DNA from: Thermoanaerobaculia bacterium
Lineage (GTDB): Bacteria > Acidobacteriota > Thermoanaerobaculia > Multivoradales > J023
NCBI GenBank assembly: GCA_028066595.1
Contig: JALCBJ010000017.1
Coordinates: forward strand, 1-64,000
Reading direction: 5' to 3'
DNA length: 64,000 bases
A model generated the notes under the pieces. That model did no database searches and was not told the origin of the DNA. It saw only the letters and a program-made list of their open reading frames with translations. Every line of letters begins with the position of its first letter. Position 1 is the first letter of the stretch. Position numbers and translations under genes: made by a program. This document shows, one piece after another, positions 1-64,000 of this stretch.

Positions 1-354
1 CTAGCTAGATTCTTCGCCGATGACTACGTCGATCATGCGCATCGAGAGATCCGTCAGGGCGGCGCCGGTGATCGCGAGAACATGCTTGCCGCCTTCGCGG
101 CCGTCGGTGCGGCCTTTCCGGATACCCACCACATCATTCACGACCTGATCGCCGAAGGCGACCGTGTCGTAGCTCGAGTTTCTGCTGCGGGGGTCCACGC
201 GGGATCCCTGGATGGAGAGGAGCCCAGCGGGCGGCGAATACACAACGACGCTATCGTCGTCTACCGATTGGAGAACGGCCGCATCGCCGAGCGCTGGAGC
301 CGCGAACGCGAGAGTATTCTGGAGCAGATCGGCGCGGTCCGGTGTCCAAGGTGA
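1..354 (+). CDS. SnoaL-like/ester cyclase family protein, 5' end missing
   Basis: The frame is open from the first base of the window, so the start lies upstream; 117 residues are visible. The visible part begins LARFFADDYVDHA and ends in a short basic tail. It has the pattern of the SnoaL-like (NTF2 fold) group: an early 'YVDH' segment, a central 'GDRVVARVSAAGVH', and a final 'AIVVYRLENGRIAERWS' strand. Such proteins are small cytoplasmic alpha+beta barrels with very varied substrates, so no reaction is proposed. The next gene is convergent and ends 20 bases away. The frame also contains a Met codon at 82, but the family motif upstream of it is in frame, so 82 is not the true start. Confidence 0.75.
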   Translation, partial: LARFFADDYVDHAHREIRQGGAGDRENMLAAFAAVGAAFPDTHHIIHDLIAEGDRVVARVSAAGVHAGSLDGEEPSGRRIHNDAIVVYRLENGRIAERWSRERESILEQIGAVRCPR

Positions 355-373
355 GGCTTCGCGATGTCTCGGT

Positions 374-1459
374 CTATTCGTGTCGCGGAGGCCGAGCTCG
401 TTGGACTTCGAGCCGCATACTCACCCGGCTCTTCGGCCATACGGTGATGGCCAGGCCGATCAGAGCCAGAATGCCACCGACTCCGTCCGTGAGCGAGATC
501 GAATAGGAAAAGTCGCTCGAAATCCGGCTCAGAATCAACTTGGACAGCGTGGTGATCGGCGGGTTGAGGAAGACCGTCATCCCAACGGTGGTTGCATCGA
601 GGTAGCGCAATAGCCAGAACCAGATGGCGCTACCGATGAGAGTGCACGGAAGGATCAGGTAGGCGAGCCAGGCCCAACCGGCCGCATCGAGCTGGCGTAG
701 ATGGCTCCAGGTCTCGTTGAGTCCGAAGGGGAGGATCAACAACCCGCCTGCCGCCAGTGTCGTGGCGTTCCAGGTCACCGGGCCTACCTGGGCCACGACG
801 GGTTTGCTCATGATCGTGAAGGTAGCCCAAGCCAAGGGAGCGACGAAGATTGCCGCCAAGGAGAGAGGATAGTCGGGCCGGGGGGCCGAAACGGTGCCAC
901 CGATGGCCAGGACCAGGACACCGCTCAACGCGACCAGCACTCCCAGCCATTGACCCGAGCTCATGCGTTCGCCGAGGAAGCCAGACGCCAGGGCGATGAC
1001 GAAGATGGGGCAGAGGGCGGTAGCCAACGAAGCGACCGGGGCCGACACCCCGCTGCCCTGGCCATAGAAGAGGGCGAATCCGTAGATCGGAACGCTGCAC
1101 AGACCACCGATGGCTGCACGCAGTGGCCGGCGTCGGAGCACGCGAGCGGTGTCCGTGCGACCGCGGAGCAAGCACCAGGCCAAACAGCAGAGACCCACCG
1201 GTAGATAGCGCGCCTGGGCAAGAGTCTGCCAATCGAAACGTGCTGCTCTGGCGTCGGCACCGAGTAGATGGCCGATCGCGACGAAGCTGTTGCCCCAGAC
1301 TGCGAATAGCAGCAGCGTCATCGCCAGGAGCAGCCAACGGGGTGGTCGTCCGGCGGCGATCTGGCCGCAATCCCCCGTCGTCCGCCGTCGCCGATACTCG
1401 AGTGCAGGTCGACCCATGATGGGCGTATTCGATCGGTAGTTCCCGTCGCCGTATTGCAC
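374..1459 (-). CDS. DMT superfamily (EamA) transporter
   Basis: A polytopic inner-membrane protein with about ten hydrophobic segments arranged as two EamA repeats, typical of drug/metabolite exporters. The first repeat opens with 'LLLAMTLLLFAVWGNSF' and the second with 'SLAAIFVAPLAWATFTIMSK'. A Pro-containing 'FLNPPITTL' segment near the end of the second repeat matches the family. The frame opens with GTG at 1459; an ATG at 1417 is an alternative, and neither has a good ribosome binding site. It lies downstream of, and on the same strand as, an AraC regulator, separated by 47 bases. That arrangement is common where the regulator controls an amino-acid or metabolite exporter. The substrate cannot be told from sequence. 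Confidence 0.85.
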   Translation of the reverse strand: MQYGDGNYRSNTPIMGRPALEYRRRRTTGDCGQIAAGRPPRWLLLAMTLLLFAVWGNSFVAIGHLLGADARAARFDWQTLAQARYLPVGLCCLAWCLLRGRTDTARVLRRRPLRAAIGGLCSVPIYGFALFYGQGSGVSAPVASLATALCPIFVIALASGFLGERMSSGQWLGVLVALSGVLVLAIGGTVSAPRPDYPLSLAAIFVAPLAWATFTIMSKPVVAQVGPVTWNATTLAAGGLLILPFGLNETWSHLRQLDAAGWAWLAYLILPCTLIGSAIWFWLLRYLDATTVGMTVFLNPPITTLSKLILSRISSDFSYSISLTDGVGGILALIGLAITVWPKSRVSMRLEVQRARPPRHE

Positions 1460-1506
1460 GGTATTGCTCTACCCCAGAGCGAAGCGGCCGACGGCGTCCT
1501 CTTCTC

Positions 1507-2358
1507 TCAGCTGCTGACGCCGTGCACGAACTCCCCCGGTGTCACCCCGACGATCTGCTTGAAGCGGCGGGTCAAATGAGCCTGGTCGAAGAAACCCGTG
1601 TCGCAGGCGACGCTGGCGATGGGGAGACCCCGACGCAGAAGCTCCTGTGCGTGCTCGACGCGGCGACGGGTCAAGTAGGCATGGGGTGTCTCGCCGTACT
1701 TGCGCTTGAACAGGCGTAGGAAATGAAACCGACTGTAGCCACTGGCATCGGCCAGCTCCTGGAGAGACACCGATCCGGCCAAGCTGGATTCGAGCAGATC
1801 TACACCGCGTGACAGCCGGGCGGCATCCGACGGAACCTCGGCGCGTACCGACGAGGTACCGTAGCGTTTGAGAAGACGGCCGAGAACCTCGACCATCAAC
1901 GACTCGCTATGCAGCGCGTCGTCGCCTCCGCAGCTTGCACCGTGTGCGATCAGGAAGTCCCGGGCGAGCTCCGGGTCCGAATACACCTTGTGGCGGAAAC
2001 TCGGCCCTTTCGAAGGACGGCCCGTAAGGTCGATCTCGAGGCGACGCAGCATCTGGATCGACGGGTACACGGCCCGATAGACCCAGGGCGCGCCAGTAGC
2101 ACGTCGTCCGCCGTGCTTCTCGCCCGGCATGATGACGGCGATCTCACCAGGGCCGAACGTGAGCTGCCGATCGGGTCCCGAGAAGCAGGCCGAAACACCG
2201 CTCAGATTCGTGGCGATCACGAAGTGATCATGGCAGTGGTAGCTGAATCGGTGGACGTCGTAGGTGGCGCGCAGATAGTTCAGCCCGTCGTCCCCATCCA
2301 GCCAGCGCCGCGTCTCGATGGGCCGTGTCTGTCGACTTCCCCTTGTCGGTTTCGGCAT
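1507..2358 (-). CDS. AraC family transcriptional regulator
   Basis: 283 residues. The N-terminal half is an AraC-type cupin sensor (roughly residues 20-150), with 'YHCHDHFVIATNLSG' and 'GPGEIAVIMPGEKHGG'. The C-terminal 100 residues hold two helix-turn-helix motifs: 'SLQELADASGYSRFHFLRLF' and, later, 'ACDTGFFDQAHLTRRFKQ', followed by the family signature 'GVTPGEF'. The start at 2358 is supported by GAGG seven bases upstream. It is the first gene of a probable two-gene unit with the EamA transporter, which it probably regulates (inference from position). The effector is unknown. Confidence 0.9.
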   Translation of the reverse strand: MPKPTRGSRQTRPIETRRWLDGDDGLNYLRATYDVHRFSYHCHDHFVIATNLSGVSACFSGPDRQLTFGPGEIAVIMPGEKHGGRRATGAPWVYRAVYPSIQMLRRLEIDLTGRPSKGPSFRHKVYSDPELARDFLIAHGASCGGDDALHSESLMVEVLGRLLKRYGTSSVRAEVPSDAARLSRGVDLLESSLAGSVSLQELADASGYSRFHFLRLFKRKYGETPHAYLTRRRVEHAQELLRRGLPIASVACDTGFFDQAHLTRRFKQIVGVTPGEFVHGVSS

Positions 2359-2518
2359 GGCTCGGCCTCACTTGAGAAATGAACCACGGTGCTTCTAGAT
2401 GAACCTGTCCGCCTGGGACGACGATCCTTGCACCACCGTCTGAGATCCTACGCGATGCAAACGCTTCGGCACCAGCCGGCATCCTAGAGGCGAACCTGGG
2501 TCAATCGAAGGAGACGCC

Positions 2519-4993
2519 ATGTTTCGAGCCACCCGCCTCGTCGCCGACCTGAACACCGCGCTCCGGTCGCTGTGTCGCCGTCCGACCCACAGTGCCTTGG
2601 TAGTCACCTTGATGGTCCTCGGAGTTGGCGGTACGACGGCCATCTACAGCTTGATGCACTCGATCCTCGTGGAGCCCTTGGGTTTCGAGGCCGAGGATCG
2701 CTTGGTGCATCTCGACGAGCGGGCGCCGGAATGGAACCTCGAGTCGGTTTCCATCGACCCGGCCGATTTCCTGGCCTGGCGAGAGGGGTCGCGCCACTTC
2801 GAAGCCATGGCGCTGTATCGCGATCGGGAGTTCAACTTGACTCCCGGCGACGGCGAGCCCGAGCGGCTTCTGGGCGGTCAGGTCAGCCACGATTTCCTCG
2901 ATGTCCTGGGACTCGCCCCTGTAGTGGGCCGCAGCTTTCGGGCTGAGGAGGATGTTCCCGACGGGCCGGCAGTGGTGATGCTCGGACACGAGCTATGGCG
3001 TAGCCGCTTCGGCGGTACTTCGGAAGTTCTCGGAACCACCGTGCGCCTCGATGCCGTGGCCCATGAGATCGTCGGCGTGTTACCGCCCGGACTGCACCTG
3101 CCGGAAGAGACACAACTGCTCGTACCGGCTGCACCCGATCCCGACCGTCCGGGTTCGTATTCCTACGACGCCATCGGCAGGCTGCGCACCGGCGTGTCGG
3201 TGCAGCAAGCCGCGGCCGATCTCGACGCAGCCTTGGCGGATCTCAAGGAGGCCTACCCGTACAAGCAAGCGACATCGGCGGTCGTGCAGCCATTGCGCGA
3301 GTATCTGGTCGGCGACAGCCGGAGGGCTGTCGAGACGTTGATGGTGGCGACGCTCCTGGTCCTCCTCGTGGCCTGCGCCAACGTCGCCAGCCTGATGTTG
3401 GCAGGTGGCGAGGCGCGGAGGCGGGAGATCGGAGTGCGTCGAGCGCTCGGCGCCGGTCGCTGGGACGTCGTCCGGCAACTGCTGGTCGAAAGCCTGTCGT
3501 TGGCGCTGCTCGGTGCGGGTGTCGGCGTCGGTGTGGCTTGGGCGGGGCTCGCGCTGGTGTCGCGCTTCGGCGTCGAGACGTTGCCGTTTTGGGTCGAGCT
3601 GGCGCTACAGCCAACCGCCACCGCCCTCAGTGTCACGGCCTGCGTCGGCGTCATGGCGCTCTTCGGTTTGCTGGCGGCGGTCCACTCGTCGGGCACGCCA
3701 CCTCGAGAGACTCTGCGCAGCCAGGACGCCCGCGGCGGCGGAGACCCTCGGCGCCATCGAGCTTTGTCTGCCCTGGTCACCGGCGAAATGGCGTTGGCTC
3801 AGCTGCTGCTGGTGGGCGCGGCCTTGGTTCTGCTGTCACAGCTTCGCATGCTCGACAACGATCCGGGTTTCCGGGTCGAGGGAGTCCAGAGCTTCCACGT
3901 CGCACTGCCCGAGTCGACCTACGGTGACGCGGCCGACCGAATGATCTTCTACCAGCGCTTGCGCGAACGGGCCGCTTCACTACCGGGAAACACTACCGCT
4001 CTCATCGACCTGCCACCCCTTCAGGGCCACAACGGTGGCTTCTTCGGCGCCGAAGGCGGGATCGAGCGAGACGAGGACACACCGCGACCCGTGGTGCTGG
4101 TGCGCTGGGCCAGCGCTGACTACTTCTCCGTCGTCGACATACCGCTGGTGGCTGGCCGGACCTTTCGCGAGCCCGGGCTACTCGAGCTGCCGGAGCTGGA
4201 CGACGATGGCGAGCTGGTGGATCCCGAGGCAGGCTACGCGCCCTACGAGGTGGTGGTGAACGAGACGTTCGCGCACACGTTCTTCGGCGATCGCGACCCG
4301 GTCGGCCGGCGCATCCGCACTGACGGTCATTGGATGACCATCGCGGGAGTCAGCCGCGACGTCAGACACTACGGGCTCGACCAAGAGGTACGGCCCGGCG
4401 TCTACCTACCCCTGGGCGCCCCGGTGTGGAGCCGGGTGCCGAGCCGCCTGGCCGTGGTCGCAGCTTCAGATGGCGCCGGCGCGGCCGCTCTGGAGACTTT
4501 CGCTCGCTCCGCTCGGCTGGTGGTCGCCGATATCGACCCGGAGTTACCGGTTTTCGATGTCACCAGCTTCTCGGGCGAGCTCGGCCGCTCGACTGCCCTG
4601 CGAAGGCTGACGTCGTGGCTGTTGGGACTGTTCGCAGCTACCGCCCTGGCTCTGGCCGCTTTCGGCACCTTTGCAGTCCTGAGCTTTGTCGTCGGTCAAC
4701 GTCGACATGAGTTGGGCGTCCGCATGGCGCTGGGTGCGTCGCGGGTCTCGCTCCTCCGCCATGTTCTGGGCCGCGGTCTGAGCCTGGCTGTGCTGGGTTC
4801 GGCACTCGGCCTGGGTGCGGCGCTTGCCTTTGGAGGGCTGCTGTCGACCCTGCTCTACGGTGTCGAGGCGCGTGACCCAACGGTCATGGTGGGTGTCTCG
4901 CTGCTGCTCCTGGGAGTCGCAACGTTGGCCAATGCCGTCCCGGCATTTCGTGCCAGCCGTCTGGATCCGATGAAGGTCCTTCGCAGCTCGTGA
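2519..4993 (+). CDS. ADOP-type ABC transporter permease (FtsX/MacB fold)
   Basis: 824 residues. Begins with a short N-terminal segment ('LNTALRSLCRRPTHSALVV') and one membrane helix, followed by a periplasmic MacB-PCD-like domain (about 60-270). Three helices with the FtsX signature follow ('ACANVASLMLAGGEARRREI', 'GVRRALGAGR'), then a second periplasmic domain and a second FtsX block near the end ('GQRRHELGVRMALGASR'). This duplicated layout with no ATPase domain defines the ADOP permeases that are very numerous in Acidobacteriota. The start has a strong AAGGAG seven bases upstream. No ATPase gene adjoins it. Substrate unknown; MacB relatives act on peptides, toxins or lipids by mechanotransmission. 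Confidence 0.9.
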   Translation: MFRATRLVADLNTALRSLCRRPTHSALVVTLMVLGVGGTTAIYSLMHSILVEPLGFEAEDRLVHLDERAPEWNLESVSIDPADFLAWREGSRHFEAMALYRDREFNLTPGDGEPERLLGGQVSHDFLDVLGLAPVVGRSFRAEEDVPDGPAVVMLGHELWRSRFGGTSEVLGTTVRLDAVAHEIVGVLPPGLHLPEETQLLVPAAPDPDRPGSYSYDAIGRLRTGVSVQQAAADLDAALADLKEAYPYKQATSAVVQPLREYLVGDSRRAVETLMVATLLVLLVACANVASLMLAGGEARRREIGVRRALGAGRWDVVRQLLVESLSLALLGAGVGVGVAWAGLALVSRFGVETLPFWVELALQPTATALSVTACVGVMALFGLLAAVHSSGTPPRETLRSQDARGGGDPRRHRALSALVTGEMALAQLLLVGAALVLLSQLRMLDNDPGFRVEGVQSFHVALPESTYGDAADRMIFYQRLRERAASLPGNTTALIDLPPLQGHNGGFFGAEGGIERDEDTPRPVVLVRWASADYFSVVDIPLVAGRTFREPGLLELPELDDDGELVDPEAGYAPYEVVVNETFAHTFFGDRDPVGRRIRTDGHWMTIAGVSRDVRHYGLDQEVRPGVYLPLGAPVWSRVPSRLAVVAASDGAGAAALETFARSARLVVADIDPELPVFDVTSFSGELGRSTALRRLTSWLLGLFAATALALAAFGTFAVLSFVVGQRRHELGVRMALGASRVSLLRHVLGRGLSLAVLGSALGLGAALAFGGLLSTLLYGVEARDPTVMVGVSLLLLGVATLANAVPAFRASRLDPMKVLRSS

Positions 4994-5073
4994 AGGCGGG
5001 ACGAGAATAGCCGGTCGTTGGCTCGGTAGCGCCGGACCTTGGTCAGCCTCGCTCGGAGACATACATGGTCTGC

Positions 5074-6765
5074 TTACTGCTCGGCTTTCGAAGCTTCGCT
5101 CGGAGTGACCCCGACGATCGGATCGATCGGTAGGTCTGTCGTGCTCGGTGCGGCAGGAGCGCGCAGACGCAGTGCCATCGCTTGCGCCTGCCGGCTGTAG
5201 TCGATCGATTCTCCGAGGATGCGCGCGGCTTCCTGGTCCGCGTGGAAGCCTCGTGAGTTCTCGCTACTTATGTAGTCGAGACGCCACATGGCTTTACGCT
5301 GCAATGCGTAGATTGGGGCGAGGTCCTCTTCCGTAGCACCCGTCGCCTTCGCTTCGAGAACGGCATCGAGCATGTCGGTCATCGCGATCGCCGCCTTCTC
5401 CATCAGCGCGCCAGTCCGAGCCTGGATCGTCTCGACCCGGTCCACCAGATCGGCTTCACCGACGTTGTGGCAATGCTGGCACGCGTTGTTGACGTTCTCG
5501 AGTGGGCTTCGCACGTTGTGGCTACTCACCTTCAATGCACCGTCGCGTTCGTACGGCATGTGACAGTCCGAACAGCTGACGCCACTCCGGGCGTGAACGC
5601 CTTGGCTCCACAATTCGAACTCGGGATGTTGCACTTTGTGCACCAGCGCCCCGGTCTCGCCATGCTTGTAGTCGTAGAACTCGGTGCCGTCCGGAAACAC
5701 TTTCTCGTCCCAATGCGCCTCGAGTTGTTCCATCTTCAGGCCCTTCGACCAGGGGAACTCGAGCGTGTCCTTGTTGGCGCAGTAGTACTCGACGTGGCAC
5801 TGGCCACACACGTATGAACGCATCTCTTGGCGCGTCGCATCCAGGTTCGGATCGTAGGGCGTGGTCCGGTCACCGCGCCGCCAGGCCTCGATACTCGGCA
5901 GATGAGGTGTCGGCTCCTCGCTGCCTGCAAGTGCCGCGATGCCCAAGACGAACCCGGGGCGCGTCACACGGATCGACATGGTCTCGGGATCGTGACAGTC
6001 GATGCAAGACACAGGATGGGCCTCACCACCACCGAGCGCCGGATGGTCCTCAGGGACCTCTTCTCCGGAGAACTCGCCCGAGAATCCTCCGAGCGGTGGT
6101 TGGGGAACCACCGGCTCGTGCTCTCCCGGAGTCCCGTCCGGAGCCGCCATGACCAAGGCAAGGACCTCGCCGTAGGGCAGGCGACTGACCTCCTGAAAAC
6201 CGCGGATCACCGCCTCCATGTCGAATTCCGCGGCGAGTGCCTCGTCATCCGCCGGCCTGCCCAAGGCCTTCAGGCCTTCTCTCCGATACATCACCGTGGC
6301 AGAAGCATGGCAGTGCAGGCAGGCTCCGGCCTGGGGCTTCTTCGTTACTCGCTCGGTAACCCCTTGGTCGTACAACATGTAGGCGTGTCCGCGAGCCTCA
6401 CGGTAGTCGAGGCTGAACGCGTAGCCCGCATAGAGTCGTTTCAGCCACGGGTGGTCGTCGAGCTTGCTCTGCGGCATGGCGCTGGCGCCACCGTAGAACT
6501 TATCGCCGGCGGTCGCCTTCCAGCCATCGAACTGATGGGGCCAGTTCTGTCCCCAGGGCTCGGGATCCGTGGAGATCTCACTGATCTCCGCCAGTCGGAC
6601 GAAGGGCTGACGTGCTTCCTGTTTGTGACCGAACATGGTCACGAGCACCCATGTCACGAGAAGCGTCGCGACCACCGCTGCCACAAAGACCATGATGAGC
6701 ATGCTGGTCTGGCGTCCAGAGGACGCTGGCGGTGGTGCCGTCGATGGGCGATCGTTCTCAGTCAT
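5074..6765 (-). CDS. nrfA: Cytochrome c nitrite reductase catalytic subunit, CXXCH type
   Basis: 563 residues with an N-terminal membrane anchor (about residues 22-48) and five heme motifs in NrfA order: CLHCH (about 149), CIDCH (254), CGQCH (318), CSDCH (398) and CQHCH (428). The third is followed by VEYY, supplying the active-site Tyr, and 'VQHPEFELW...GVHARSGVSCSDCHMP' carries the conserved His residues. The catalytic heme 1 site is CXXCH where the classical enzyme has CXXCK; CXXCH NrfA proteins are known, for example in Campylobacter. It reduces nitrite to ammonium outside the membrane using electrons from NrfH. An upstream in-frame codon at 6840 exists, but ATG 6765 has GAGGTGAG close upstream and is preferred. 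It lies 28 bases after nrfH. Confidence 0.93.
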   Translation of the reverse strand: MTENDRPSTAPPPASSGRQTSMLIMVFVAAVVATLLVTWVLVTMFGHKQEARQPFVRLAEISEISTDPEPWGQNWPHQFDGWKATAGDKFYGGASAMPQSKLDDHPWLKRLYAGYAFSLDYREARGHAYMLYDQGVTERVTKKPQAGACLHCHASATVMYRREGLKALGRPADDEALAAEFDMEAVIRGFQEVSRLPYGEVLALVMAAPDGTPGEHEPVVPQPPLGGFSGEFSGEEVPEDHPALGGGEAHPVSCIDCHDPETMSIRVTRPGFVLGIAALAGSEEPTPHLPSIEAWRRGDRTTPYDPNLDATRQEMRSYVCGQCHVEYYCANKDTLEFPWSKGLKMEQLEAHWDEKVFPDGTEFYDYKHGETGALVHKVQHPEFELWSQGVHARSGVSCSDCHMPYERDGALKVSSHNVRSPLENVNNACQHCHNVGEADLVDRVETIQARTGALMEKAAIAMTDMLDAVLEAKATGATEEDLAPIYALQRKAMWRLDYISSENSRGFHADQEAARILGESIDYSRQAQAMALRLRAPAAPSTTDLPIDPIVGVTPSEASKAEQ

Positions 6766-6793
6766 GTGACTCACCTCGTCGCGCCTTCGCGCG

Positions 6794-7306
6794 TCAGTTT
6801 CGTGTGCCGAGTCCGGACTCCCTGGCCGCGTGTCCCACATCGCCGTGGCAATGAGCGCAGATCACCATGTGGCCCCCGGCTTGGGCGGGGAGCAGGTGCT
6901 GTACATAGTCCGCGTGGCAGGCAAGACACGCTCCCTGGGTCACACGGCGATTCCGGGGCTTGATCTGGATGGGCTCGGGAAAGTCCAGGGTCGTGAAGGC
7001 CAGCGAATGGAAGAAACCGTTGTCCGCCTTCGTGAGCCATTTTCCGATGTCGTCGTGGGGCAAGTGGCAATCGTTGCAGGTGGCGACCGAATGATGGCTC
7101 GACTTCACCCACGAATCGAGCTGGGGACGCATCACGTGACAGTTGGCGCAGGACTGCGGATCGTCGCTCAGGTATGCAGCCCCGTCTCCGTACCCGAACG
7201 TGAACAGTCCGAGTCCGGCGAGAACACCGAGCGCCGCAGCGCAAAGCGTGGCGAGTGCTGCCCACGAACTTCCACCGAGAACGCGCCGGCCGAGCGAATT
7301 CAACAC
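6794..7306 (-). CDS. nrfH: Cytochrome c nitrite reductase small subunit (menaquinol dehydrogenase)
   Basis: 170 residues of the NapC/NrfH family. One N-terminal membrane helix (about 14-37) is followed by four heme motifs: CANCHVM (the Met is the unusual axial ligand of NrfH heme 1), CNDCHLP, CLACH and CAHCH. It oxidises menaquinol and passes electrons to NrfA in a membrane-bound complex. The start codon read here is GTG at 7306, directly before the helix. It is upstream of nrfA on the same strand and the pair forms the whole operon seen here; no nrfBCD or cytochrome assembly genes lie alongside. Confidence 0.93.
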   Translation of the reverse strand: MLNSLGRRVLGGSSWAALATLCAAALGVLAGLGLFTFGYGDGAAYLSDDPQSCANCHVMRPQLDSWVKSSHHSVATCNDCHLPHDDIGKWLTKADNGFFHSLAFTTLDFPEPIQIKPRNRRVTQGACLACHADYVQHLLPAQAGGHMVICAHCHGDVGHAARESGLGTRN

Positions 7307-7632
7307 TCGACCACCACGTTGACGCCACGACTGCGGAGTGGCCGGTTTGCGGGCTGATCGACCCCACCCGCGACCAGCTTCTGGTCCAGGTCCATGCAGA
7401 CTCGACTCCTGCGGTCACTTCGTGTTGGTTCGGAAATCCTATCGCGCTTCGTTGGCCGACGAAGGGTCCTTCTGGGTCCGAAGTAACTCAGTTGCTTCGC
7501 GGAAGTCTAGCCGGGGGTCCCATTTCAGTGGCGACCTGAGGAACGTGGTTTGCCCCGGCCAATAGGAAGATCGGGGGAAACGAAACGCGGCCCTGTGAGA
7601 TCGACAAGGGGCTACGCGCTCCCGGGGAATAC
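7307..7632. other. Non-coding stretch between selC and nrfH
   Basis: About 325 bases without a convincing gene. It must hold the nrfHA promoter (minus strand) and any end signal for selC. A 31-codon frame (ATG near 7397, stop overlapping the nrfH start) is present but resembles no family. An imperfect inverted repeat TCGT...ACGA lies near 7447-7460. I see no clear FNR or NarL-like palindrome. Confidence 0.4.
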
Positions 7633-7731
7633 TGGCGGAAACGCATGGGAATCGAACCCACCCCCCGAACCGTGCCGGCCCGGGACAACGGTTTTGAAGA
7701 CCGCGGGAGGCACCAGCCCCCGAGCGCTTCC
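7633..7731 (-). tRNA. selC: tRNA-Sec (selenocysteine), anticodon TCA
   Basis: On the minus strand the 99-nt sequence starts GGAAGCGC and ends GCGTTTCCGCCA, giving an 8-bp acceptor stem with one G-T wobble and an encoded discriminator G plus CCA. The anticodon loop reads CTTCAAA with TCA at 7697-7695, flanked by a five-base stem (CGGTC... pairing with ...ACCG). A long variable arm rich in G/C (CCCGGGCCGGCACGGTTCGGG region) precedes a T arm with GGTTCGATTCC. The 8-bp acceptor stem, UCA anticodon and long extra arm together are diagnostic of bacterial tRNA-Sec, which SelA charges and SelB delivers to in-frame UGA codons. selA, selB and selD are not in this window. Confidence 0.94.
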
Positions 7732-7828
7732 ATAGGTAAATGCTATCCCACCGTGGCACCGGACGAGAGGTACGACCTTCGGTGGTAGGCGCCCCGAATC
7801 GTCGGACCCCGGGCGCCTCTCGCGTTGG

Positions 7829-10495
7829 CTACTGGCAGGTGGCGAACGCCGCGGTATCGGTGATGGCGTCGGAGGCCTGGCCGAGTGGGTTGAAGTAGGT
7901 CTTGGTGACGTTGGTCTGGGTGTCAGTGACTCGCAGGGTGTACTCCACGTTGGTCGTGGCGGCAGCGAAGACCCAGAATCGGTCATTGAAGGTACAGGCG
8001 TCGAGGACCTTGATCAGGAGCTCCCAGTTGTCTTGGCCGAAGAACCAGAACAAGCCGGAATCGTTGGTGCAGAACTGCACCACGCGTCCCGGACCGGTGC
8101 CGTCTTGGAAGTCCCGCCAGTCCACCTCGATCTCGAATCGGTCGTCGTTGAGGAACAGCGTGGTGTCGGTGCCGGTGGTTTGGTTCGAACAGCCGAGATT
8201 CTTGGCCAGCTCGAGCGGGGGCGCGGAGGAGATGGTTTGTGCGGCCTCGAGGGGCGCCGAGAAACCGCAAGTCGCGAAGGCACCGATGTCGGTGATCGCC
8301 GGAGCTGCCGTGCCCAAGGGGTTGGAGTAGTTCACCGTTTCGCCACTGGCCGTATCGGTCACCTGCAGGGTGTACTCCACATTGGTCGTGGCGGCAGCGA
8401 AGACCCAGAATCGCTCATTGAACGTGCAACCGTCGAGGTTCTTGACCAACATTTCCCAGTTGTTCGCGCCGAAGAACCAGAACAGACCGGAATCGGTGGA
8501 CTGGTCCGTCAGAACTCGTTGACCTCGCCCGGCCTGGTCGCCGAACTCACGCCACAAGACACGATTCTGGAAGCGTCCACCGTTGAGGCAGAGAGTCGCG
8601 TCGCCGGGAACACAGGGCTGGCCCGCCGGGTACTCTTGGGTGCTGCCGGTGGCGGGCTCGGACCAGCTGCTGTTGCCGGTGTCTGTGAGAGCGCGAATCC
8701 GGAAGCCGAAGTGGGTGTTGGTGAGGATCTCGTCCAACGTGAGCTGTGTCGAGTTGGCGGGAGAGGTGGCGAAGGTGGCGAACGGAGAAGCCGCCCCGTC
8801 TTCGCGGCGGATCTGGATCTCGAACTCGGTCTCGTCGTTCGTATTGTCGACCCAGTCGAGGCGCACGGCGTGGGCCGACAAGCTGGTGACGACGAGGGAG
8901 GAGGGAGGAGTTGGACCGGAGGTGTTGACCGTGGCGAGGTTCGAATAGGCTGAGCCGCCGGCACCGTTGATCGCGCGCACGCGGTAGGTCAGGCTGCTTC
9001 CGGTCGGTGCGTTGGCGTCTTGGTACGAGCGGGTATTGGCTCCGAGAGAGATGATCTGCACGAAGCTCTGGCCGCCGGTCCGGCGTTCCACCAAGAAGTT
9101 GGATTCGTTGTCGGAGGTGTCATTCCAGCTCAGGTTGACCAGGCCGAGGCCGGCGTTGGACGCCGAGAGGCTCGTGGGAGCCGACGGCGGCAGTTGGGCC
9201 GCCCCGGGGTGAAGGAAGTTGATGCCGGCCCGATCATCGTTGTTGAGGCGGGCGCCCCGTCCGTCGGCGTGGACGGTCGCGCGCATGAGTGCATCGTTCT
9301 GCAGTGGTCGCCCGGAGCAGCTGCCGGAGGAGTCGTCGCCGCAGGAATGGCCCAGGCCGAGGGTGTGGCCCAGCTCGTGGCCGAAGACTTCCCGTGCCGT
9401 GGCCGGATTCCCCAGAATACAGCCCGTGTTTTCGTTGGTGACGATGTCGACCTCCACCCACCGGCCGAAAGACTGCCCTTGGTGCATGTGATCGTTGCTG
9501 AACCCGTAGCCGCCGCCGACCGCGATGACACCGCCCTGGGAGCAACTGAACGGCTCGTCGAAACCGCCAGCGCCACCTAAGTCGTCGAAGACGATGGTGT
9601 TGACGAAATCCCGGCCATTGAATCCGCTGGACGCTGTGGTCGTCCCGGCATACCGATACCGCACCTCGGATCCCGGATCGTTGTTCCATGCATTGATGGC
9701 GCTTTGAAATTCGTTGAAGCCGCCACCGGAGAGCCCAGGCTGACCATTCTGATGGGCGCGCAGGGAAATCGTTGCATTGCTGTCGAAGGCTCGCCAACGA
9801 AACGGCGGCGAAAACAGAGTGAACTTGTCGCCGATTTTCTCGGCAGCGACTGCGCGGAGTGTCTCGATCGGCTGGTCGCGCCAATACTCGGCCGCGGGTG
9901 CCCGGCCTGCGGCAATGCCGCGGATCCACGACACGAAGGGCTCGAGCTCGCGAGCTCTCTCGACCTCGGTGAGGATTTTGTCGTCTTCGGGTGTCAGAGA
10001 TTTACCCGTCAGATCCATCTCGCCACCGCCGAGAGACCGGAAGGCGTAGTCGCGACCGCCATGACGCACGGTCCGGAACACACCTTGGAAGAGATGGAGC
10101 GCGTCCCAGGTGTCGCGAAAACCCGGTTTCAAGAAGAGAACAGCCGTGGCCTGTGGTGCCGGGGGCTCGACTCCGTAGATCTTGAGGAACAATCCACCGG
10201 ACGTCTCGCCGCCGCGCCAGCGGACGGTCAACTCTTCGCTGTCGGCCAGATCACCGTGGATCACGCGACGTACGAGCATGCGCTGATACGTCGACGGCGA
10301 CGGCGCGTCGTAGGCCGGGCGCCAATCGGCAGCCTCCACTTCGACGATGACGCCCCCGCGATCTACCACCTGGCGCACCAGTGACTCATCCGCAACCCGG
10401 ACCCAAAGTGTGGCCGAAGCGGCTGCAGTACCGAGGATGCTGCAGAACGCAATAAGTGCGAAACGGAAGAAGAACGTGCTGCGCTGCTCGATCAT
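7829..10495 (-). CDS. Secreted metzincin-type metalloprotease with FnIII domains and tandem C-terminal repeats
   Basis: 888 residues. A signal peptide ('FALIAFCSILGTAAAS') is followed by a N-terminal domain. The catalytic domain carries the zinc motif HELGHTLGLGHSC (HExxHxxGxxH) with a Met-turn 'NDALMRATVH' about 25 residues later. Two fibronectin type III-like domains follow ('PPSAPTSLSASNAGLGLVNL' and 'PPSSLVVTSLSAHAVRLDWV'). The C terminus has two copies of a module of about 100 residues, each with 'LN..RF', 'DSGLFWFFG..NWE', 'NxRFWVFAAATTNVEYTL' and a final 'FATC'. Start at ATG 10495 has GGAG five bases upstream; a TTG at 10537 would add 14 residues. Likely an extracellular or surface peptidase; target unknown. 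Confidence 0.85.
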   Translation of the reverse strand: MIEQRSTFFFRFALIAFCSILGTAAASATLWVRVADESLVRQVVDRGGVIVEVEAADWRPAYDAPSPSTYQRMLVRRVIHGDLADSEELTVRWRGGETSGGLFLKIYGVEPPAPQATAVLFLKPGFRDTWDALHLFQGVFRTVRHGGRDYAFRSLGGGEMDLTGKSLTPEDDKILTEVERARELEPFVSWIRGIAAGRAPAAEYWRDQPIETLRAVAAEKIGDKFTLFSPPFRWRAFDSNATISLRAHQNGQPGLSGGGFNEFQSAINAWNNDPGSEVRYRYAGTTTASSGFNGRDFVNTIVFDDLGGAGGFDEPFSCSQGGVIAVGGGYGFSNDHMHQGQSFGRWVEVDIVTNENTGCILGNPATAREVFGHELGHTLGLGHSCGDDSSGSCSGRPLQNDALMRATVHADGRGARLNNDDRAGINFLHPGAAQLPPSAPTSLSASNAGLGLVNLSWNDTSDNESNFLVERRTGGQSFVQIISLGANTRSYQDANAPTGSSLTYRVRAINGAGGSAYSNLATVNTSGPTPPSSLVVTSLSAHAVRLDWVDNTNDETEFEIQIRREDGAASPFATFATSPANSTQLTLDEILTNTHFGFRIRALTDTGNSSWSEPATGSTQEYPAGQPCVPGDATLCLNGGRFQNRVLWREFGDQAGRGQRVLTDQSTDSGLFWFFGANNWEMLVKNLDGCTFNERFWVFAAATTNVEYTLQVTDTASGETVNYSNPLGTAAPAITDIGAFATCGFSAPLEAAQTISSAPPLELAKNLGCSNQTTGTDTTLFLNDDRFEIEVDWRDFQDGTGPGRVVQFCTNDSGLFWFFGQDNWELLIKVLDACTFNDRFWVFAAATTNVEYTLRVTDTQTNVTKTYFNPLGQASDAITDTAAFATCQ

Positions 10496-10645
10496 GGCCG
10501 CTCCGGAACTGATGAAGGTTTGAGCCGCGGTATTCAAGGCGACACATCATGTCAGTCTAGCATCGGATCACCGCGGATGGTTGCTCTCGGTGCCCCATCG
10601 GTCGCGCGAGCCAGGTGATTCGTCACACCGCGGGCAACCCATGGA

Positions 10646-11845
10646 TCAGTTGATCGATTCCAACGCCTGCTCGACGTCCGCCACGAGATCTTCGATCGAC
10701 TCGATACCCACCGACAGCCGCAACAGATTGTCTCCGATGCCCAGCTTGTCGCGCGTTGCCGCGGGCACAGAAGCGTGGGTCATGATCGCCGGATGGTTCA
10801 CCAGTGACTCCACCGCACCCAGCGACTCGGCAAGCTGGAAGATCCTCACCGACTCGGCGAAGCGCCGAGCCTCCGCCAAACCACCGTCGATGCAAAACGT
10901 GATCATTCCTCCCGCTAGGCGCATTTGTCGTTTCACCAGGTCCACTTGGGGATGGTTGTCCAGGCCGGGATAGATCACGCTCTCCACGCGCGGATGCGCC
11001 TCCAGGAAGCGCGCCAGCTCCGTCGCGTTCTCGGTGTGCCGCTCCATCCGTATTCCGAGGGTCTTGGCACCTCGCAACGTCTGCGATGCGTCGAAAGGTG
11101 CCATCACCGAACCGATGGCGTTTTGGAGGAAACGTAGCTGTTCGGCCAGAGGTGTGGTCTTCGCTATCAAAGCGCCTCCCACCACGTCGGAATGGCCGTT
11201 GATGTATTTGGTGGTGGAGTGCATGGCCACGTCGAAGCCCAGGTCGAAAGGGCGCTGGGAAAACGGCGTGGCAAAAGTGTTGTCACAGACGAGCAGCACG
11301 TTTTCGGAGGCCGCCCGAGCGATGCGTGTGACCTCCTCCAGGTCGATGATCTTCATCATCGGGTTGGTCGGTGTTTCTACCCAAACCATTGCCGTCGCCG
11401 GTGTCATCGCCTGTGCAAAGGCGTCCAGGTCGGTCATGTCGACGTAGACCACTTCGAGGCCCTGAGTACGCTCTCGCACCATGCTCAGCTGGCGACGGGA
11501 GCCACCATAAAGATCGTCGGAGGCCACGATGCGGGCGCCGTGTTCCACCAGCTCGAGGCAGGTGGCCATGGCCGCCAACCCCGAAGAGAAGGCGAAGCCG
11601 CCGAGGCTCGGGTCTTCGTCGAGGGTGATCTCCGAGCCCTCGAGCGTCGCCAGCAGTCGCTCGAGGGCGTAGCGGGTCGGGTTGTGCGAGCGTGTGTACT
11701 CGAATCCCTTGTGTTCGCCGGGCGAACTCTGAGCATAGGTGGCTGAGGTGAAGATGGGCGGTACCACGGCGCCGGTGACCGGTTCGACGCTCTGGCCGCC
11801 ATGGATCACCAGGCTGCCGGGCTTCAGCGATTTGGCATCGATCAT
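10646..11845 (-). CDS. Cystathionine gamma-synthase/gamma-lyase family PLP enzyme
   Basis: 399 residues from the preferred ATG at 11845, which has AGAGGAG nine bases upstream; an ATG at 11866 lacks this. It shows the Cys/Met-metabolism PLP pattern: 'YTRSHNPTRYALERLLATLE', 'FSSGLAAMAT', 'DDLYGGSRR', 'ETPTNPMMKI', 'CDNTFATPF', and the PLP lysine in 'HSTTKYINGHSDVVGG' (about residue 214). The family interconverts cystathionine, cysteine, homoserine esters and methionine precursors, and sequence alone does not separate synthase from lyase. No other methionine gene adjoins it. The next gene on the same strand upstream is mpl, with 39 bases between. Confidence 0.9.
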   Translation of the reverse strand: MIDAKSLKPGSLVIHGGQSVEPVTGAVVPPIFTSATYAQSSPGEHKGFEYTRSHNPTRYALERLLATLEGSEITLDEDPSLGGFAFSSGLAAMATCLELVEHGARIVASDDLYGGSRRQLSMVRERTQGLEVVYVDMTDLDAFAQAMTPATAMVWVETPTNPMMKIIDLEEVTRIARAASENVLLVCDNTFATPFSQRPFDLGFDVAMHSTTKYINGHSDVVGGALIAKTTPLAEQLRFLQNAIGSVMAPFDASQTLRGAKTLGIRMERHTENATELARFLEAHPRVESVIYPGLDNHPQVDLVKRQMRLAGGMITFCIDGGLAEARRFAESVRIFQLAESLGAVESLVNHPAIMTHASVPAATRDKLGIGDNLLRLSVGIESIEDLVADVEQALESIN

Positions 11846-11884
11846 GTCAAGTTTCTCCTCTGACATCTGCCGGGATCGTAGCGA

Positions 11885-13411
11885 TCAGGTCTCTTCTTGG
11901 GCTGTGGCTCGGCTCTTGCCTAGCTCGGCGACGAGGCGAGAGGGCAGACCGCCGAAGGACCCCGACGACATAGTGGCTAACACGTCTCCGGTGCGAGCGT
12001 CCGCGACCGCCCGTTGGAGTATGTCGTCGGTCGATGTCGCGATGCACGCCTCGACACCCACGCTGCGGAGAGCCACTACCAGCTCCTGCAGGTCGAGCAC
12101 TTGGTGACCTTCGCGGAGCAGCCGCTGCTCGTGGGCCAGAGGTGCGAAATAGACTACGTCGGCTTCTGAGAATGCGGATCTGTAGGCATCTCCGAAGAAG
12201 GCGCGGCCGGCGGTCAAGCTGCGGGGCTCGTAGCACAGCACCAGGCGGCGTCCGGGGTAGCGTTGGCGGAGGCCGCCGACGCTTTTCTCCACGGCGGTGG
12301 GGTGATGGGCGAAGTCGTCTACCACGGTGACGCCGGCATAGGTGCCCAGCTCCTCTAGACGACGCTTGGCGCCCTCGAACTCGCCCAACGCCTGCGCAAC
12401 GGCGGTCTCCGACAGCTGGTCGAAACGTGCTGCCGTCCAGACGGCGAGAGCGTTGAGCAGATTGTGCTCCCCAGCGACACGCAAGTGGATCCTGGCGTCG
12501 CCGCTACCGAGGTCCGAACCAGGTCGCGCCGAATCGTGCACGACACCGAATCGTGAGCCCGCGGCATCCATCTCGAGGTCCACGGGATAGATGTCGCTGG
12601 AAGGATCGAGCCCGTACGTGAGGAGAGGCGTACGGCGCCCGGTCTGGGTGATCGCATCTCGCGCCAGGGCGGAGGCGTCGCCGGCGCACGCGATCACGAG
12701 TCCCTCTTCGGGCACTAGAGCCGTCAGCTCGCGATAGCGAGACAGGAGCGCCTCGTGGGTCGGATAGAGATCGGCGTGGTCGTGTTCGACACTGGTGAGG
12801 ATCAGTGTGTGGGGTCGGTAGTGTAGAAACTTGGGTCCGCGGTCGAAGTAGGCCGCGTTGTACTCATCGCCTTCCACTACGAAACGTTCGCCGCGGCCTA
12901 CCGCGAAGCTGCGTTCGAGATTGCGCGGAATACCGCCGACGAGCCAGCCGGGGTGCTGGCCACAGCGGTGCAAGGTCCAGGCAGCCATCGACGATGTCGT
13001 GGTCTTGCCATGTGTGCCGGCAGCTACCAGAGGCTTGCGACCCGCCAGCAGGAAACGGGCCACCGTCTCCGGCATCGAGAGAATGGGAACGCCCGCCGCG
13101 CGTAGCCGTTCTGCGGCCTCGGCCTCGACGTTGCTGCGCGGTACGGCGTTGCCGATGACGATCAAGTCCGGCTGCTCGGCGCTGGCGCCCTCCAGGTGGG
13201 CCGCGTCGTAGCCTACGAAGGGATCGATGCCAGCATGCTCCAGCAGCGTCGACATGGGAGGGTACAGAGGACCGTCGACACCGCGAACCCGGTGACCGAG
13301 ATCCTTCAGCAGGCAGGCCAAAGGGGCCATGCCCGTGCCGCCGATGGCGACGATGTAGACGTCCATGGGACGCTGTCGTTGTTCTTCGCGGCGCTCTTCC
13401 ATCTTGCCCAT
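11885..13411 (-). CDS. mpl: UDP-N-acetylmuramate:L-alanyl-gamma-D-glutamyl-meso-diaminopimelate ligase
   Basis: A Mur-ligase protein of about 508 residues. The N-terminal Rossmann part reads 'VAIGGTGMAPLACLLKDLGH' and 'LYPPMSTLLEHAGI', the form seen in Mpl rather than MurC. The ATP loop is 'AAGTHGKTTTSSM', and 'GDEYNAAYFDRGPKFLHYRP' is also characteristic of Mpl. Late motifs are 'GEHNLLNALA' and 'VVDDFAHHPTAV'. Mpl ligates recovered murein tripeptide to UDP-MurNAc in the cytoplasm, a step of cell-wall recycling. ATG 13411 has AGGA six bases upstream; ATG 13366, directly at the domain start, is an alternative. Confidence 0.9.
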   Translation of the reverse strand: MGKMEERREEQRQRPMDVYIVAIGGTGMAPLACLLKDLGHRVRGVDGPLYPPMSTLLEHAGIDPFVGYDAAHLEGASAEQPDLIVIGNAVPRSNVEAEAAERLRAAGVPILSMPETVARFLLAGRKPLVAAGTHGKTTTSSMAAWTLHRCGQHPGWLVGGIPRNLERSFAVGRGERFVVEGDEYNAAYFDRGPKFLHYRPHTLILTSVEHDHADLYPTHEALLSRYRELTALVPEEGLVIACAGDASALARDAITQTGRRTPLLTYGLDPSSDIYPVDLEMDAAGSRFGVVHDSARPGSDLGSGDARIHLRVAGEHNLLNALAVWTAARFDQLSETAVAQALGEFEGAKRRLEELGTYAGVTVVDDFAHHPTAVEKSVGGLRQRYPGRRLVLCYEPRSLTAGRAFFGDAYRSAFSEADVVYFAPLAHEQRLLREGHQVLDLQELVVALRSVGVEACIATSTDDILQRAVADARTGDVLATMSSGSFGGLPSRLVAELGKSRATAQEET

Positions 13412-13680
13412 GGCCTGTCCTAGGAGCCAAAACCCCTTGCGGTGCAACGGAAAAACACGTTCCGCCCCGTCCGCTTTTACCCGGAATTTACGGACTTCGA
13501 AGCGCCTCCCGGCATGCCTGCCGTTACCATTTCGGCTCGGGCGGAGATCACCGCGTCCGTGGCCTCCCAGGTCGGTGGCAGCGCGACCCTATCCTCAGCA
13601 GGCTGCGGCCGTCCACTTCGTACCATCCGCCGACTTTCCCAGGAACCCTGTCGATCACCGAGACTCTCCAGGAGCTCATC

Positions 13681-14682
13681 ATGCGCCGTTCCGCACTCTC
13701 TCTTCTTTTGCTCTCGATGGTGGCCATCCCCGCCCTGGCCGGACCGAGGGCTGTTCCCATCGAGCCGATCCATGATTTCGACGTCGTGGCCAAAGGTGAG
13801 GTTCTAGTCCACGACTTCGAGATCCGCAACGACGGGGATCAGCCACTGATGATCGAGAACGTGCGGCCCGCCTGTGGCTGCGCTGTCGCGAAGTTCGACA
13901 AGAGCATCCCACCCGGCAAGATCGGGCGAATCCATGCCGAGGTCGATACTCTCGATTTCTTCGGCCCGATCAGCAAGTCGATCGCGGTCTATACCAATGA
14001 TGTGGAGAACCCCAAGCTGCAGCTGGTGGTTCGGGCCAAGGTCATGGCCTACATCAGCGCAGAACCGTCCTACGCTCGGTTTCTCTACGTGCAGCAAGAG
14101 CCCGTTCAGCCGGTGCAGCAGCTGATCTGGGCAGAGGACGACCATCCCCTCGACGTCGTAGACGTGAAGACCGACTCGCAGAAGATCTTCGTCGACTACC
14201 GGCCCGCCAGGGCGGACGAACGTCGCGAGGGCGTCGAAGGACCTCAGTGGATCGTGAACGTCAACCTGCGGGATAACGCGCAGGTGGGCCCGTTGCGGGA
14301 AGAAGTCAAGGTGATCACCAACCATCCCAAGCAGCGCAGCGCCGTCATTCCGGTGTCTGGCTTCGTACGCCCACGTCAACACATCACGCCGATGGAGGTG
14401 GATTTCGGTCCGCTGCAGGGTGACGCCTTGCCGCTTCGGCGCAGTCTTGCTTTCACCAACTTCATCACCGACCGTATCCGCGTGACCAAGATCGACACGG
14501 GAATCGAGGGCCTGTCGGCCGAGGTGACCGACAGTGAGGAGCGTCCAGGTCACCGGTTTCGCTTGCTTCTCGAGTTGGGCCCTGATCTACCGAGGGGAGA
14601 GTTCGACACGGTGATCAGGATCCATACCAGTGACGCAAAGAATCCGGTGATCGAGTTGCCGGTCAAGGGTGTCGTGATCTGA
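13681..14682 (+). CDS. Exported DUF1573 protein
   Basis: 333 residues. A short signal peptide ('LSLLLLSMVAIPALAG') is followed by an Ig-like DUF1573 domain with the hallmark 'IRNDGDQPLMIENVRPACGC'. Two further beta-rich segments follow ('VITNHPKQRSAVIPVSGFV' and 'RIHTSDAKNPVIELPVKGV'), reading like related Ig-like repeats. DUF1573 proteins are periplasmic or surface-located and functionally unassigned. AGGAG lies six bases before the ATG. A clear terminator follows, so it is probably transcribed alone. mpl runs divergently, with 269 bases between the starts and no recognisable operator there. Confidence 0.85.
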   Translation: MRRSALSLLLLSMVAIPALAGPRAVPIEPIHDFDVVAKGEVLVHDFEIRNDGDQPLMIENVRPACGCAVAKFDKSIPPGKIGRIHAEVDTLDFFGPISKSIAVYTNDVENPKLQLVVRAKVMAYISAEPSYARFLYVQQEPVQPVQQLIWAEDDHPLDVVDVKTDSQKIFVDYRPARADERREGVEGPQWIVNVNLRDNAQVGPLREEVKVITNHPKQRSAVIPVSGFVRPRQHITPMEVDFGPLQGDALPLRRSLAFTNFITDRIRVTKIDTGIEGLSAEVTDSEERPGHRFRLLLELGPDLPRGEFDTVIRIHTSDAKNPVIELPVKGVVI

Positions 14683-14711
14683 TCGGCCCCAACCGAGCGA
14701 CGAAGCGAAAC

Positions 14712-14735
14712 AACGGGCCTCGCGGCCCGTTTTTT
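14712..14735 (+). terminator. Rho-independent terminator after the DUF1573 gene
   Basis: A seven-base GC-rich stem, ACGGGCC / GGCCCGT with a TCGC loop, extended by one A-T pair and followed directly by TTTTTT. It is 30 bases past the DUF1573 stop codon and is the clearest intrinsic terminator in the window. Confidence 0.9.
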
Positions 14736-14817
14736 CGTATGTGGGAATGCGAGCGTCCTATGCGCTCGTTTCCACTCGCGTTCTAGCTCACTTCCCAGCC
14801 AGTGCTTCGGAGCTCCG

Positions 14818-15687
14818 ATGTCCCGCAGAACGTCACCCGTCGCCGCCTGCTCGATCCCCACGATATTCGTTCTTACCTGGGCCTTGGCCTGCCCGGCTCT
14901 GCTCGCGTCCGAACCGGCCGCGGTGGAGTCGCGCACCAGAGTCTGGATGGGACAGGATGGACCGCTTCCGTTTCAGGAAGCCGACGAGGTACTCGACTTC
15001 CTCGTCCATGCGGAGATCGTAGATAGGAAGCAGCTTTCTTCCGGCACTACCAATCCATGGCGGTTCGATCTCGAGCGAGACGGGGTGCGGGCCCGTGCGA
15101 TCTTCCGCACGATCAACCGGGAGTTCGGTCAAGACCTTCGCAAGGCCAAGGACAACTTTCGCCACGAGGTGGCAGCATGGGAGATCTCCCGTTTGCTCGG
15201 TCTCGAGCTGATTCCCCCGGTGACATTGCGTACCTGGGGTCGCAAGAGAGGGTCGATCCAGCTGTGGGTGGAGAACGCGCGCAGCGAGACCGAGCGCATC
15301 AGGGCCAACGTCACCCACGGCGACCGCGAGTGGGTCGAGACCCACAAGCAACGAATGCGGGTATTCGACGCGCTGATCTACAACTTCGATCGCAACACCG
15401 GCAATCTACTCTTCGACCAAGCCGGTAGCCTTTGGTTGGTCGATCACACCAGGGCGTTCAAGATCGAGCGCAAGCTGCCGCTGGATATCAGCCTCGACCG
15501 CTGCGAGCGGCAGCTCTGGTACAAGCTTCGGGATATGGATCGGAAACGGTTGAGGAAGGCTGTGAAGCCCTACCTCGAGCCTCTCCAGACAGCAGCCCTG
15601 ATGGAACGGCTCGAGAAACTGCAAGAGCACTTCTCCTCCCGCATCGCGGAGTTGGGAGAGGAGGCCGTCCTCTACGATCTTCCGTGA
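14818..15687 (+). CDS. Secreted PI3K/PI4K-like (HipA/Fam20-like) kinase-fold protein
   Basis: 289 residues. The N terminus ('CSIPTIFVLTWALACPALLA') looks like a Sec signal peptide. The body has the order expected of the PI3/4K-HipA fold: a short beta strand 'ARAIFRTI', an acidic helix 'NFRHEVAAWEISRLLGLELI', then the catalytic segment 'FDALIYNFDRNTGNLLFD' and the metal-binding 'LWLVDHTRAF'. The D..N pair and the DH(x)F motif are the residues this fold uses for ATP and metal. What is unusual is export: most HipA/PI4K-like proteins are cytoplasmic. The target is unknown. It follows the terminator of the DUF1573 gene and has its own start at ATG 14818 without an obvious ribosome binding site. 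Confidence 0.6.
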   Translation: MSRRTSPVAACSIPTIFVLTWALACPALLASEPAAVESRTRVWMGQDGPLPFQEADEVLDFLVHAEIVDRKQLSSGTTNPWRFDLERDGVRARAIFRTINREFGQDLRKAKDNFRHEVAAWEISRLLGLELIPPVTLRTWGRKRGSIQLWVENARSETERIRANVTHGDREWVETHKQRMRVFDALIYNFDRNTGNLLFDQAGSLWLVDHTRAFKIERKLPLDISLDRCERQLWYKLRDMDRKRLRKAVKPYLEPLQTAALMERLEKLQEHFSSRIAELGEEAVLYDLP

Positions 15688-15732
15688 CGGCGGCTGGTCC
15701 ACGCGCCGGACCCCGCTCTCTAGCCTCGTCGG

Positions 15733-15738
15733 TATAGT
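15733..15738 (+). promoter_or_regulatory. Candidate -10 box for tmk-holB
   Basis: TATAGT lies 11 bases before the tmk ATG, with no Shine-Dalgarno between. The -35 region is poor. If transcription starts here the leader is only a few bases long. Confidence 0.4.
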
Positions 15739-15749
15739 AGGCGCCTCGC

Positions 15750-16388
15750 ATGGCGGACGCGAAGTTTCTCACCTTCGAAGGCCTCGACGGTAGCGGCAAG
15801 AGCACCCATCTCCGGCGTGCTGCCGAGTGGCTGCGCGCGCGCGGTGATGAGGTTCTGGTGACACACGAACCAGGCGGAACGCCCCTCGGAAATGCCATTC
15901 GCGGCTTGTTTCTCGATGCCCGCTGGGGCCGGATGGATGGGAAGGTGGAGGCGCTCCTCGTGTTCGCCAGCCGCCGCCAACATCTGCTGGAGCTCGTCGA
16001 GCCGACACTGGACTCCGGCGTCCACGTACTGTGCGATCGCTTCACGGACTCGTCTCTCGCCTACCAGGGTGGCGGTCGCGGTCTCGGCGCCGACTGGATC
16101 CTGGAGCTGGATGGGCTCGCGACCTGCGGCCGTAGACCCGACGCGACTCTCCTATTCGATCTGCAGCCCGAAGCCGCCATGCAGCGCGGTCAGAAGAATG
16201 ACCGCAAGGGCGGCGACGGTCCCGACAGGCTCGATGTCGAAGGACTGTCGTTCTACCGAGCGGTACGTGATACGTATCTCGATCTAGTGGCGGCGGAGCC
16301 CGGCCGATTCCGGGTCGTTGATTCGGAGGGCGAGCGTGAGGAGACCTGGCGGCAAGTGGAGGTCGTCCTGGAAGACCTCTTCCGATGA
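15750..16388 (+). CDS. tmk: Thymidylate kinase
   Basis: 212 residues. The P-loop 'FEGLDGSGKST' is at 8-18. The DR(Y/F) motif is 'CDRFTDSSLAYQGGGRGLG', and the early 'THEPGGTPLG' is the dTMP-binding segment of Tmk. It phosphorylates dTMP to dTDP in the cytoplasm. The stop overlaps the holB start as ATGA, so the two are translationally coupled; the tmk-holB pair is common in bacteria. Confidence 0.96.
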   Translation: MADAKFLTFEGLDGSGKSTHLRRAAEWLRARGDEVLVTHEPGGTPLGNAIRGLFLDARWGRMDGKVEALLVFASRRQHLLELVEPTLDSGVHVLCDRFTDSSLAYQGGGRGLGADWILELDGLATCGRRPDATLLFDLQPEAAMQRGQKNDRKGGDGPDRLDVEGLSFYRAVRDTYLDLVAAEPGRFRVVDSEGEREETWRQVEVVLEDLFR

Positions 16389-17257
16389 GGACGGTAGAGA
16401 AGGCGCTGGCGCTCGCGAGCAGGGGTCGCCTGTATCCGTCGGTGATTCTCTATGGCGGCGACGCTGCAGGTCGCCAGCAGACGGCGCTCGACTTCGCTCG
16501 GACGTTGCTCTGCGCGGCGGCCGATGAGGCATCGCGGGGTTGCGACGCAGAGGCTCCAGACGCCTGTCGGCACTGTCGGCGTATCCGATGGCGCGACCGT
16601 GGCCAGGATCGTTTTCATCCCGACTTCCGCGTGCTGGAAAGGGATCTCCGTACGGCTACTTCGGTGGAGGCCACGAAGGCCTTCCTCCAAACTGCGTGGT
16701 CGGCACCGTTCGAGGCTGCAGCGCAGGTCTTCGTGATCGCGGAGGCCGACACCCTTTCCGGCGGTGCTGCCGATGCACTATTGAAGCTGCTCGAGGAGCC
16801 CCCCGCGCGGACGCCGCGTCATTTCCTCCTGTTGGCGGCGTCGCAGCTCGATCTCCTGCCCACCCTTCGCAGTCGGAGCTTGGCGCTCTTCCTGGGGCAG
16901 AAAGAACAGCTTCCCCAAGAAGAGGTAGAGGCTGTCGCGGCTGCCTTGGCCCGGTCGCTCGACGTACATTTCCAGACGCCCTCGCCGATCTTCCTTTTCG
17001 GTGCCGCCGCCGCTCTCGGTGAGGCCACCGGATGGGACGATCCCCGAGCTCGCCGGCCTTGGGCGGTGGGCTCCGCTGCAGTACTGCGCTATCTGGCAGC
17101 CGGAGGTGAGCTGACCACGGAACGCCGCCGCGCGCTCCTGCGTCTGGCTCAGGAGTTGCTCGACGGGCCCCTACTGCGGATGCGTGGAATTTCGCACGGT
17201 CGCATTCTGGAAGGACTCGTCTGCCGATTCATACCACCTGATTCGTTCCGGCCTTGA
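16385..17257 (+). CDS. holB: DNA polymerase III subunit delta' (clamp loader)
   Basis: 290 residues. The N-terminal P-loop region is degenerate ('LYGGDAAGRQQTAL'), as delta' does not hydrolyse ATP. A cysteine cluster ('CDAEAPDACRHC') corresponds to the clamp-loader zinc module. 'IAEADTLSGGAADALLKLLE' followed by 'EPP' is the Walker B/sensor region typical of delta'. It is part of the cytoplasmic gamma-complex that loads the beta clamp. It overlaps tmk by four bases and is convergent with the next small gene 17 bases away. Confidence 0.9.
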   Translation: MRTVEKALALASRGRLYPSVILYGGDAAGRQQTALDFARTLLCAAADEASRGCDAEAPDACRHCRRIRWRDRGQDRFHPDFRVLERDLRTATSVEATKAFLQTAWSAPFEAAAQVFVIAEADTLSGGAADALLKLLEEPPARTPRHFLLLAASQLDLLPTLRSRSLALFLGQKEQLPQEEVEAVAAALARSLDVHFQTPSPIFLFGAAAALGEATGWDDPRARRPWAVGSAAVLRYLAAGGELTTERRRALLRLAQELLDGPLLRMRGISHGRILEGLVCRFIPPDSFRP

Positions 17258-17274
17258 TCTATCCCTCGCTCGAT

Positions 17275-17583
17275 CTATCCCCCAAACTTGATGGGGTCGC
17301 CCAGCGAGTCCACCGAGAAGTTGGCCATGATCTGGTGGCCGTTGAAGTCGAGGACTCTGATGTCTTCGCGATCCTCCAAGTCGTCGCGGGCCTGTTTGAA
17401 AGACTGCGGATAAACCGACTCCACTTCTTCGAGATCCACCTGATAGGCGATGAACCGGTCGATGCCCTTGTACCTCAGTTTTTCTAGCAGGCGGTCGTCG
17501 GTGAGCTTGGGGTAGGTGGACAGCACCAGGATGGGTCCTGTGCCGGTGAAGATCAGGTAAGACCGCATACGAGACTTGGGCAT
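17275..17583 (-). CDS. Conserved small cytoplasmic protein, unknown function
   Basis: 102 residues with no signal peptide or membrane segment. It reads 'RSYLIFTGTGPILVLSTYPK' at the start and 'RVLDFNGHQIMANFSVDSLG' near the end. The regular alternation of short strands and charged helices suggests a compact alpha/beta fold. Similar small proteins of this form occur in other bacteria but I cannot assign a role. AAGGAG four bases before ATG 17583 fixes the start. It is transcribed alone, divergent from the next gene. Confidence 0.75.
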   Translation of the reverse strand: MPKSRMRSYLIFTGTGPILVLSTYPKLTDDRLLEKLRYKGIDRFIAYQVDLEEVESVYPQSFKQARDDLEDREDIRVLDFNGHQIMANFSVDSLGDPIKFGG

Positions 17584-17765
17584 GTTGCTCCTTCCGGTTT
17601 TGGCGGCGACAGACAGTTCTGCTCATGGGAATTCTAGCCTCATCCACGCCCGGGCGTCGATCGCTCGGGTGAGCCTGCGCAGAGGTTTCGCCCGCCTGGG
17701 CGGGGCAGGGCACGGTGATACAGTCGGCGTCCATCTCGTCGACCGAACCGAGTACACACACGACC

Positions 17766-18185
17766 ATGAGCCGCGACATCCGGCCGCGCCAGATTCTCTT
17801 CGATCCCACCGCGGAAATCTTCGCCACAGACAGCGGTGGCAGCTTCTTTTTCGCCCTGACCCAGGGAGGCGAAGCCTGGCTTGAGACGGCCGACTACGAC
17901 GAGATCCGGTTCACGGTGTCGCTGTGGAGCCCGGCGAGCAAGACCGTCCTCGATCTGGATCGTTGCTACGCAGAGCTCCGTGGCACCTTCGATCCGGAAG
18001 AAGAACATTGGATGAAGCTGGCGGAGCTGGAGCCGGTGGTGCCGCCGTACGGCGCCGGCGATAGCTTCGACGGCTGGCTGGTTCTGCCGGTGCTCGGCGA
18101 GCGCTGTGGCTTTGCTCTCGCCGGGAGTGGCTTCGACCCTCGCGTTCGGCTACAGATCCGGGCGACGGCCTACCTGGTTCCGTAG
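17766..18185 (+). CDS. Hypothetical protein
   Basis: 139 residues from ATG 17766 (an in-frame codon at 17715 precedes it but adds an unrelated-looking tail). Composition is soluble and beta-rich ('FFFALTQGGEAWLETADYDE', 'GWLVLPVLGERCGFALAGSG'). I recognise no family. It leads a row with an SRPBCC-type gene (19 bases after its stop) and a Ser/Thr kinase gene, all on the same strand, so it may belong with them. Confidence 0.6.
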   Translation: MSRDIRPRQILFDPTAEIFATDSGGSFFFALTQGGEAWLETADYDEIRFTVSLWSPASKTVLDLDRCYAELRGTFDPEEEHWMKLAELEPVVPPYGAGDSFDGWLVLPVLGERCGFALAGSGFDPRVRLQIRATAYLVP

Positions 18186-18204
18186 TCGGCAAGATCAAGG
18201 AGTC

Positions 18205-18645
18205 ATGGGCCGCGAAATCGACATCTCACGCAACATCCTGGCACCGGCCGATACCGTGTGGGAGCTGCTCGAGAAGCCGGTCACCTGGAAGTCTTGGTGG
18301 CCTGAGTGTGAGAACGCGCGCATCCTCGACCGCGGTGCCTTGCGAGAGGGTTCGTCGATCGAAGTCACCCTGCGTCCCGACGCCCGCACGATCGACCTGC
18401 TGCCCACCGTGGATCTGTTCACCATGGGCAAGACGCTGAGCCTGACCCATCGCTCTTGGGCTCTCGCCGCCACCGCCAGTTTCTACCTATCCGCCAAGGA
18501 CAGCGGTACGCATGTTCGTGTACAGGCAGTGGTCGAGGGCCTCGGCGTGCTGTACGCGAGCCTCACGGGGAACGGTACTCTACCGCTTCAGCTCCTCGAC
18601 TCCGCTTTGCGAGGACTAAAACGCACTGCGGAACGCCTGGGTTGA
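18205..18645 (+). CDS. SRPBCC (START/Bet v 1-like) family protein
   Basis: 146 residues. The opening 'ISRNILAPADTVWELLEKPV' followed by 'TWKSWWPECENARIL' is the usual first helix-grip pattern of SRPBCC proteins. The chain ends in a long helix ('LPLQLLDSALRGLKRTAERL') as expected for the fold, which forms a hydrophobic pocket for lipids or other ligands. AAGGAG directly precedes the ATG at 18205. It lies just upstream of the GAF/kinase gene. Confidence 0.75.
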   Translation: MGREIDISRNILAPADTVWELLEKPVTWKSWWPECENARILDRGALREGSSIEVTLRPDARTIDLLPTVDLFTMGKTLSLTHRSWALAATASFYLSAKDSGTHVRVQAVVEGLGVLYASLTGNGTLPLQLLDSALRGLKRTAERLG

Positions 18646-18665
18646 GCGAGGCGAAGAAAGGACGG

Positions 18666-20303
18666 ATGTCCGGCTCCTCGTTCGACGACGACGGTGGCGG
18701 TGTCCGCCCCGATCGACCGTATCGGTTCGACACGAGCAACCTTGAGATCCCGCACTCTGGATCGGTTCGGACAACCGATGTCGACACCTCTGTCGAAGGC
18801 GAGGCCGCCAACCCTCGAGGACGTCTCGGACGGGCCGTGCAAAGACTCTTCTTTCCGGATCAGTGGGCCAAGGAGCAGGTCCTACTCGATCTGATCGAGG
18901 ACTTACCTCTCTGCCGATCCGAGCACGAGTTGGCACGTCGTACCCTTGACGCCGTCGACCAGGCACTCCGGCCAGAGGTGGTGCATCTCTTCGTCCGTCG
19001 GGCCGTACGCTTTCGGTTGCTGCGCTCCACCGACCAGCCCACCGACGGCAAGACACTCCTGCCGGCCGAATTCGGACTGCCAGGATTGGCGGCCGATTGG
19101 CGGGAGCCACGCCACACTTCGTCGATGCCCGACCTCCAGCACGACGAGAGAGCGTGGCTGCGCAGCAGACAGGTGCGCTGGGTGGTTCCACTCTGCCATC
19201 CCGACCCGGAAGTCGGGCTCTGTGGCCTGCTGCTTCTGGGCGCGCGGCAAGGAGGATATTCGCCAGTGCAGCGCGATCTCCTGCAAGCGGTCGCCGGGCG
19301 ATTGGCACTGGAGCTCTTCCGTCAGTTCGAGCGCCTACGTGAGCGCTTGCGTGAACGCCGCGGTCGCGGTGACTGGCTGCTCGAATGCCCGGAGTGCGGA
19401 CGTTGCTACAGCGGCCGCGACTACTTCTGCCGGCACGACGATTCCACCATCGAGCCGACGCTCTTGATCGAGCGCGATGTCGACGGCCGCTATCGCCTGG
19501 AGCAGCGGCTCGGATCTGGCGGTATGGGTCGGGTCTATCGCGCACGCGACCTGGAGGCAGACAGTCCTGTAGCGCTGAAGATCCTCACCGGAGGCGACCG
19601 GGTGGCACTCGGCCGCTTCGCCAACGAGGCGCGCGCCGGACGCAGGATTCGCCACCCCGCGGTGGTCGAGGTGGCAGATTCGGGCACCCTGGGCCGCCAC
19701 GGAGCCTATCTGGTGATGGAGTTCATTCCCGGCGTCACCTTGCGCGAAGCGCTCAAGCGAAGTGGTGCTTTCGATCCAGTCGACCTGGCCGACTGGTTCG
19801 ACGACGTGCTCGCGGGCGTGGCGGCTGCCCACGAAGTGGGTGTCATTCACCGCGATCTGAAACCCGAGAACGTCATGATCGTGGACACCGAGACGAGATG
19901 CCGCGCAACGGTTCTCGATTTCGGCCTCGCCAAGATGCGAGCGTCCGACTCGAATCCGAACACGCTCACAGCTGCCGGCATGGTCCTCGGAACGCTGGCC
20001 TACATGTCGCCGGAGCAACTCCAGGGTGATCGGGTCGACCATCGCTCCGATCTCTACACTCTCGGTGTCCTGGCAGCCGAAGCGCTCACCGGAGACCTAC
20101 CGTTCCAGGCCGAGACCTTGGGAGAAATGCTGCGCAAGGTCGCCGACACGCCCTTCCGAATGAAGGTTCGGAACACGGCCCAAGCAACAGTCGCCGACAT
20201 CCTGGCCAAGGCCCTGGAGAAAGCGGCTGACGATCGCTATCCCGATGTCGCGAGCTTTCGTGGGGAGCTGATTCCGGCGCTTCGGCAGTGCCCCAAGTTC
20301 TGA
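18666..20303 (+). CDS. Ser/Thr protein kinase with N-terminal GAF-like domain and zinc ribbon
   Basis: 545 residues from ATG 18666, which has GAAAGGA just upstream. Residues about 70-225 read like a GAF sensor ('EQVLLDLIEDLPLCRSEHEL' to 'GLCGLLLLGARQGGYSPVQR'), followed by an arginine-rich helix. A short zinc-ribbon-like insert (about 240-260) contains CPECGRC...FCRHD. The kinase domain (about 275-540) has GSGGMGRVY, 'VALKIL', HRDLKPENVM, 'LDFGLAKM', 'GTLAYMSPEQ' and 'DLYTLGVLAAEALTG'. All catalytic residues are present. No membrane helix is seen, so it is probably cytoplasmic. Confidence 0.9.
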   Translation: MSGSSFDDDGGGVRPDRPYRFDTSNLEIPHSGSVRTTDVDTSVEGEAANPRGRLGRAVQRLFFPDQWAKEQVLLDLIEDLPLCRSEHELARRTLDAVDQALRPEVVHLFVRRAVRFRLLRSTDQPTDGKTLLPAEFGLPGLAADWREPRHTSSMPDLQHDERAWLRSRQVRWVVPLCHPDPEVGLCGLLLLGARQGGYSPVQRDLLQAVAGRLALELFRQFERLRERLRERRGRGDWLLECPECGRCYSGRDYFCRHDDSTIEPTLLIERDVDGRYRLEQRLGSGGMGRVYRARDLEADSPVALKILTGGDRVALGRFANEARAGRRIRHPAVVEVADSGTLGRHGAYLVMEFIPGVTLREALKRSGAFDPVDLADWFDDVLAGVAAAHEVGVIHRDLKPENVMIVDTETRCRATVLDFGLAKMRASDSNPNTLTAAGMVLGTLAYMSPEQLQGDRVDHRSDLYTLGVLAAEALTGDLPFQAETLGEMLRKVADTPFRMKVRNTAQATVADILAKALEKAADDRYPDVASFRGELIPALRQCPKF

Positions 20304-20346
20304 TCTAGATCGCGGACAGTCGTCGCCGGGCGTCGAGATCTACCGG

Positions 20347-20889
20347 TCAGCGGAAGCCGCGGCGCAACTCGGTCTTGAAGACTTCGAACTTCTCGTCTGT
20401 CGGCAGCACCACGACGACCCGCTCGATTTTGGTACCGCCTTGCAGATAACGATATACCTCAGTGAGCAGGATCCTGGCACAGCGATCGAGAGGGAACCCG
20501 AAGTTGCCGGTGGCGATGGCCGGCAAGGCTATGGATTTGAGGCCATGGCGGTCAGCGAGTGCGAGGGACGAACGTACCGCACTTTGTAGCTTCCGATCTT
20601 CCTCACCTTCTCCCTGGCGCGGACCGACCGCGTGGATCACGTGAGGCGCCTGCAAGTTTCCCCCTCCGGTAAGAACCGCCGTGCCGGTTGGAGTGTGGCC
20701 GATCCGATCGCATTCTTCCTGGATCGACTGACCGCCCTTGTTCAGGATGGCGCCGGCCACGCCCGAGCCGAGCTGCAGGTCCTCGTTGGCCGCATTGACG
20801 ATCGCGTCTACCGCTAGATCGGTGATGTCGCCTTCGAGAAGCTCGAGCTGAGTACCTTCCAGCTGAATCGACAGGTGTCTGGGTTCCAT
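20347..20889 (-). CDS. Macro-domain protein (O-acetyl-ADP-ribose deacetylase type)
   Basis: 180 residues, a single macro domain: 'LLEGDITDLAVDAIVNAANE' with the ADP-ribose-binding Asp and Asn residues, 'GSGVAGAILNKGG', 'VIHAVGPRQGEG' and 'IALPAIATGNFGFPLDR'. This is the MacroD/YmdB pattern, cytoplasmic enzymes that remove ADP-ribose or deacetylate O-acetyl-ADP-ribose. No ADP-ribosyl transferase or sirtuin gene adjoins it. It is convergent with the kinase gene and stands alone; GGAG lies upstream of the ATG. Confidence 0.92.
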   Translation of the reverse strand: MEPRHLSIQLEGTQLELLEGDITDLAVDAIVNAANEDLQLGSGVAGAILNKGGQSIQEECDRIGHTPTGTAVLTGGGNLQAPHVIHAVGPRQGEGEEDRKLQSAVRSSLALADRHGLKSIALPAIATGNFGFPLDRCARILLTEVYRYLQGGTKIERVVVVLPTDEKFEVFKTELRRGFR

Positions 20890-21049
20890 CTCGAATCGGT
20901 CTCCAATCTACGAACGAATGAGGCGGTGTCTTTTCTTGGCAGGCCTGGAGCTGCAGCGTGGGGGGGACGGGTATCTGCGTAGGAACTATCGATGATATCG
21001 CGGCCTCGGCCCCCGTCTCAAGCTACGCAGCGCGTCCCACGAGGGGTGC

Positions 21050-22918
21050 TCACATCTCTTCGATCGGCTCCAGAGCCAGGAGTCGCATGCCGTTGCCAAG
21101 GGCGGTTCGTGCCGCCTGGACGAGAGCCAACCGCGAAGAGCGGTGGGGCTCGTCGGCATGGAGCACAGGCAGCTCGTGCCAGAACACGTTGAAGCGCTGG
21201 GCTGCGTCGTGGAGGTGGGCAGCCAGGCGCGAGGGGTCGTGGCTGTCGGCAGCGTCGGCCACCACGGCGGGCAAAACGAGAAGATCGCCGACCACCCTCC
21301 ACTCGGCGTCTTCCGTGAGCCGTGTCTCTGAAGGCTGCCGCCAGTCACCGGCCTTCCGCAGGAGGCTTGACATCCGGGCGTAGGTGTACTGAAGGTACGG
21401 GCCGGTCTTGCCTTCGAAGGCGAGGGACGCCTTCGGATCGAATTGAATGTCGGTCTCACGGCCTACGAGCAGGAAGTTGAAGACGATGGCCGCCAGTCCG
21501 ATGGCCTCGGCGCGATTGGCCAGGTCCTCTGGAGAGATCTCGGGCGATCGCTCCAGGATCTCTGCCTTCGCCAGGTCCGCGAGCTCGGCCATGAGGTCGT
21601 CGGCGTCGACCACGGTACCTTCGCGTGACTTCATCTTGCCCTCGGGCAGGTAGACCATGCCGTAGCTGAGGTGGAATACCCCATCGGCCCACTCGAAGCC
21701 GAGAAGACGCAAGGTAGCGACCAGCTGCTGCATGTAGTAGTTCTGCTCCGATCCAATGCAGTAGATCGATCGGTCGAGATCGAAGTCACGGAACTTGATG
21801 GTCGCCAGATTGATGTCCTGAGTAATGTAGAGACCCGTTCCGTCGGCCCGCTGGACTACTTTGTCTTGTAGGTTCTTGCCCAGCTCCGGATGCTTGGACA
21901 AGGGTGCCACGATTGCACCGTTGTCCGCCGTTTCGAACAGACCACGGGCCACGGCGTCGCGGATCACCGCCTTGCCGCCTCGATAGATGTCGCTCTCGTA
22001 GTAGTGCCGATCGAATTCGATACCGAGGCGAGAGTAGGTCGTATCGAAGCCATCGTAGACCCATCGGTTCATGCGGCGCCAGAGTGCCCGCACGTCCTCG
22101 TCTTCGGCTTCCCAACGCTGGAGGAGATCGCGCGCCGCGGACATGAGCTCGGATTCGGCGAGGAACCGCTCTTCCTGCTTCTTCTTGACTCGTTCGTCGA
22201 CAGGATCCGGGTCGTCCTGTTGCGCCAGCCAGCTCTCCCGTTCGTCGCGCAGAGCCTGGTCGAATCTCACGTAGTACTCGCCGACGAAATGATCGCCCTT
22301 TGTGCCCGAAGTCTCGGGGGTGCTTTCAGCTCCCCAGCGTAGGTACGCGACCATGGATTTGGCGATGTGTATTCCGCGATCGTTGATGATGTCGGTGCGG
22401 AACACCTCGGCGCCCTGGGATGCCACCAGATTGGCTACGGCTCGTCCGAGGACGGCGTTTCGAATGTGGCCGAGATGGAGCGGTTTGTTGGTGTTTGGGG
22501 ACACGTACTCCATCATCACTCGCCGGCCATCCTGGCGTTTCGAATGACCGTAGGTCTCCCGGAGCCGCCCGACGTCCTTCAACACGGTGTTCGTCGTGAG
22601 GTCGCGCCGGAGATAGAGATTCAGATAGGGCCCCGCTGCCTCCGCTCGCGCTAGCCACGGGTCGTCCTCTTGCTCCGTTTCGGCATGAAGCGCTTCTGCG
22701 ATCTCGCCGGCGATCTGCGCCGGGCTGCGCCGCCAGGCCTTGGCCAGTGGGAAACAGGCGAAGGCGAAGTCGGCGCCGGTGTGTTCGGGCGCCAGGGTCA
22801 AGAGGATGTCAGGGGCCTCTACGGCGGCGCGAGATGCCGCGGCCAGGCGGTTTGCAAGGTGGTGGTAAGCATCGGCCAACGCCGGGCCGATGGCGGTCTC
22901 GGGAGTCAGGGCTCGCAA
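21050..22918 (-). CDS. argS: Arginyl-tRNA synthetase
   Basis: 622 residues. Signatures in order: N-terminal ArgRS domain; 'VSPNTNKPLHLGHIRNAVLG' containing the HIGH motif (about 150); 'ITQDINLATIKF'; the degenerate KMSKS loop 'KMKSREGTVVDADDLM'; and the C-terminal DALR anticodon-binding domain. The start is TTG at 22918, supported by AGGAG five bases upstream. That site lies across the stop codon of the FHA regulator gene, which ends nine bases before, so the two are probably cotranscribed. Confidence 0.96.
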   Translation of the reverse strand: MRALTPETAIGPALADAYHHLANRLAAASRAAVEAPDILLTLAPEHTGADFAFACFPLAKAWRRSPAQIAGEIAEALHAETEQEDDPWLARAEAAGPYLNLYLRRDLTTNTVLKDVGRLRETYGHSKRQDGRRVMMEYVSPNTNKPLHLGHIRNAVLGRAVANLVASQGAEVFRTDIINDRGIHIAKSMVAYLRWGAESTPETSGTKGDHFVGEYYVRFDQALRDERESWLAQQDDPDPVDERVKKKQEERFLAESELMSAARDLLQRWEAEDEDVRALWRRMNRWVYDGFDTTYSRLGIEFDRHYYESDIYRGGKAVIRDAVARGLFETADNGAIVAPLSKHPELGKNLQDKVVQRADGTGLYITQDINLATIKFRDFDLDRSIYCIGSEQNYYMQQLVATLRLLGFEWADGVFHLSYGMVYLPEGKMKSREGTVVDADDLMAELADLAKAEILERSPEISPEDLANRAEAIGLAAIVFNFLLVGRETDIQFDPKASLAFEGKTGPYLQYTYARMSSLLRKAGDWRQPSETRLTEDAEWRVVGDLLVLPAVVADAADSHDPSRLAAHLHDAAQRFNVFWHELPVLHADEPHRSSRLALVQAARTALGNGMRLLALEPIEEM

Positions 22919-22926
22919 GGGTTCTC

Positions 22927-24747
22927 CTACTTCGAACCGGCCGTCTCTTTTTCGGCCGTCGCGGTCTTCTTGGAGTCAGTCTTCTTGGTAGCGGATTTCG
23001 ATCCGGGAATCGTAATCTCGAGGCTCTTGATACGTCGATACAGCGTCGGTCGTGAAATCTGCAGTTGCTGTGCTGCCAGCGAGGTGTCGCCACCGGTCGC
23101 GTCGAGGGTCGAGATGATCTCATCTCGTTCCACGGCCTCGAGAACCTCTTGGAGGGAGCCGGCCGCGTGCAGCGTCTCTTCGTCCCGGATCGCCACCGAA
23201 AGGCGTCCAGTGTCCAACAGCTCGTCGTTCTCGAGAAAGAGCACAGCGCGGGCGATCTCGTTCTTCAGCTGGCGGATGTTGCCCGGCCACCGGTAGCGCC
23301 GAAGAGCCCGGAGCGCGGCGCGCGAGATGCCGCGCACGCGAATACCGTAGCGGTCGGCTTCCTGCGTGAGGAAGTAGGCCGCCAGGTTCGGGATGTCGCC
23401 ACGACGGTTGCGCAACGGCGGTAGCTCCACCTCCCAAGTGGCGATGCGATGGTAGAGATCTGAGCGGAACGTACCGTCGGCAATCATTTTCTGGATCGGG
23501 CGGTTTGTCGCAGCGATAATCCGAGCTCGCGCAGGGTGCGGGGTGTGGCCGCCGAGTCGGAAGACCTCTTTCTCTTGCAGCACCCTCAGGATCTTGGCTT
23601 GGGTCTCGGGCGCCATGTCCCCGATCTCGTCGAGGAAAAGCGTGCCTTGGTCTGCCGACTCGAACTTGCCGGGTCGCGCTTCGACGCCGGTGGCAACACC
23701 CTTCTCCACGCCGAACAGCTCGGCTTCCAACAAGTCGCGGGGCAGCGATGCGCAGTTGATGGCCACCAGGTGCTGTCCGGCACGGGGCGAGGCGCCGTGG
23801 AGAAAACGAGCCAACACTTCCTTGCCGGTGCCGGACTCGCCGTAGATCATCACGCCGACATCGCCACGTGCCACACGCTCGGCTTGCGCGTAGATCTCCT
23901 CCACGACCGGCTCGACGGTCGGCGGCAGGGGTCGCTCGGCCGGCGTCGCCGACAGGACCGTGCGTGGGGATTCGCCGCCCCGTACTTGATCTGCCAGCGA
24001 TAGCAAAAGGAGCGCCGATTCCACAACGGGCCGATAGTGATCGGCAGCGCTCTTCTTGTAGAAGCAGGTTCGCACCTGACAGCGGCTGGATGCCGCTTCG
24101 ACCCAAGCTTTGTCTCCCTGGCTCTCTTGCTCTCCCTGGGCCGAGTAGAGCACGCCGCGGTCGATTTCCGCGCTCGCCTCACCATCTCCATCGACGGCCG
24201 ATCGGCCGCTCTCGATGATCTCGACCGCAGTGACGGGCATCGTCTCGTAGAGAGCGTGCCCTATCTTCTGTGCTACCTGCTGGCGTTCCGGCGAACGTCG
24301 CAAATGGGAGAGGACCTTCGGCAGATGGTCGAGGGTGAAATGATCTACCGGCGAGAAGCTCTCTGTGTGCTCGCGGAACCCTGGACCGGAGGGTGCTTCT
24401 CCGATGGGGCGAGGGTTCGACTCGTCGCCCATGTCGATGCCCACTTCGAGATCGTCGTCGGGCACTTCTTCCAGCAGCACCACCACCCGTCCGACGACGA
24501 AGATCTCACCTGGCGTCAGATCGACTTGTCGTATGCGCTGGGAGCGCAGCAGCGTGCCGTTGGTCGACCCGAGGTCTTCCAGCTGGGTTTGTTCTCCCTC
24601 GACGGTCACCGCTGCGTGACGGCGCGACACGGTGGCATTGGGTAGGCAGATGTCGCAGGAGGGGTCGGAACCTAAGACGTTGCGGCCTTCCTTGAGGTTC
24701 GCGCGGAAGGTCTGATCGTCAAATCTGGCGAGGACCCGAAAGGCCAT
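22927..24747 (-). CDS. FHA-domain sigma54-type AAA/Fis regulator with altered GAFTGA loop
   Basis: 606 residues. An N-terminal FHA domain (about 20-90: 'LGSDPSCDICLPNATVSRRH', 'DLGSTNGT') reads phosphothreonine. A middle region of about 180 residues follows, then a sigma54-activator AAA domain: Walker A GESGTGKE (about 300), 'GTLFLDEIGDM' and 'RWPGNIRQLKNEI'. The C-terminal Fis-type helix-turn-helix 'TSLAAQQLQISRPTLYRRIK' precedes a Lys/Thr-rich tail. Where typical activators have GAFTGA, this one has GVATGV, losing the Phe that contacts sigma54. AGGAA precedes ATG 24747. The FHA domain suggests control by one of the Ser/Thr kinases (inference). Confidence 0.9.
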   Translation of the reverse strand: MAFRVLARFDDQTFRANLKEGRNVLGSDPSCDICLPNATVSRRHAAVTVEGEQTQLEDLGSTNGTLLRSQRIRQVDLTPGEIFVVGRVVVLLEEVPDDDLEVGIDMGDESNPRPIGEAPSGPGFREHTESFSPVDHFTLDHLPKVLSHLRRSPERQQVAQKIGHALYETMPVTAVEIIESGRSAVDGDGEASAEIDRGVLYSAQGEQESQGDKAWVEAASSRCQVRTCFYKKSAADHYRPVVESALLLLSLADQVRGGESPRTVLSATPAERPLPPTVEPVVEEIYAQAERVARGDVGVMIYGESGTGKEVLARFLHGASPRAGQHLVAINCASLPRDLLEAELFGVEKGVATGVEARPGKFESADQGTLFLDEIGDMAPETQAKILRVLQEKEVFRLGGHTPHPARARIIAATNRPIQKMIADGTFRSDLYHRIATWEVELPPLRNRRGDIPNLAAYFLTQEADRYGIRVRGISRAALRALRRYRWPGNIRQLKNEIARAVLFLENDELLDTGRLSVAIRDEETLHAAGSLQEVLEAVERDEIISTLDATGGDTSLAAQQLQISRPTLYRRIKSLEITIPGSKSATKKTDSKKTATAEKETAGSK

Positions 24748-24807
24748 GAAGATTCCTGCTCGTCGTAGGGGAAGCCGCCGGGAAGAATCGGCGAAGAGCC
24801 ACCTATA

Positions 24808-24823
24808 TTCTCACATCTGAGAA
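24808..24823. promoter_or_regulatory. Perfect inverted repeat in a divergent intergenic region
   Basis: TTCTCA-catc-TGAGAA, six bases per arm. It sits between the divergent FHA regulator and exported-protein genes, about 60 bases from the regulator's ATG and beside a TATA-like tract. It could be an operator or a regulator binding site; no protein is known for it. Confidence 0.35.
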
Positions 24824-25004
24824 CGGATGACACGATTTTCGTGGAAGAGTGAGCGTTTCCGACAACCGTGGTCGTGGCCTCCTCCGGCCGCGGTATGATC
24901 GCGTTTCCAGTAGATTCGCATGGCAGCAGTAACTCTCCTTTGGCAAACCCGAGCCACGTCGGAAGCTCCGACGGATCGATCACGACAGGCGTCCCGGAGT
25001 GACC

Positions 25005-25853
25005 ATGGCCAGCCAACCCCGCAACCCGATCCCTGTACCGTCCCGCCCCGTCGGGACCCGCCTCGCCCGCCGCGGCCAGTGGCCGATCGTCTGCGTTCTG
25101 GCCTTCGCCGCAGCACTCTTGCTCAGTACTGCAGCTACAGCGTATGTCGTGGTCTTGAAAGACGGCACCCAGATCATCACCGCCAAGGAATACGAGCTGG
25201 ACGGTGACCGTGTGATCCTCACGATGCCCAACGGATTGACCACCTCCTACGATGCGTCGGACGTCGACTTCGAGGAGACCGGCAAGATCAACGAAGTTGG
25301 TAAGGGTGGGCGAGCGAGATTTATCGAAGAGAAGGTGCTGGAGGTCGAGGGCGACGACCAGGATCTGATCGACGTCGACGCGTCGATCTCCCAGGTCGTG
25401 GGCCGCGGACTCAGTCTTCCGGAGCCGAAGAAGCGGCAGCCCGTGGCAGAAGGCGGACCGGAGCTGCCCACGACACCTGCCGGGTATGTCGATCTGGCGC
25501 GCGTCCAACGAGAGCCGCTCGCCGACGCGGAAGTGACGTCCGAGGTGCAGGCCTATATGGAAGGTCAGGGTACTTCACTCGGCCTGTTCCAGGGGGTCAA
25601 TGAAGGCCTACCGCTCTTGCTGATCCGCGCCAATACCGAATCCGAAGTCTTCAAGGGGATCCGCGACAGTGCCAGTGCCTTGGTGCAGCTGACGCAGCGC
25701 TTCCCCGATCGTGTCCAGGGTTTCGACATCCTCTTTCTCACGGAGAAGGAGGTCCGCGGCGGACAGTTCAGCATGACGCCGGAGCAGGCACAGCTCATCG
25801 TGTCGGGGCGGCTGGGGCCCCAGTCCTACTTCCTGCGCTACGTAGAGTTCTGA
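25005..25853 (+). CDS. Exported protein of unknown function
   Basis: 282 residues from ATG 25005, with GGAG five bases upstream (GTG 24999 is possible). A basic N terminus is followed by a hydrophobic stretch ('WPIVCVLAFAAALLLSTAAT') that acts as a signal or anchor. Directly after it, 'VVVLKDGTQIITAKEYELDG' and 'ITLMPNG'-like text resemble the small beta-hairpin seen in many exported proteins that begin with a 'lkDG..i...y' strand pair. The rest is soluble alpha/beta with no known motif. It is divergent from the FHA regulator. Confidence 0.7.
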   Translation: MASQPRNPIPVPSRPVGTRLARRGQWPIVCVLAFAAALLLSTAATAYVVVLKDGTQIITAKEYELDGDRVILTMPNGLTTSYDASDVDFEETGKINEVGKGGRARFIEEKVLEVEGDDQDLIDVDASISQVVGRGLSLPEPKKRQPVAEGGPELPTTPAGYVDLARVQREPLADAEVTSEVQAYMEGQGTSLGLFQGVNEGLPLLLIRANTESEVFKGIRDSASALVQLTQRFPDRVQGFDILFLTEKEVRGGQFSMTPEQAQLIVSGRLGPQSYFLRYVEF

Positions 25854-25904
25854 GACCCGAGGATGGTGACTGGAGCACCGAGAGACTGAGAATCGCCGGC
25901 TAGC

Positions 25905-26480
25905 TCATCCCGCGACCACTGTCTCCATCGCGCGGCGAATCTGATGGACGTGCTCCAAGGTGTGGGCGCGTAGCAAGATGCAGTATGCTTTCCAGTCGAA
26001 CGGCTCGAGCCACTCTACGGGTCGGATCGAGCCGTCCTCGTACCTGCACTTCACTACCATGACGATGGTGACTTTGGCGTCGAGTGGGGCGTCGTCGGAA
26101 GCCTGGTCGACCGTGCCGAGCAAGTCTGCGTGGACTCGCCGCAGTCGAGCTACCATCTCGGCCCAATCGATGCTCATCGGATCGGCGGATTGGAGCCCGG
26201 CAGGGATCGGATCGGTTGCGGGAGCTCGGCCGCTGAGTACGGATTCCAGCTCGGCCACCGCGGGGCGATGGCTTTCCACCAGATGATCGACGACCTGCTG
26301 AATCGACCAGGAGTCGGCAGCAGGCTTCTCTCTGGCCTGCGGTTCGGAAATCGATCCGAGCAGATCTTCGAGGTCCGCGAATGTCCTCGCCATCTTGTCG
26401 CGGATGCGATCCTTGGCCGCTTCGGTACCGGCACGGCGAGCGTAGTCGAGGGCGAGCTGCTGTTCGGGTCGTAGCTTCAT
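25905..26480 (-). CDS. DinB-like (four-helix bundle) protein
   Basis: 191 residues from ATG 26480, chosen because GGAG lies six bases upstream and the longer frame (from 26606) adds a low-quality tail. 'DSWSIQQVVDHLVESHRPAV' and the closing 'LLRAHTLEHVHQIRRAMETV' carry the spaced histidines (about 90 and 170 residues in) that bind metal in DinB/YfiT-like proteins. Cytoplasmic. Members include thiol transferases, but most have no known substrate. It follows, on the same strand, the histidine-kinase unit's upstream side without overlap. Confidence 0.8.
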   Translation of the reverse strand: MKLRPEQQLALDYARRAGTEAAKDRIRDKMARTFADLEDLLGSISEPQAREKPAADSWSIQQVVDHLVESHRPAVAELESVLSGRAPATDPIPAGLQSADPMSIDWAEMVARLRRVHADLLGTVDQASDDAPLDAKVTIVMVVKCRYEDGSIRPVEWLEPFDWKAYCILLRAHTLEHVHQIRRAMETVVAG

Positions 26481-26644
26481 AGGGGGCTCCACGGTCGGTG
26501 TAGCCGAGATTCTCGCACCGCGCCGATCGAAATGCAGCCTCGATGTGGACGCTTCCGCGGTCTCCTCGGTCGCGAGATGTGCTCGGCCGACCGATTCGAA
26601 GCACACCCCGTTGCGTTCGCCGTCGGCGGAGGTCGTTGTGCCCC

Positions 26645-28270
26645 TCAGCTGCTCGGCAAGGAGATCTGGAAAACAGTCCGCCGCCGTTCTGAGCTCACGC
26701 CGACCTCGCCGCCGTGGGCGACCACCAATGCCTTGACGATGGCAAGGCCCAGCCCAGAGCCGCCGTCGTCGCGACGAGTCGTGAAGAAACGATCGAAGAC
26801 CCGAGGCAGATTGGCATCCGATATTCCGGGTCCGTCATCCTCGACCTCGAAGCAGACCGTTCCGTCGGTGTTGGATCCGGCGCGCAGCTCGATGCGGCTC
26901 TCAGCGTGCCGCACCGCATTGTCGAGCAGGTTGCCGAGGACGGACTCCAGGGTTTCGGAAGCCATGCGGACACTGAGCTGGTCGGCACCTCGATCGTCGA
27001 AATGTACCGACTCGAAGCGCTTGCCCAGGCGTTCGAGGATCCGTGCGACGCCGGCTGTTTCGTCGCCCAGGCGGTGGACGTCGGCCCGTGCCAGCTCCAG
27101 CAGCCGTTCGACGAGGCGTTCTAGGCGCCGCGCGTCACGGGCAAGCATGGAGAGGAAGCGTTCCCGCTCCTCGGCACTCATCTCGTCCTGATGCTCCTCG
27201 AGCAATTCGACGGCGCCTCGGATCGAAGTGAGAGGGGTCTTGAACTCATGGGAAACGTTGGCGGCGAAGGTGGAGATGTAGTCGGCTCTCTCCCCGAGAG
27301 CTCCCGCCATCTCGGCGACGGCCTCGGAGATCCGGGCGATCTCGCGCGTTCCGGGATTCTCCAGAGGCGTCACCGCGTCGCGCTCGCCGCGCGCCACCCG
27401 TTCCGCCTGGTCGATGAGCGCGCGGACCGGCCGACCTACCTTCGCTGCGGACCACAGCGTGACCAGCGAGACCACGGCGAGAATCAGAAGGCCCGCAGCG
27501 AGTAGATGTCCGCGATCGCGCCATAGCGCTTGGGCTGCCGACATGGGCGTGCGCGCCAGCAGCACCGCGCCCCAGATGCGTTCGCCCCCCTCGACAGGGT
27601 CGGACTCGATGGGGAACGCAACGACGACTCGCCACGGCGTGGTGCGCTGAATGTCGTTGAGGGCTGCGTTCGGATTGCTTACCGATCGGTGCCGCAGCAC
27701 GCTGGTCTTTCGTCCGGCGAGCGCCGCGGCGACCTCCGGCCGGTGGGCGAGCGACAGTCCGGCCTCGGCGCCGGTCGTGGCGACCACCACACCGTTGGAG
27801 TCCAGGATGCGGATCCCTGCGAGGCTGACGTGCTGGAGCTCCTCGAGCTGGCCCGCGAGTGAAGTTCCGGCTGCGGCGGCGAGCGGATCCGGCGGCAGAG
27901 CGGGTTGGCGACCCGGCAGATCCTGTGGCAGTACCGGATGGCGAGCCAGATCGAGTCCGGGGATGGCTGGGTCGAAATCGTCGCTCTCTTTGGCCGCGGC
28001 GGAGCCCGTGGATCCGCTTGGCGCACGTCCATAGCCGTTCATCTCGATCTGCCGGCTCTCTGCAGCGAAAAGCAAGGCTGCCCGTTGGGCCGCCGCCAGC
28101 GCTGCGCCCTGGACAATCAGCTCCGATTCGGTTTGCCGGACCAGCTGCGACTCGTAGAGTCGGAAGTAGAAGATTCCCACCAGGGGGAGGCAGAGGATGA
28201 GAAGGTGCACGACGAGAAGCACCGTACGCAGGCGGGGTGCGCGGACACGCTGACCGAGCTCAGTCACCAC
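26645..28270 (-). CDS. Membrane sensor histidine kinase
   Basis: 541 residues. TM1 (about 15-37) and TM2 (about 253-273) flank a periplasmic sensor of some 210 residues. A HAMP-like linker, then HisKA with 'NVSHEFKTPLTSIRGAVELL' (phospho-His about 340) and an intact HATPase follow: 'LGNLLDNAVRHAES' (N box), 'VEDDGPGISDANLPRVFDRF' and 'GSGLGLAIVKALV'. The order resembles ChvG/CreC-type sensors. The GTG start overlaps the end of the response-regulator gene by 11 bases, giving translational coupling. The stimulus is unknown. Confidence 0.93.
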   Translation of the reverse strand: MVTELGQRVRAPRLRTVLLVVHLLILCLPLVGIFYFRLYESQLVRQTESELIVQGAALAAAQRAALLFAAESRQIEMNGYGRAPSGSTGSAAAKESDDFDPAIPGLDLARHPVLPQDLPGRQPALPPDPLAAAAGTSLAGQLEELQHVSLAGIRILDSNGVVVATTGAEAGLSLAHRPEVAAALAGRKTSVLRHRSVSNPNAALNDIQRTTPWRVVVAFPIESDPVEGGERIWGAVLLARTPMSAAQALWRDRGHLLAAGLLILAVVSLVTLWSAAKVGRPVRALIDQAERVARGERDAVTPLENPGTREIARISEAVAEMAGALGERADYISTFAANVSHEFKTPLTSIRGAVELLEEHQDEMSAEERERFLSMLARDARRLERLVERLLELARADVHRLGDETAGVARILERLGKRFESVHFDDRGADQLSVRMASETLESVLGNLLDNAVRHAESRIELRAGSNTDGTVCFEVEDDGPGISDANLPRVFDRFFTTRRDDGGSGLGLAIVKALVVAHGGEVGVSSERRRTVFQISLPSS

Positions 28271-29015
28271 TCAGGTCGGCGCGCAGGCGATAGCCGACGC
28301 CATGGACCGTCTCGATGGGCTCGCCTCCGTGGGCAGCCAGCTTGCGCCGAAGACGTTTGACGTGGCTGTTGATCGTGCGGTCCGAGACGATCGTGAGGTC
28401 ATTGTAGGCGCCGTCCATCAGCTCGTCACGGGTGAAAACGCGCCCGGGACGCTGCATCAAGGTGCGCAGGAGACCGAATTCCGTGACGGTCAGCGGGATC
28501 TCGCGACCCCTCCATGTCGCCTCGAAGCGGTCGGGATCCAGGCGTAGCGGACCGCACTCGATCACCGTCTGCTGGTCCGCGACCGATCCGACGACCCGGC
28601 GCAGCACCGCCTTCACCCTGGCCACGAGCTCCCGCGGGCTGAAGGGTTTGGTGACATAGTCGTCGCCTCCGAGCTCCAAGCCGAGGATCCGATCGATCTC
28701 GTCACTCTTCGAGGTCAGAAAGACGATGGGCACACTCGCTGTCGTGGCGGCCGCGCGGAGCTCTCGACAGACGTCCGTCCCGTCCATCTCCGGCATGAGG
28801 ATGTCCAGGATCACGAGGTCTGGTGCGTCGGTGCGGCAGATGTCGAGCGCCCGTCGCCCGTCGCCTGCCTCGGCGACCCGGAAACCAGCCTTCTGCAGCG
28901 CGAAACGGATGACCTCGCGGATGTGGCGATCATCGTCGACGACGAGGATGCGGTGACGCCCGGGTCGTATGGTGGGCAGGCTGGGAAGATTCTGGGTCAT
29001 CTGGGAGAGTTCCAT
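28260..29015 (-). CDS. OmpR/PhoB-type response regulator
   Basis: 251 residues from ATG 29015, with AGGAG six bases upstream (a TTG at 29045 would overlap the preceding gene). The receiver domain has the acidic pair in 'RILVVDDDRHI', the phospho-Asp in 'DLVILDILMPEMDG', the Thr/Ser in 'IVFLTSKSDE' and the Lys in 'DYVTKPFSP'. The C-terminal winged helix has 'LTVTEFGLLRTLMQRPGRVF' and 'DRTINSHVKRLRRKL'. It is the partner of the overlapping membrane sensor kinase. Together with the upstream lipoprotein and membrane protein it forms a probable four-gene unit. Confidence 0.94.
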   Translation of the reverse strand: MELSQMTQNLPSLPTIRPGRHRILVVDDDRHIREVIRFALQKAGFRVAEAGDGRRALDICRTDAPDLVILDILMPEMDGTDVCRELRAAATTASVPIVFLTSKSDEIDRILGLELGGDDYVTKPFSPRELVARVKAVLRRVVGSVADQQTVIECGPLRLDPDRFEATWRGREIPLTVTEFGLLRTLMQRPGRVFTRDELMDGAYNDLTIVSDRTINSHVKRLRRKLAAHGGEPIETVHGVGYRLRADLSGD

Positions 29016-29041
29016 CCTATTCTCCTGCCGTGTCACCGAGC

Positions 29042-30124
29042 TCAAGGTCCGCTCGCCTCCAGCTTGAGCTCTAGCTTCCCGATTGCGGTTCCGGGTTCGC
29101 CGTTTCGACGCGCCTCGTCGTCGCGTCGCAGCAGAAGTCTCGCTGCTCGATGATCGGGATCCAGCGCCAACACCAGCTCCAACTGGGCGCGGGCCGCGTC
29201 CTTGCGTCCGAGGCTGCGCAGGGCCAGAGCACGCTCCACCATCGCATCTACGGCAGACGGCCGCAGGGATACCGCCTCCTCTGCGAGGCGTAGAGCCTGG
29301 TCTGCTCGGCCCCGGCGGTTCTCCCGCTGCAGGAGCGACATCAGGACGTCGAAACGCTCGGGATGGCCTGAATATCTCTGCAAGAAGAGACGCTCCACTG
29401 CCGCCGCCTCGCCTTCAGCTCCACGTTCTAGGAAAAGCCGATGTCGTGCGAGGAGCTTCCAGGGTGTGACGCTCTCCTCGGTGTGTACCTCCTCTGCACG
29501 CCGCAGAAGATCCGTTTCTCCCTTGGCTAGGGCTGCCTGGATCAGGTGTTCCAGAAGCTCACCCTTGTCCCCCTGATCCTCGGGCAGTAGGCGCCACTGG
29601 GCGAGTGCGACGTGTAGGCGTCCCGCCCGGATCAGTTTCTTCACACGCCGGGTTCGCCATGGCGCAGGTAGCTCGGGCAACGTCAGATGGGGCAGTTGCG
29701 CGGTTCGTGCCACCAGCGTGTCCACGAGGGTGGGATCGCCGTCGGCCAGCTCAGGGCGAGCCAGCAGCAGAGGCAGTGCTTGCTCCACCCGCCCCGCCAG
29801 GATCTGTGCCCGCGTCAAGACTTCGAAGTACTTGGCGTCTCGTGGTGCGTCTGCCGGAAGCGCCTCCAACCGGCTCAGAGCGCGGGCGACGTTGCCGCCA
29901 TCGAGCTCCAGTCGGGACAGGCGGACCGTAACCACGAGATCACGCGGGTCATAGCGCAAGAAGCTCTCCAGGGTGGCAGCCGCGGTGGCGCGATCTCCCT
30001 GTGTCAGAAGCTGTTCTGCGAGCTCGATCGTCCGTTGGCGACGTTCGTCGGCCGTGGTACAGGCGACCAGCACCCAGGCCAGCGCGAGCACCAACAGGCA
30101 GAGTCGTCCGAGTTGCGAGCGCAC
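29042..30124 (-). CDS. TPR-repeat lipoprotein
   Basis: 360 residues from GTG 30124, which follows directly on the stop of the upstream gene. The N terminus is a lipoprotein signal: a short basic start, then 'LCLLVLALAWVLVAC' with the lipobox Cys. The remainder is helical with TPR-like repeats ('GDRATAAATLESFLRYDPRD', 'GRADQALRLAEEAVSLRPSA' and 'GRKDAARAQLELVLALDPDH'). It would be anchored to a membrane on the periplasmic side, perhaps as an assembly or sensing partner. It lies just upstream of the two-component pair. Confidence 0.8.
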   Translation of the reverse strand: MRSQLGRLCLLVLALAWVLVACTTADERRQRTIELAEQLLTQGDRATAAATLESFLRYDPRDLVVTVRLSRLELDGGNVARALSRLEALPADAPRDAKYFEVLTRAQILAGRVEQALPLLLARPELADGDPTLVDTLVARTAQLPHLTLPELPAPWRTRRVKKLIRAGRLHVALAQWRLLPEDQGDKGELLEHLIQAALAKGETDLLRRAEEVHTEESVTPWKLLARHRLFLERGAEGEAAAVERLFLQRYSGHPERFDVLMSLLQRENRRGRADQALRLAEEAVSLRPSAVDAMVERALALRSLGRKDAARAQLELVLALDPDHRAARLLLRRDDEARRNGEPGTAIGKLELKLEASGP

Positions 30125-30126
30125 GT

Positions 30127-30869
30127 TCAGGCCCCGAAGAGCTTGCTCAGCAGGAAGGAGAAAAAGTTGCCCGGGTCGGTGGGAGCGGGCGAGCGAAAGA
30201 GCTGAAATGGCAGGGCGGGCGAGCCCACGTAGGGCCGAAGCATCCAGGCCAACTGGGCGCCGACCACGCCGAAGATGCCGAAGTAGACGGCCAGAAACTT
30301 GCCGCGTAGCAGGCCGGAGCGGGGATCGCACAGCCTACGGTAGCCACCCAGCAGTGTGAGCAGCCCACCAAGCCACCGAAGGCACCCACCGCTACTGCTA
30401 GGAACTGTGCCAGCTGATAGTGCCGGGTAGAGATCACCAGAAAGAGGACCGGAGGTGCCAGTGCTCCCCAGACCAGACCGGTGGCACCGAGCATGGAACA
30501 CAGAAGAGCGATGGCCCGGCGCCAGTCGAGAGACCGTGGAGCGCGCCAGCTCTGCAAGACAAAGAACGTTGGAAAAGTCAGCAGCGAGGTGCCGAGCAGC
30601 AAGATGGGCATCTTGAGAAGAGATGCGAGGACTTGCCCAGCACTGCCTGCATAGGCGCCCAGAGACAGCCCGAACACGGCCGAGCCGGCGACGGCGGTGA
30701 ACAGGCATCGCAGGGCGATACGGCGCAGATCGTCGCCGCTACCGATATCGTCGAATAGCGAGTTGCGATCCCGCAGCAGGTCGAAGGGCGAGCCGGACGA
30801 AGCGTCGAACGGCTCGAATTCGGGAACGGGCTGCAGGGCGTGATCCATGGTGCTGGCGTCGGTGGTCAT
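30127..30869 (-). CDS. Multi-spanning membrane protein, interrupted by a -1 frameshift
   Basis: The N-terminal frame starts at ATG 30869 and gives 'GSPFDLLRDRNSLFDDIGSG' followed by four or so hydrophobic helices. After 'VAVGAFGGLVG' (near 30370) the meaningful sequence continues in another frame: 'GLLTLLGGYRRLCDPRSGLL', then 'FLAVYFGIFGVVGAQLAWML', ending 'FLLSKLFGA' at 30127. The total of 743 bases is one short of a whole number of codons, so one base, probably in a G run, is missing. It may be a read error or a real mutation; no slippery heptamer is seen. Family unknown. It is the first gene of the lipoprotein/two-component unit. Confidence 0.65.
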
Positions 30870-31049
30870 CAGGAACCCTCGGGGTCGTTGGGAGCTCGTC
30901 GTCGATTGACCATCCCAGCGTGGACCCTGTGGGTAGGTTCCCGGTGCCCGGGGGGTGCCGATCCGGTGCAAGATAGACTGCTGCGGCCGAAGTTCCATTA
31001 CCCCAGCCAACACCGGCCATGGTGCCGTTGACCGCCCCGGAGACCATCC

Positions 31050-31601
31050 ATGAAAGCAAGACTCCTCGTCACCCTCCTGCTCCTCATGACCTGCCTGGCC
31101 GTCCCGGCTCTGGCCCAGGACGCGGGCGATGCCGGTGGGGCCGGCGGTTATTTGAGCGACTTTCTCAAGGATTTCGAGGGCGCTTCCGACAAGTTGCTGC
31201 AGTTGGCGGAAGCCATGTCACAAGAGCAATACGGGTACGCTGCCTCCGAAGAGGTGCGCAACTTCGGCCAGGTTCTGGTGCATGTAGCCGGGGCGAACTT
31301 CTTCCTGTCGCGGGCTCTCGGCGTGGAGCCGCCTGCCGAGCTGAGCCAGAACATGGAAGAGCAGGTCACCTCGAAAGACGAGATCATCGCGCTGCTGAAG
31401 AAGTCTCAGGACCATGTGCGCCAAGCGGTGGAGAAGACGCCGTCCGCGAAGCTCGACGACGAAATCGAGATATTCGGCGGTAAGCGCACGGTGCGAGGCG
31501 TTTTCATGATCATCGCCGGCCACAGCCACGAGCACCTGGGCCAAGGCATCGCCTACGCTCGAGGTGCCGGCGTGGCCCCGCCGTGGAGCCAGGGAGGCTA
31601 G
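31050..31601 (+). CDS. Exported DinB-like protein
   Basis: 183 residues. A clear signal peptide ('LLVTLLLLMTCLAVPALAQD') precedes a DinB-type bundle: 'ASEEVRNFGQVLVHVAGANF' and 'GVFMIIAGHSHEHLGQGIAY'. Two of the metal histidines are in those segments. Exported DinB proteins of this type are common in Acidobacteriota and Bacteroidota; their substrates are unknown. GGAG precedes the ATG. It is divergent from the membrane-protein gene and convergent with phoB. Confidence 0.88.
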   Translation: MKARLLVTLLLLMTCLAVPALAQDAGDAGGAGGYLSDFLKDFEGASDKLLQLAEAMSQEQYGYAASEEVRNFGQVLVHVAGANFFLSRALGVEPPAELSQNMEEQVTSKDEIIALLKKSQDHVRQAVEKTPSAKLDDEIEIFGGKRTVRGVFMIIAGHSHEHLGQGIAYARGAGVAPPWSQGG

Positions 31602-31643
31602 CTCCCTCCGGCTGCTCGCGTTGGCAGGACGAGGTGGTACCGC

Positions 31644-32348
31644 TTAGTCTTCGAACGGTTCTTCTTGGAACCGGTAGCCGACCCCGCGAACGGTGCCTAT
31701 GAGACTGCGATGCTCGCCGAGCTTCTTACGGATGGCGCGGATGTGAACGTCGATGTTGCGGTCGATGACCGCTGCTCCGCCGCCGATCACCCGTGATACG
31801 AGCTGATCCCGTGTGAAGACCCGCCCAGGGTGAGCGGCGAGCAAATGGAGGAGGCGAAACTCGGTGGCTGTGAAGCTGATCACCTCGCCACCCAGTCGGA
31901 CCTCGTGGCGGATCGCGTCGATTACGAGGTCGCCACGCATGATGCGCTCGCCCTCTGCTTCTTCGTCTTTCAGCGCGCCGCGACGCAGTACCGCCTTGAC
32001 GCGGGCGATCAGCTCTTTCGGGCGGAATGGCTTGGTGACGTAGTCATCGGCTCCGACACCCAGGCCGAGAACGATGTCGCTCTCCTCGCCCTTGGCGCTC
32101 ACCATGATGATCGGGATCTTCTGAGTCACCGGATCCATCTTCAGCTTGCGGCACACTTCGATGCCGTCGAGGCCCGGCAGGAGAAGATCCAGCAAAACGA
32201 GATCCGGTGCCTCCCGCAGAATGGCTTTCAGACCTTCGTCACCACTGGCTGCAGCGAAGACACTGAACCCCTCTCGCGTCAGGTTGTAGTCGATGACTTC
32301 TAAAATATCGGGTTCGTCTTCGATGACGACGACTTTGCGACGGGACAC
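31644..32348 (-). CDS. phoB: PhoB-type phosphate regulon response regulator
   Basis: 234 residues. Receiver: 'KVVVIEDEPDILEVIDYNL', phospho-Asp in 'DLVLLDLLLPGLDG', 'IIMVSAKGEE' and 'DYVTKPFRPKE'. Winged helix: 'FTATEFRLLHLLAAHPGRVF' and 'DRNIDVHIRAIRKKLG', ending 'GTVRGVGYRF'. It is 22 bases downstream of phoU on the same strand, which supports the PhoB assignment. No pstSCAB genes are in the window. Confidence 0.92.
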   Translation of the reverse strand: MSRRKVVVIEDEPDILEVIDYNLTREGFSVFAAASGDEGLKAILREAPDLVLLDLLLPGLDGIEVCRKLKMDPVTQKIPIIMVSAKGEESDIVLGLGVGADDYVTKPFRPKELIARVKAVLRRGALKDEEAEGERIMRGDLVIDAIRHEVRLGGEVISFTATEFRLLHLLAAHPGRVFTRDQLVSRVIGGGAAVIDRNIDVHIRAIRKKLGEHRSLIGTVRGVGYRFQEEPFED

Positions 32349-32370
32349 GAATCAGAGGCCTCCACACGGA

Positions 32371-33045
32371 TCATCCATTGCGCTGGACATCCCACGAACG
32401 ATGCCGGACGACATCGCCGTCCACCAGGAACACCACGTCTTCGGCGATATTGGTGGCGAGATCGGCGATGCGCTCGAGATAGCGTGACACCGAGAGTAGT
32501 TGAATCAGCTTCGGTATCTGATCGTGATCCTCCTGCATGCGACCTTCGAGGTGGGAATAAAGGTCTTTGTGTACCTGGTCGACCTGCTCATCGTCCGCCA
32601 GGATCTGACGTGCAAGGTCCGTGTCTTGTTGGATCAGGGCGTCGAGGGACTCGCGCAGCATTTTCGGTACAGACTCAGCCAGCTCCCGGATTCCGTCGGG
32701 AATGTCCACCGGCGGCTGGTCGGCAAGGAAGATCGCCCTCCCTGCCAGGTTGCCTGCCAGATCGCCCACCCGTTCCAGGTCGTTGTTCACCTTCATCACC
32801 GTGACCACGAAACGGAGGTCGTTGGCTACGGGCTGATGTAGAGCGAGGATCTTCAGACAGTCTTCTTCGATGCGGATTTCGCGAACATCGATCTCTTTGT
32901 CGCCCTGTTGTATCTCGCGGGCGAGATCGCTTCGCCGGTCCATCAGGGCGAGGACCGAGCGATTTGTCGCTTCCTCGACCATCGTCCCCAGAAGCAGGAT
33001 GTCTTTCTTCAGCTTTTCCAGATCACGTTGAAGATGGATGGCCAT
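32371..33045 (-). CDS. phoU: Phosphate transport regulator
   Basis: 224 residues, two PhoU three-helix repeats: 'LDRDLEKLKKDILLLG'-like opening, 'EEDCLKILALHQPVANDLRF' with 'MKVNNDLERVGDLAGNLA' in the first half, and 'LIQLLSVSRYLERIADLATN' in the second. The conserved DLERxGD and ERIADxATN motifs bind metal. PhoU links the Pst transporter to the sensor kinase and represses the Pho regulon when phosphate is plentiful. It precedes phoB and follows the degenerate kinase gene after 210 bases. Confidence 0.95.
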   Translation of the reverse strand: MAIHLQRDLEKLKKDILLLGTMVEEATNRSVLALMDRRSDLAREIQQGDKEIDVREIRIEEDCLKILALHQPVANDLRFVVTVMKVNNDLERVGDLAGNLAGRAIFLADQPPVDIPDGIRELAESVPKMLRESLDALIQQDTDLARQILADDEQVDQVHKDLYSHLEGRMQEDHDQIPKLIQLLSVSRYLERIADLATNIAEDVVFLVDGDVVRHRSWDVQRNG

Positions 33046-33255
33046 GCGGCGGGTCCTTCGGGTTGGCTGGGTGTGGGCGGAACGTGCCCTAGGGCGTCGC
33101 CGGGACGCTATCAGGCGTGCGGGTCAGGTCCGGCGCCCGGGCACACGAATACCGAGGCGCGCGGGGAGAATTGTCGACGACGAGACGTAGCGCCGCGTAA
33201 AGACACGAAGAACGGATGGTGAAGATCCTCACCGGTCCGATTCGGAGGTGTCGAG

Positions 33256-33969
33256 TCATCCGAGGGGATCCTCGCCGCGAATCGGCACTTCGAGCTTCAC
33301 GATGTCCTCGTCGTCCGCATCTTCGAAGCTAGCGGTGAGCTTCCCTCCAAGTCGCCAGGCAAGCATGTTGGCCAGCGCCAGCTGGAGCGCCGATCCGCCA
33401 TGGCGTCGAGAGGCGACGAGATCGCCGTGGTCCATGGGGTCGAGGATGGCGGGTTCATGCCAAGGAATCGGCCGGCCACCGGAGCTACGGAATGTACATG
33501 TGATGCTGCCAGCGTCCGATCGTACTTCCAGCGTTGCGGAAGCCGAGCGCCCAACCGCCCAGTCGGCGCACAGCTCGACCGCATCGCGGAGATAGTCGAG
33601 GTCGAGACAGCTGGCGATGGGTTCGTCCGCAGGATCGACATCCAGACCGGCGGCCTCGGCGCCGGCCTGGATCGAGCGGACGATGCTCGCGCCCGTCGCT
33701 TCGATCGGACGAGTCTCGAACCAGCCGGTACGCAACCGAATCAGTCGCACGAAGGACTGCAGCAAGTCGCGGATCTCGCTCGCAGCTCGTCTCAAGCCAT
33801 CGGCACGGGCTCGAACGCCGCTGTCGGAACCGTCGGCGAGTAGCTCGGTGAGCATCAAGAGGCTGCTCAATGGAGTTCCGATTTCGTGCCCGAGCTGGCC
33901 GAGCAGCCTGGTCGTCTGCTCCGCAGGCAGCTCGTCGATTCGCGTGCGTCTTCCATCGCTGGTCGCCAT
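33256..33969 (-). CDS. Soluble histidine-kinase-like protein with degenerate ATP-binding domain
   Basis: 237 residues, no membrane helix. The dimerisation/phosphoacceptor part is intact: 'RLLGQLGHEIGTPLSSLLML' has the His and Pro of HisKA. The catalytic half is not. The N box, usually NLxxNA, reads 'AVELCADWAVGR'; the Asp-containing G1 box is replaced by 'SSGGRPIPWHEP'; and the G2 box is 'GGSALQLALANML' rather than GTGLGL. It may act as a phosphotransfer or scaffold protein, or be fed by another kinase. A TAGACT box lies six bases before its ATG. It lies upstream of phoU-phoB on the same strand. Confidence 0.7.
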   Translation of the reverse strand: MATSDGRRTRIDELPAEQTTRLLGQLGHEIGTPLSSLLMLTELLADGSDSGVRARADGLRRAASEIRDLLQSFVRLIRLRTGWFETRPIEATGASIVRSIQAGAEAAGLDVDPADEPIASCLDLDYLRDAVELCADWAVGRSASATLEVRSDAGSITCTFRSSGGRPIPWHEPAILDPMDHGDLVASRRHGGSALQLALANMLAWRLGGKLTASFEDADDEDIVKLEVPIRGEDPLG

Positions 33970-33975
33970 CTCGGA

Positions 33976-33981
33976 AGTCTA
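33976..33981 (-). promoter_or_regulatory. -10 box giving a probable leaderless start for the degenerate kinase
   Basis: TAGACT on the minus strand, six bases before ATG 33969, with no Shine-Dalgarno. It faces an identical hexamer serving the divergent aminotransferase gene 20 bases away. No good -35 is seen. Confidence 0.55.
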
Positions 33982-34000
33982 TCCACCGACCCGACTGCCA

Positions 34001-34006
34001 TAGACT
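34001..34006 (+). promoter_or_regulatory. -10 box giving a probable leaderless start for the DegT aminotransferase gene
   Basis: TAGACT, eight bases before ATG 34015. The intervening CGGTCGCG has no ribosome binding site. The -35 region is weak. Confidence 0.55.
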
Positions 34007-34014
34007 CGGTCGCG

Positions 34015-35256
34015 ATGAAGGTACCGTTTTTTCGACCCGAGCTGAACGATGACGAGGTGGCAGAAGTCGTCTCCACCTTGCGTTCGGGCTGGTTGACTAC
34101 GGGACCGAGGGTGCGGCGTTTCGAGGCAGAGTTTGCGCGGGCTGTGGGTGCGGAGTACGCCGTGGCGATGAACTCGTGTACGGCGGCACTACACCTGGCG
34201 ACCCTGGCGTTGGGGTTACGGGCGGGTCAGGTCGTGCTGATCCCCACCATGACCTTTGCCGCCACAGCCGAGGTGATTCGCTACGCTGGCGCGATTCCGG
34301 TTTTGGTCGACTGCGATGCCGAGCGCCTGCACATGGATCTGCGCGATGCCGAACGCAAGATCGAGAATCTTCGTACGGGGCACCTCCCGCCAAGCATCGA
34401 TCGCGACGCGGAGATCACGGGCATGGTGCCGGTGCACGTCGGGGGGGTGATGATGGACATCGCCTCGAACCGGGAGTTCGCCGCTCGTCATGGGCTGTGG
34501 CAGGTGGAGGATGCGGCCCACAGCTTCCCCTCCGCGTGGCGGCCCGAGGGCAGCGAGGACGACGGTGACTGGCAGCGCTGCGGCGAGTCGACGGCCGATG
34601 TGTCGTGCTTCTCGTTCTACGCCAACAAGACACTCACCACCGGCGAAGGCGGCATGGCTACCACGGGCGACGAGGCTCTAGCGGCCCAAATGCGGTCGCT
34701 CTCGCTCCACGGGCTGTCGAACGACGCCTGGGGGCGCTACACCTCCAAGGGTGCCTGGGACTACCGGATTCTTGCGCCGGGCTACAAATACAACCTCACC
34801 GACATCGCCGCCGCCCTCGGTCTCCAGCAATTGGCCCGCGCCGAGGAGATGCGGCTGGCCCGGGAACGGATAGCGCTCGAGTTCATACGGCAGCTGAGGC
34901 ACGTCGACGAGCTCGAGATCCCTACGGATCCCGGACCAGACCGAATCCACTCCTGGCATCTCTTCCAGGTCAAGCTACGACCCGGCGCGCTGTCCATCGA
35001 CCGCGACGCCCTGCTCGAGGAATTGCGTGAGCTCGGTGTGGGCTTCTCCGTTCACTGGCGGCCTTTGCATTTGCATCCCTACTGGGCCGACCAGTTCGGT
35101 TGGCGGCCGGAGCATCTTCCAACGGCAACAGAAGTATGGCGGCGGACGGTCAGCCTTCCGATCTTCCCCGCCATGACCGACGCCGAAGTGGCGCACGTGG
35201 TGGCGTCGGTAGAAGATGTCTGCCGCCGCCATCGCACAAGATCCGTTTCGGCATGA
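34015..35256 (+). CDS. DegT/DnrJ/EryC1/StrS family sugar aminotransferase
   Basis: 413 residues from ATG 34015. PLP enzyme of the nucleotide-sugar aminotransferase family: 'SGWLTTGPRVRRFEAEFARA', 'AMNSCTAALHLATLALGL', 'PTMTFAATAEVIRYAGAIPV', 'VEDAAHSFPSA', the PLP lysine in 'FSFYANKTLTTGEGGMATT', and 'GYKYNLTDIAAALGLQQLAR'. It transaminates a keto sugar nucleotide in the cytoplasm. Its stop overlaps the sugar-transferase start as ATGA, so the two work together in building a lipid-linked glycan. A glycan gene cluster is not otherwise present. Confidence 0.93.
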   Translation: MKVPFFRPELNDDEVAEVVSTLRSGWLTTGPRVRRFEAEFARAVGAEYAVAMNSCTAALHLATLALGLRAGQVVLIPTMTFAATAEVIRYAGAIPVLVDCDAERLHMDLRDAERKIENLRTGHLPPSIDRDAEITGMVPVHVGGVMMDIASNREFAARHGLWQVEDAAHSFPSAWRPEGSEDDGDWQRCGESTADVSCFSFYANKTLTTGEGGMATTGDEALAAQMRSLSLHGLSNDAWGRYTSKGAWDYRILAPGYKYNLTDIAAALGLQQLARAEEMRLARERIALEFIRQLRHVDELEIPTDPGPDRIHSWHLFQVKLRPGALSIDRDALLEELRELGVGFSVHWRPLHLHPYWADQFGWRPEHLPTATEVWRRTVSLPIFPAMTDAEVAHVVASVEDVCRRHRTRSVSA

Positions 35257-35990
35257 ACGGTCTGCCTCGCTGGGTCGACTCGGTGGTCGCCGCGGCCGGC
35301 CTGATCGCGGCGCTACCGTTCCTCACTGTCGCGGGCGCCCTCGTCTGGATCACCTCTCCGGGGCCAGCTCTCTTTCGGCAAGCCCGAGTCGGGCATCGAG
35401 GTACGACGTTCACGCTGCTCAAGTTGCGCTCCATGCGCCCCGGCCGGCCGGGGGAAGCTGGCCCGGAAGTGACCGCCAGGGGAGATGCCCGCATCACGCC
35501 CATCGGACGGCTCCTTCGGCGTACCAAGCTCGATGAGCTGCCCCAGTTGTGGAATGTGATTCGTGGTGACTTGGCTTTGGTGGGCCCGCGGCCGGAGGTG
35601 CCCGGTTGCGTCGCACTGTCGGATTCTCGGTGGCGACAGGTGCTCGCGGTGCGCCCCGGGCTCACAGACCCGGTGACGTTGCGGCTGCGGGACGAGGAAG
35701 CGCTTCTGGCGGAGCTCCGCTCGATCTCCGGTGTGGAGGCCGAGGAGGTGTATCGGCGTCATCTGCAGCCATGGAAACTACAGGGCTACCTCCGCTATTT
35801 AGAGCAGCGGACGGCCTGGAGCGACCTAAGGTGTTTGTTTGCCACGGCGCTGTCGCCGTTAGGTCTCTCGTTCGGCATGCGGCTCGATCCGCCCACCGTC
35901 GAAGAGCTCCTGGTTCCGGCCGAGACGGCCGAGGCGGGCCAGCAGGACACCGGAAGAGATTCCAGCGACTGGCATATGGGCTCTTCATGA
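35253..35990 (+). CDS. Undecaprenyl-phosphate sugar phosphotransferase (bacterial sugar transferase)
   Basis: 245 residues. One N-terminal membrane helix ('VVAAAGLIAALPFLTVAGAL') precedes the family motifs: 'SPGPALFRQARVGHRG', 'FTLLKLRSMR', 'ITPIGRLLRRTKLDELPQLW', 'GDLALVGPRPEVP' and 'VRPGLTDPVTLR'. The monotopic PglC/WcaJ core transfers a sugar phosphate to a polyprenyl phosphate at the membrane. The C terminus is longer than the minimal core. It is coupled to the DegT gene by the ATGA overlap. Confidence 0.93.
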   Translation: MNGLPRWVDSVVAAAGLIAALPFLTVAGALVWITSPGPALFRQARVGHRGTTFTLLKLRSMRPGRPGEAGPEVTARGDARITPIGRLLRRTKLDELPQLWNVIRGDLALVGPRPEVPGCVALSDSRWRQVLAVRPGLTDPVTLRLRDEEALLAELRSISGVEAEEVYRRHLQPWKLQGYLRYLEQRTAWSDLRCLFATALSPLGLSFGMRLDPPTVEELLVPAETAEAGQQDTGRDSSDWHMGSS

Positions 35991-36111
35991 ATCCGCACCG
36001 ACCTATCGAGACGTAGGGAACATGTCAGGCAACCCAAGGGAGCGCTGCTGGGACCACCGGCATCATCTAGCCGGCTTCTGTACGCCAAAAAATACCTGTT
36101 CGGGTTGCCGC

Positions 36112-36117
36112 TATACT
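36112..36117 (+). promoter_or_regulatory. -10 box giving a probable leaderless start
   Basis: TATACT, seven bases before ATG 36125. It is the best -10 match of the series and again lacks a Shine-Dalgarno. Confidence 0.6.
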
Positions 36118-36124
36118 GAACGCG

Positions 36125-36532
36125 ATGCGCTATGTCCGCTTCCTCCGTGCCTTCGCGGCTCTGATCGCCAGCTTCTCGTGCCTGGCGGCGCCGCTTCGCG
36201 CAGTGGGCACCTGGACGGCAGACTTTCATCATGGCGAGGTTGCCTCGACGCTACGTTTTGTCCCGGCCGACGCAGGACACGATTCCTGCTGGACGGCCGA
36301 GGTCGAACCGCATCAGCGTCACGACGACCGGCGCTTCGAGCCGCAGCTTGGTCTACGTCATCACCTCCACGCTGCGGTGGCTTGGAGCGGTACCGTTTCG
36401 CTGACGGCACCCGGGCTGGCGATCCAGAAAGAGCTGCCGCGTTTCGACACGGCTGATGGCGAATCGCTGGCGTTGTTGGCCCGCGATCGGGAACGCTCGC
36501 CACGCCAAAGCAGAGCCCCGCCGCAGATCTGA
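36125..36532 (+). CDS. Small exported His-rich protein
   Basis: 135 residues. The N terminus ('FLRAFAALIASFSCLAAPLR') reads as a signal peptide. Residues about 34-83 contain eight histidines, including 'FHHGE', 'PHQRHDD' and 'RHHLHA', which suggests metal binding. I recognise no domain. It lies 171 bases upstream of the TonB-dependent receptor on the same strand, so a role in the same metal pathway is plausible. The evidence for coding is moderate: start context, signal peptide and position. Confidence 0.55.
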   Translation: MRYVRFLRAFAALIASFSCLAAPLRAVGTWTADFHHGEVASTLRFVPADAGHDSCWTAEVEPHQRHDDRRFEPQLGLRHHLHAAVAWSGTVSLTAPGLAIQKELPRFDTADGESLALLARDRERSPRQSRAPPQI

Positions 36533-36546
36533 TCGACAGCTCATCA

Positions 36547-36594
36547 CGGCCGCCCAGAGCGGCCGGCTTCACGATCCTGTCTGTCCGGCAGGAT
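36547..36594 (+). other. Two adjacent hairpins in the leader of the TonB receptor
   Basis: CGGCCGC/GCGGCCG (36547-36565, loop CCAGA), then ATCCTG/CAGGAT (36574-36594). Neither has a T-run. They lie between the His-rich gene and the receptor and could form an attenuating or protective structure. Function unknown. Confidence 0.35.
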
Positions 36595-36703
36595 ACGTCT
36601 CGTCGATCACGAAAGCACTACAGCGCCGCCGGTGTGCGGGCGCTCTAAGGTCGGGCTCCCAGAGTCAAGGAGCCTGCGATATCGCTCCGAAAAGGACCTC
36701 ACC

Positions 36704-39127
36704 ATGTTCTGCCTCCGTACCTCCGGTTCGCGGGCCAGCCTGTTGGCGCTGGCTCTTTCGCTTGTCTTCGCACTTTCCGCATCTGCCCAGTCCGGCTCGT
36801 TGTCCGGGCACGTAGTCCCTCCACACGACCATGACTTCGTGCTCTCCGTCGCTCGGATTCCGGACCTCGGTTTGCAGGTCGATATCGGGAGCGACGGCAG
36901 CTTTCGTTTCGACTCGGTCCGTTCGGGCTCGTTTCTCGTGGAGGTTCGCGTCCCCAGCCTGGGTATCGCAGTCCAGCGGGTAGAGGTTCGATCCGGTGAA
37001 GAAACCTCTGTCGAGATCGAGTTGAAGCCCGGCAGCCACTCGGACGAGATCGTGGTCACAGGTTCATCCGAGGCGCGAAGTCCGTTCGAGCTGGCCTCTC
37101 CGACTCTGAGTCTGGGCGGTGCCGAGCTCGATCGCCTCCGGGCGTCGAGCCTTGGGGAGACCCTGTCCGGAGAGCCGGGAATCAGCTCCACCTTCTTCGG
37201 TCCCGGCGCGAGCCGTCCCGTGATCCGGGGGTTGACCGGAGATCGCGTACGCATGTTGGAGGGTGGAATCGGAACCGGCGATGCATCGGGCATCAGCGCC
37301 GATCACGCCGTCACCGCCGATCCGGCTCAGGCCGAGCGCATCGAGGTGATCCGAGGCCCAGCGACCCTGCTCTATGGCTCGAGCGCGATCGGGGGTGTGG
37401 TCAATGTGATCGACGACCGGGTCCCCACCAATCGGGCCGATGGTGTCCACGGCGACTTGGAGCTGCGCGGCGGCACGGTCGCCGAGGAGTTCTCCACCTC
37501 TCTCAAGTTGGATGGCGGCAGCGGATCTTGGGCTTGGCATGCCAGTGCCTTCGTTCGCGAGGCCGAGGACTACGACGTTCCGGGCTTTGCCCGCCTCGAA
37601 GGGGACGAGCACGAGGAGGAAGAAGGGCACGAGGAGGAGGAAGACGAGCACGAAGAGGAGCCGTTCGGAACAGTGGGCAACACCAATCTGGAATCCGAAG
37701 GCGGCCGCTTGGGTGCCACGTACTTCTTCCCCGGTGATCGGGGATTCTTGGGTGTTTCCGTCAGCGGTTTCGATACCGACTATGGACTGCCGGGTGGCCT
37801 CGAGCACGCCGAGCATGACGAGGAGGGAGAGCACGACGACGAACACGGTGAACACGACGAAGACGAAGATGACCACGACGAGGACGAAGACGAGCATGAC
37901 GAGGAGGAAGAAGGGGAACACGACGAGCACGAAGAGGACGAACACGGGGACGTGCCGGTACGGATCGACATGGAGCAGCGCCGCATCGATCTGCGCGGTC
38001 AAGTAAACCGGCCTTTCCGAGGCATCGACGCACTGAAGATTCGAATGGGTGCAACCGACTACGAGCACCTCGAGCTCGAAGGTGACGAAGCGGGCACGTT
38101 CTTTTTCAACGACTCGTTCGAAGCACGGATCGAAGCCGTACAAGCCCGGCGGGGCCGCTCGGGTGGCTCGTTCGGTTTCCAATACTTCGATCGCGACCTG
38201 GAAGCCATCGGAGCAGAAGCGTTCCTGCCGCCGACGACCACAGAACGGTGGGCCGCCTTTGCGCTTCAGGAAGTGGAGTCCGGACCGGTTCGATGGCAGT
38301 TCGGAGCTCGTTTCGAAACCCAGGACATCACTCCGGCGTCGGCGAGCGGGATCTCCCCGGTCTCTCACGAGGGGTTTAGCGGTTCTCTGGGTCTCGTGTG
38401 GGATGCGACCGACATCGTTTCGATCGCGGCTTCGGTCGCTCGTTCGGTGAAGCTGCCGGCAGCAGAAGAGCTGTTCTCGGACGGGCCTCATGTGGCGACA
38501 CAGGCATTCGAGATCGGTGATCCGACGCTCGACGAAGAAACCGGCATCGGACTCGATGTCTCTCTGCGCTGGGAGTCCGATCACCACGAGGGCGAAGTAA
38601 CGGTGTTCCGTCAGGATTTCTCGGACTTCATCTTCCAGGCCTTCACCGGCGAGATCGAGGATGGTTTCCCGGTGGTCGTCTACTCTCAGAACGATGCCGA
38701 GTTCGTCGGCGTGGAGCTCAAGTCGCGCATAGAGATCTGGGCTCAGGACCAGCATCACGTTCACCTGCGGCTAGTTGGTGATCTCGTCGACGCCGAACTG
38801 GATTCCGGAGAGAACCTTCCACGTATCCCACCGTTACGGCTAGGTGCCGGGCTCCACTACCACAGCGAGGTGTGGAACGCTTCGTTGGAGAGCTTCTGGG
38901 TCGACGACCAGGATGACGTGTCCACGAACGAGACGCCCACGGACGGGTACACCATGGTCCACGCTAGCTTGGGATACCGATTCCTTCTGCGCAATCAGAT
39001 CATCGATCTCTTGCTGCGTGGGCGCAATCTGACGGACGAGGAGGCTCGTACGCACACCTCGTTCTTGAAGGACGTGGCGCCTCTTCCTGGCCGGGACATC
39101 AGCTTGGCTATCAAGTTTCAGTTCTGA
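36704..39127 (+). CDS. TonB-dependent outer-membrane receptor with Asp/Glu/His-rich loops
   Basis: 807 residues from ATG 36704, with AAAGGA eight bases upstream. Signal peptide ('SLLALALSLVFALSASAQ'), a carboxypeptidase-like beta domain (about 27-105), and a plug with 'LSLGGAELDRLRASSLGETL', 'SRPVIRGLTGDRVRMLEGGI' and 'RIEVIRGPATLLYGSSAIGG'. A beta-barrel follows, ending 'GRDISLAIKFQF' with the terminal Phe. Two barrel loops (about 300-322 and 366-415) consist almost only of Asp, Glu and His; the second has ten histidines. That pattern recalls zinc receptors such as ZnuD. Likely substrate zinc or copper (inference). Confidence 0.88.
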   Translation: MFCLRTSGSRASLLALALSLVFALSASAQSGSLSGHVVPPHDHDFVLSVARIPDLGLQVDIGSDGSFRFDSVRSGSFLVEVRVPSLGIAVQRVEVRSGEETSVEIELKPGSHSDEIVVTGSSEARSPFELASPTLSLGGAELDRLRASSLGETLSGEPGISSTFFGPGASRPVIRGLTGDRVRMLEGGIGTGDASGISADHAVTADPAQAERIEVIRGPATLLYGSSAIGGVVNVIDDRVPTNRADGVHGDLELRGGTVAEEFSTSLKLDGGSGSWAWHASAFVREAEDYDVPGFARLEGDEHEEEEGHEEEEDEHEEEPFGTVGNTNLESEGGRLGATYFFPGDRGFLGVSVSGFDTDYGLPGGLEHAEHDEEGEHDDEHGEHDEDEDDHDEDEDEHDEEEEGEHDEHEEDEHGDVPVRIDMEQRRIDLRGQVNRPFRGIDALKIRMGATDYEHLELEGDEAGTFFFNDSFEARIEAVQARRGRSGGSFGFQYFDRDLEAIGAEAFLPPTTTERWAAFALQEVESGPVRWQFGARFETQDITPASASGISPVSHEGFSGSLGLVWDATDIVSIAASVARSVKLPAAEELFSDGPHVATQAFEIGDPTLDEETGIGLDVSLRWESDHHEGEVTVFRQDFSDFIFQAFTGEIEDGFPVVVYSQNDAEFVGVELKSRIEIWAQDQHHVHLRLVGDLVDAELDSGENLPRIPPLRLGAGLHYHSEVWNASLESFWVDDQDDVSTNETPTDGYTMVHASLGYRFLLRNQIIDLLLRGRNLTDEEARTHTSFLKDVAPLPGRDISLAIKFQF
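37603..37947 (+). repeat. Low-complexity GAC/GAG/CAC codon tracts
   Basis: Two runs (37603-37662 and 37801-37947) of nearly pure Asp, Glu and His codons inside the receptor gene. They look like simple-repeat expansions kept in frame. The opposite strand is open over this stretch and encodes a spurious hydrophobic chain. Confidence 0.75.
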
Positions 39128-39128
39128 C

Positions 39129-40811
39129 GTGACTCCAGAGGACGACACCGGGCTCCGAACAGTCTGGGTCTGGCTGACGCTCGGTGTCGTCTATCTAGGT
39201 ATCGCGATCGCTCTCACCTGGCCCCTCGTGGGCCGGGCAACTGATGGCATACCGCTCGGCACCGAGCGCGTGGCGACGGTTCCGTTGTTCAATCTCTGGA
39301 CGCTCGCCTGGAATGCTCGCGCCGTCGGGGAGCCGGGCTATTGGGATGCTCCGATCTTTCACCCCACCCCGGCGGCGCTAGCACTCTCTGAGCCACAGCC
39401 GGTGACCGGGCTCCTTGCCAAGGGGCTGAGTCTGGTCTCTGGTTCGGTCGTCGTGGCCTACAACGTCTTGTTGCTCCTGGCCCTTGCGACGAACGCTCTG
39501 GTGAGCGCCGTGGCGTGCAGATGGGTGGGCCTCGGCTGGTCTGCCTCGATTGGCGGTGGCCTTTTGGTCATGACGACGCCGTTCGTGTGGCAGGAGCTCG
39601 GTGTTTTTCAGCTCGTCCCGCTGGCCGGCGTTCTGGGTCTCACGATCGGCATGGTCCGGTTTGCTCGGCGACCCGGTCTTGGCAGCGGCCTGCTGTGGGG
39701 AGCGCTGTCCGCCGCGGCGGTGGGCATCTCTCTGCAGACCGCTGTATTCGGTGCGTTGGCTCTCGCACCATTGGCTCTCGCTCTTCTGCGCTCCCACTGG
39801 AGGAGCCGCTCGGCCTGGCTCGGCCTGGCTGCGGCTGCTGCCTTGTGTATCGCCCTGGTCTCACCGTTCGTCGCGGCGCAGCAGCGGGCCTTCGCCGACG
39901 GCTCTGGCGGGCGCTCCGATGCGACGCGAGCGAAGCTCTCGGCGAAGGCCGACCACTACCTGATCAGCGCTTGGGCCCCGTCCTGGCCGACACCGGGCAT
40001 TGGAGTCGCGGAGGACCCAGGCCACCGCGCGTTTTGGCCTCGGACCCTGGTCGTGCTGCTGGCGACCGCGGCCTGTGTCCTCGGGTGGCGAGACCGAACC
40101 TGGCGCCCATACCTGGCCGGGGCGCTCTCGGTTTTCCTGGTCAGCTTCTTCTTGTCGCAGGCTGGCAGGCTGGATGGACTGCTTCTCGAATGGGTGAGAG
40201 GCCTACCGGGCCTGTCGCAGATCAGAAGCTGGTTTCGCTTCGCTCTCTTCGTTCAGCTGGCACTGTGCAGTCTGGCGACCCTCGGGCTGCACCTGATCGG
40301 ACAGCGCATGTCAGTTCGCTTCTCCTCTAGCAGAGCTGCGGTTCTGGTGCTTGCCCTTGCGCTCTTGGCTACCTTCGAGGTCCAGCCGTCAGCTGGGCGG
40401 ATCCAAGACCTGCCTCCTCTCGATTTGGAGTTGGCGTGGCTGGACTGGGTTCAGGAGAGGACCACTCCAGACGACGTCCTCGCCTTTGTGCCGTTTCCCG
40501 AAGGCCGTAACTCTTCGGACTATCTCGGGACCAGTCAGTGGATGTACTGGCAGATGCGTCACTGGCGACCGATGGTCAATGGCTACTCCGGTTTCTTTCC
40601 CGCATCGTTTCGGGCTCTCAAGAAAACGATGGTCGACTTCCCCTCCGACGAGTCCTTGGAAGCTCTTGGGAGGAGCGGCGTTCGCTATTGCGTCGTACAT
40701 CGAGCCTTTTCGGATCTGCCGACAAGAGTCACCGGTCGAAGTCACGAGCTGACACGCGTGTTCCGAGATAACCAACACGCACTCGATATCTTCGAGCTCA
40801 GTCCTCGGTAG
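39129..40811 (+). CDS. Polytopic membrane protein, GT-C-like
   Basis: 560 residues starting at GTG 39129, one base after the TonB receptor's stop. About ten or more hydrophobic segments fill the first 430 residues, followed by a soluble C-terminal domain of about 125 residues ('DLELAWLDWVQERTTPDDVL'). The luminal-type motif 'NLWTLAWNARAVG' and the 'HPTPAALALSEPQP' segment resemble GT-C membrane glycosyltransferases, but I cannot identify a catalytic Asp pair with certainty. The reason for its coupling to the receptor gene is unclear. Confidence 0.7.
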   Translation: MTPEDDTGLRTVWVWLTLGVVYLGIAIALTWPLVGRATDGIPLGTERVATVPLFNLWTLAWNARAVGEPGYWDAPIFHPTPAALALSEPQPVTGLLAKGLSLVSGSVVVAYNVLLLLALATNALVSAVACRWVGLGWSASIGGGLLVMTTPFVWQELGVFQLVPLAGVLGLTIGMVRFARRPGLGSGLLWGALSAAAVGISLQTAVFGALALAPLALALLRSHWRSRSAWLGLAAAAALCIALVSPFVAAQQRAFADGSGGRSDATRAKLSAKADHYLISAWAPSWPTPGIGVAEDPGHRAFWPRTLVVLLATAACVLGWRDRTWRPYLAGALSVFLVSFFLSQAGRLDGLLLEWVRGLPGLSQIRSWFRFALFVQLALCSLATLGLHLIGQRMSVRFSSSRAAVLVLALALLATFEVQPSAGRIQDLPPLDLELAWLDWVQERTTPDDVLAFVPFPEGRNSSDYLGTSQWMYWQMRHWRPMVNGYSGFFPASFRALKKTMVDFPSDESLEALGRSGVRYCVVHRAFSDLPTRVTGRSHELTRVFRDNQHALDIFELSPR

Positions 40812-40925
40812 CGACGCGATCCGGTCGATGCGTTGGGATGTTCGGGCGGTGTTGGGTCCCCGCTATGGTCGGAGTGATGGCTGTGGCGCCTTCGGCGTCC
40901 GCGAGAAATCCACGAGAAAACGAGC

Positions 40926-40931
40926 TAGACT
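40926..40931 (+). promoter_or_regulatory. -10 box giving a probable leaderless start for the permease gene
   Basis: TAGACT, six bases before ATG 40938, with GAGTTC between and no ribosome binding site. Same hexamer and spacing as upstream of the degenerate kinase gene. Confidence 0.6.
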
Positions 40932-40937
40932 GAGTTC

Positions 40938-42104
40938 ATGGGCGCACTCGCGACATGGCTCACACAAGCGGGATGGGAAGCCTGGAACATGACCGTTCTG
41001 GCAGCGCCCTTTTTGCTGCTGGGACTGGCGATGGCCGGGTTCGTCCACGTGCTTCTGCCGGAGCGGGTAGTGCAGCGCTACTTGGGGCGCCCCGGACTGG
41101 GTGGCGCCGCCACTGCCGCAGCGATAGGCGTGCCTTTACCGGTGTGCAGCTGCGGCGTGCTGCCGCTCGTCGTCGAGATGAAGCGCAAGCGGGCCACCGA
41201 TGCGGCCAGCATGTCCTTCCTCACCACGACACCCGAGTCGGGTGTGGACTCGGTGCTCTTCAGCTGGGCGCTGCTCGGTCCTCTGATGGCGGTAGCCCGC
41301 CCCGTGGCGGCATTCACAACCGCCATGGTCGGAGCCACCTGGATGACACTCTTCCCCGGCGGGCCGGCTGGCTCCGGTGAGGAGGAAAAAGTCTCTGAAG
41401 CCTCCTGTGGATCCTGCTGTAGCTCGGAAGCGGTACCTGCGCAGGAAGAGCCAGAGGGCGACCGAGCGGGCTTCGTAAGCACCACGACGAAGGCTCTACG
41501 CTACGGATTCGGCGAGCTTCTCGACGACATCGCATTCTGGTTGGTCCTGGGTTTGGTGTTGGCCGGTGTGCTGTCGGCGGTGCTACCAAACGACCTGGCG
41601 GTGTATGGACTCGGTGGCGGTCTGTGGCCGATGCTCGTCATGCTCACCATCGGCATCCCGCTCTACATCTGTGCCTCGGCATCGACGCCGGTGGCAGCGA
41701 CCCTGCTAGCCAAAGGACTCTCCCCCGGAGCAGCGCTGGTCTTCCTACTCGCGGGACCCGCGACGAATGCCGCGTCGTTGGTGGTGCTGACACGCACCTT
41801 CGGTGGCAGGTTCGTCCGTGTCTACCTCAGCAGCGTGGCTGCGGGTAGCCTGCTCTGCGGGCTGTTGCTCGATGCCGTGATGGCGGCCGTCGGTTGGACG
41901 CTGGTGCTGCCAGCCGTCACCACGGCCCACGAGCACACCGCACCGTGGGAGGTAGCTCTCGCCGGTGTTTTGGTCTTGCTACTCGTAGGTTCGGCCGTGC
42001 GAGGGTCGCTACTGCGGGGATGGGCGGAGTTCGCTGGTGGTGCCGGAACACTCGGCCGACTGGCGCTCTCTCGCTTGGGCCTTGCTAGTCAGAAGACCTC
42101 GTGA
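40938..42104 (+). CDS. SO_0444/ArsP-type metal efflux permease
   Basis: 388 residues with about eight to ten membrane segments. The key family motif is 'GVPLPVCSCGVLPL' with two Cys residues, repeated in spirit by 'IGIPLYICASASTPVAATLL' in the second half. The central cytoplasmic loop (about 148-175) has a cysteine patch, 'SEASCGSCCSSEA'. Relatives include the SO_0444 Cu/Zn efflux and ArsP organoarsenical permeases. The neighbouring His-rich protein and receptor support a transition-metal role. Its last 20 bases overlap the convergent solute-binding gene. Confidence 0.85.
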   Translation: MGALATWLTQAGWEAWNMTVLAAPFLLLGLAMAGFVHVLLPERVVQRYLGRPGLGGAATAAAIGVPLPVCSCGVLPLVVEMKRKRATDAASMSFLTTTPESGVDSVLFSWALLGPLMAVARPVAAFTTAMVGATWMTLFPGGPAGSGEEEKVSEASCGSCCSSEAVPAQEEPEGDRAGFVSTTTKALRYGFGELLDDIAFWLVLGLVLAGVLSAVLPNDLAVYGLGGGLWPMLVMLTIGIPLYICASASTPVAATLLAKGLSPGAALVFLLAGPATNAASLVVLTRTFGGRFVRVYLSSVAAGSLLCGLLLDAVMAAVGWTLVLPAVTTAHEHTAPWEVALAGVLVLLLVGSAVRGSLLRGWAEFAGGAGTLGRLALSRLGLASQKTS

Positions 42105-42978
42105 CCCCGCCCCGTGACAAGACGTCGGCCCCCTGTCCGTCGATGTGCTTGGCCAGGAACCGTTCGATCTCGCCGCTGGCGTGAGCTCCCTCGAGAAAGC
42201 CGTTGAGGGCCGAGAGAAGTTTGGTACTGCTCTTCCGAACGGCAACGCCGTAGTCGTCCCTACCTTCGAGACGGAACGCGACCTCTAGACCCGGTTCGGT
42301 ATCGACGAAACGGCGAGCACTGAGAGAGTCGGCAAGGGTGTAGTCGGCGTTGCCTTCCAGCACTGTGGCGTAAGTTTCGATGCTGAAGTCCACCCGCAGA
42401 AGTGTGGCGGGCTCGATTCCCATGCGGTTGAGGCGCTCCTCGTGGCTGGAGCCGGCAGTCACTACGCCGACCAGGTCGTTCAATTGCTCGAAGGTCGACA
42501 CGTCAGACCCGGCACGCGTAACGAGCACGGGATAGACCTCGAAGTACGGACGAGAAAAGTCGACCAGTTCCTGTCGTTCTTCCGTGATGGTCAAAGAGCT
42601 CGCTATCAGATCACCTCGACCGTTCAAGAGGTCCGGGATGAGAGCGGAATAACGCGGCTCTGAAACAGGACGGATCTTCAGCTCGACGCCGAGGCTGTCG
42701 GCGAACGACTTGACCAGGTCCACGTCGATACCCACGAAATCGGAGTATCCGCCGAGACGTGGCATCGGCACACCTTGATCCAGGTTGGTGCGAGCGAAGA
42801 TACTCTCCTGATGCGGAAACGTGAGCATGATCAGTTGACCGGACTCGACGATCTGATCGAGGTCGCGGGTCGCGGTCGAAGTGTCGGAAGCCCGAGTAGA
42901 GGCCGGGAGTATTGCTAGCAGCAGGAACGCGCCGACGAGGAAACTGAGCGGCTTCAATTGACGAATCGAGATCCACAT
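42085..42978 (-). CDS. Periplasmic amino-acid-type solute-binding protein (family 3)
   Basis: 297 residues from ATG 42978, with AGGAG eight bases upstream. Signal peptide ('LSFLVGAFLLLAILPASTRA') followed by the PBPb fold: 'GQLIMLTFPHQESIFARTNL', 'YSDFVGIDVDLVKSFADSLG', 'LIPDLLNGRGDLIASSLTIT', 'RQELVDFSRPYFEVYPVLVT' and 'ADYTLADSLSARRFVDTEPG'. Such proteins bind amino acids or related small ligands for ABC import, or act as free sensor or lytic-transglycosylase-like receptors. No permease or ATPase adjoins it, so it may be an orphan. Confidence 0.88.
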   Translation of the reverse strand: MWISIRQLKPLSFLVGAFLLLAILPASTRASDTSTATRDLDQIVESGQLIMLTFPHQESIFARTNLDQGVPMPRLGGYSDFVGIDVDLVKSFADSLGVELKIRPVSEPRYSALIPDLLNGRGDLIASSLTITEERQELVDFSRPYFEVYPVLVTRAGSDVSTFEQLNDLVGVVTAGSSHEERLNRMGIEPATLLRVDFSIETYATVLEGNADYTLADSLSARRFVDTEPGLEVAFRLEGRDDYGVAVRKSSTKLLSALNGFLEGAHASGEIERFLAKHIDGQGADVLSRGGVTRSSD

Positions 42979-43160
42979 ATGAGGTACTCCTATGGCCGAC
43001 CAGGGGTGGATGAGCAGAGATGATGACGGGAGCCTAGGGGAGTAGATGAAATCGCAGTCCAATACCGACCGTTCGGTAGTCTATGAAATCTGATCCTTGG
43101 AATGTAGCAAATCCGAACGGACAAAGGGTTTGTCCGATTCGAATTCGACGGAGGGTGTCC

Positions 43161-44381
43161 TCATTCAGCAGAGGAATCCTCGAAGTTGGCCAGAGGAGAA
43201 TCACCTCCGTTGTGCCAAACCGCGGCGTCGACGTCCTGCAGCTGACCTGGTGAGGCGATGCGGGTGACCCCGAGTTCGCGCAGCCCGGTCTCGAAGGCGC
43301 CATCGCGATGTCCGAGGGCGATACCTTGTAGACGACCTCGCCAGGAGCGAAGCAGTTTCCAGACCGCCGTGCGCGACCTCACCGGCACGATCCGAACGGT
43401 TCGGAGCCCGGGGCTCTCCAGTCTTCTTGGCTCTTGATCCTCGTCGATCCGTTCCAGGAGAACAGTTCCGAGCCGCAGAGGCAGGTCGATCGCACGGTGT
43501 CCAGCCATGACGGCCTCTTCGCGCGCGGCGCGCACCGCGGCCAGCTGGTCGACCCTTGCCGGCCCTGGAGGCAAGTCCTTGGCCAGGGCGATCAGCTGCT
43601 CCGCCAGCGCGTCGGCCAGATCTGATGCCAAGCCCTCGATGTGATCTGGAGCGGACGAATCGGTCACCAACACCGAATGTATCGACAGACAGCCTTGTTG
43701 ATCGAAGAGAGCCACGTCTCGGGCCAACCCGCGCGCAGTGGTGGCCAGCTCGATCCCAGATGTCGATGGAACGATGCCAAGCGAGATCCGGTGACCTTGA
43801 CCGGTGAAGCTTCCTGTCGCTCGGCCGCCGAGATCGGCGATAGCACCATCGCCACCGTAGGCGATCACCCTTCCGACCCGCGCCAGGATCGGATCCTCGA
43901 TGCCCCGTACTCCGCCTCGCCACGTGGCTGTGGCGACAGCATCCCGGATCTCCGGTGCGACTGCCTCTAGCCGCCGAAGAAACCAGGGTGTGAAGTCTGG
44001 CTCCGCCGAGGGTGTCTTGAGGAACACGGGGCGTCTCGCCGCCAGGGCGGGCAGAAGACACTGCAGAGCGAGCCCGGGCAAGTTCGACGCCAACACGACG
44101 AATGCGGGTCGGAGCCGTTCGTTCGGCGGAGGCGTGTTCAGCAGTAGATTCCGTGCTGCCTCCGTGCGGACGCCGCGCACCACGACGCAGAGCCCGGCCT
44201 CGAGTCCCTCAGGAGACAGTCTCGCTGCCTCCGCCATGCTGCTTCGGAGGTCTGCAGGCAGCTGTCGCGGCAGGTCGTTGGTGGCGCTCCACCATGCCTC
44301 TGCCAGGTGTTTCCCAGGCACTCCACGTAGGCACTCGGCGCCGAGGCGCTCCAGGCGATCGAGCTGCCCGACCGGGTCCAT
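43161..44381 (-). CDS. LuxC-type acyl-CoA reductase (ALDH superfamily)
   Basis: 406 residues from ATG 44381. It has the LuxC/acyl-CoA reductase arrangement: 'FVVLASNLPGLALQCLLPAL', 'FLKTPSAEPDFTPWFLRRLE', 'IAYGGDGAIADLGGRA', and the catalytic Cys in 'LFDQQGCLSIHSV'. LuxC reduces acyl chains to aldehydes by an acyl-enzyme intermediate. No LuxD, LuxE or luciferase gene is here. A TACAAT box stands six bases before its ATG. It is divergent from the GT2 glycosyltransferase, 76 bases away. Confidence 0.8.
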   Translation of the reverse strand: MDPVGQLDRLERLGAECLRGVPGKHLAEAWWSATNDLPRQLPADLRSSMAEAARLSPEGLEAGLCVVVRGVRTEAARNLLLNTPPPNERLRPAFVVLASNLPGLALQCLLPALAARRPVFLKTPSAEPDFTPWFLRRLEAVAPEIRDAVATATWRGGVRGIEDPILARVGRVIAYGGDGAIADLGGRATGSFTGQGHRISLGIVPSTSGIELATTARGLARDVALFDQQGCLSIHSVLVTDSSAPDHIEGLASDLADALAEQLIALAKDLPPGPARVDQLAAVRAAREEAVMAGHRAIDLPLRLGTVLLERIDEDQEPRRLESPGLRTVRIVPVRSRTAVWKLLRSWRGRLQGIALGHRDGAFETGLRELGVTRIASPGQLQDVDAAVWHNGGDSPLANFEDSSAE

Positions 44382-44387
44382 GGCGTC

Positions 44388-44393
44388 ATTGTA
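44388..44393 (-). promoter_or_regulatory. -10 box giving a probable leaderless start for the LuxC-type gene
   Basis: TACAAT on the minus strand, six bases (GACGCC) before ATG 44381. No Shine-Dalgarno. Confidence 0.6.
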
Positions 44394-44457
44394 GCGGGCC
44401 GTCTCCACCGCCGCGCTCCATCGGCTGTCAGGTGCCCGGCTGATACTCTCCCGCGCG

Positions 44458-45204
44458 ATGGATGTCTCGACCTCCCACTCGCCGCCGGTGCACCACGCGT
44501 TCGGTCTGTCGGTGGTGATTCCGGCGTATAACGAGGAGCAGAGGCTACGCCCGACTCTCGAAAGCGTCTCGAGTTTTCTGATCGCTCGGGGCCAAGACTT
44601 CGAAATCTTGGTAGTCGATGATGGCAGCACAGACGGTACGGCCTCCGAGGCCCTGACCTACGCCGACCAGGGCGTCCGCGTCGTGTCCCTTGGTCGCAAC
44701 CAGGGCAAGGGAGCCGCCGTACGGCGGGGCGTTCTGGAGAGCAGGGGCGAGACGGTGCTGTTGTGTGACGCGGACCTGTCTACGCCGATCGAGGATCTTG
44801 CCAAGCTGGAGGTTCATCTGGGCGAAGCAGAGCTCATCCTGGGCTCCCGCGCCGTCGAAGAGTCTGACGTGGCGGTCCATCAGCCGATCTACCGGGAGCT
44901 CATGGGCAAGATCTTCAACCGGCTGATCCGACTCGGCGGCGTCGACGGCATTCGCGACACGCAGTGTGGCTTCAAGCTGCTGCGGGGTGACGTCGCCCGC
45001 GAGCTCTTCGAGAGTATGGTGACGCCAGGCTTCGCCTTCGACGTGGAGCTGGTGTGGCTCGCCCGTCGCTCCGGACACAGAGTGGCCGAGGTCGGCGTCA
45101 CCTGGCGCGACGCACCGGGCTCCAGTGTCAACCCTCTGCTCGACCCGCCGAAGATGCTGTTGGAGATCGCCCGCTTCCGCTGGAAGCACCGGGCTCGGAA
45201 GTAG
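44458..45204 (+). CDS. GT2 family glycosyltransferase (dolichyl-phosphate glucosyltransferase-like)
   Basis: 248 residues. GT-A motifs: 'LSVVIPAYNEEQRLRPTLES', 'ILVVDDGSTDGTAS', 'SLGRNQGKGAAVRRGVLESR', 'LLCDADLSTPIEDLAKL' (the DxD region) and 'RDTQCGFKLL'. The nearest form is the Alg5/DPM1 type, which transfers a sugar from a nucleotide donor to a polyprenyl phosphate. No C-terminal membrane helix is present. A GATACT hexamer lies ten bases upstream of its ATG. Confidence 0.88.
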   Translation: MDVSTSHSPPVHHAFGLSVVIPAYNEEQRLRPTLESVSSFLIARGQDFEILVVDDGSTDGTASEALTYADQGVRVVSLGRNQGKGAAVRRGVLESRGETVLLCDADLSTPIEDLAKLEVHLGEAELILGSRAVEESDVAVHQPIYRELMGKIFNRLIRLGGVDGIRDTQCGFKLLRGDVARELFESMVTPGFAFDVELVWLARRSGHRVAEVGVTWRDAPGSSVNPLLDPPKMLLEIARFRWKHRARK

Positions 45205-45227
45205 ACGCCGACCTCGCTTCGCATGAC

Positions 45228-46841
45228 CTAGTTGCCTTTCGGCACGACGGCGCTCCATCGAGCCGCGTGACCGCGTTCGAAGTCGTCGCTGAAGACACTC
45301 TGGCTACGCAGCACTAAAGCGCCTCCGGCTCCTGCCGAGCCTCCGCTCGACTCGCGACCAGGCACACCGACCGCCAAGCCGGCGCCACCCGTGCCCTTGA
45401 AGTTCCCCGCCGCGAGAGCGAATCCGAGCTCATCACCTGCCTCGTTCGTCAGCAACAAGAAACCGTTCCAAAGTTGTGCGCCGGCTGTTTGAAGTCCGGA
45501 AGACGTGCCATAGAGGATCGCGACGTTGCCCGAGTTCACCGTCCCGAGAACGTTGTCGAGCGGATAGCCGATCGCCAGGTCGTCGCGTCCGTCGGCGCTG
45601 AAGTCGCTGGCAGCCAACGTCTCTCCGAAACGGTCGAAAGCGGCGATCTCGGGGCTTATCAAGTTCTCGAAGAAGATCTGATCACCAGCGACGCCGAGAC
45701 CCGCGCCATCACCATAGAGGACCTGCACTGCACCGGAGGCGTTCGGGCCGAACTGCGATTCTCCTGGAATGCCGATCGCCAGGTCGAGGTCTCCATCACC
45801 GTCGTAGTCTCCGAGGGCCAGCGAGGCTCCGAACTCATCACCGGTCGCCGAGTCCCCGAGCAGGCCGTCCCGGTCCTGGTTCCATATCTCCTGATTCGAG
45901 GCAATGACGACGCCATTGCTCCCGCCGGCCAGCATCTGGACGGCTCCCGATCCCGGCTGGAGGCCGACCAGGTCCCCGGGTGAGCCGATGAGCAGATCTC
46001 CCCGCAAGTCCTCCGTCACGTCACCGATGGCCAGGGCGGCACCGAAGCGATCGTCGGGAGATGCGATGCCAAACACGCCGCTCGAGTTCTGATGCAGGAA
46101 TACATGATCGACGACGCCCAGCCCGTCCGCGCTGCCCGAGACGATGATGTTGACCGCTCCGGCATTGGAGAATCCGCCCACTTCCTCGCCGGGAGAACCC
46201 ACCACCAGGTCCGGATGCGGCTCTATGCCGAGTCGCCCAGCGGCCAGGGTGGCACCAAATTCGTCGCCTGCGTCGGCACCACCGGCAAGCACTTCCTGAT
46301 CGAAGAAGGTCGCACGAGAGAAGTCGAAGCTGAGGCCAGGTGAGCCATAGACCACCCCGACTCGACCGGCATTGTCATTGCCCATGATGGACTCGCCCGG
46401 GATGCCGATGGCGAGGTCATCGAAGCCGTCCAGATCGAAGTCTGCAACGGCCAACGAGGAACCGAATCGATCGCCAGCCTCCGCGTCGCCACCCGCCAGT
46501 ATGCCCTCATGAAACACAAGATCGATCACCTCGCCAGCCCCCTCGCCGGCACCGCCGAAGAGAATACGGACCGATCCAGCGTCAACCAAGGTTATGAGGT
46601 CTTCCTCCGGGATCCCTACCGCCAGGTCATCGAAGCCATCGCCATTGAAGTCACCAACGGCGAGCGCCTCGCCACTGCGGTCTTGTGTTTCGTTGCCAGG
46701 AAACCAGTCGCTGTCCGCCGCGATCAACTGCGCCGTCACCGGTACCGTGACGAAGAGCGCTACGAGACAGGACAAAGCCGAGATCCACGCCCAGTTCCAG
46801 GAGCTAGGTCTTGTCTCGATGTCGTGATGAGCTTTCTTCAT
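45228..46841 (-). CDS. Exported FG-GAP (integrin-alpha-like) beta-propeller protein
   Basis: 537 residues from ATG 46841, with GAGAGG upstream. Signal peptide ('ISALSCLVALFVTVPVTAQL') then about seven FG-GAP blades, each with a calcium-type loop such as 'VGDFNGDGFDDLAVGIP', 'VADFDLDGFDDLAIGIPGES', 'LGDYDGDGDLDLAIGIPGES' and 'ASDFSADGRDDLAIGYP'. The chain ends 'DDFERGHAARWSAVVP', the common tail of such secreted proteins. Probably surface-exposed or released, binding Ca2+ and unknown partners. A damaged second copy lies immediately upstream. Confidence 0.9.
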   Translation of the reverse strand: MKKAHHDIETRPSSWNWAWISALSCLVALFVTVPVTAQLIAADSDWFPGNETQDRSGEALAVGDFNGDGFDDLAVGIPEEDLITLVDAGSVRILFGGAGEGAGEVIDLVFHEGILAGGDAEAGDRFGSSLAVADFDLDGFDDLAIGIPGESIMGNDNAGRVGVVYGSPGLSFDFSRATFFDQEVLAGGADAGDEFGATLAAGRLGIEPHPDLVVGSPGEEVGGFSNAGAVNIIVSGSADGLGVVDHVFLHQNSSGVFGIASPDDRFGAALAIGDVTEDLRGDLLIGSPGDLVGLQPGSGAVQMLAGGSNGVVIASNQEIWNQDRDGLLGDSATGDEFGASLALGDYDGDGDLDLAIGIPGESQFGPNASGAVQVLYGDGAGLGVAGDQIFFENLISPEIAAFDRFGETLAASDFSADGRDDLAIGYPLDNVLGTVNSGNVAILYGTSSGLQTAGAQLWNGFLLLTNEAGDELGFALAAGNFKGTGGAGLAVGVPGRESSGGSAGAGGALVLRSQSVFSDDFERGHAARWSAVVPKGN

Positions 46842-47066
46842 GGGTTGAACCTCTCTCGTTGCTCTCAATATGAAGCGACCCGGCTCCACGTCGAGATGTA
46901 TTGGCACCCATCGACATCCTGGTCTGCCGCCGTGGTCCGGCGCTCGACCTGACCATGGTGCGCGAGATGTCGCGAGAATCGATCTGTTGCTTCGGATCTT
47001 GGCGCTTCGCGAACGCGCGTGGCCTGATCCCCTGCTTATAGATCGCTAAGGTTTCGCCAAGGGACC
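46842..47066. repeat. Direct repeat, copy A (leader of the FG-GAP gene)
   Basis: It is clearly similar to 47479-47690. Shared blocks include CTCCACGTCGAG, TGTATTGGCAC, GAGATGTCGCGAGAATC and GGCCTGATCCCCTGCTTA. It probably holds the promoter of the FG-GAP gene and marks a tandem duplication. Confidence 0.75.
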
Positions 47067-47478
47067 GGGTCGGTTCCTCGATGGTGACCAAGAAGAAGCC
47101 GTTCCAAGCGGCGCGCCGGCAGTCTGCAATCCACGCCGCCACCCATCGTGCCCTCATGAAGTATGGGTGCCGGTGGCGGGGCCGATGGCCTGCTGCCGTA
47201 GTGAATACGGACCGATCCCGCGTCGACCTCTTCCTCGACGTCGTCCCTGGTATCCCCACCGCGAGCTCATCGAAGCCATCGGCCGTTGAAGTCGACGGCA
47301 AGCGGCTCGCCGGTGCGATCTCGAGTTTCGAAGCCTACAAACCAGCGCCGGTCCGCTGCGATCAACTGAGCTGCGACTGAGACGGTGACGAAGAGTGGTA
47401 CGAGACAAGACAAAGCCGAGATCCATCTCCACCTCCGAGGCGAGGCGTTCCCTCGATGTCGGAAAGAGCCTTCTTCAT
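47045..47478 (-). pseudogene. Decayed tandem copy of the FG-GAP gene
   Basis: Reading the minus strand from ATG 47478, the start region matches that of the neighbouring gene, but the frame is lost within a few codons. 'ISALSCLVPLFVTVSVAAQL' and 'IAADRRWFVGFETRDRTGEP' then appear in a shifted frame, followed by 'DGFDELAVGIPG' in another. After that the sequence jumps to a remnant of the C-terminal third ('WNGFFLVTIEEPTRSLG'). So it has at least two frameshifts and an internal deletion of about 1.1 kb compared with the intact copy. It is not expected to make a product. Confidence 0.85.
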
Positions 47479-47690
47479 GGTTTGAACCTCTCGTTGCTCC
47501 CGACGTGAAGCCCTGTAGCTCCACGTCGAGGTGTATTGGCACTCATCGACATCGCCGAGACTCGGCGTTCGGCCGAGATGTCGCGAGAATCAATCTGTCC
47601 GGGCGGACCTTGGCGCTTCGCGCTCGCGCGAGGCCTGATCCCCTGCTTAGGGATCGCTGAGGCATCGCCAAGAACGAGGCCTTGTTACGA
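47479..47690. repeat. Direct repeat, copy B (leader of the pseudogene)
   Basis: Partner of 46842-47066. It now also lies directly before the divergent winged-helix regulator gene, so part of it may serve as that gene's promoter region. Confidence 0.75.
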
Positions 47691-47722
47691 TCATCGTGGC
47701 CTTGGGGGGCACAGATACACGG

Positions 47723-49693
47723 ATGGAAACGACGGACCGACCTCTGCGGAAATCGAGCCTCGAGATCGGCGACTGTCGTCTCGAGCCGGCGCTCCTGCGC
47801 CTGCGTCGCGCGGGGCAGGTGATTCGACTCGAGCCCAGGGCCGTGGAATTGTTGCTCTTCCTCGCCGAACGAGCACCGCAGGTGGTGAGCCGGGCCGAGA
47901 TCTTCGAGCACGTCTGGCAAGGCCGTGCGGTGGTCGACGAGACGTTGACCCGCTGTGTCTCCTTGCTACGCCAGGCCTTTGGTGACAGTGCCCGGGATCC
48001 TCGCTACATCGAGACCATTCCAAGACGCGGCTACCGTCTATTGGCCGAGGTCCGGCAGGCCACTCAAGATTCTGGAGCCGAGAATCCCGAGGTCGAGACT
48101 CCCCCAAACGAGAGGAAGAATGGGAATGGAGCCGAATCCCGGAAACCGGCTCTGCCTTCTGAGACGTCCGCGAACGAGAAAAGGCCAAGAGCACGAAAGT
48201 ATGCTCCGGCGCTCCTGGTCGCGATTCTGGTGGTGATCGCCGCCGGTCTTTGGTCGCTCTTTCTAGAGCGTACGCCTTCGCTGTCTTCCCCACCAACGCT
48301 GTCGGAGCCACGCCTGGCCGTCTTACCCTTCGAAAACCTCTCGGGAGTGGAATCCGATCGCTACCTGGCCGAAGGTATGACCGAAGAGCTGATCCATCAG
48401 CTCGCCTCCCTTTCCGGTCTGCGCGTGGTCTCTCGAACCTCGGTGACGAGCAAGATCATCGGCGAGCAACCGATCGCGGAAGTCGCTCGGCAGCTCCGAG
48501 CCGACTACTTGCTGGAGGGCTCGGTCCTGGCTGTGGACGAGCGCATCCGCATCACCGCCCAGCTGATACGACCGGATGTAGACGAACACCTGTGGTCTGG
48601 GGCCTACGATCGGGCGCTGGCCGATGTGTTGAGCCTGCATCGCGACGTCGCCTTCGATGTCGCTCGTCAAGTCGAAGCCGAGCTCACGGCCCCAGAGAGG
48701 GCTCGCCTCGGAGAGGTCCGTACGGTGGACCCAGAGGCCTACAGGCTTTATCTCGAAGGTAGCCAGGCCCTCAGCCGCCGCACCGTCGCCGGAATGGCAG
48801 CGGCGCTCGACCTGTTCGGGAGAGCCGTCGAGATCGACCCAACCTTTGCCGACGCGTGGTCTGCTCTGGCCAGTGCTCACATGCTCAGCGATCCCTACCT
48901 GAAAGTCGCGCAAACTGTGGCTTACAACCGAGCCCGGCAAGCCATCGAGAAGGCTCTCGAAATCGATCCGAATCTGGCGTCCGCCTACGTTTCACTTGGC
49001 CTTCTGAAGCTCTTTCGAGACTGGGATTGGGCTGGATCGGAGGAGGCCTATCGACGCGCTGTGGCTTTGGAGCCGAGCCACGCACGAGCCCACCAATGGC
49101 TCTCCGAGATGCTGTCTCTCGCCGGCCGCCATGACGAAGCCCTGGACGAGGTGCGGATCGCCGTCGACCTCGATCCACTGTCGCCGCTCGTTCACGCTGC
49201 CTGGGGCCAACGTCTCAATGCTGCCGGCCGGCATCGCGAGGCGCTGCTTCGCTTCGATCAGGCCGACGCTCTCGGGGCGACGTTCAGCTGGCATCTCCGC
49301 GAGGTCGCCTATGCTCACGAACGCCTGGGCTCCGAATCCGCGGCTTTGGAGGCGCGCATTGATCAGGCACGTAGCGGCGGCACCGGCGGCGAAGAGTTGG
49401 CCTCCTTGCTCGCGGCCATCGACGAAGGCGGCATCAAAGGGTACTGGCGTTGGCAGCTACCGCGCCTGCTGGCGCCGCAAGCCGACGAGCCGGTGCTGAT
49501 CGCCGAAGCCTACGCCGCTCTCGGCGACCACGAAGAGGCCCTGCCCTGGCTTCAGCTCGCGGTCAGAAAACGCGGTGGGTGGTTTCTGCACATCTCGAAG
49601 AGCCCGGCCTTCGACGATCTCCGGAACGACGCGCGATTCCGGCAGCTGCTCAGCGAAGCCACTCCGGCCGCGAGTCCGGCCGCCACCGAGTAA
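47723..49693 (+). CDS. Membrane-anchored winged-helix (CadC/ToxR-like) regulator with TPR domain
   Basis: 656 residues from ATG 47723 (GTG 47696 is possible). An OmpR-type winged helix (about 10-105) carries 'RLEPRAVELLLFLAERAPQV', 'VVDETLTRCVSLLRQAFGDS' and 'YIETIPRRGYRLL'. One membrane helix ('ALLVAILVVIAAGLWSLF') follows, then a periplasmic FlgO/TolB-N-like domain ('RLAVLPFENLSGVESDRYLA', 'GMTEELIHQLASLSGLRVVS') and several TPRs. It should bind DNA directly from the membrane. The signal and targets are unknown. It is divergent from the FG-GAP unit. Confidence 0.85.
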   Translation: METTDRPLRKSSLEIGDCRLEPALLRLRRAGQVIRLEPRAVELLLFLAERAPQVVSRAEIFEHVWQGRAVVDETLTRCVSLLRQAFGDSARDPRYIETIPRRGYRLLAEVRQATQDSGAENPEVETPPNERKNGNGAESRKPALPSETSANEKRPRARKYAPALLVAILVVIAAGLWSLFLERTPSLSSPPTLSEPRLAVLPFENLSGVESDRYLAEGMTEELIHQLASLSGLRVVSRTSVTSKIIGEQPIAEVARQLRADYLLEGSVLAVDERIRITAQLIRPDVDEHLWSGAYDRALADVLSLHRDVAFDVARQVEAELTAPERARLGEVRTVDPEAYRLYLEGSQALSRRTVAGMAAALDLFGRAVEIDPTFADAWSALASAHMLSDPYLKVAQTVAYNRARQAIEKALEIDPNLASAYVSLGLLKLFRDWDWAGSEEAYRRAVALEPSHARAHQWLSEMLSLAGRHDEALDEVRIAVDLDPLSPLVHAAWGQRLNAAGRHREALLRFDQADALGATFSWHLREVAYAHERLGSESAALEARIDQARSGGTGGEELASLLAAIDEGGIKGYWRWQLPRLLAPQADEPVLIAEAYAALGDHEEALPWLQLAVRKRGGWFLHISKSPAFDDLRNDARFRQLLSEATPAASPAATE

Positions 49694-49742
49694 GATGCCG
49701 CAACGGCGACCCGGACCGCTGAACCACGCTGTGGAGGAAAGA

Positions 49743-52160
49743 GTGAGTGTTCTCGAAGCGTACGAAACCATGAGCTACGGCCCTGCACCGGAGAGCGCTC
49801 AGGACGCCATCGCGTGGCTTGATCGTCGCGACCGCAAGTTCGGACTCTACGTGGGCGGCGAGTGGGTAAAGCCCCATTCGAAAGAAACCTTCGACTCGTT
49901 CGACCCATCGACGACCGAGACGCTGGCGGCGATCACCCAGGCGGATCAGAACGATGTCGATCGGGCGGTGAAGGCAGCGCGCGCGGCGTTACCGACCTGG
50001 CGCGACTTGGGCGGCCATGGTCGCGCGCGGTTTCTATACGCCATCGCCCGACAGGTGCAGAAGCAGTCTAGGCGGCTGGCGGTGTTGGAAACCATGGACA
50101 ATGGCAAGCCGATCCGGGAGACCCGGGACATCGACGTGCCGTTGGTGGCCCGCCACTTCTACCACCATGCTGGCTGGGCCCAGCTCATGGAGCGTGAGCT
50201 GCCAGGTTACGGTCCGGTGGGCGTCTGCGGCCAGGTCATCCCGTGGAACTTCCCGCTGCTCATGTTGGCCTGGAAGCTTTCGCCTGCGTTGGCCATGGGG
50301 AACACCGTGGTGCTCAAGCCGGCCGAATTCACGTCGATCACCGCCATGGCTATGGCCGAGATCTTCGATCAGGTGGGTCTGCCCGCTGGCGTCGTCAACA
50401 TCATCACCGGTGACGGGCGGACCGGTGAGGCTCTGGTTCATCACGACGATGTCGACAAGGTGGCGTTTACCGGATCCACTGAGGTAGGCAAGCTGATCCG
50501 GAGCGCGACGGCGGGCTCGGGAAAGAAGCTGAGTTTGGAGCTGGGCGGCAAATCGCCGTTCCTGGTCTTCGACGATGCAGACCTCGACTCTGCCGTCGAG
50601 GGAGTGGTGGACGCGATCTGGTTCAACCAAGGCCAGGTGTGTTGTGCCGGCTCGCGCCTCTTGGTGCACGAGGGCGTGCACGACACCATGGTGGAAAAGC
50701 TGAGCGCGCGCATGGAGACGCTGCGGGTGGGTCCACCACGCGACAAGGCCGTCGACCTGGGAGCCATCGTGGCACCGGTGCAGCTAGAACGTATTTCAGA
50801 GCTGGTCGAGCAGGGCAAAGCGGAAGGTGCGACGTGTTGGCAACCTTCGTGGGCCGTGCCCAAGGAGGGGTGGTTCTATCCGCCGACGCTCTTCACCGGC
50901 GTCTCGAGCTCTTCGACGGTGGTGCGCGAAGAGATCTTCGGTCCCGTGCTGGTGACGATGACCTTTCGCACTCCCAAGGAAGCCGTCCAGCTAGCCAACG
51001 ACACGCGCTACGGGCTGGCGGCCAGCGTGTGGACCGAGAACGTTAACCTCGCCCTGGACATCGCGCCGCAGCTTCAGTCCGGTGTGGTGTGGATCAACTG
51101 CACCAACCTCCTCGACGCCGCCGCCGGCTTCGGTGGCTATCGGGAGTCGGGCTATGGTCGCGAAGGAGGCCGAGAAGGGCTGTGGGAGTACGTTCAGCCG
51201 GAGGACGGTCCGTTCGGGAAGAAAACCGCGAAGACCGCCGATCAGGAAGCCGGCGCCGAGATCCCCAGCGGTTTCGAACCGCCGAAGAAGCCGTCCGCAG
51301 GGTCGGGTCCTCGAGCGATCGACCGTACCGCGAAGATGTACGTCGGCGGCAAGCAGGCACGCCCCGACGGTGGCAACTCCTATCCTGTCGTCGATCCGGA
51401 GGGTCATCTGGTGGGAGAGGCAGGGCTCGGTAACCGCAAGGACATCCGTAACGCGGTCGAAGCGGCTCGCAAGGCCGGCGGCTGGCCGCGGACGACGGCA
51501 CACCTGCGGGCACAGATCCTGTACTACATCGGTGAGAACCTCGAAGCGCGGTCGGCTGAGTTCGCGACACGCATCCGGAGCTTGACCGGAACCACCAAGA
51601 AGCTTGCCGACGCCGAAGTCGCCAAATCGGTAGATCGACTCTTTCTGTGGGCGGCCTGGGCCGACAAGCACGACGGCGCCGTCCACGGCACCCCGTTTCG
51701 AAACGTCACGCTGGCGATGAACGAGCCTTGGGGCATTCTCGGCATCGCCTGTCCTCAGGCTCCGGCGCTCCTACCCTTTGTTTCGCTCGTGGCGCCTGCC
51801 ATCGCCCTGGGCAATCGGGTCGTCGCGATTCCTTCGACCCGCAGTCCCTTGGCCGCCACCGACCTCTACCAGGTGTTCGACACCTCCGACGTGCCCCCAG
51901 GTGTGGTCAATCTGGTCACCGGCCATCGCGAGGCCCTTTCGGAAGTACTGGCAGGTCACGATGCCGTCGACGCCATGTGGTACTTCGGCACCGGCGCCGG
52001 GTCGGCGATGGTGGAGAAGGAATCGGTGGGCAATCTCAAGGCGACTTGGGTCAACTATGGGCGCGCGGTCACCGACTGGTCTGGAGACTGGGCAGAAGGC
52101 GATGAGCTGCTACGCAGGGCGACTCGGGTGAAGAACATCTGGGTCCCCTATGGTGAGTAG
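49743..52160 (+). CDS. Tandem aldehyde dehydrogenase (ALDH16 type), second domain inactive
   Basis: 805 residues from GTG 49743, which has GGAGGA four bases upstream. The first ALDH domain (about 1-470) is complete: 'VCGQVIPWNFPLLMLAWKLS', 'FTGSTEVGKLIRSA', 'LELGGKSPFLVFDDADLDSA' and the catalytic Cys in 'FNQGQVCCAGSRLL'. After an acidic/Lys linker, a second domain (about 520-805) keeps the fold ('ILGIACPQAPALLPFVSLVA') but has 'WVNYGRAVTDW' instead of the Cys site. This is the ALDH16 layout, known from bacteria to animals. The substrate is unknown. Confidence 0.9.
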   Translation: MSVLEAYETMSYGPAPESAQDAIAWLDRRDRKFGLYVGGEWVKPHSKETFDSFDPSTTETLAAITQADQNDVDRAVKAARAALPTWRDLGGHGRARFLYAIARQVQKQSRRLAVLETMDNGKPIRETRDIDVPLVARHFYHHAGWAQLMERELPGYGPVGVCGQVIPWNFPLLMLAWKLSPALAMGNTVVLKPAEFTSITAMAMAEIFDQVGLPAGVVNIITGDGRTGEALVHHDDVDKVAFTGSTEVGKLIRSATAGSGKKLSLELGGKSPFLVFDDADLDSAVEGVVDAIWFNQGQVCCAGSRLLVHEGVHDTMVEKLSARMETLRVGPPRDKAVDLGAIVAPVQLERISELVEQGKAEGATCWQPSWAVPKEGWFYPPTLFTGVSSSSTVVREEIFGPVLVTMTFRTPKEAVQLANDTRYGLAASVWTENVNLALDIAPQLQSGVVWINCTNLLDAAAGFGGYRESGYGREGGREGLWEYVQPEDGPFGKKTAKTADQEAGAEIPSGFEPPKKPSAGSGPRAIDRTAKMYVGGKQARPDGGNSYPVVDPEGHLVGEAGLGNRKDIRNAVEAARKAGGWPRTTAHLRAQILYYIGENLEARSAEFATRIRSLTGTTKKLADAEVAKSVDRLFLWAAWADKHDGAVHGTPFRNVTLAMNEPWGILGIACPQAPALLPFVSLVAPAIALGNRVVAIPSTRSPLAATDLYQVFDTSDVPPGVVNLVTGHREALSEVLAGHDAVDAMWYFGTGAGSAMVEKESVGNLKATWVNYGRAVTDWSGDWAEGDELLRRATRVKNIWVPYGE

Positions 52161-52197
52161 CCACCGATACGCGTCGGTGGCACTTCCTGCCAGGAAG
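52160..52197. terminator. Paired hairpins between convergent genes
   Basis: GCCACCGA/TCGGTGGC (52160-52181, loop TACGCG), then the near-perfect palindrome CTTCCTG-C-CAGGAAG (52183-52197). There is no T-run, so it may aid RNA 3'-end stability or termination on both sides. Confidence 0.4.
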
Positions 52198-52229
52198 CGC
52201 TCCTGGAGTCGCTGCGCGCTCTGAGCTCG

Positions 52230-54707
52230 TCACTCCTCCCGCAACGCCACCACCGGATCCCGGCGGGACGCTCGTAGAGCGGGTGCCAGGTTTGCGAACA
52301 GCGCGACGGTGAGAATCACCACAGCAGCGCCGAGAAAGGCCAGAGGGTCGGCGGGGCTGCGGCCATAGAGGATGCCCGAGAGCCCTCGGCCGGCGAAAAC
52401 GGCGACGATCGACCCGAACGCGCAGCCCACTGCCACCAGTACCATCCCTCGACCTGCCAGCAGTCGCAGCACGTCGGCCGGCGACGCCCCGAGGGCGACT
52501 CGCACTCCCATCTCACGTTGGCGCCGACGGGCGGTGTAGGCCACGACGCCGTAGAGACCTACCGCGGAGAGGAATAGCCCGAGCGCAGCGAAGATGGTCA
52601 GCAACACGGAGGCGATGCGTACGGGATAGAGCGTCAAGCCTGCGATGTCCTCGAGTGTCTGGGCACCGGTAACGGCCAGAGACGGGTCCATCTCCAGGGC
52701 CACCCGGCGCATATCGGACACCAGTGCGTCGGCATCCCGGGCGCGGGAACGGGCCATGACGTATCCATTGTCGGCCGGGCGCTGGTTCCAAGCAAAGTGC
52801 GCCATGGGCCTGGGGTCCTCCCCCACGGCGCGAACGGCGTAGTCGGAGGATACGCCGACGACTTCGAATTCGGCGCCTTCGGAGTCACCCACGCGAAAAC
52901 GGCGGCCCAACGCATCGCTTCCGGGCCACAGTTTCGCTGCGGCCGCCTGGCTCACCACGGCCACCAGGTGACCACCTCGGCTGTCGGAGTCCTCCAGCGC
53001 CCTGCCGCGGACGATTGGCACACCCAGGGTGTCGAAGTAGGCGTCGTCGGCCCAGGTGACGTCGATCGCGATGCCAGTGTCTTCCCGAGTCCACTGCCGG
53101 CTGTCGGGCAGCAAGCGTTGCGCGTGATAGTTGACGATCAACGGAATCCGCTTGGCCAGCGATGCCTGTTCTACCTGTGGCAGGGCTTCCACCCGCTCGG
53201 TGAGTCGGCGCAGAAAGTCGTCGGCCGCCTCGAGTTCGTAGCCGTGCATCGACAGGTTGAGGCCGAACGTGGCAATCCGGCCGGGCTCATAACCAAGATC
53301 GGTGGCATGGGCCTCCGCCAACCCACGCAACACCAGGCCCGAAGCCACCAGGAGCACCATCGATACGGCCACCTGTGCGAGCACCAAGCCGCTCCGCAGC
53401 TTGCTGGAGCTGCCCAGGTTGCCGCCGACGCCCTCCTTGAGGGCGGGAACGAGGTTGGGATTGGTCGTCTGAAGTGCAGGAAGAGCGGTCGCCACCAGCG
53501 CCGAGACGAGAGACAGCAAGGCAGTGAATCCCATGATGCGACGATCGATGCCCACCGCCAGATCGAACTGCACGCCCACGGGTGGCAGATGGGTCAACAG
53601 TGCCTTCGACGCTATGGCCGCCACCGCCAAAGCCAATGCTCCGCCGAGCAGCGAAACCAAAACCACCTCCACGAGCAGCAGCCGCATCACCTGCATTCGC
53701 CCTCCGCCCAGCGCCAAACGGACCGCCACTTCACGGCGACGACCGACGGCACGAGCCAGAAGCATGTTGGCGAGGTTGGCGCAGGCCACGAGCAACACCA
53801 GCGCCACCAGCCCGGTGAGCGCGACCGCGCCGGCGCGTAGCGCCCCGTCGATGTCGGGATGGAAACGCACGCGCGACTCGGGGAGCACACGCACCCCCAC
53901 GTTGCTGTGGCTGACGGGATGGCTCTCCGCCAGCGACGCCATCACCAACCCGAGTTGCGACTCGAGATGCTCCGCCGAAACGTCGCCGGGAAGCCGCGCT
54001 TTGAGCCACATCCAGCGATAGCCGCGGCGCTCTTCGGGAGGAAGATGAGCCTCGCGGCGATCGTTGTGGATCTGGCTCACCGGATCCAGCTCGGTGAAAC
54101 GTATCGACGGCGCCCAAAGCTCCACCTTGCCACCAGGAAACATGCCGGCGAAGTCCTTCGGCGCCACCCCCACCACCTCGTAGGCCTCGCCGTTCAGACG
54201 GATCATCTGACCCAAGCTCGACGGATCGGAGCCCAGTCGACGTTGGAAAAAGCTCCAGCTCACCACCACCACCCGCGACGAACCGGGACGATCGTCATCG
54301 GGTGTCAACATGCGTCCATGGATCGGCTGCACTCCCAACACGTCGAAGTAGTTGCCGGTCGCCAGTTCGCCGACGATCAACTCTCCGCGGCCCGATACCT
54401 GGAGCGTGGCGATCATGATCGAGTGCCCGAAAAGATCGCTGGACTCGTCTCCGGCGCGCTGGAGGTCTAGCCAATCAGGACGAGAGGAAGTGGCGTGAAC
54501 TTCCTCCGGCCACGAGGTGAAGACAGCGACCAACTCACCGGGATCCTTCACCGGCAGGGGGCGTAGCAACACCGCGTCGACGAACGTGAAAATCGTCGCA
54601 TTCAGGCCGATGCCAAGAGCCAGAGTGAGCGCCGCCACGATGACGAACAGCGGGCTGCTCGCCAGGCGGCGGACTGCGATCTTGACGTCGGATAGGAGCG
54701 ATCCCAT
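52230..54707 (-). CDS. ADOP-type ABC transporter permease (second copy)
   Basis: 825 residues from ATG 54707, with GGAG six bases upstream (the frame extends to 54764 without an obvious start). It has the same plan as the first: an N-terminal helix ('LFVIVAALTLALGIGLNATI'), a MacB-PCD domain, an FtsX block ('ACANLANMLLARAVGRRREV'), a second periplasmic domain and a final FtsX block ('RRRQREMGVRVALGASPADV'). No ATPase gene adjoins it. The two copies are divergent in sequence and 47 kb apart, so they are not a recent duplication. Confidence 0.9.
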   Translation of the reverse strand: MGSLLSDVKIAVRRLASSPLFVIVAALTLALGIGLNATIFTFVDAVLLRPLPVKDPGELVAVFTSWPEEVHATSSRPDWLDLQRAGDESSDLFGHSIMIATLQVSGRGELIVGELATGNYFDVLGVQPIHGRMLTPDDDRPGSSRVVVVSWSFFQRRLGSDPSSLGQMIRLNGEAYEVVGVAPKDFAGMFPGGKVELWAPSIRFTELDPVSQIHNDRREAHLPPEERRGYRWMWLKARLPGDVSAEHLESQLGLVMASLAESHPVSHSNVGVRVLPESRVRFHPDIDGALRAGAVALTGLVALVLLVACANLANMLLARAVGRRREVAVRLALGGGRMQVMRLLLVEVVLVSLLGGALALAVAAIASKALLTHLPPVGVQFDLAVGIDRRIMGFTALLSLVSALVATALPALQTTNPNLVPALKEGVGGNLGSSSKLRSGLVLAQVAVSMVLLVASGLVLRGLAEAHATDLGYEPGRIATFGLNLSMHGYELEAADDFLRRLTERVEALPQVEQASLAKRIPLIVNYHAQRLLPDSRQWTREDTGIAIDVTWADDAYFDTLGVPIVRGRALEDSDSRGGHLVAVVSQAAAAKLWPGSDALGRRFRVGDSEGAEFEVVGVSSDYAVRAVGEDPRPMAHFAWNQRPADNGYVMARSRARDADALVSDMRRVALEMDPSLAVTGAQTLEDIAGLTLYPVRIASVLLTIFAALGLFLSAVGLYGVVAYTARRRQREMGVRVALGASPADVLRLLAGRGMVLVAVGCAFGSIVAVFAGRGLSGILYGRSPADPLAFLGAAVVILTVALFANLAPALRASRRDPVVALREE

Positions 54708-54932
54708 TCGAATCTCCAGGTGTTCGTCGTGGCCTCGCCATGGTGGAAATGAGCGGCTCGGCACTCGCTATCGTACCTCTGCGGAGGCTTCCGCGCCGTC
54801 CTTGACTTCGTCAGGGTGAGGGGCCACAATTCCACGGATCGATAGGATGCGGGTCGCTTCGCTGCCGTCTGAACTACCGGCCGCCGAACCGGAAGCGGCC
54901 TCCTTCGGACAGCATCCGCGGTCGGAGCCAAT

Positions 54933-56006
54933 ATGGGCCGAATGGAACTCGAAGTCGGATTCGCCACGGACGTCGGACGTCAACGGCAGCGAAATGAAGA
55001 CAGTTTCGCCGTCCACGTTCCGGCCACCGGCCTCGAGGACACTGGAAGCGGCTCCGACGATCGGCTGTCTTTGTCGGGCCTCATGCTCGTGGCCGATGGA
55101 ATGGGCGGCGAGCGAGCCGGCGATCGCGCCAGTCAGATCACTGCCGAACGACTCCGGGATTGGTTCGTCGATGGGACGTATCGTGAGTGGCCGGAGGCCA
55201 CCGGCCCTGGGGGTTTGGAGGCGGCGCTCGGTCGAGCCATCCGAGCAGTGAGCCAAGAGATCTACGAGCTGGGCGAGGGTGACCCCAACATTCGAGGGCT
55301 AGGGTCCACCGTGGTCGTCGGTCTCCTGAGCCAGGATCGACTGGTGCTCGGCCACGTCGGCGACAGCCGCTGCTACCGCTTGCGGGGCAGCACACTGGAA
55401 TTGTTGACCACGGATCACTCGTGGGTACAGCGACAGGTCGACGCGGGTGTCATCAGCGCCGAGGCTGCCCGCAGCCATCCCCAGCGCAACATCCTTACGC
55501 GCTCCTTGGGCGACTCGCTGCCGCCGGAGGTCGACATCGCCAGCTACGAAGTGCGCCACGGGGATCTGTACGTCTTGTGCTCGGACGGTCTCACCGGTGG
55601 CGTCAGCGATGGCGAGATTCTCAAGATGTCGCTTCTGGGCAAGACTCCACAAATGTTGGCCGAAAGCTTGGTGCATCTGGCCAATGAACAAGACGGCTCC
55701 GACAACATCACTTGCGTCGTCGGCCGAGCGTGTGAAGCGGGAAAGACGTTGCTGGATAGCGACATGGAAAACCGCACCACGCAGCAGTTGATGCTCGACG
55801 AAGAGTTCTACGAGGACGAGACGCGGGTCGATATTCCACTGCCGGAGAGGAATCAGGCGGGTGCCGACTGGAAGACTTGGGTGTCCGCAGCGGTCCTCGC
55901 AGTTGCGTTGGGTCTGTTGGCCAGCTGGCTCGTGCAACACGCCCAGACGGACGCTACGCAGTCGAGCGAGGAGCGGGTAGGAGCACCGACCGCGCCGCCC
56001 GGCTGA
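54933..56006 (+). CDS. PP2C-family Ser/Thr protein phosphatase
   Basis: 357 residues from ATG 54933, with CGGAG five bases upstream. PP2C motifs: 'DVGRQRQRNEDSF', 'LMLVADGMGGERAGDRAS', 'GSTVVVGLLSQDRLVLGHVG' and 'DSRCYRLRG', 'LTTDHSWVQRQV', 'VLCSDGLTGGVSDGEI' and 'GSDNITCVV'. All metal-binding Asp residues are present. A C-terminal membrane helix ('WVSAAVLAVALGLLASWLVQ') anchors it. It lies 46 bases upstream of a receptor-type kinase gene; the pair is the usual phosphatase-kinase partnership. Confidence 0.93.
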   Translation: MGRMELEVGFATDVGRQRQRNEDSFAVHVPATGLEDTGSGSDDRLSLSGLMLVADGMGGERAGDRASQITAERLRDWFVDGTYREWPEATGPGGLEAALGRAIRAVSQEIYELGEGDPNIRGLGSTVVVGLLSQDRLVLGHVGDSRCYRLRGSTLELLTTDHSWVQRQVDAGVISAEAARSHPQRNILTRSLGDSLPPEVDIASYEVRHGDLYVLCSDGLTGGVSDGEILKMSLLGKTPQMLAESLVHLANEQDGSDNITCVVGRACEAGKTLLDSDMENRTTQQLMLDEEFYEDETRVDIPLPERNQAGADWKTWVSAAVLAVALGLLASWLVQHAQTDATQSSEERVGAPTAPPG

Positions 56007-56052
56007 CGTCAGGGCGATCACGGCGCCGTCCGAACCGCGAGACCTCGATGCC

Positions 56053-58290
<2,238 letters not shown>

Positions 58291-58341
58291 GCTACCGACC
58301 GCGCTGTCGGCCCCTGACGACGCACTGCCCGCCAACGATCC

Positions 58342-58371
58342 TTGACGGGCCTCGAGTCGCAGTGCTACCTT
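58342..58371 (+). promoter_or_regulatory. Candidate sigma70-type promoter for the FYDLN-acid gene
   Basis: TTGACG (58342-58347), 18 bases, TACCTT (58366-58371). The spacing and both hexamers suit a housekeeping promoter, 46 bases ahead of the start codon. Confidence 0.5.
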
Positions 58372-58416
58372 CCCGCCGCTGCGCATAGTTTCCAGGACTT
58401 TCGGGGAGACGATTCG

Positions 58417-58764
58417 ATGGCCAGTTCGAAGCTTGGAGCCAAGCACCTCTGCTTTCATTGTGGAGTCAAGTTCTACGACTTTGGAAAGTCGGACATTATC
58501 TGCCCGAGCTGTGGCGCCGACCAGAAGAGCGGCAAGCCGCCGGAAGAGGATCCAAAGGTCCAGGTGGCAGAAGAGGACGCCAAAGCCGACGCCAGCGACT
58601 CGGAAGAGCAGATGGATGGCGAGGAGACCGAAGGCGAGGAGGGCGACGGCGAAGAGCTCGATGGCGAGGACGAGGACTTCGAGGGCGAAGAGATCGAAGA
58701 GATCGCTGAGATGGACGACGATCTCGAAGACTACGACGCCGAAGACGAGGTCGACGACTACTGA
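58417..58764 (+). CDS. FYDLN-acid family protein
   Basis: 115 residues from ATG 58417, with GGGGAG eight bases upstream. The N-terminal part has two zinc-type Cys pairs around the family core: 'CFHCGVKFYDFGKSDIICPS' and a final CG. The rest is an extremely acidic low-complexity tail (about 45-115) rich in Glu and Asp. The family (TIGR02300) has no settled function. It heads a row with folK, a LON-domain gene and an HD hydrolase, spaced tightly on one strand. Confidence 0.92.
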   Translation: MASSKLGAKHLCFHCGVKFYDFGKSDIICPSCGADQKSGKPPEEDPKVQVAEEDAKADASDSEEQMDGEETEGEEGDGEELDGEDEDFEGEEIEEIAEMDDDLEDYDAEDEVDDY

Positions 58765-58802
58765 GCCAAGAGCTTTCGATCGAGGGCGCCTCGCCCAGGC
58801 TC

Positions 58803-59441
58803 GTGGTCCTCGGGTTGGGTGGAAACTTCGGTGGTCCTCGAGCAGTGGCCGGGCGGATCGCGAAAGCGATCGAGGAGCTGAAGCTTGGTCCGCTCCGAGG
58901 TTTGCAGCGTGCGCCGCTGTACCTGACGACTCCCATCACGCGCGTTGCCGCCCCCGACCAACCCCGCTACGTCAATACCGTCGCAGTGGCGCAGCTGGCG
59001 CCTCCTCTCGAGCCGGATGCGGATGCGGCCCGTCGCCTGGTCGGATGGTGCAAGCGGTTGGAGGTGGACGCGGGCCGTGATCTCGGCGCGCCGGTCGACA
59101 GTCCCAGGCCGCTCGATATCGACCTGCTCGTTCTCGGATCCCTTCGTGTCGAGCTCTCAGCTTTATCCCAGGGATACCAGCAGCAAGGGTCGCATGATCG
59201 ACACGACCCATGGTGGCCGGGCGAGATCGTCGTCCCCCATCCGCGGATCCTTCAGCGACGATTCGTGCTACGTCCACTCTGCGATCTATTGCCCGAGCTG
59301 CAGCTGCCTGCTGCGTTCCCCGGCGAGCCACGAGTCGAGGTCCGTGAGGCCCTCGCCGCGCTCGAACCCAGGGCGGCCGAGCAGCGTGTGGACCCGCTAC
59401 CCGAGCCTTCCGTACGCGATAACATGTCGTCGTCGTCATGA
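58803..59441 (+). CDS. folK: 2-amino-4-hydroxy-6-hydroxymethyldihydropteridine pyrophosphokinase
   Basis: 212 residues from GTG 58803, longer than the usual 160. Motifs: 'GLGGNFGGPRAVAGRIAKAI', 'APLYLTTPI', 'YVNTVAVAQL', 'PRPLDIDLLVLGS' (substrate and Mg binding) and 'VVPHPRILQRRFVLRPLCDL'. It pyrophosphorylates the pterin intermediate in folate synthesis. An extra segment of about 20 residues ('SQGYQQQGSHDRHDPWWPG') interrupts the domain, and a short tail follows. The stop overlaps the LON gene's start as ATGA. folP and folB are not here. Confidence 0.88.
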   Translation: MVLGLGGNFGGPRAVAGRIAKAIEELKLGPLRGLQRAPLYLTTPITRVAAPDQPRYVNTVAVAQLAPPLEPDADAARRLVGWCKRLEVDAGRDLGAPVDSPRPLDIDLLVLGSLRVELSALSQGYQQQGSHDRHDPWWPGEIVVPHPRILQRRFVLRPLCDLLPELQLPAAFPGEPRVEVREALAALEPRAAEQRVDPLPEPSVRDNMSSSS

Positions 59442-60139
59442 CGCATTCCCTCGAGCCCATCGATCTGCGCGCGGTTCATCGTTTGCCGCTGTTCCCGCTC
59501 TCAGACGAGGTCCACTTCCCTCACACCGAGCTTCGGCTTCACGTCGTGGATTCCGAGTACTGCACGCTGGTGCAGGACCTATTCCTCCGACGGGGACGCG
59601 AGGCCCACGTCGGAATGGTCCTGCTGCGCCCGGGCTATCGAGGTTCCCGAGTTCACCCGCCGGTGTTCGCCGACGGGACCGCGGCGCGCGTGCTGGAAGT
59701 CGAGGAAGACACCGATGGCGTCCACGTGGTGGTGCACGGCGAGACCCGCTTCCACGTCGAGAAAGAGACGGGCTCGCCGCCCTGTCGTGAAGCTCTCGTC
59801 CGCTGGGTCGACGAGCCCAGCCTGTCGGAGACCGATCCGGAGATCCAGAGTTTGCGCCGCGAGCTTCTGGAGACGACCACGGTTCTCGCCGGCGAGTTGG
59901 GAGAGGGCTTCCGGCTTCACGACCACCTCATGGAGCTGGAAGCGGATCTGCCCTTCGAAGCGGTGGTCAACCACATGGCAGCCAATGTCGACGTGGGTCC
60001 TCTACGCAAGCTGCAGCTGCTGCGCGACGCGGTACCCGAGCGCGCGTTGCGCCTCCTGACGATCCTGCGCCATCGATGTCAGGTACTCGACGTTCTGCGT
60101 CCCTACCGTCACCTCGAGCCCGCTTCGGCACGGAACTAG
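59438..60139 (+). CDS. Stand-alone LON substrate-binding-domain protein
   Basis: 233 residues with the N-terminal fold of Lon protease only: 'LPLFPLSDEVHFPHTELRLH', 'GMVLLRPGYRG', 'DGTAARVLEVEEDTDGVHVV' and a helical second half ('RRELLETTTVLAGELGEGFR'). There is no ATPase or protease domain. Such single-domain proteins are widespread and may bind unfolded protein, but their role is unproven. It overlaps folK by four bases. Confidence 0.9.
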   Translation: MTHSLEPIDLRAVHRLPLFPLSDEVHFPHTELRLHVVDSEYCTLVQDLFLRRGREAHVGMVLLRPGYRGSRVHPPVFADGTAARVLEVEEDTDGVHVVVHGETRFHVEKETGSPPCREALVRWVDEPSLSETDPEIQSLRRELLETTTVLAGELGEGFRLHDHLMELEADLPFEAVVNHMAANVDVGPLRKLQLLRDAVPERALRLLTILRHRCQVLDVLRPYRHLEPASARN

Positions 60140-60146
60140 TGCGCTA

Positions 60147-61340
60147 GTGCTCTCCATCCGCGACCCGATCCACGGATTCATCCAGACGGACGAGCTGGAG
60201 ACCGCGCTGCTCAAGAGCCGCCCACTGCAGCGATTGCGCTACGTCCACCAGCTCGGCGTCACCTATCTCGTCTATCCGGGTGCAGAGCACAGCCGCTTCA
60301 ACCACACCATGGGCGTCATGCATCTGGCCGGTCGCATCTACGATGCTCTCGCGGCGCGTAGCGGCGGTCTGCTGCCCGAGGGCAACTGCCGCGAGCGTCG
60401 CCTGGTGCGGGTGGCAGCGCTGGTGCACGACATCGGTCATGCTCCGTTCAGTCACTCGGCGGAGGACCTGTTCGAGGGTGGCATCGACCACGAGGACATG
60501 ACCCAGCGTCTCCTCGAAACGCCGGAGCTGAGGGAGTTGTTCCGACGCCATGGCGACGGTATCGACACGGAACAGGTGATGCGCGTGCTGCGCAAGGATG
60601 GCTCCGAGATGGAGTTCTTGCTGTCGGAGATCGTCACCTCGGAGCTCGATGTCGACAAGATGGACTATCTTCGCCGCGACAGTCTCTACTGCGGCGTCCA
60701 GTACGGCAGCTACGACCTGGAGCAGCTGATTCAGACGGTGATCCCGATCCAGGATCCCCACGATGGTGTGTGGCGCATCGGAGTCGACCATACCGGCGTC
60801 CACGCACTCGAGGGTCTGGTCATGGCTCGGTACTACATGTTCACCCAGGTCTACTTCAACGTCACGTCCAAGGTGATGGAGCTCCACTTCAACCAGTGGC
60901 TACGGAGCCAGGGGCGGGAGTGGGCATCGGATCCGGAGCGTTTTCTGCGGGAAGACGACATCACAGTGCTCCAGGAGATGCGGACCTCGGATCATCCTCA
61001 CGCTCGTGCCATCATCCACCGCGAACGATTCTCACTCGCCTACGAGACGTCCGAACACCTGAGCCGGGAAGAACGCGACTCTTTCCAAGCGATCTTGCCG
61101 GGGTTGCGCCAACGATTCGGCGACCAGAACCTGCTGGTAGACAACTCGAACAAGGATCCGCACCGACTGGCCAAGAATCGGGTTTGGGTGCGCCGGCGGG
61201 ATGGTGATCTAGCACCGATGTCGCAAGCCTCCGACTTCATTGCCAAGCTGTCGCGTATTGATGCTTTCCGAGTCTATGCGCCGAAGGCGTTGCGCCGAGA
61301 CGTCAATGATGCGGTACAGAAGCTCTGGGGTTCCGAGTAG
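60147..61340 (+). CDS. HD-domain phosphohydrolase (SAMHD1/YwfO-like)
   Basis: 397 residues from GTG 60147, seven bases after the LON stop. HD metal site: 'EHSRFNHTMGVMHLAGR', 'LVHDIGHAPFSHSAEDL' (HD pair) and the later Asp in 'DVDKMDYLRRDSLYCGVQYG'. The opening 'IRDPIHGFIQTDELETALLK' and 'SRPLQRLRYVHQLG' are typical of this branch. Relatives hydrolyse dNTPs or nucleotides in the cytoplasm. Confidence 0.92.
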   Translation: MLSIRDPIHGFIQTDELETALLKSRPLQRLRYVHQLGVTYLVYPGAEHSRFNHTMGVMHLAGRIYDALAARSGGLLPEGNCRERRLVRVAALVHDIGHAPFSHSAEDLFEGGIDHEDMTQRLLETPELRELFRRHGDGIDTEQVMRVLRKDGSEMEFLLSEIVTSELDVDKMDYLRRDSLYCGVQYGSYDLEQLIQTVIPIQDPHDGVWRIGVDHTGVHALEGLVMARYYMFTQVYFNVTSKVMELHFNQWLRSQGREWASDPERFLREDDITVLQEMRTSDHPHARAIIHRERFSLAYETSEHLSREERDSFQAILPGLRQRFGDQNLLVDNSNKDPHRLAKNRVWVRRRDGDLAPMSQASDFIAKLSRIDAFRVYAPKALRRDVNDAVQKLWGSE

Positions 61341-61395
61341 GGACCTAAATTCCGCAGCTACAAGGTCACAGTCGAGATTCGATAGGAGATAGACG

Positions 61396-62130
61396 ATGGG
61401 TTTTCTCGATCGCATGGTCGCCGGAATGGTGGCCGACGCGACGGGCGTCAATGCCCGTACGGCACGCAAACTGTTGAAGGGCAAAGGACTCTTGATGCTC
61501 GCCGGTGGTGCTGCCCTGGCCGGCGGCGCGGCCGCCTGGGAGTCGAAGAACCCGAGCCAAGGTCCGAGCAACTGGGGCAACCCGGATCACGCGCCACAGC
61601 CGTCCTCGCCTCCTCCTCCCCCTCTACCGTCCGTTCCATCGAGCACAGCTTCCGCTGCCCCTTCCGAGCTGCCACCGCTACCGCCGACTCCGACGGCAGC
61701 GCCGGTGGCGGACGCGCACGAAACGGCCAGGGAATCGGATACAGGAAGTGGGCTCGAGGAACAGTTGCCTCCCGAGCTGACCTACGGCTTGGTGCGTACG
61801 ATGGTCGCCGCCGCCCTGGCCGACGGCGATCTCGAGGAGCGCGAGAGGTCGCTGGTCCATGACCATCTGGGCGACTCGGGCCTGTCACCGGATCAGGTGA
61901 AGCAGGTGCAGCGCGACCTCGTGCTGCCTCCTTCGATCGGGGAGCTAGCCCGTCATACGGAGGACGTCTCCCACCGCGAAGCCATGTACCGGTTCGCGGG
62001 TCTCGTCATCCTCGCCGACGACAACGTCAGCGACCTGGAACGTTCGTGGCTCGATCGCCTGGCGGAAGCCTTCGGCTTCTCCAGTGACCAGAAGGCGCAG
62101 CTCGAGTCCGAGATCTTCTCGCCGGGCTAG
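61396..62130 (+). CDS. TerB/DUF533-like protein with Pro-rich linker
   Basis: 244 residues. A short helical N-terminal part with a Gly/Ala-rich hydrophobic run ('LLMLAGGAALAGGAAAWESK') is followed by a Pro/Ser-rich linker (about 55-115). The all-helical C-terminal domain ('GLVRTMVAAALADGDLEERE' to 'FAGLVILADDNVSDLERSWL') carries the paired Asp/Glu-rich turns of the TerB/DUF533 fold, which may bind metal. Cellular role unknown. AGGAG precedes the ATG. Its stop overlaps the convergent XRE gene by four bases. Confidence 0.8.
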   Translation: MGFLDRMVAGMVADATGVNARTARKLLKGKGLLMLAGGAALAGGAAAWESKNPSQGPSNWGNPDHAPQPSSPPPPPLPSVPSSTASAAPSELPPLPPTPTAAPVADAHETARESDTGSGLEEQLPPELTYGLVRTMVAAALADGDLEERERSLVHDHLGDSGLSPDQVKQVQRDLVLPPSIGELARHTEDVSHREAMYRFAGLVILADDNVSDLERSWLDRLAEAFGFSSDQKAQLESEIFSPG

Positions 62131-62522
62131 CCAGCGGCTGACTTCTTCGCCTCGGAGGGACTGGGTGCTGGCGCCGCACCGGACTTCTGATTGCGCTTGA
62201 ACTCGATGAAGGCCTCGACCTCGCGTCGGGCTTCCGGGCCGAGCTGGCTCAGGTCGCGAACCACCTTGACGTCGCGCGGCGTCATGTTCTCTTGCGCGAC
62301 ATCGTCGAAGAACTCGCTGATCGAGACGTTGAACTCCGCCAGGATCTTGAACAGCGTGTCGAGGCTGACCCGATACTCGCCCTTCTCCATGCGCGAGAGG
62401 TCAGACTGCTGAATACCGATGCGCGATGCCAGCTCGGTCTGTGTGAGCTTTCGTTCCTTGCGAATCTTACGGATCTTGGGCCCGATGAGCTGCACCTGAC
62501 GGATCTTGTGAACGAAAGCCAT
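62127..62522 (-). CDS. XRE-family transcriptional regulator
   Basis: 131 residues from ATG 62522, with GGAG six bases upstream. The helix-turn-helix is 'RKLTQTELASRIGIQQSDLS' then 'RMEKGEYRVSLDTLFKILAE', at about 24-63. The C-terminal part is helical and charged ('LGPEARREVEAFIEFKRNQK'). A single-domain cytoplasmic regulator. No toxin or phage gene adjoins it, so its target is unknown. Confidence 0.88.
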   Translation of the reverse strand: MAFVHKIRQVQLIGPKIRKIRKERKLTQTELASRIGIQQSDLSRMEKGEYRVSLDTLFKILAEFNVSISEFFDDVAQENMTPRDVKVVRDLSQLGPEARREVEAFIEFKRNQKSGAAPAPSPSEAKKSAAG

Positions 62523-62701
62523 GAACGTCTCCGTAGCTGGGACTGGGGGGTCGGGGCCGAAATGCGCCCGAATCGAATGGGAAGGAAATCTATGGGACCG
62601 CGGGTAGCGACGTGATTCCACGAGATGGTATCGCGACCTGTGCGAGCCGCGATCTTATGGTGTACCAACATCACTGTCAAGCTCTGATAGCGTCGCCCGC
62701 C

Positions 62702-63496
62702 ATGCCGCGAACCCAACACCTGTCTCTCCTGCGCGAGTTCGTGCGGCGTGATTTCGAGGGCCGTTACGCGGGTTCGGTGCTCGGATTTCTGTGGTCGATG
62801 ATCCAGCCTCTCTGGCAGCTCCTGCTGTTCGGTTTCATCTTCGGCGTGTTGATGAAGATTCCCCTCGACGGGGAGCCGACCAGCACGTTCTGGATCTTCC
62901 TCTTCGCCGCCCTGATGCCCTGGTTGGCACTTCAGGAGGGTATCCAGCGGTCGACCACGGCCATCACGGACAACGCCAATCTGGTGAAGAAGATTCACTT
63001 CCCCTCGGAGATCCTGGTAGCGACCGTGGTGATCGCCGCGGTCATACATCAGGCCATAGCGGGGGCACTCTTCCTGGTGGCCTTGGCCATCGTCGGCGAG
63101 CTCGATCTGTCAGGTTTGCCTCTACTGTTCCTGGCACTTCCGCTGCAACTCTCACTAACCACCGGGATGGGCTTGTTCGTCGCCGCGTCCAACATCTATC
63201 TGCGCGACGTCTCGCAGCTCCAGGGAATGCTGCTCATGGCTTGGTTCTATTTCACGCCGATCGTCTATCCCATGGCCATGGTGCGACAGGTCGAAGACCA
63301 TGGTCAGCTGCTCGAGGGCATGCTGTTGCTAAATCCCGCCACCGCTCTCGTGGACCTCTACCGGCAAGCGTTTCTGGGCGGTCGTCTGGCGGACGTCGAG
63401 GGGTTGGCGTCGTTGGCCGTCTGTGCCGTTGTGGCCCTCGGAGGCGGCTGGTGGTTGTTTCGCAAGCTGAAGCCGGCGTTTGCCGACGAGCTGTAG
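62702..63496 (+). CDS. ABC-2 type polysaccharide/polyol export permease (Wzm/TagG-like)
   Basis: 264 residues from ATG 62702 with six membrane segments. The pattern 'VRRDFEGRYAGSVLGFLWSM' with 'IQPLWQLLLFGFIFGVLMKI', 'SEILVATVVIAAVIHQ' and 'DVSQLQGMLLMAWFYFTPIV' is that of O-antigen and teichoic-acid ABC exporters. No partner ATPase gene is next to it; the following gene is a dihydroorotase. A TAGCGT hexamer lies eight bases before the ATG, without a ribosome binding site. Confidence 0.87.
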   Translation: MPRTQHLSLLREFVRRDFEGRYAGSVLGFLWSMIQPLWQLLLFGFIFGVLMKIPLDGEPTSTFWIFLFAALMPWLALQEGIQRSTTAITDNANLVKKIHFPSEILVATVVIAAVIHQAIAGALFLVALAIVGELDLSGLPLLFLALPLQLSLTTGMGLFVAASNIYLRDVSQLQGMLLMAWFYFTPIVYPMAMVRQVEDHGQLLEGMLLLNPATALVDLYRQAFLGGRLADVEGLASLAVCAVVALGGGWWLFRKLKPAFADEL

Positions 63497-63673
63497 GGCA
63501 GAGCTCGCAGATATCTCGTCCTAACACGCGCGCCACACGTACTCGTCTGTCGGCCAGTGTGTCCTTCAGGAGCTGCGTCTTCGTACCTCACCTGCGCCCG
63601 GTGCGGCCGGCCAGACGATCTGATGCAGGCCGTGACGCCAGCAGGTGTTCACATCCGGTAACCTCCATCGACC

Positions 63674-64000
63674 ATGTCATCCACTCTCATTCGCCAGGCC
63701 ACCTGTGTTCTGCCGGACGGTATCGGCACCGCCGACGTTCTCGTTGCCGACGACAAAATCGTTCGCGTCGACGCACCGGTAGGCACCCGCGCCGACCATG
63801 TGGTCGACGCCCGTGGTCTACACCTGCTCCCCGGTGTCGTCGACGACCAGGTCCACTTCCGCGAGCCGGGGCTGGAGCACAAGGAAGATCTGCATACCGG
63901 TTCTCTGGCGTGCGCCAAGGGCGGCGTCACGACCTATCTGGAGATGCCCAATACGCAGCCCGCCACCACGAGCGTCGAAGCACTCCACGCCAAGCTGGCG
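63674..64000 (+). CDS. pyrC: Dihydroorotase, 3' end beyond the window
   Basis: 109 residues are visible from ATG 63674. The amidohydrolase opening is clear: '[20 protein letters not shown]' and '[20 protein letters not shown]' followed by '[16 protein letters not shown]'. The first metal motif is QVH where most dihydroorotases have HVH; a QVH form occurs in a recognised group, for instance in Bacteroidota. It should cyclise carbamoyl aspartate in pyrimidine synthesis. A TAACCT hexamer lies nine bases before the start. Confidence 0.88.

Follow-up and report, generated by a model that had tools for sequence, protein, structure and literature searches.

The window, a 64,000-nucleotide stretch of a contig from a Thermoanaerobaculia genome, contains a forward-strand gene encoding a protein of 289 amino acids with a predicted signal peptide and a kinase-like core (Table 1). 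The reading frame starts with ATG, is preceded by GGAG about 8 nucleotides upstream, and lies on contig C153 of the window's genome, where it occurs in a single copy. The N-terminus of the protein, MSRRTSPVAACSIPTIFVLTWALACPALLAS, appears by eye to be a typical signal peptide, as it has a basic n-region followed by a hydrophobic core and small residues near position 30; its best 12-residue hydropathy window reaches 2.25. The remainder of the protein after residues 1-30 forms one domain.

Directly around the gene, a DUF1573 protein (curated model), a thymidylate-kinase-like protein (by eye), and a DNA polymerase III subunit-like protein are encoded. These were absent from the recurrent neighbours of the gene's relatives and were set aside. 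Elsewhere in the window, the list of open reading frames contains a probable Ser/Thr protein kinase with an HRDLKPEN motif behind a GAF-like region (18456-20303, forward strand), and two further products were recognized by eye: a macro-domain-like protein of the ADP-ribose-binding type (20347-20889, reverse strand) and an exported protein with an HExxHxxGxxH metalloprotease motif and fibronectin-like repeats (7829-10537, reverse strand).

Table 1. Coordinates of the kinase gene and of the predicted functional residues of its product; fractions refer to the 81 compared members.
Feature	Position	Strand	Basis
Exported Fam20/PI4K-II-like kinase gene, 289 aa	14818..15687	+	ORF, model, fold and profile match
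Predicted signal peptide, about residues 1-30	14818..14907	+	Sequence, hydropathy, homologues likewise
R82 in a basic column (K 37, R 30 of 81), putative phosphate binder in first strands	15061..15063	+	Alignment column, role inferred
R97 in place of the beta-3 Lys (K 33, R 30, H 13 of 81)	15106..15108	+	Aligned with FKP Lys of Fam20A/C
D112, acid five before helix-C Glu (D/E in 79/81)	15151..15153	+	Alignment; PMC5865150
E117, helix-C Glu (E in 56/81)	15166..15168	+	Alignment
D191, predicted catalytic Asp (76/81)	15388..15390	+	Alignment
N196, predicted metal-binding Asn (76/81)	15403..15405	+	Alignment
D209 of VDHTRAF, DFG-equivalent Asp (81/81)	15442..15444	+	Alignment; Fam20C Asp478 equivalent (PMC5413348)

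A comparable hydrophobic stretch precedes the kinase domain in 77 of 82 homologues; in the other 5, the start is doubtful, the gene sits at the edge of a contig, or the stretch narrowly misses the threshold. As the stretch is shared this widely, we rejected a mis-called start, and predicted export, assessed by hydropathy only, is a property of the kinase family. The signal peptide proposed in a first-pass annotation of the locus is thereby upheld.

The AlphaFold model of the protein, built from 75 aligned sequences, was confident (pLDDT 94.5, pTM 0.91). Its best matches among PDB folds were hydra Fam20, Fam20A, and Fam20C (Foldseek E-value 7.8e-10). Upon re-alignment, hydra Fam20 gave a Z-score of 21.0 over 236 residues (rmsd 3.4), followed by Fam20C (20.2), PI4K-II (18.6), CtkA (16.2), actin-fragmin kinase (12.7), and HipA (12.3). 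Searching PDB sequences with a profile of the family returned Fam20A (E-value 3.7e-15), Fam20C (7e-11), hydra Fam20 (3.5e-10), and PI4K-II (2.5e-4), with the Fam20 alignment spanning the catalytic region, the C-terminal helices, and some of the N-lobe. The first-pass annotation had described a secreted protein with a kinase fold "of the PI4K/HipA type" and had named a predicted structure lacking that fold, or a mis-called start lacking a signal peptide, as grounds for abandoning it. The kinase fold and the export signal both held up, and the assignment was right in kind, with PI4K-II as the second-best fold, but Fam20 is closest and HipA clearly further away. Of the comparisons it suggested, that with Fam20C proved the most telling.

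Searches with the protein alone found no match among PDB chains and no relative in a contig scan, which is due to divergence, as shown by the profile and whole-genome searches. Its single-sequence matches to HipA_2 (E-value 1e-3) and PI3_PI4_kinase (E-value 0.02; PF00454, 15.2 bits against a cut-off of 27.1) were weak and below cut-off, and its match to the SCO1664 model TIGR03843 (E-value 1e-16) reached 60.8 bits against a cut-off of 172.4. Among 75 family members, TIGR03843 matched 74 (best 1.3e-18), PF00454 matched 42 (best 3.3e-8), and the Fam20C model PF06702 matched 29 at E≤0.1 (best 2e-5), though not the window protein itself. The FAM198 model matched 23 members at E≤0.1, and a KDO kinase model weakly matched 18. 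When the Fam20C model was run on 149 genomes of the same class, all 12 matches coincided in their coordinates with members of the kinase family; none exceeded the cut-off (best 24.4 against 26.8 bits), and there were 0 matches in 14 control genomes. CotH kinases were not among the matches listed for the curated models, the fold re-alignment, and the 75 members, a listing that does not exclude CotH.

Several features are shared with Fam20, the animal secretory-pathway kinases Fam20A/B/C and the closest solved fold: a significant profile match, a signal peptide (by hydropathy), an acid five residues before the helix-C Glu, and the motifs FD..I.N.DR and D..R.F. However, the bacterial core counts about 260 residues, against 350-440 in Fam20, and the bacterial kinase falls below the PF06702 cut-off and is fused to a phosphatase in some relatives. 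Fam20 also has conserved disulfides (PMC5413348, PMC5865150), whereas these are absent from the window protein, whose mature form has a single Cys. Because of the missed cut-off and the absent disulfides, we did not file it as Fam20. Filing as SCO1664, PI3/PI4 kinase, or HipA was likewise rejected, as scores lay below the curated cut-offs or the characteristic domains were missing. The closest curated bacterial models are SCO1664 (TIGR03843) and HipA_2 (PF20613); the one actinobacterial SCO1664-like protein compared lacks a visible signal peptide and carries Thr five residues before the helix-C Glu. HipA toxin kinases belong to the same broad superfamily, but the window protein is predicted to be exported, has no HipA domain, including the N-terminal one, and has no adjacent HipB partner, so a HipA toxin was rejected. 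Instead, we propose, from sequence and model, that the protein would function in the manner of an exported Fam20 or PI4K-II enzyme. PMC7948968 presents the Fam20 kinases as a family of animals, and a survey calls the FAM20 cluster specific to eukaryotes or Metazoa (PMC9758233). We found no publication on a bacterial Fam20 in the open-access literature searched.

The D..N and DH motifs noted previously are real: the first lies in FDALIYNFDRNTGN (D191, N196) and the second in WLVDHTRAF (D209-H210). In Fam20, the acid five residues before the helix-C Glu corresponds to Asp152 in hydra and Glu213 in C. elegans, where it is ion-paired to Lys, while the position is occupied by Gln in the pseudokinase Fam20A (PMC5865150). 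By alignment, D112 of the window protein sits at this position of the unusual Fam20 ion-pair acid. All 60 single-domain members, the window protein included, retain D191, N196, and D209.

Other positions vary more. In the window protein, Arg takes the place of the beta-3 Lys, and in seven operon-borne fusions (L040, L052, L057, L060, L068, L070, and L085) this position is His, with the helix-C Glu replaced by Asn or Gln. Judging by the alignment, His with Asn/Gln is a consistent non-canonical active-site set in many of the operon-borne fusions. Among the 81 aligned members, D191 is lost in the fusions L055, L066, L073, and L087 and changed in a fifth fusion, L105. L055, L066, L073, L083, and L087 form one clade with Asp instead of Asn at position 196, and their kinase domains are probable pseudokinase domains. 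Given the non-canonical beta-3 and helix-C residues and the loss of D191 in some fusions, some members may be pseudokinases, which, together with the Arg of the window protein, counts against an active kinase. The protein could be a secreted pseudokinase or allosteric partner, which would bind nucleotide or a partner, sense exported ATP, and control the phosphatase without phosphotransfer. Fam20A, which activates Fam20C, offers a precedent (PMC5413348), and the altered residues at 97 and 117 and the lost D191 fit such a role; the intact D191, N196, and D209 in all single-domain members do not, and we consider it rather improbable for the window protein.

Chemistries other than phosphotransfer, such as AMPylation and polyglutamylation, are known for some kinase-fold enzymes, and the changes at the beta-3 and helix-C positions of some members could point in that direction. 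AMPylation had been put forward in the first-pass annotation, and our results neither support nor exclude it. Taken together, such chemistries seem highly improbable: the sequence gives no readable hint of an inverted ATP site, and phosphate transfer agrees better with a phosphatase as partner.

The kinase is widespread in the phylum. In the class-level sample of 149 genomes, 42 had a match, of which 41 were strong; the kinase set excludes the weak match in one genome (G098, 6e-5). Genomes carry up to 7 copies. Across the phylum, the kinase was found in 78 of 396 sampled Acidobacteriota genomes, about a fifth, representing 50 of 210 genera. Alignment A1 proved too divergent for pattern scanning, whereas the smaller A2 yielded 23 named loci. 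Named loci lie in MAGs of Thermoanaerobaculia and other Acidobacteriota, and some come from MAGs with the labels Myxococcota, Deltaproteobacteria, Desulfatiglandales, and, weakly, Gammaproteobacteria, labels that may be wrong. A gammaproteobacterial MAG contains a phosphatase-kinase-like fusion frame with PPP motifs (L157, 4573-6486), which suggests a wider spread.

In 21 of the 81 compared members, about a quarter, the kinase domain lies behind a PPP-type phosphatase with the motifs GD.HG, GD..DRG, GNHE, and usually (I/L/V)D(S/T)G; a signal peptide is mostly visible. The starred branches of the kinase tree force at least 6 changes of fusion state, so joining or separation of the two domains has recurred. 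The genome of the window encodes a separate phosphatase, on another contig, with GDIHG, GDFLDRG, GNHE, HGG, and IDTG, thus combining the PPP motifs with the (I/L/V)D(S/T)G signature of Shelph phosphatases. It matched structures of the Shewanella psychrophilic protein-tyrosine-phosphatase, the Shelph prototype (PMC535813, which also defines the motif), with an E-value of 1e-28. Unlike known Shelphs, the partner phosphatase is fused to an exported kinase in relatives, a fusion for which we found no description in the open-access literature. The phosphatase also bears on the fold's second-best match. An exported PI4K-II-type lipid kinase (phosphoinositide-like) would agree with the Z-score of PI4K-II and with the PF00454 matches, but Fam20 scores higher by both profile and fold and the partner is a Shelph phosphatase, making this very unlikely.

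The same partner helps to weigh possible substrates. As Fam20B illustrates, this fold can act on sugars, and the protein could be an exported glycan or small-molecule kinase that phosphorylates a cell-envelope sugar or secreted metabolite, with the phosphatase trimming the product. The closest single structure, hydra Fam20, is a Fam20B-like xylosylkinase, sugar activity is ancestral for Fam20 in animals (PMC5865150), and the weak KDO kinase matches point the same way. Against this, the nearest matches of the partner phosphatase bear the name protein-tyrosine-phosphatase, no glycan-biosynthesis genes were recognized among the recurrent neighbours of relatives, and the high copy number in some genomes suggests several substrates. 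We regard a glycan or small-molecule kinase as a credible but unlikely alternative and favour a protein substrate, since the Shelph group includes protein-phosphatase members. VWFA-related TIGR03436 proteins are encoded no more than a few genes away from nine single-domain kinase loci (L034, L035, L036, L039, L056, L059, L078, L107, and L110). Genomes with such a neighbour carry 12-52 TIGR03436 copies each and chance could explain about half of the cases; as kinase substrates, these proteins are a lead only.

The first-pass annotation had suggested looking for conserved neighbours in relatives, and relatives do have an operon, which, like the phosphatase fusions, was out of sight for that annotation. 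At 13 loci in 13 genomes, genes for an NTT-type translocase with HEAT repeats, a cyclic-nucleotide-binding (cNBD) protein, and the phosphatase-kinase fusion occur in exactly this order, and 5 more loci have the order translocase-HEAT, cNBD, phosphatase. In a relative of the same genus (G026), genes for the cNBD protein, the phosphatase, and an unfused kinase lie in a row. The translocase has a TLC domain above cut-off and HEAT repeats, and its profile matched solved ATP/ADP carriers (9j3n, 1.2e-28; the chloroplastic 9j3j, 4.4e-26). All three partners are present in the genome of the window, where the kinase is linked to neither the translocase nor the phosphatase: the adjacent cNBD and phosphatase genes (C28:7666-9257, or 4667-6258 of locus L117) share a contig, other than that of the kinase, with the translocase gene (C28:165963-168770; TLC 49.4 bits against a cut-off of 21, then HEAT repeats).

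Co-occurrence agreed with this linkage. Counted at an E-value of about 1e-30 or better, the translocase was present in 41 of 41 kinase genomes and in 5 of 108 others (Fisher 1.6e-31), a p-value that overstates independence because the 149 genomes are related. The phosphatase was present in 39 of 41 kinase genomes versus 2 of 108 others, and co-occurrence of phosphatase and translocase stood at 40 of 41 versus 6 of 108. The set also recurs in scattered members of families that mostly lack it (3 genomes of family f7 and 1 of f10).

NTT-HEAT proteins, including some with a cNBD gene directly downstream as found here, were described in 2017 with no demonstrated transport activity and no assigned function (PMC5381601). 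The word "kinase" is absent from the text of that paper, whereas here the same architecture shares an operon with a phosphatase-kinase, an arrangement for which our open-access search likewise found no publication. NTT-HEAT proteins are also widespread outside the kinase system.

Our preferred reading, to which we assign a probability of roughly 0.55, is that the protein is an atypical kinase located outside the cytoplasm, in the periplasm or at the surface, which has a pared-down Fam20/PI4K-II fold and acts within a module of ATP translocase, cNBD protein, and phosphatase. The translocase-HEAT protein, in the inner membrane, would trade ATP for ADP, letting ATP leave the cytoplasm down its gradient toward the periplasm, and the cytoplasmic cyclic-nucleotide-binding protein would tune it. 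The kinase, probably an active phosphotransferase, would move phosphate from ATP onto exported proteins or, less likely, glycans, and the exported Shelph-type phosphatase, fused to the kinase in many relatives, would remove it again. We infer catalysis, the protein substrate, the direction of ATP transport, and cyclic-nucleotide regulation from the computed export signals, fold, active-site residues, fusion, operon, and co-occurrence.

More broadly, and tentatively, Acidobacteriota may possess a self-contained system of extracytoplasmic reversible phosphorylation that combines cyclic-nucleotide-tuned ATP export, Fam20-like kinases, and fused Shelph phosphatases, and the animal secretory-pathway kinases may have arisen from this bacterial branch or have a recent root in common with it. 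A widespread exported bacterial relative would provide the animal Fam20 kinases with a prokaryotic counterpart. The common view is that the periplasm lacks ATP, so that an exported kinase poses an energy problem; an ATP/ADP translocase that co-occurs almost perfectly with the kinase and is linked to it in operons offers a concrete, testable answer. Conversely, the link to the kinase gives a testable role to the uncharacterized NTT-HEAT fusions of free-living bacteria.
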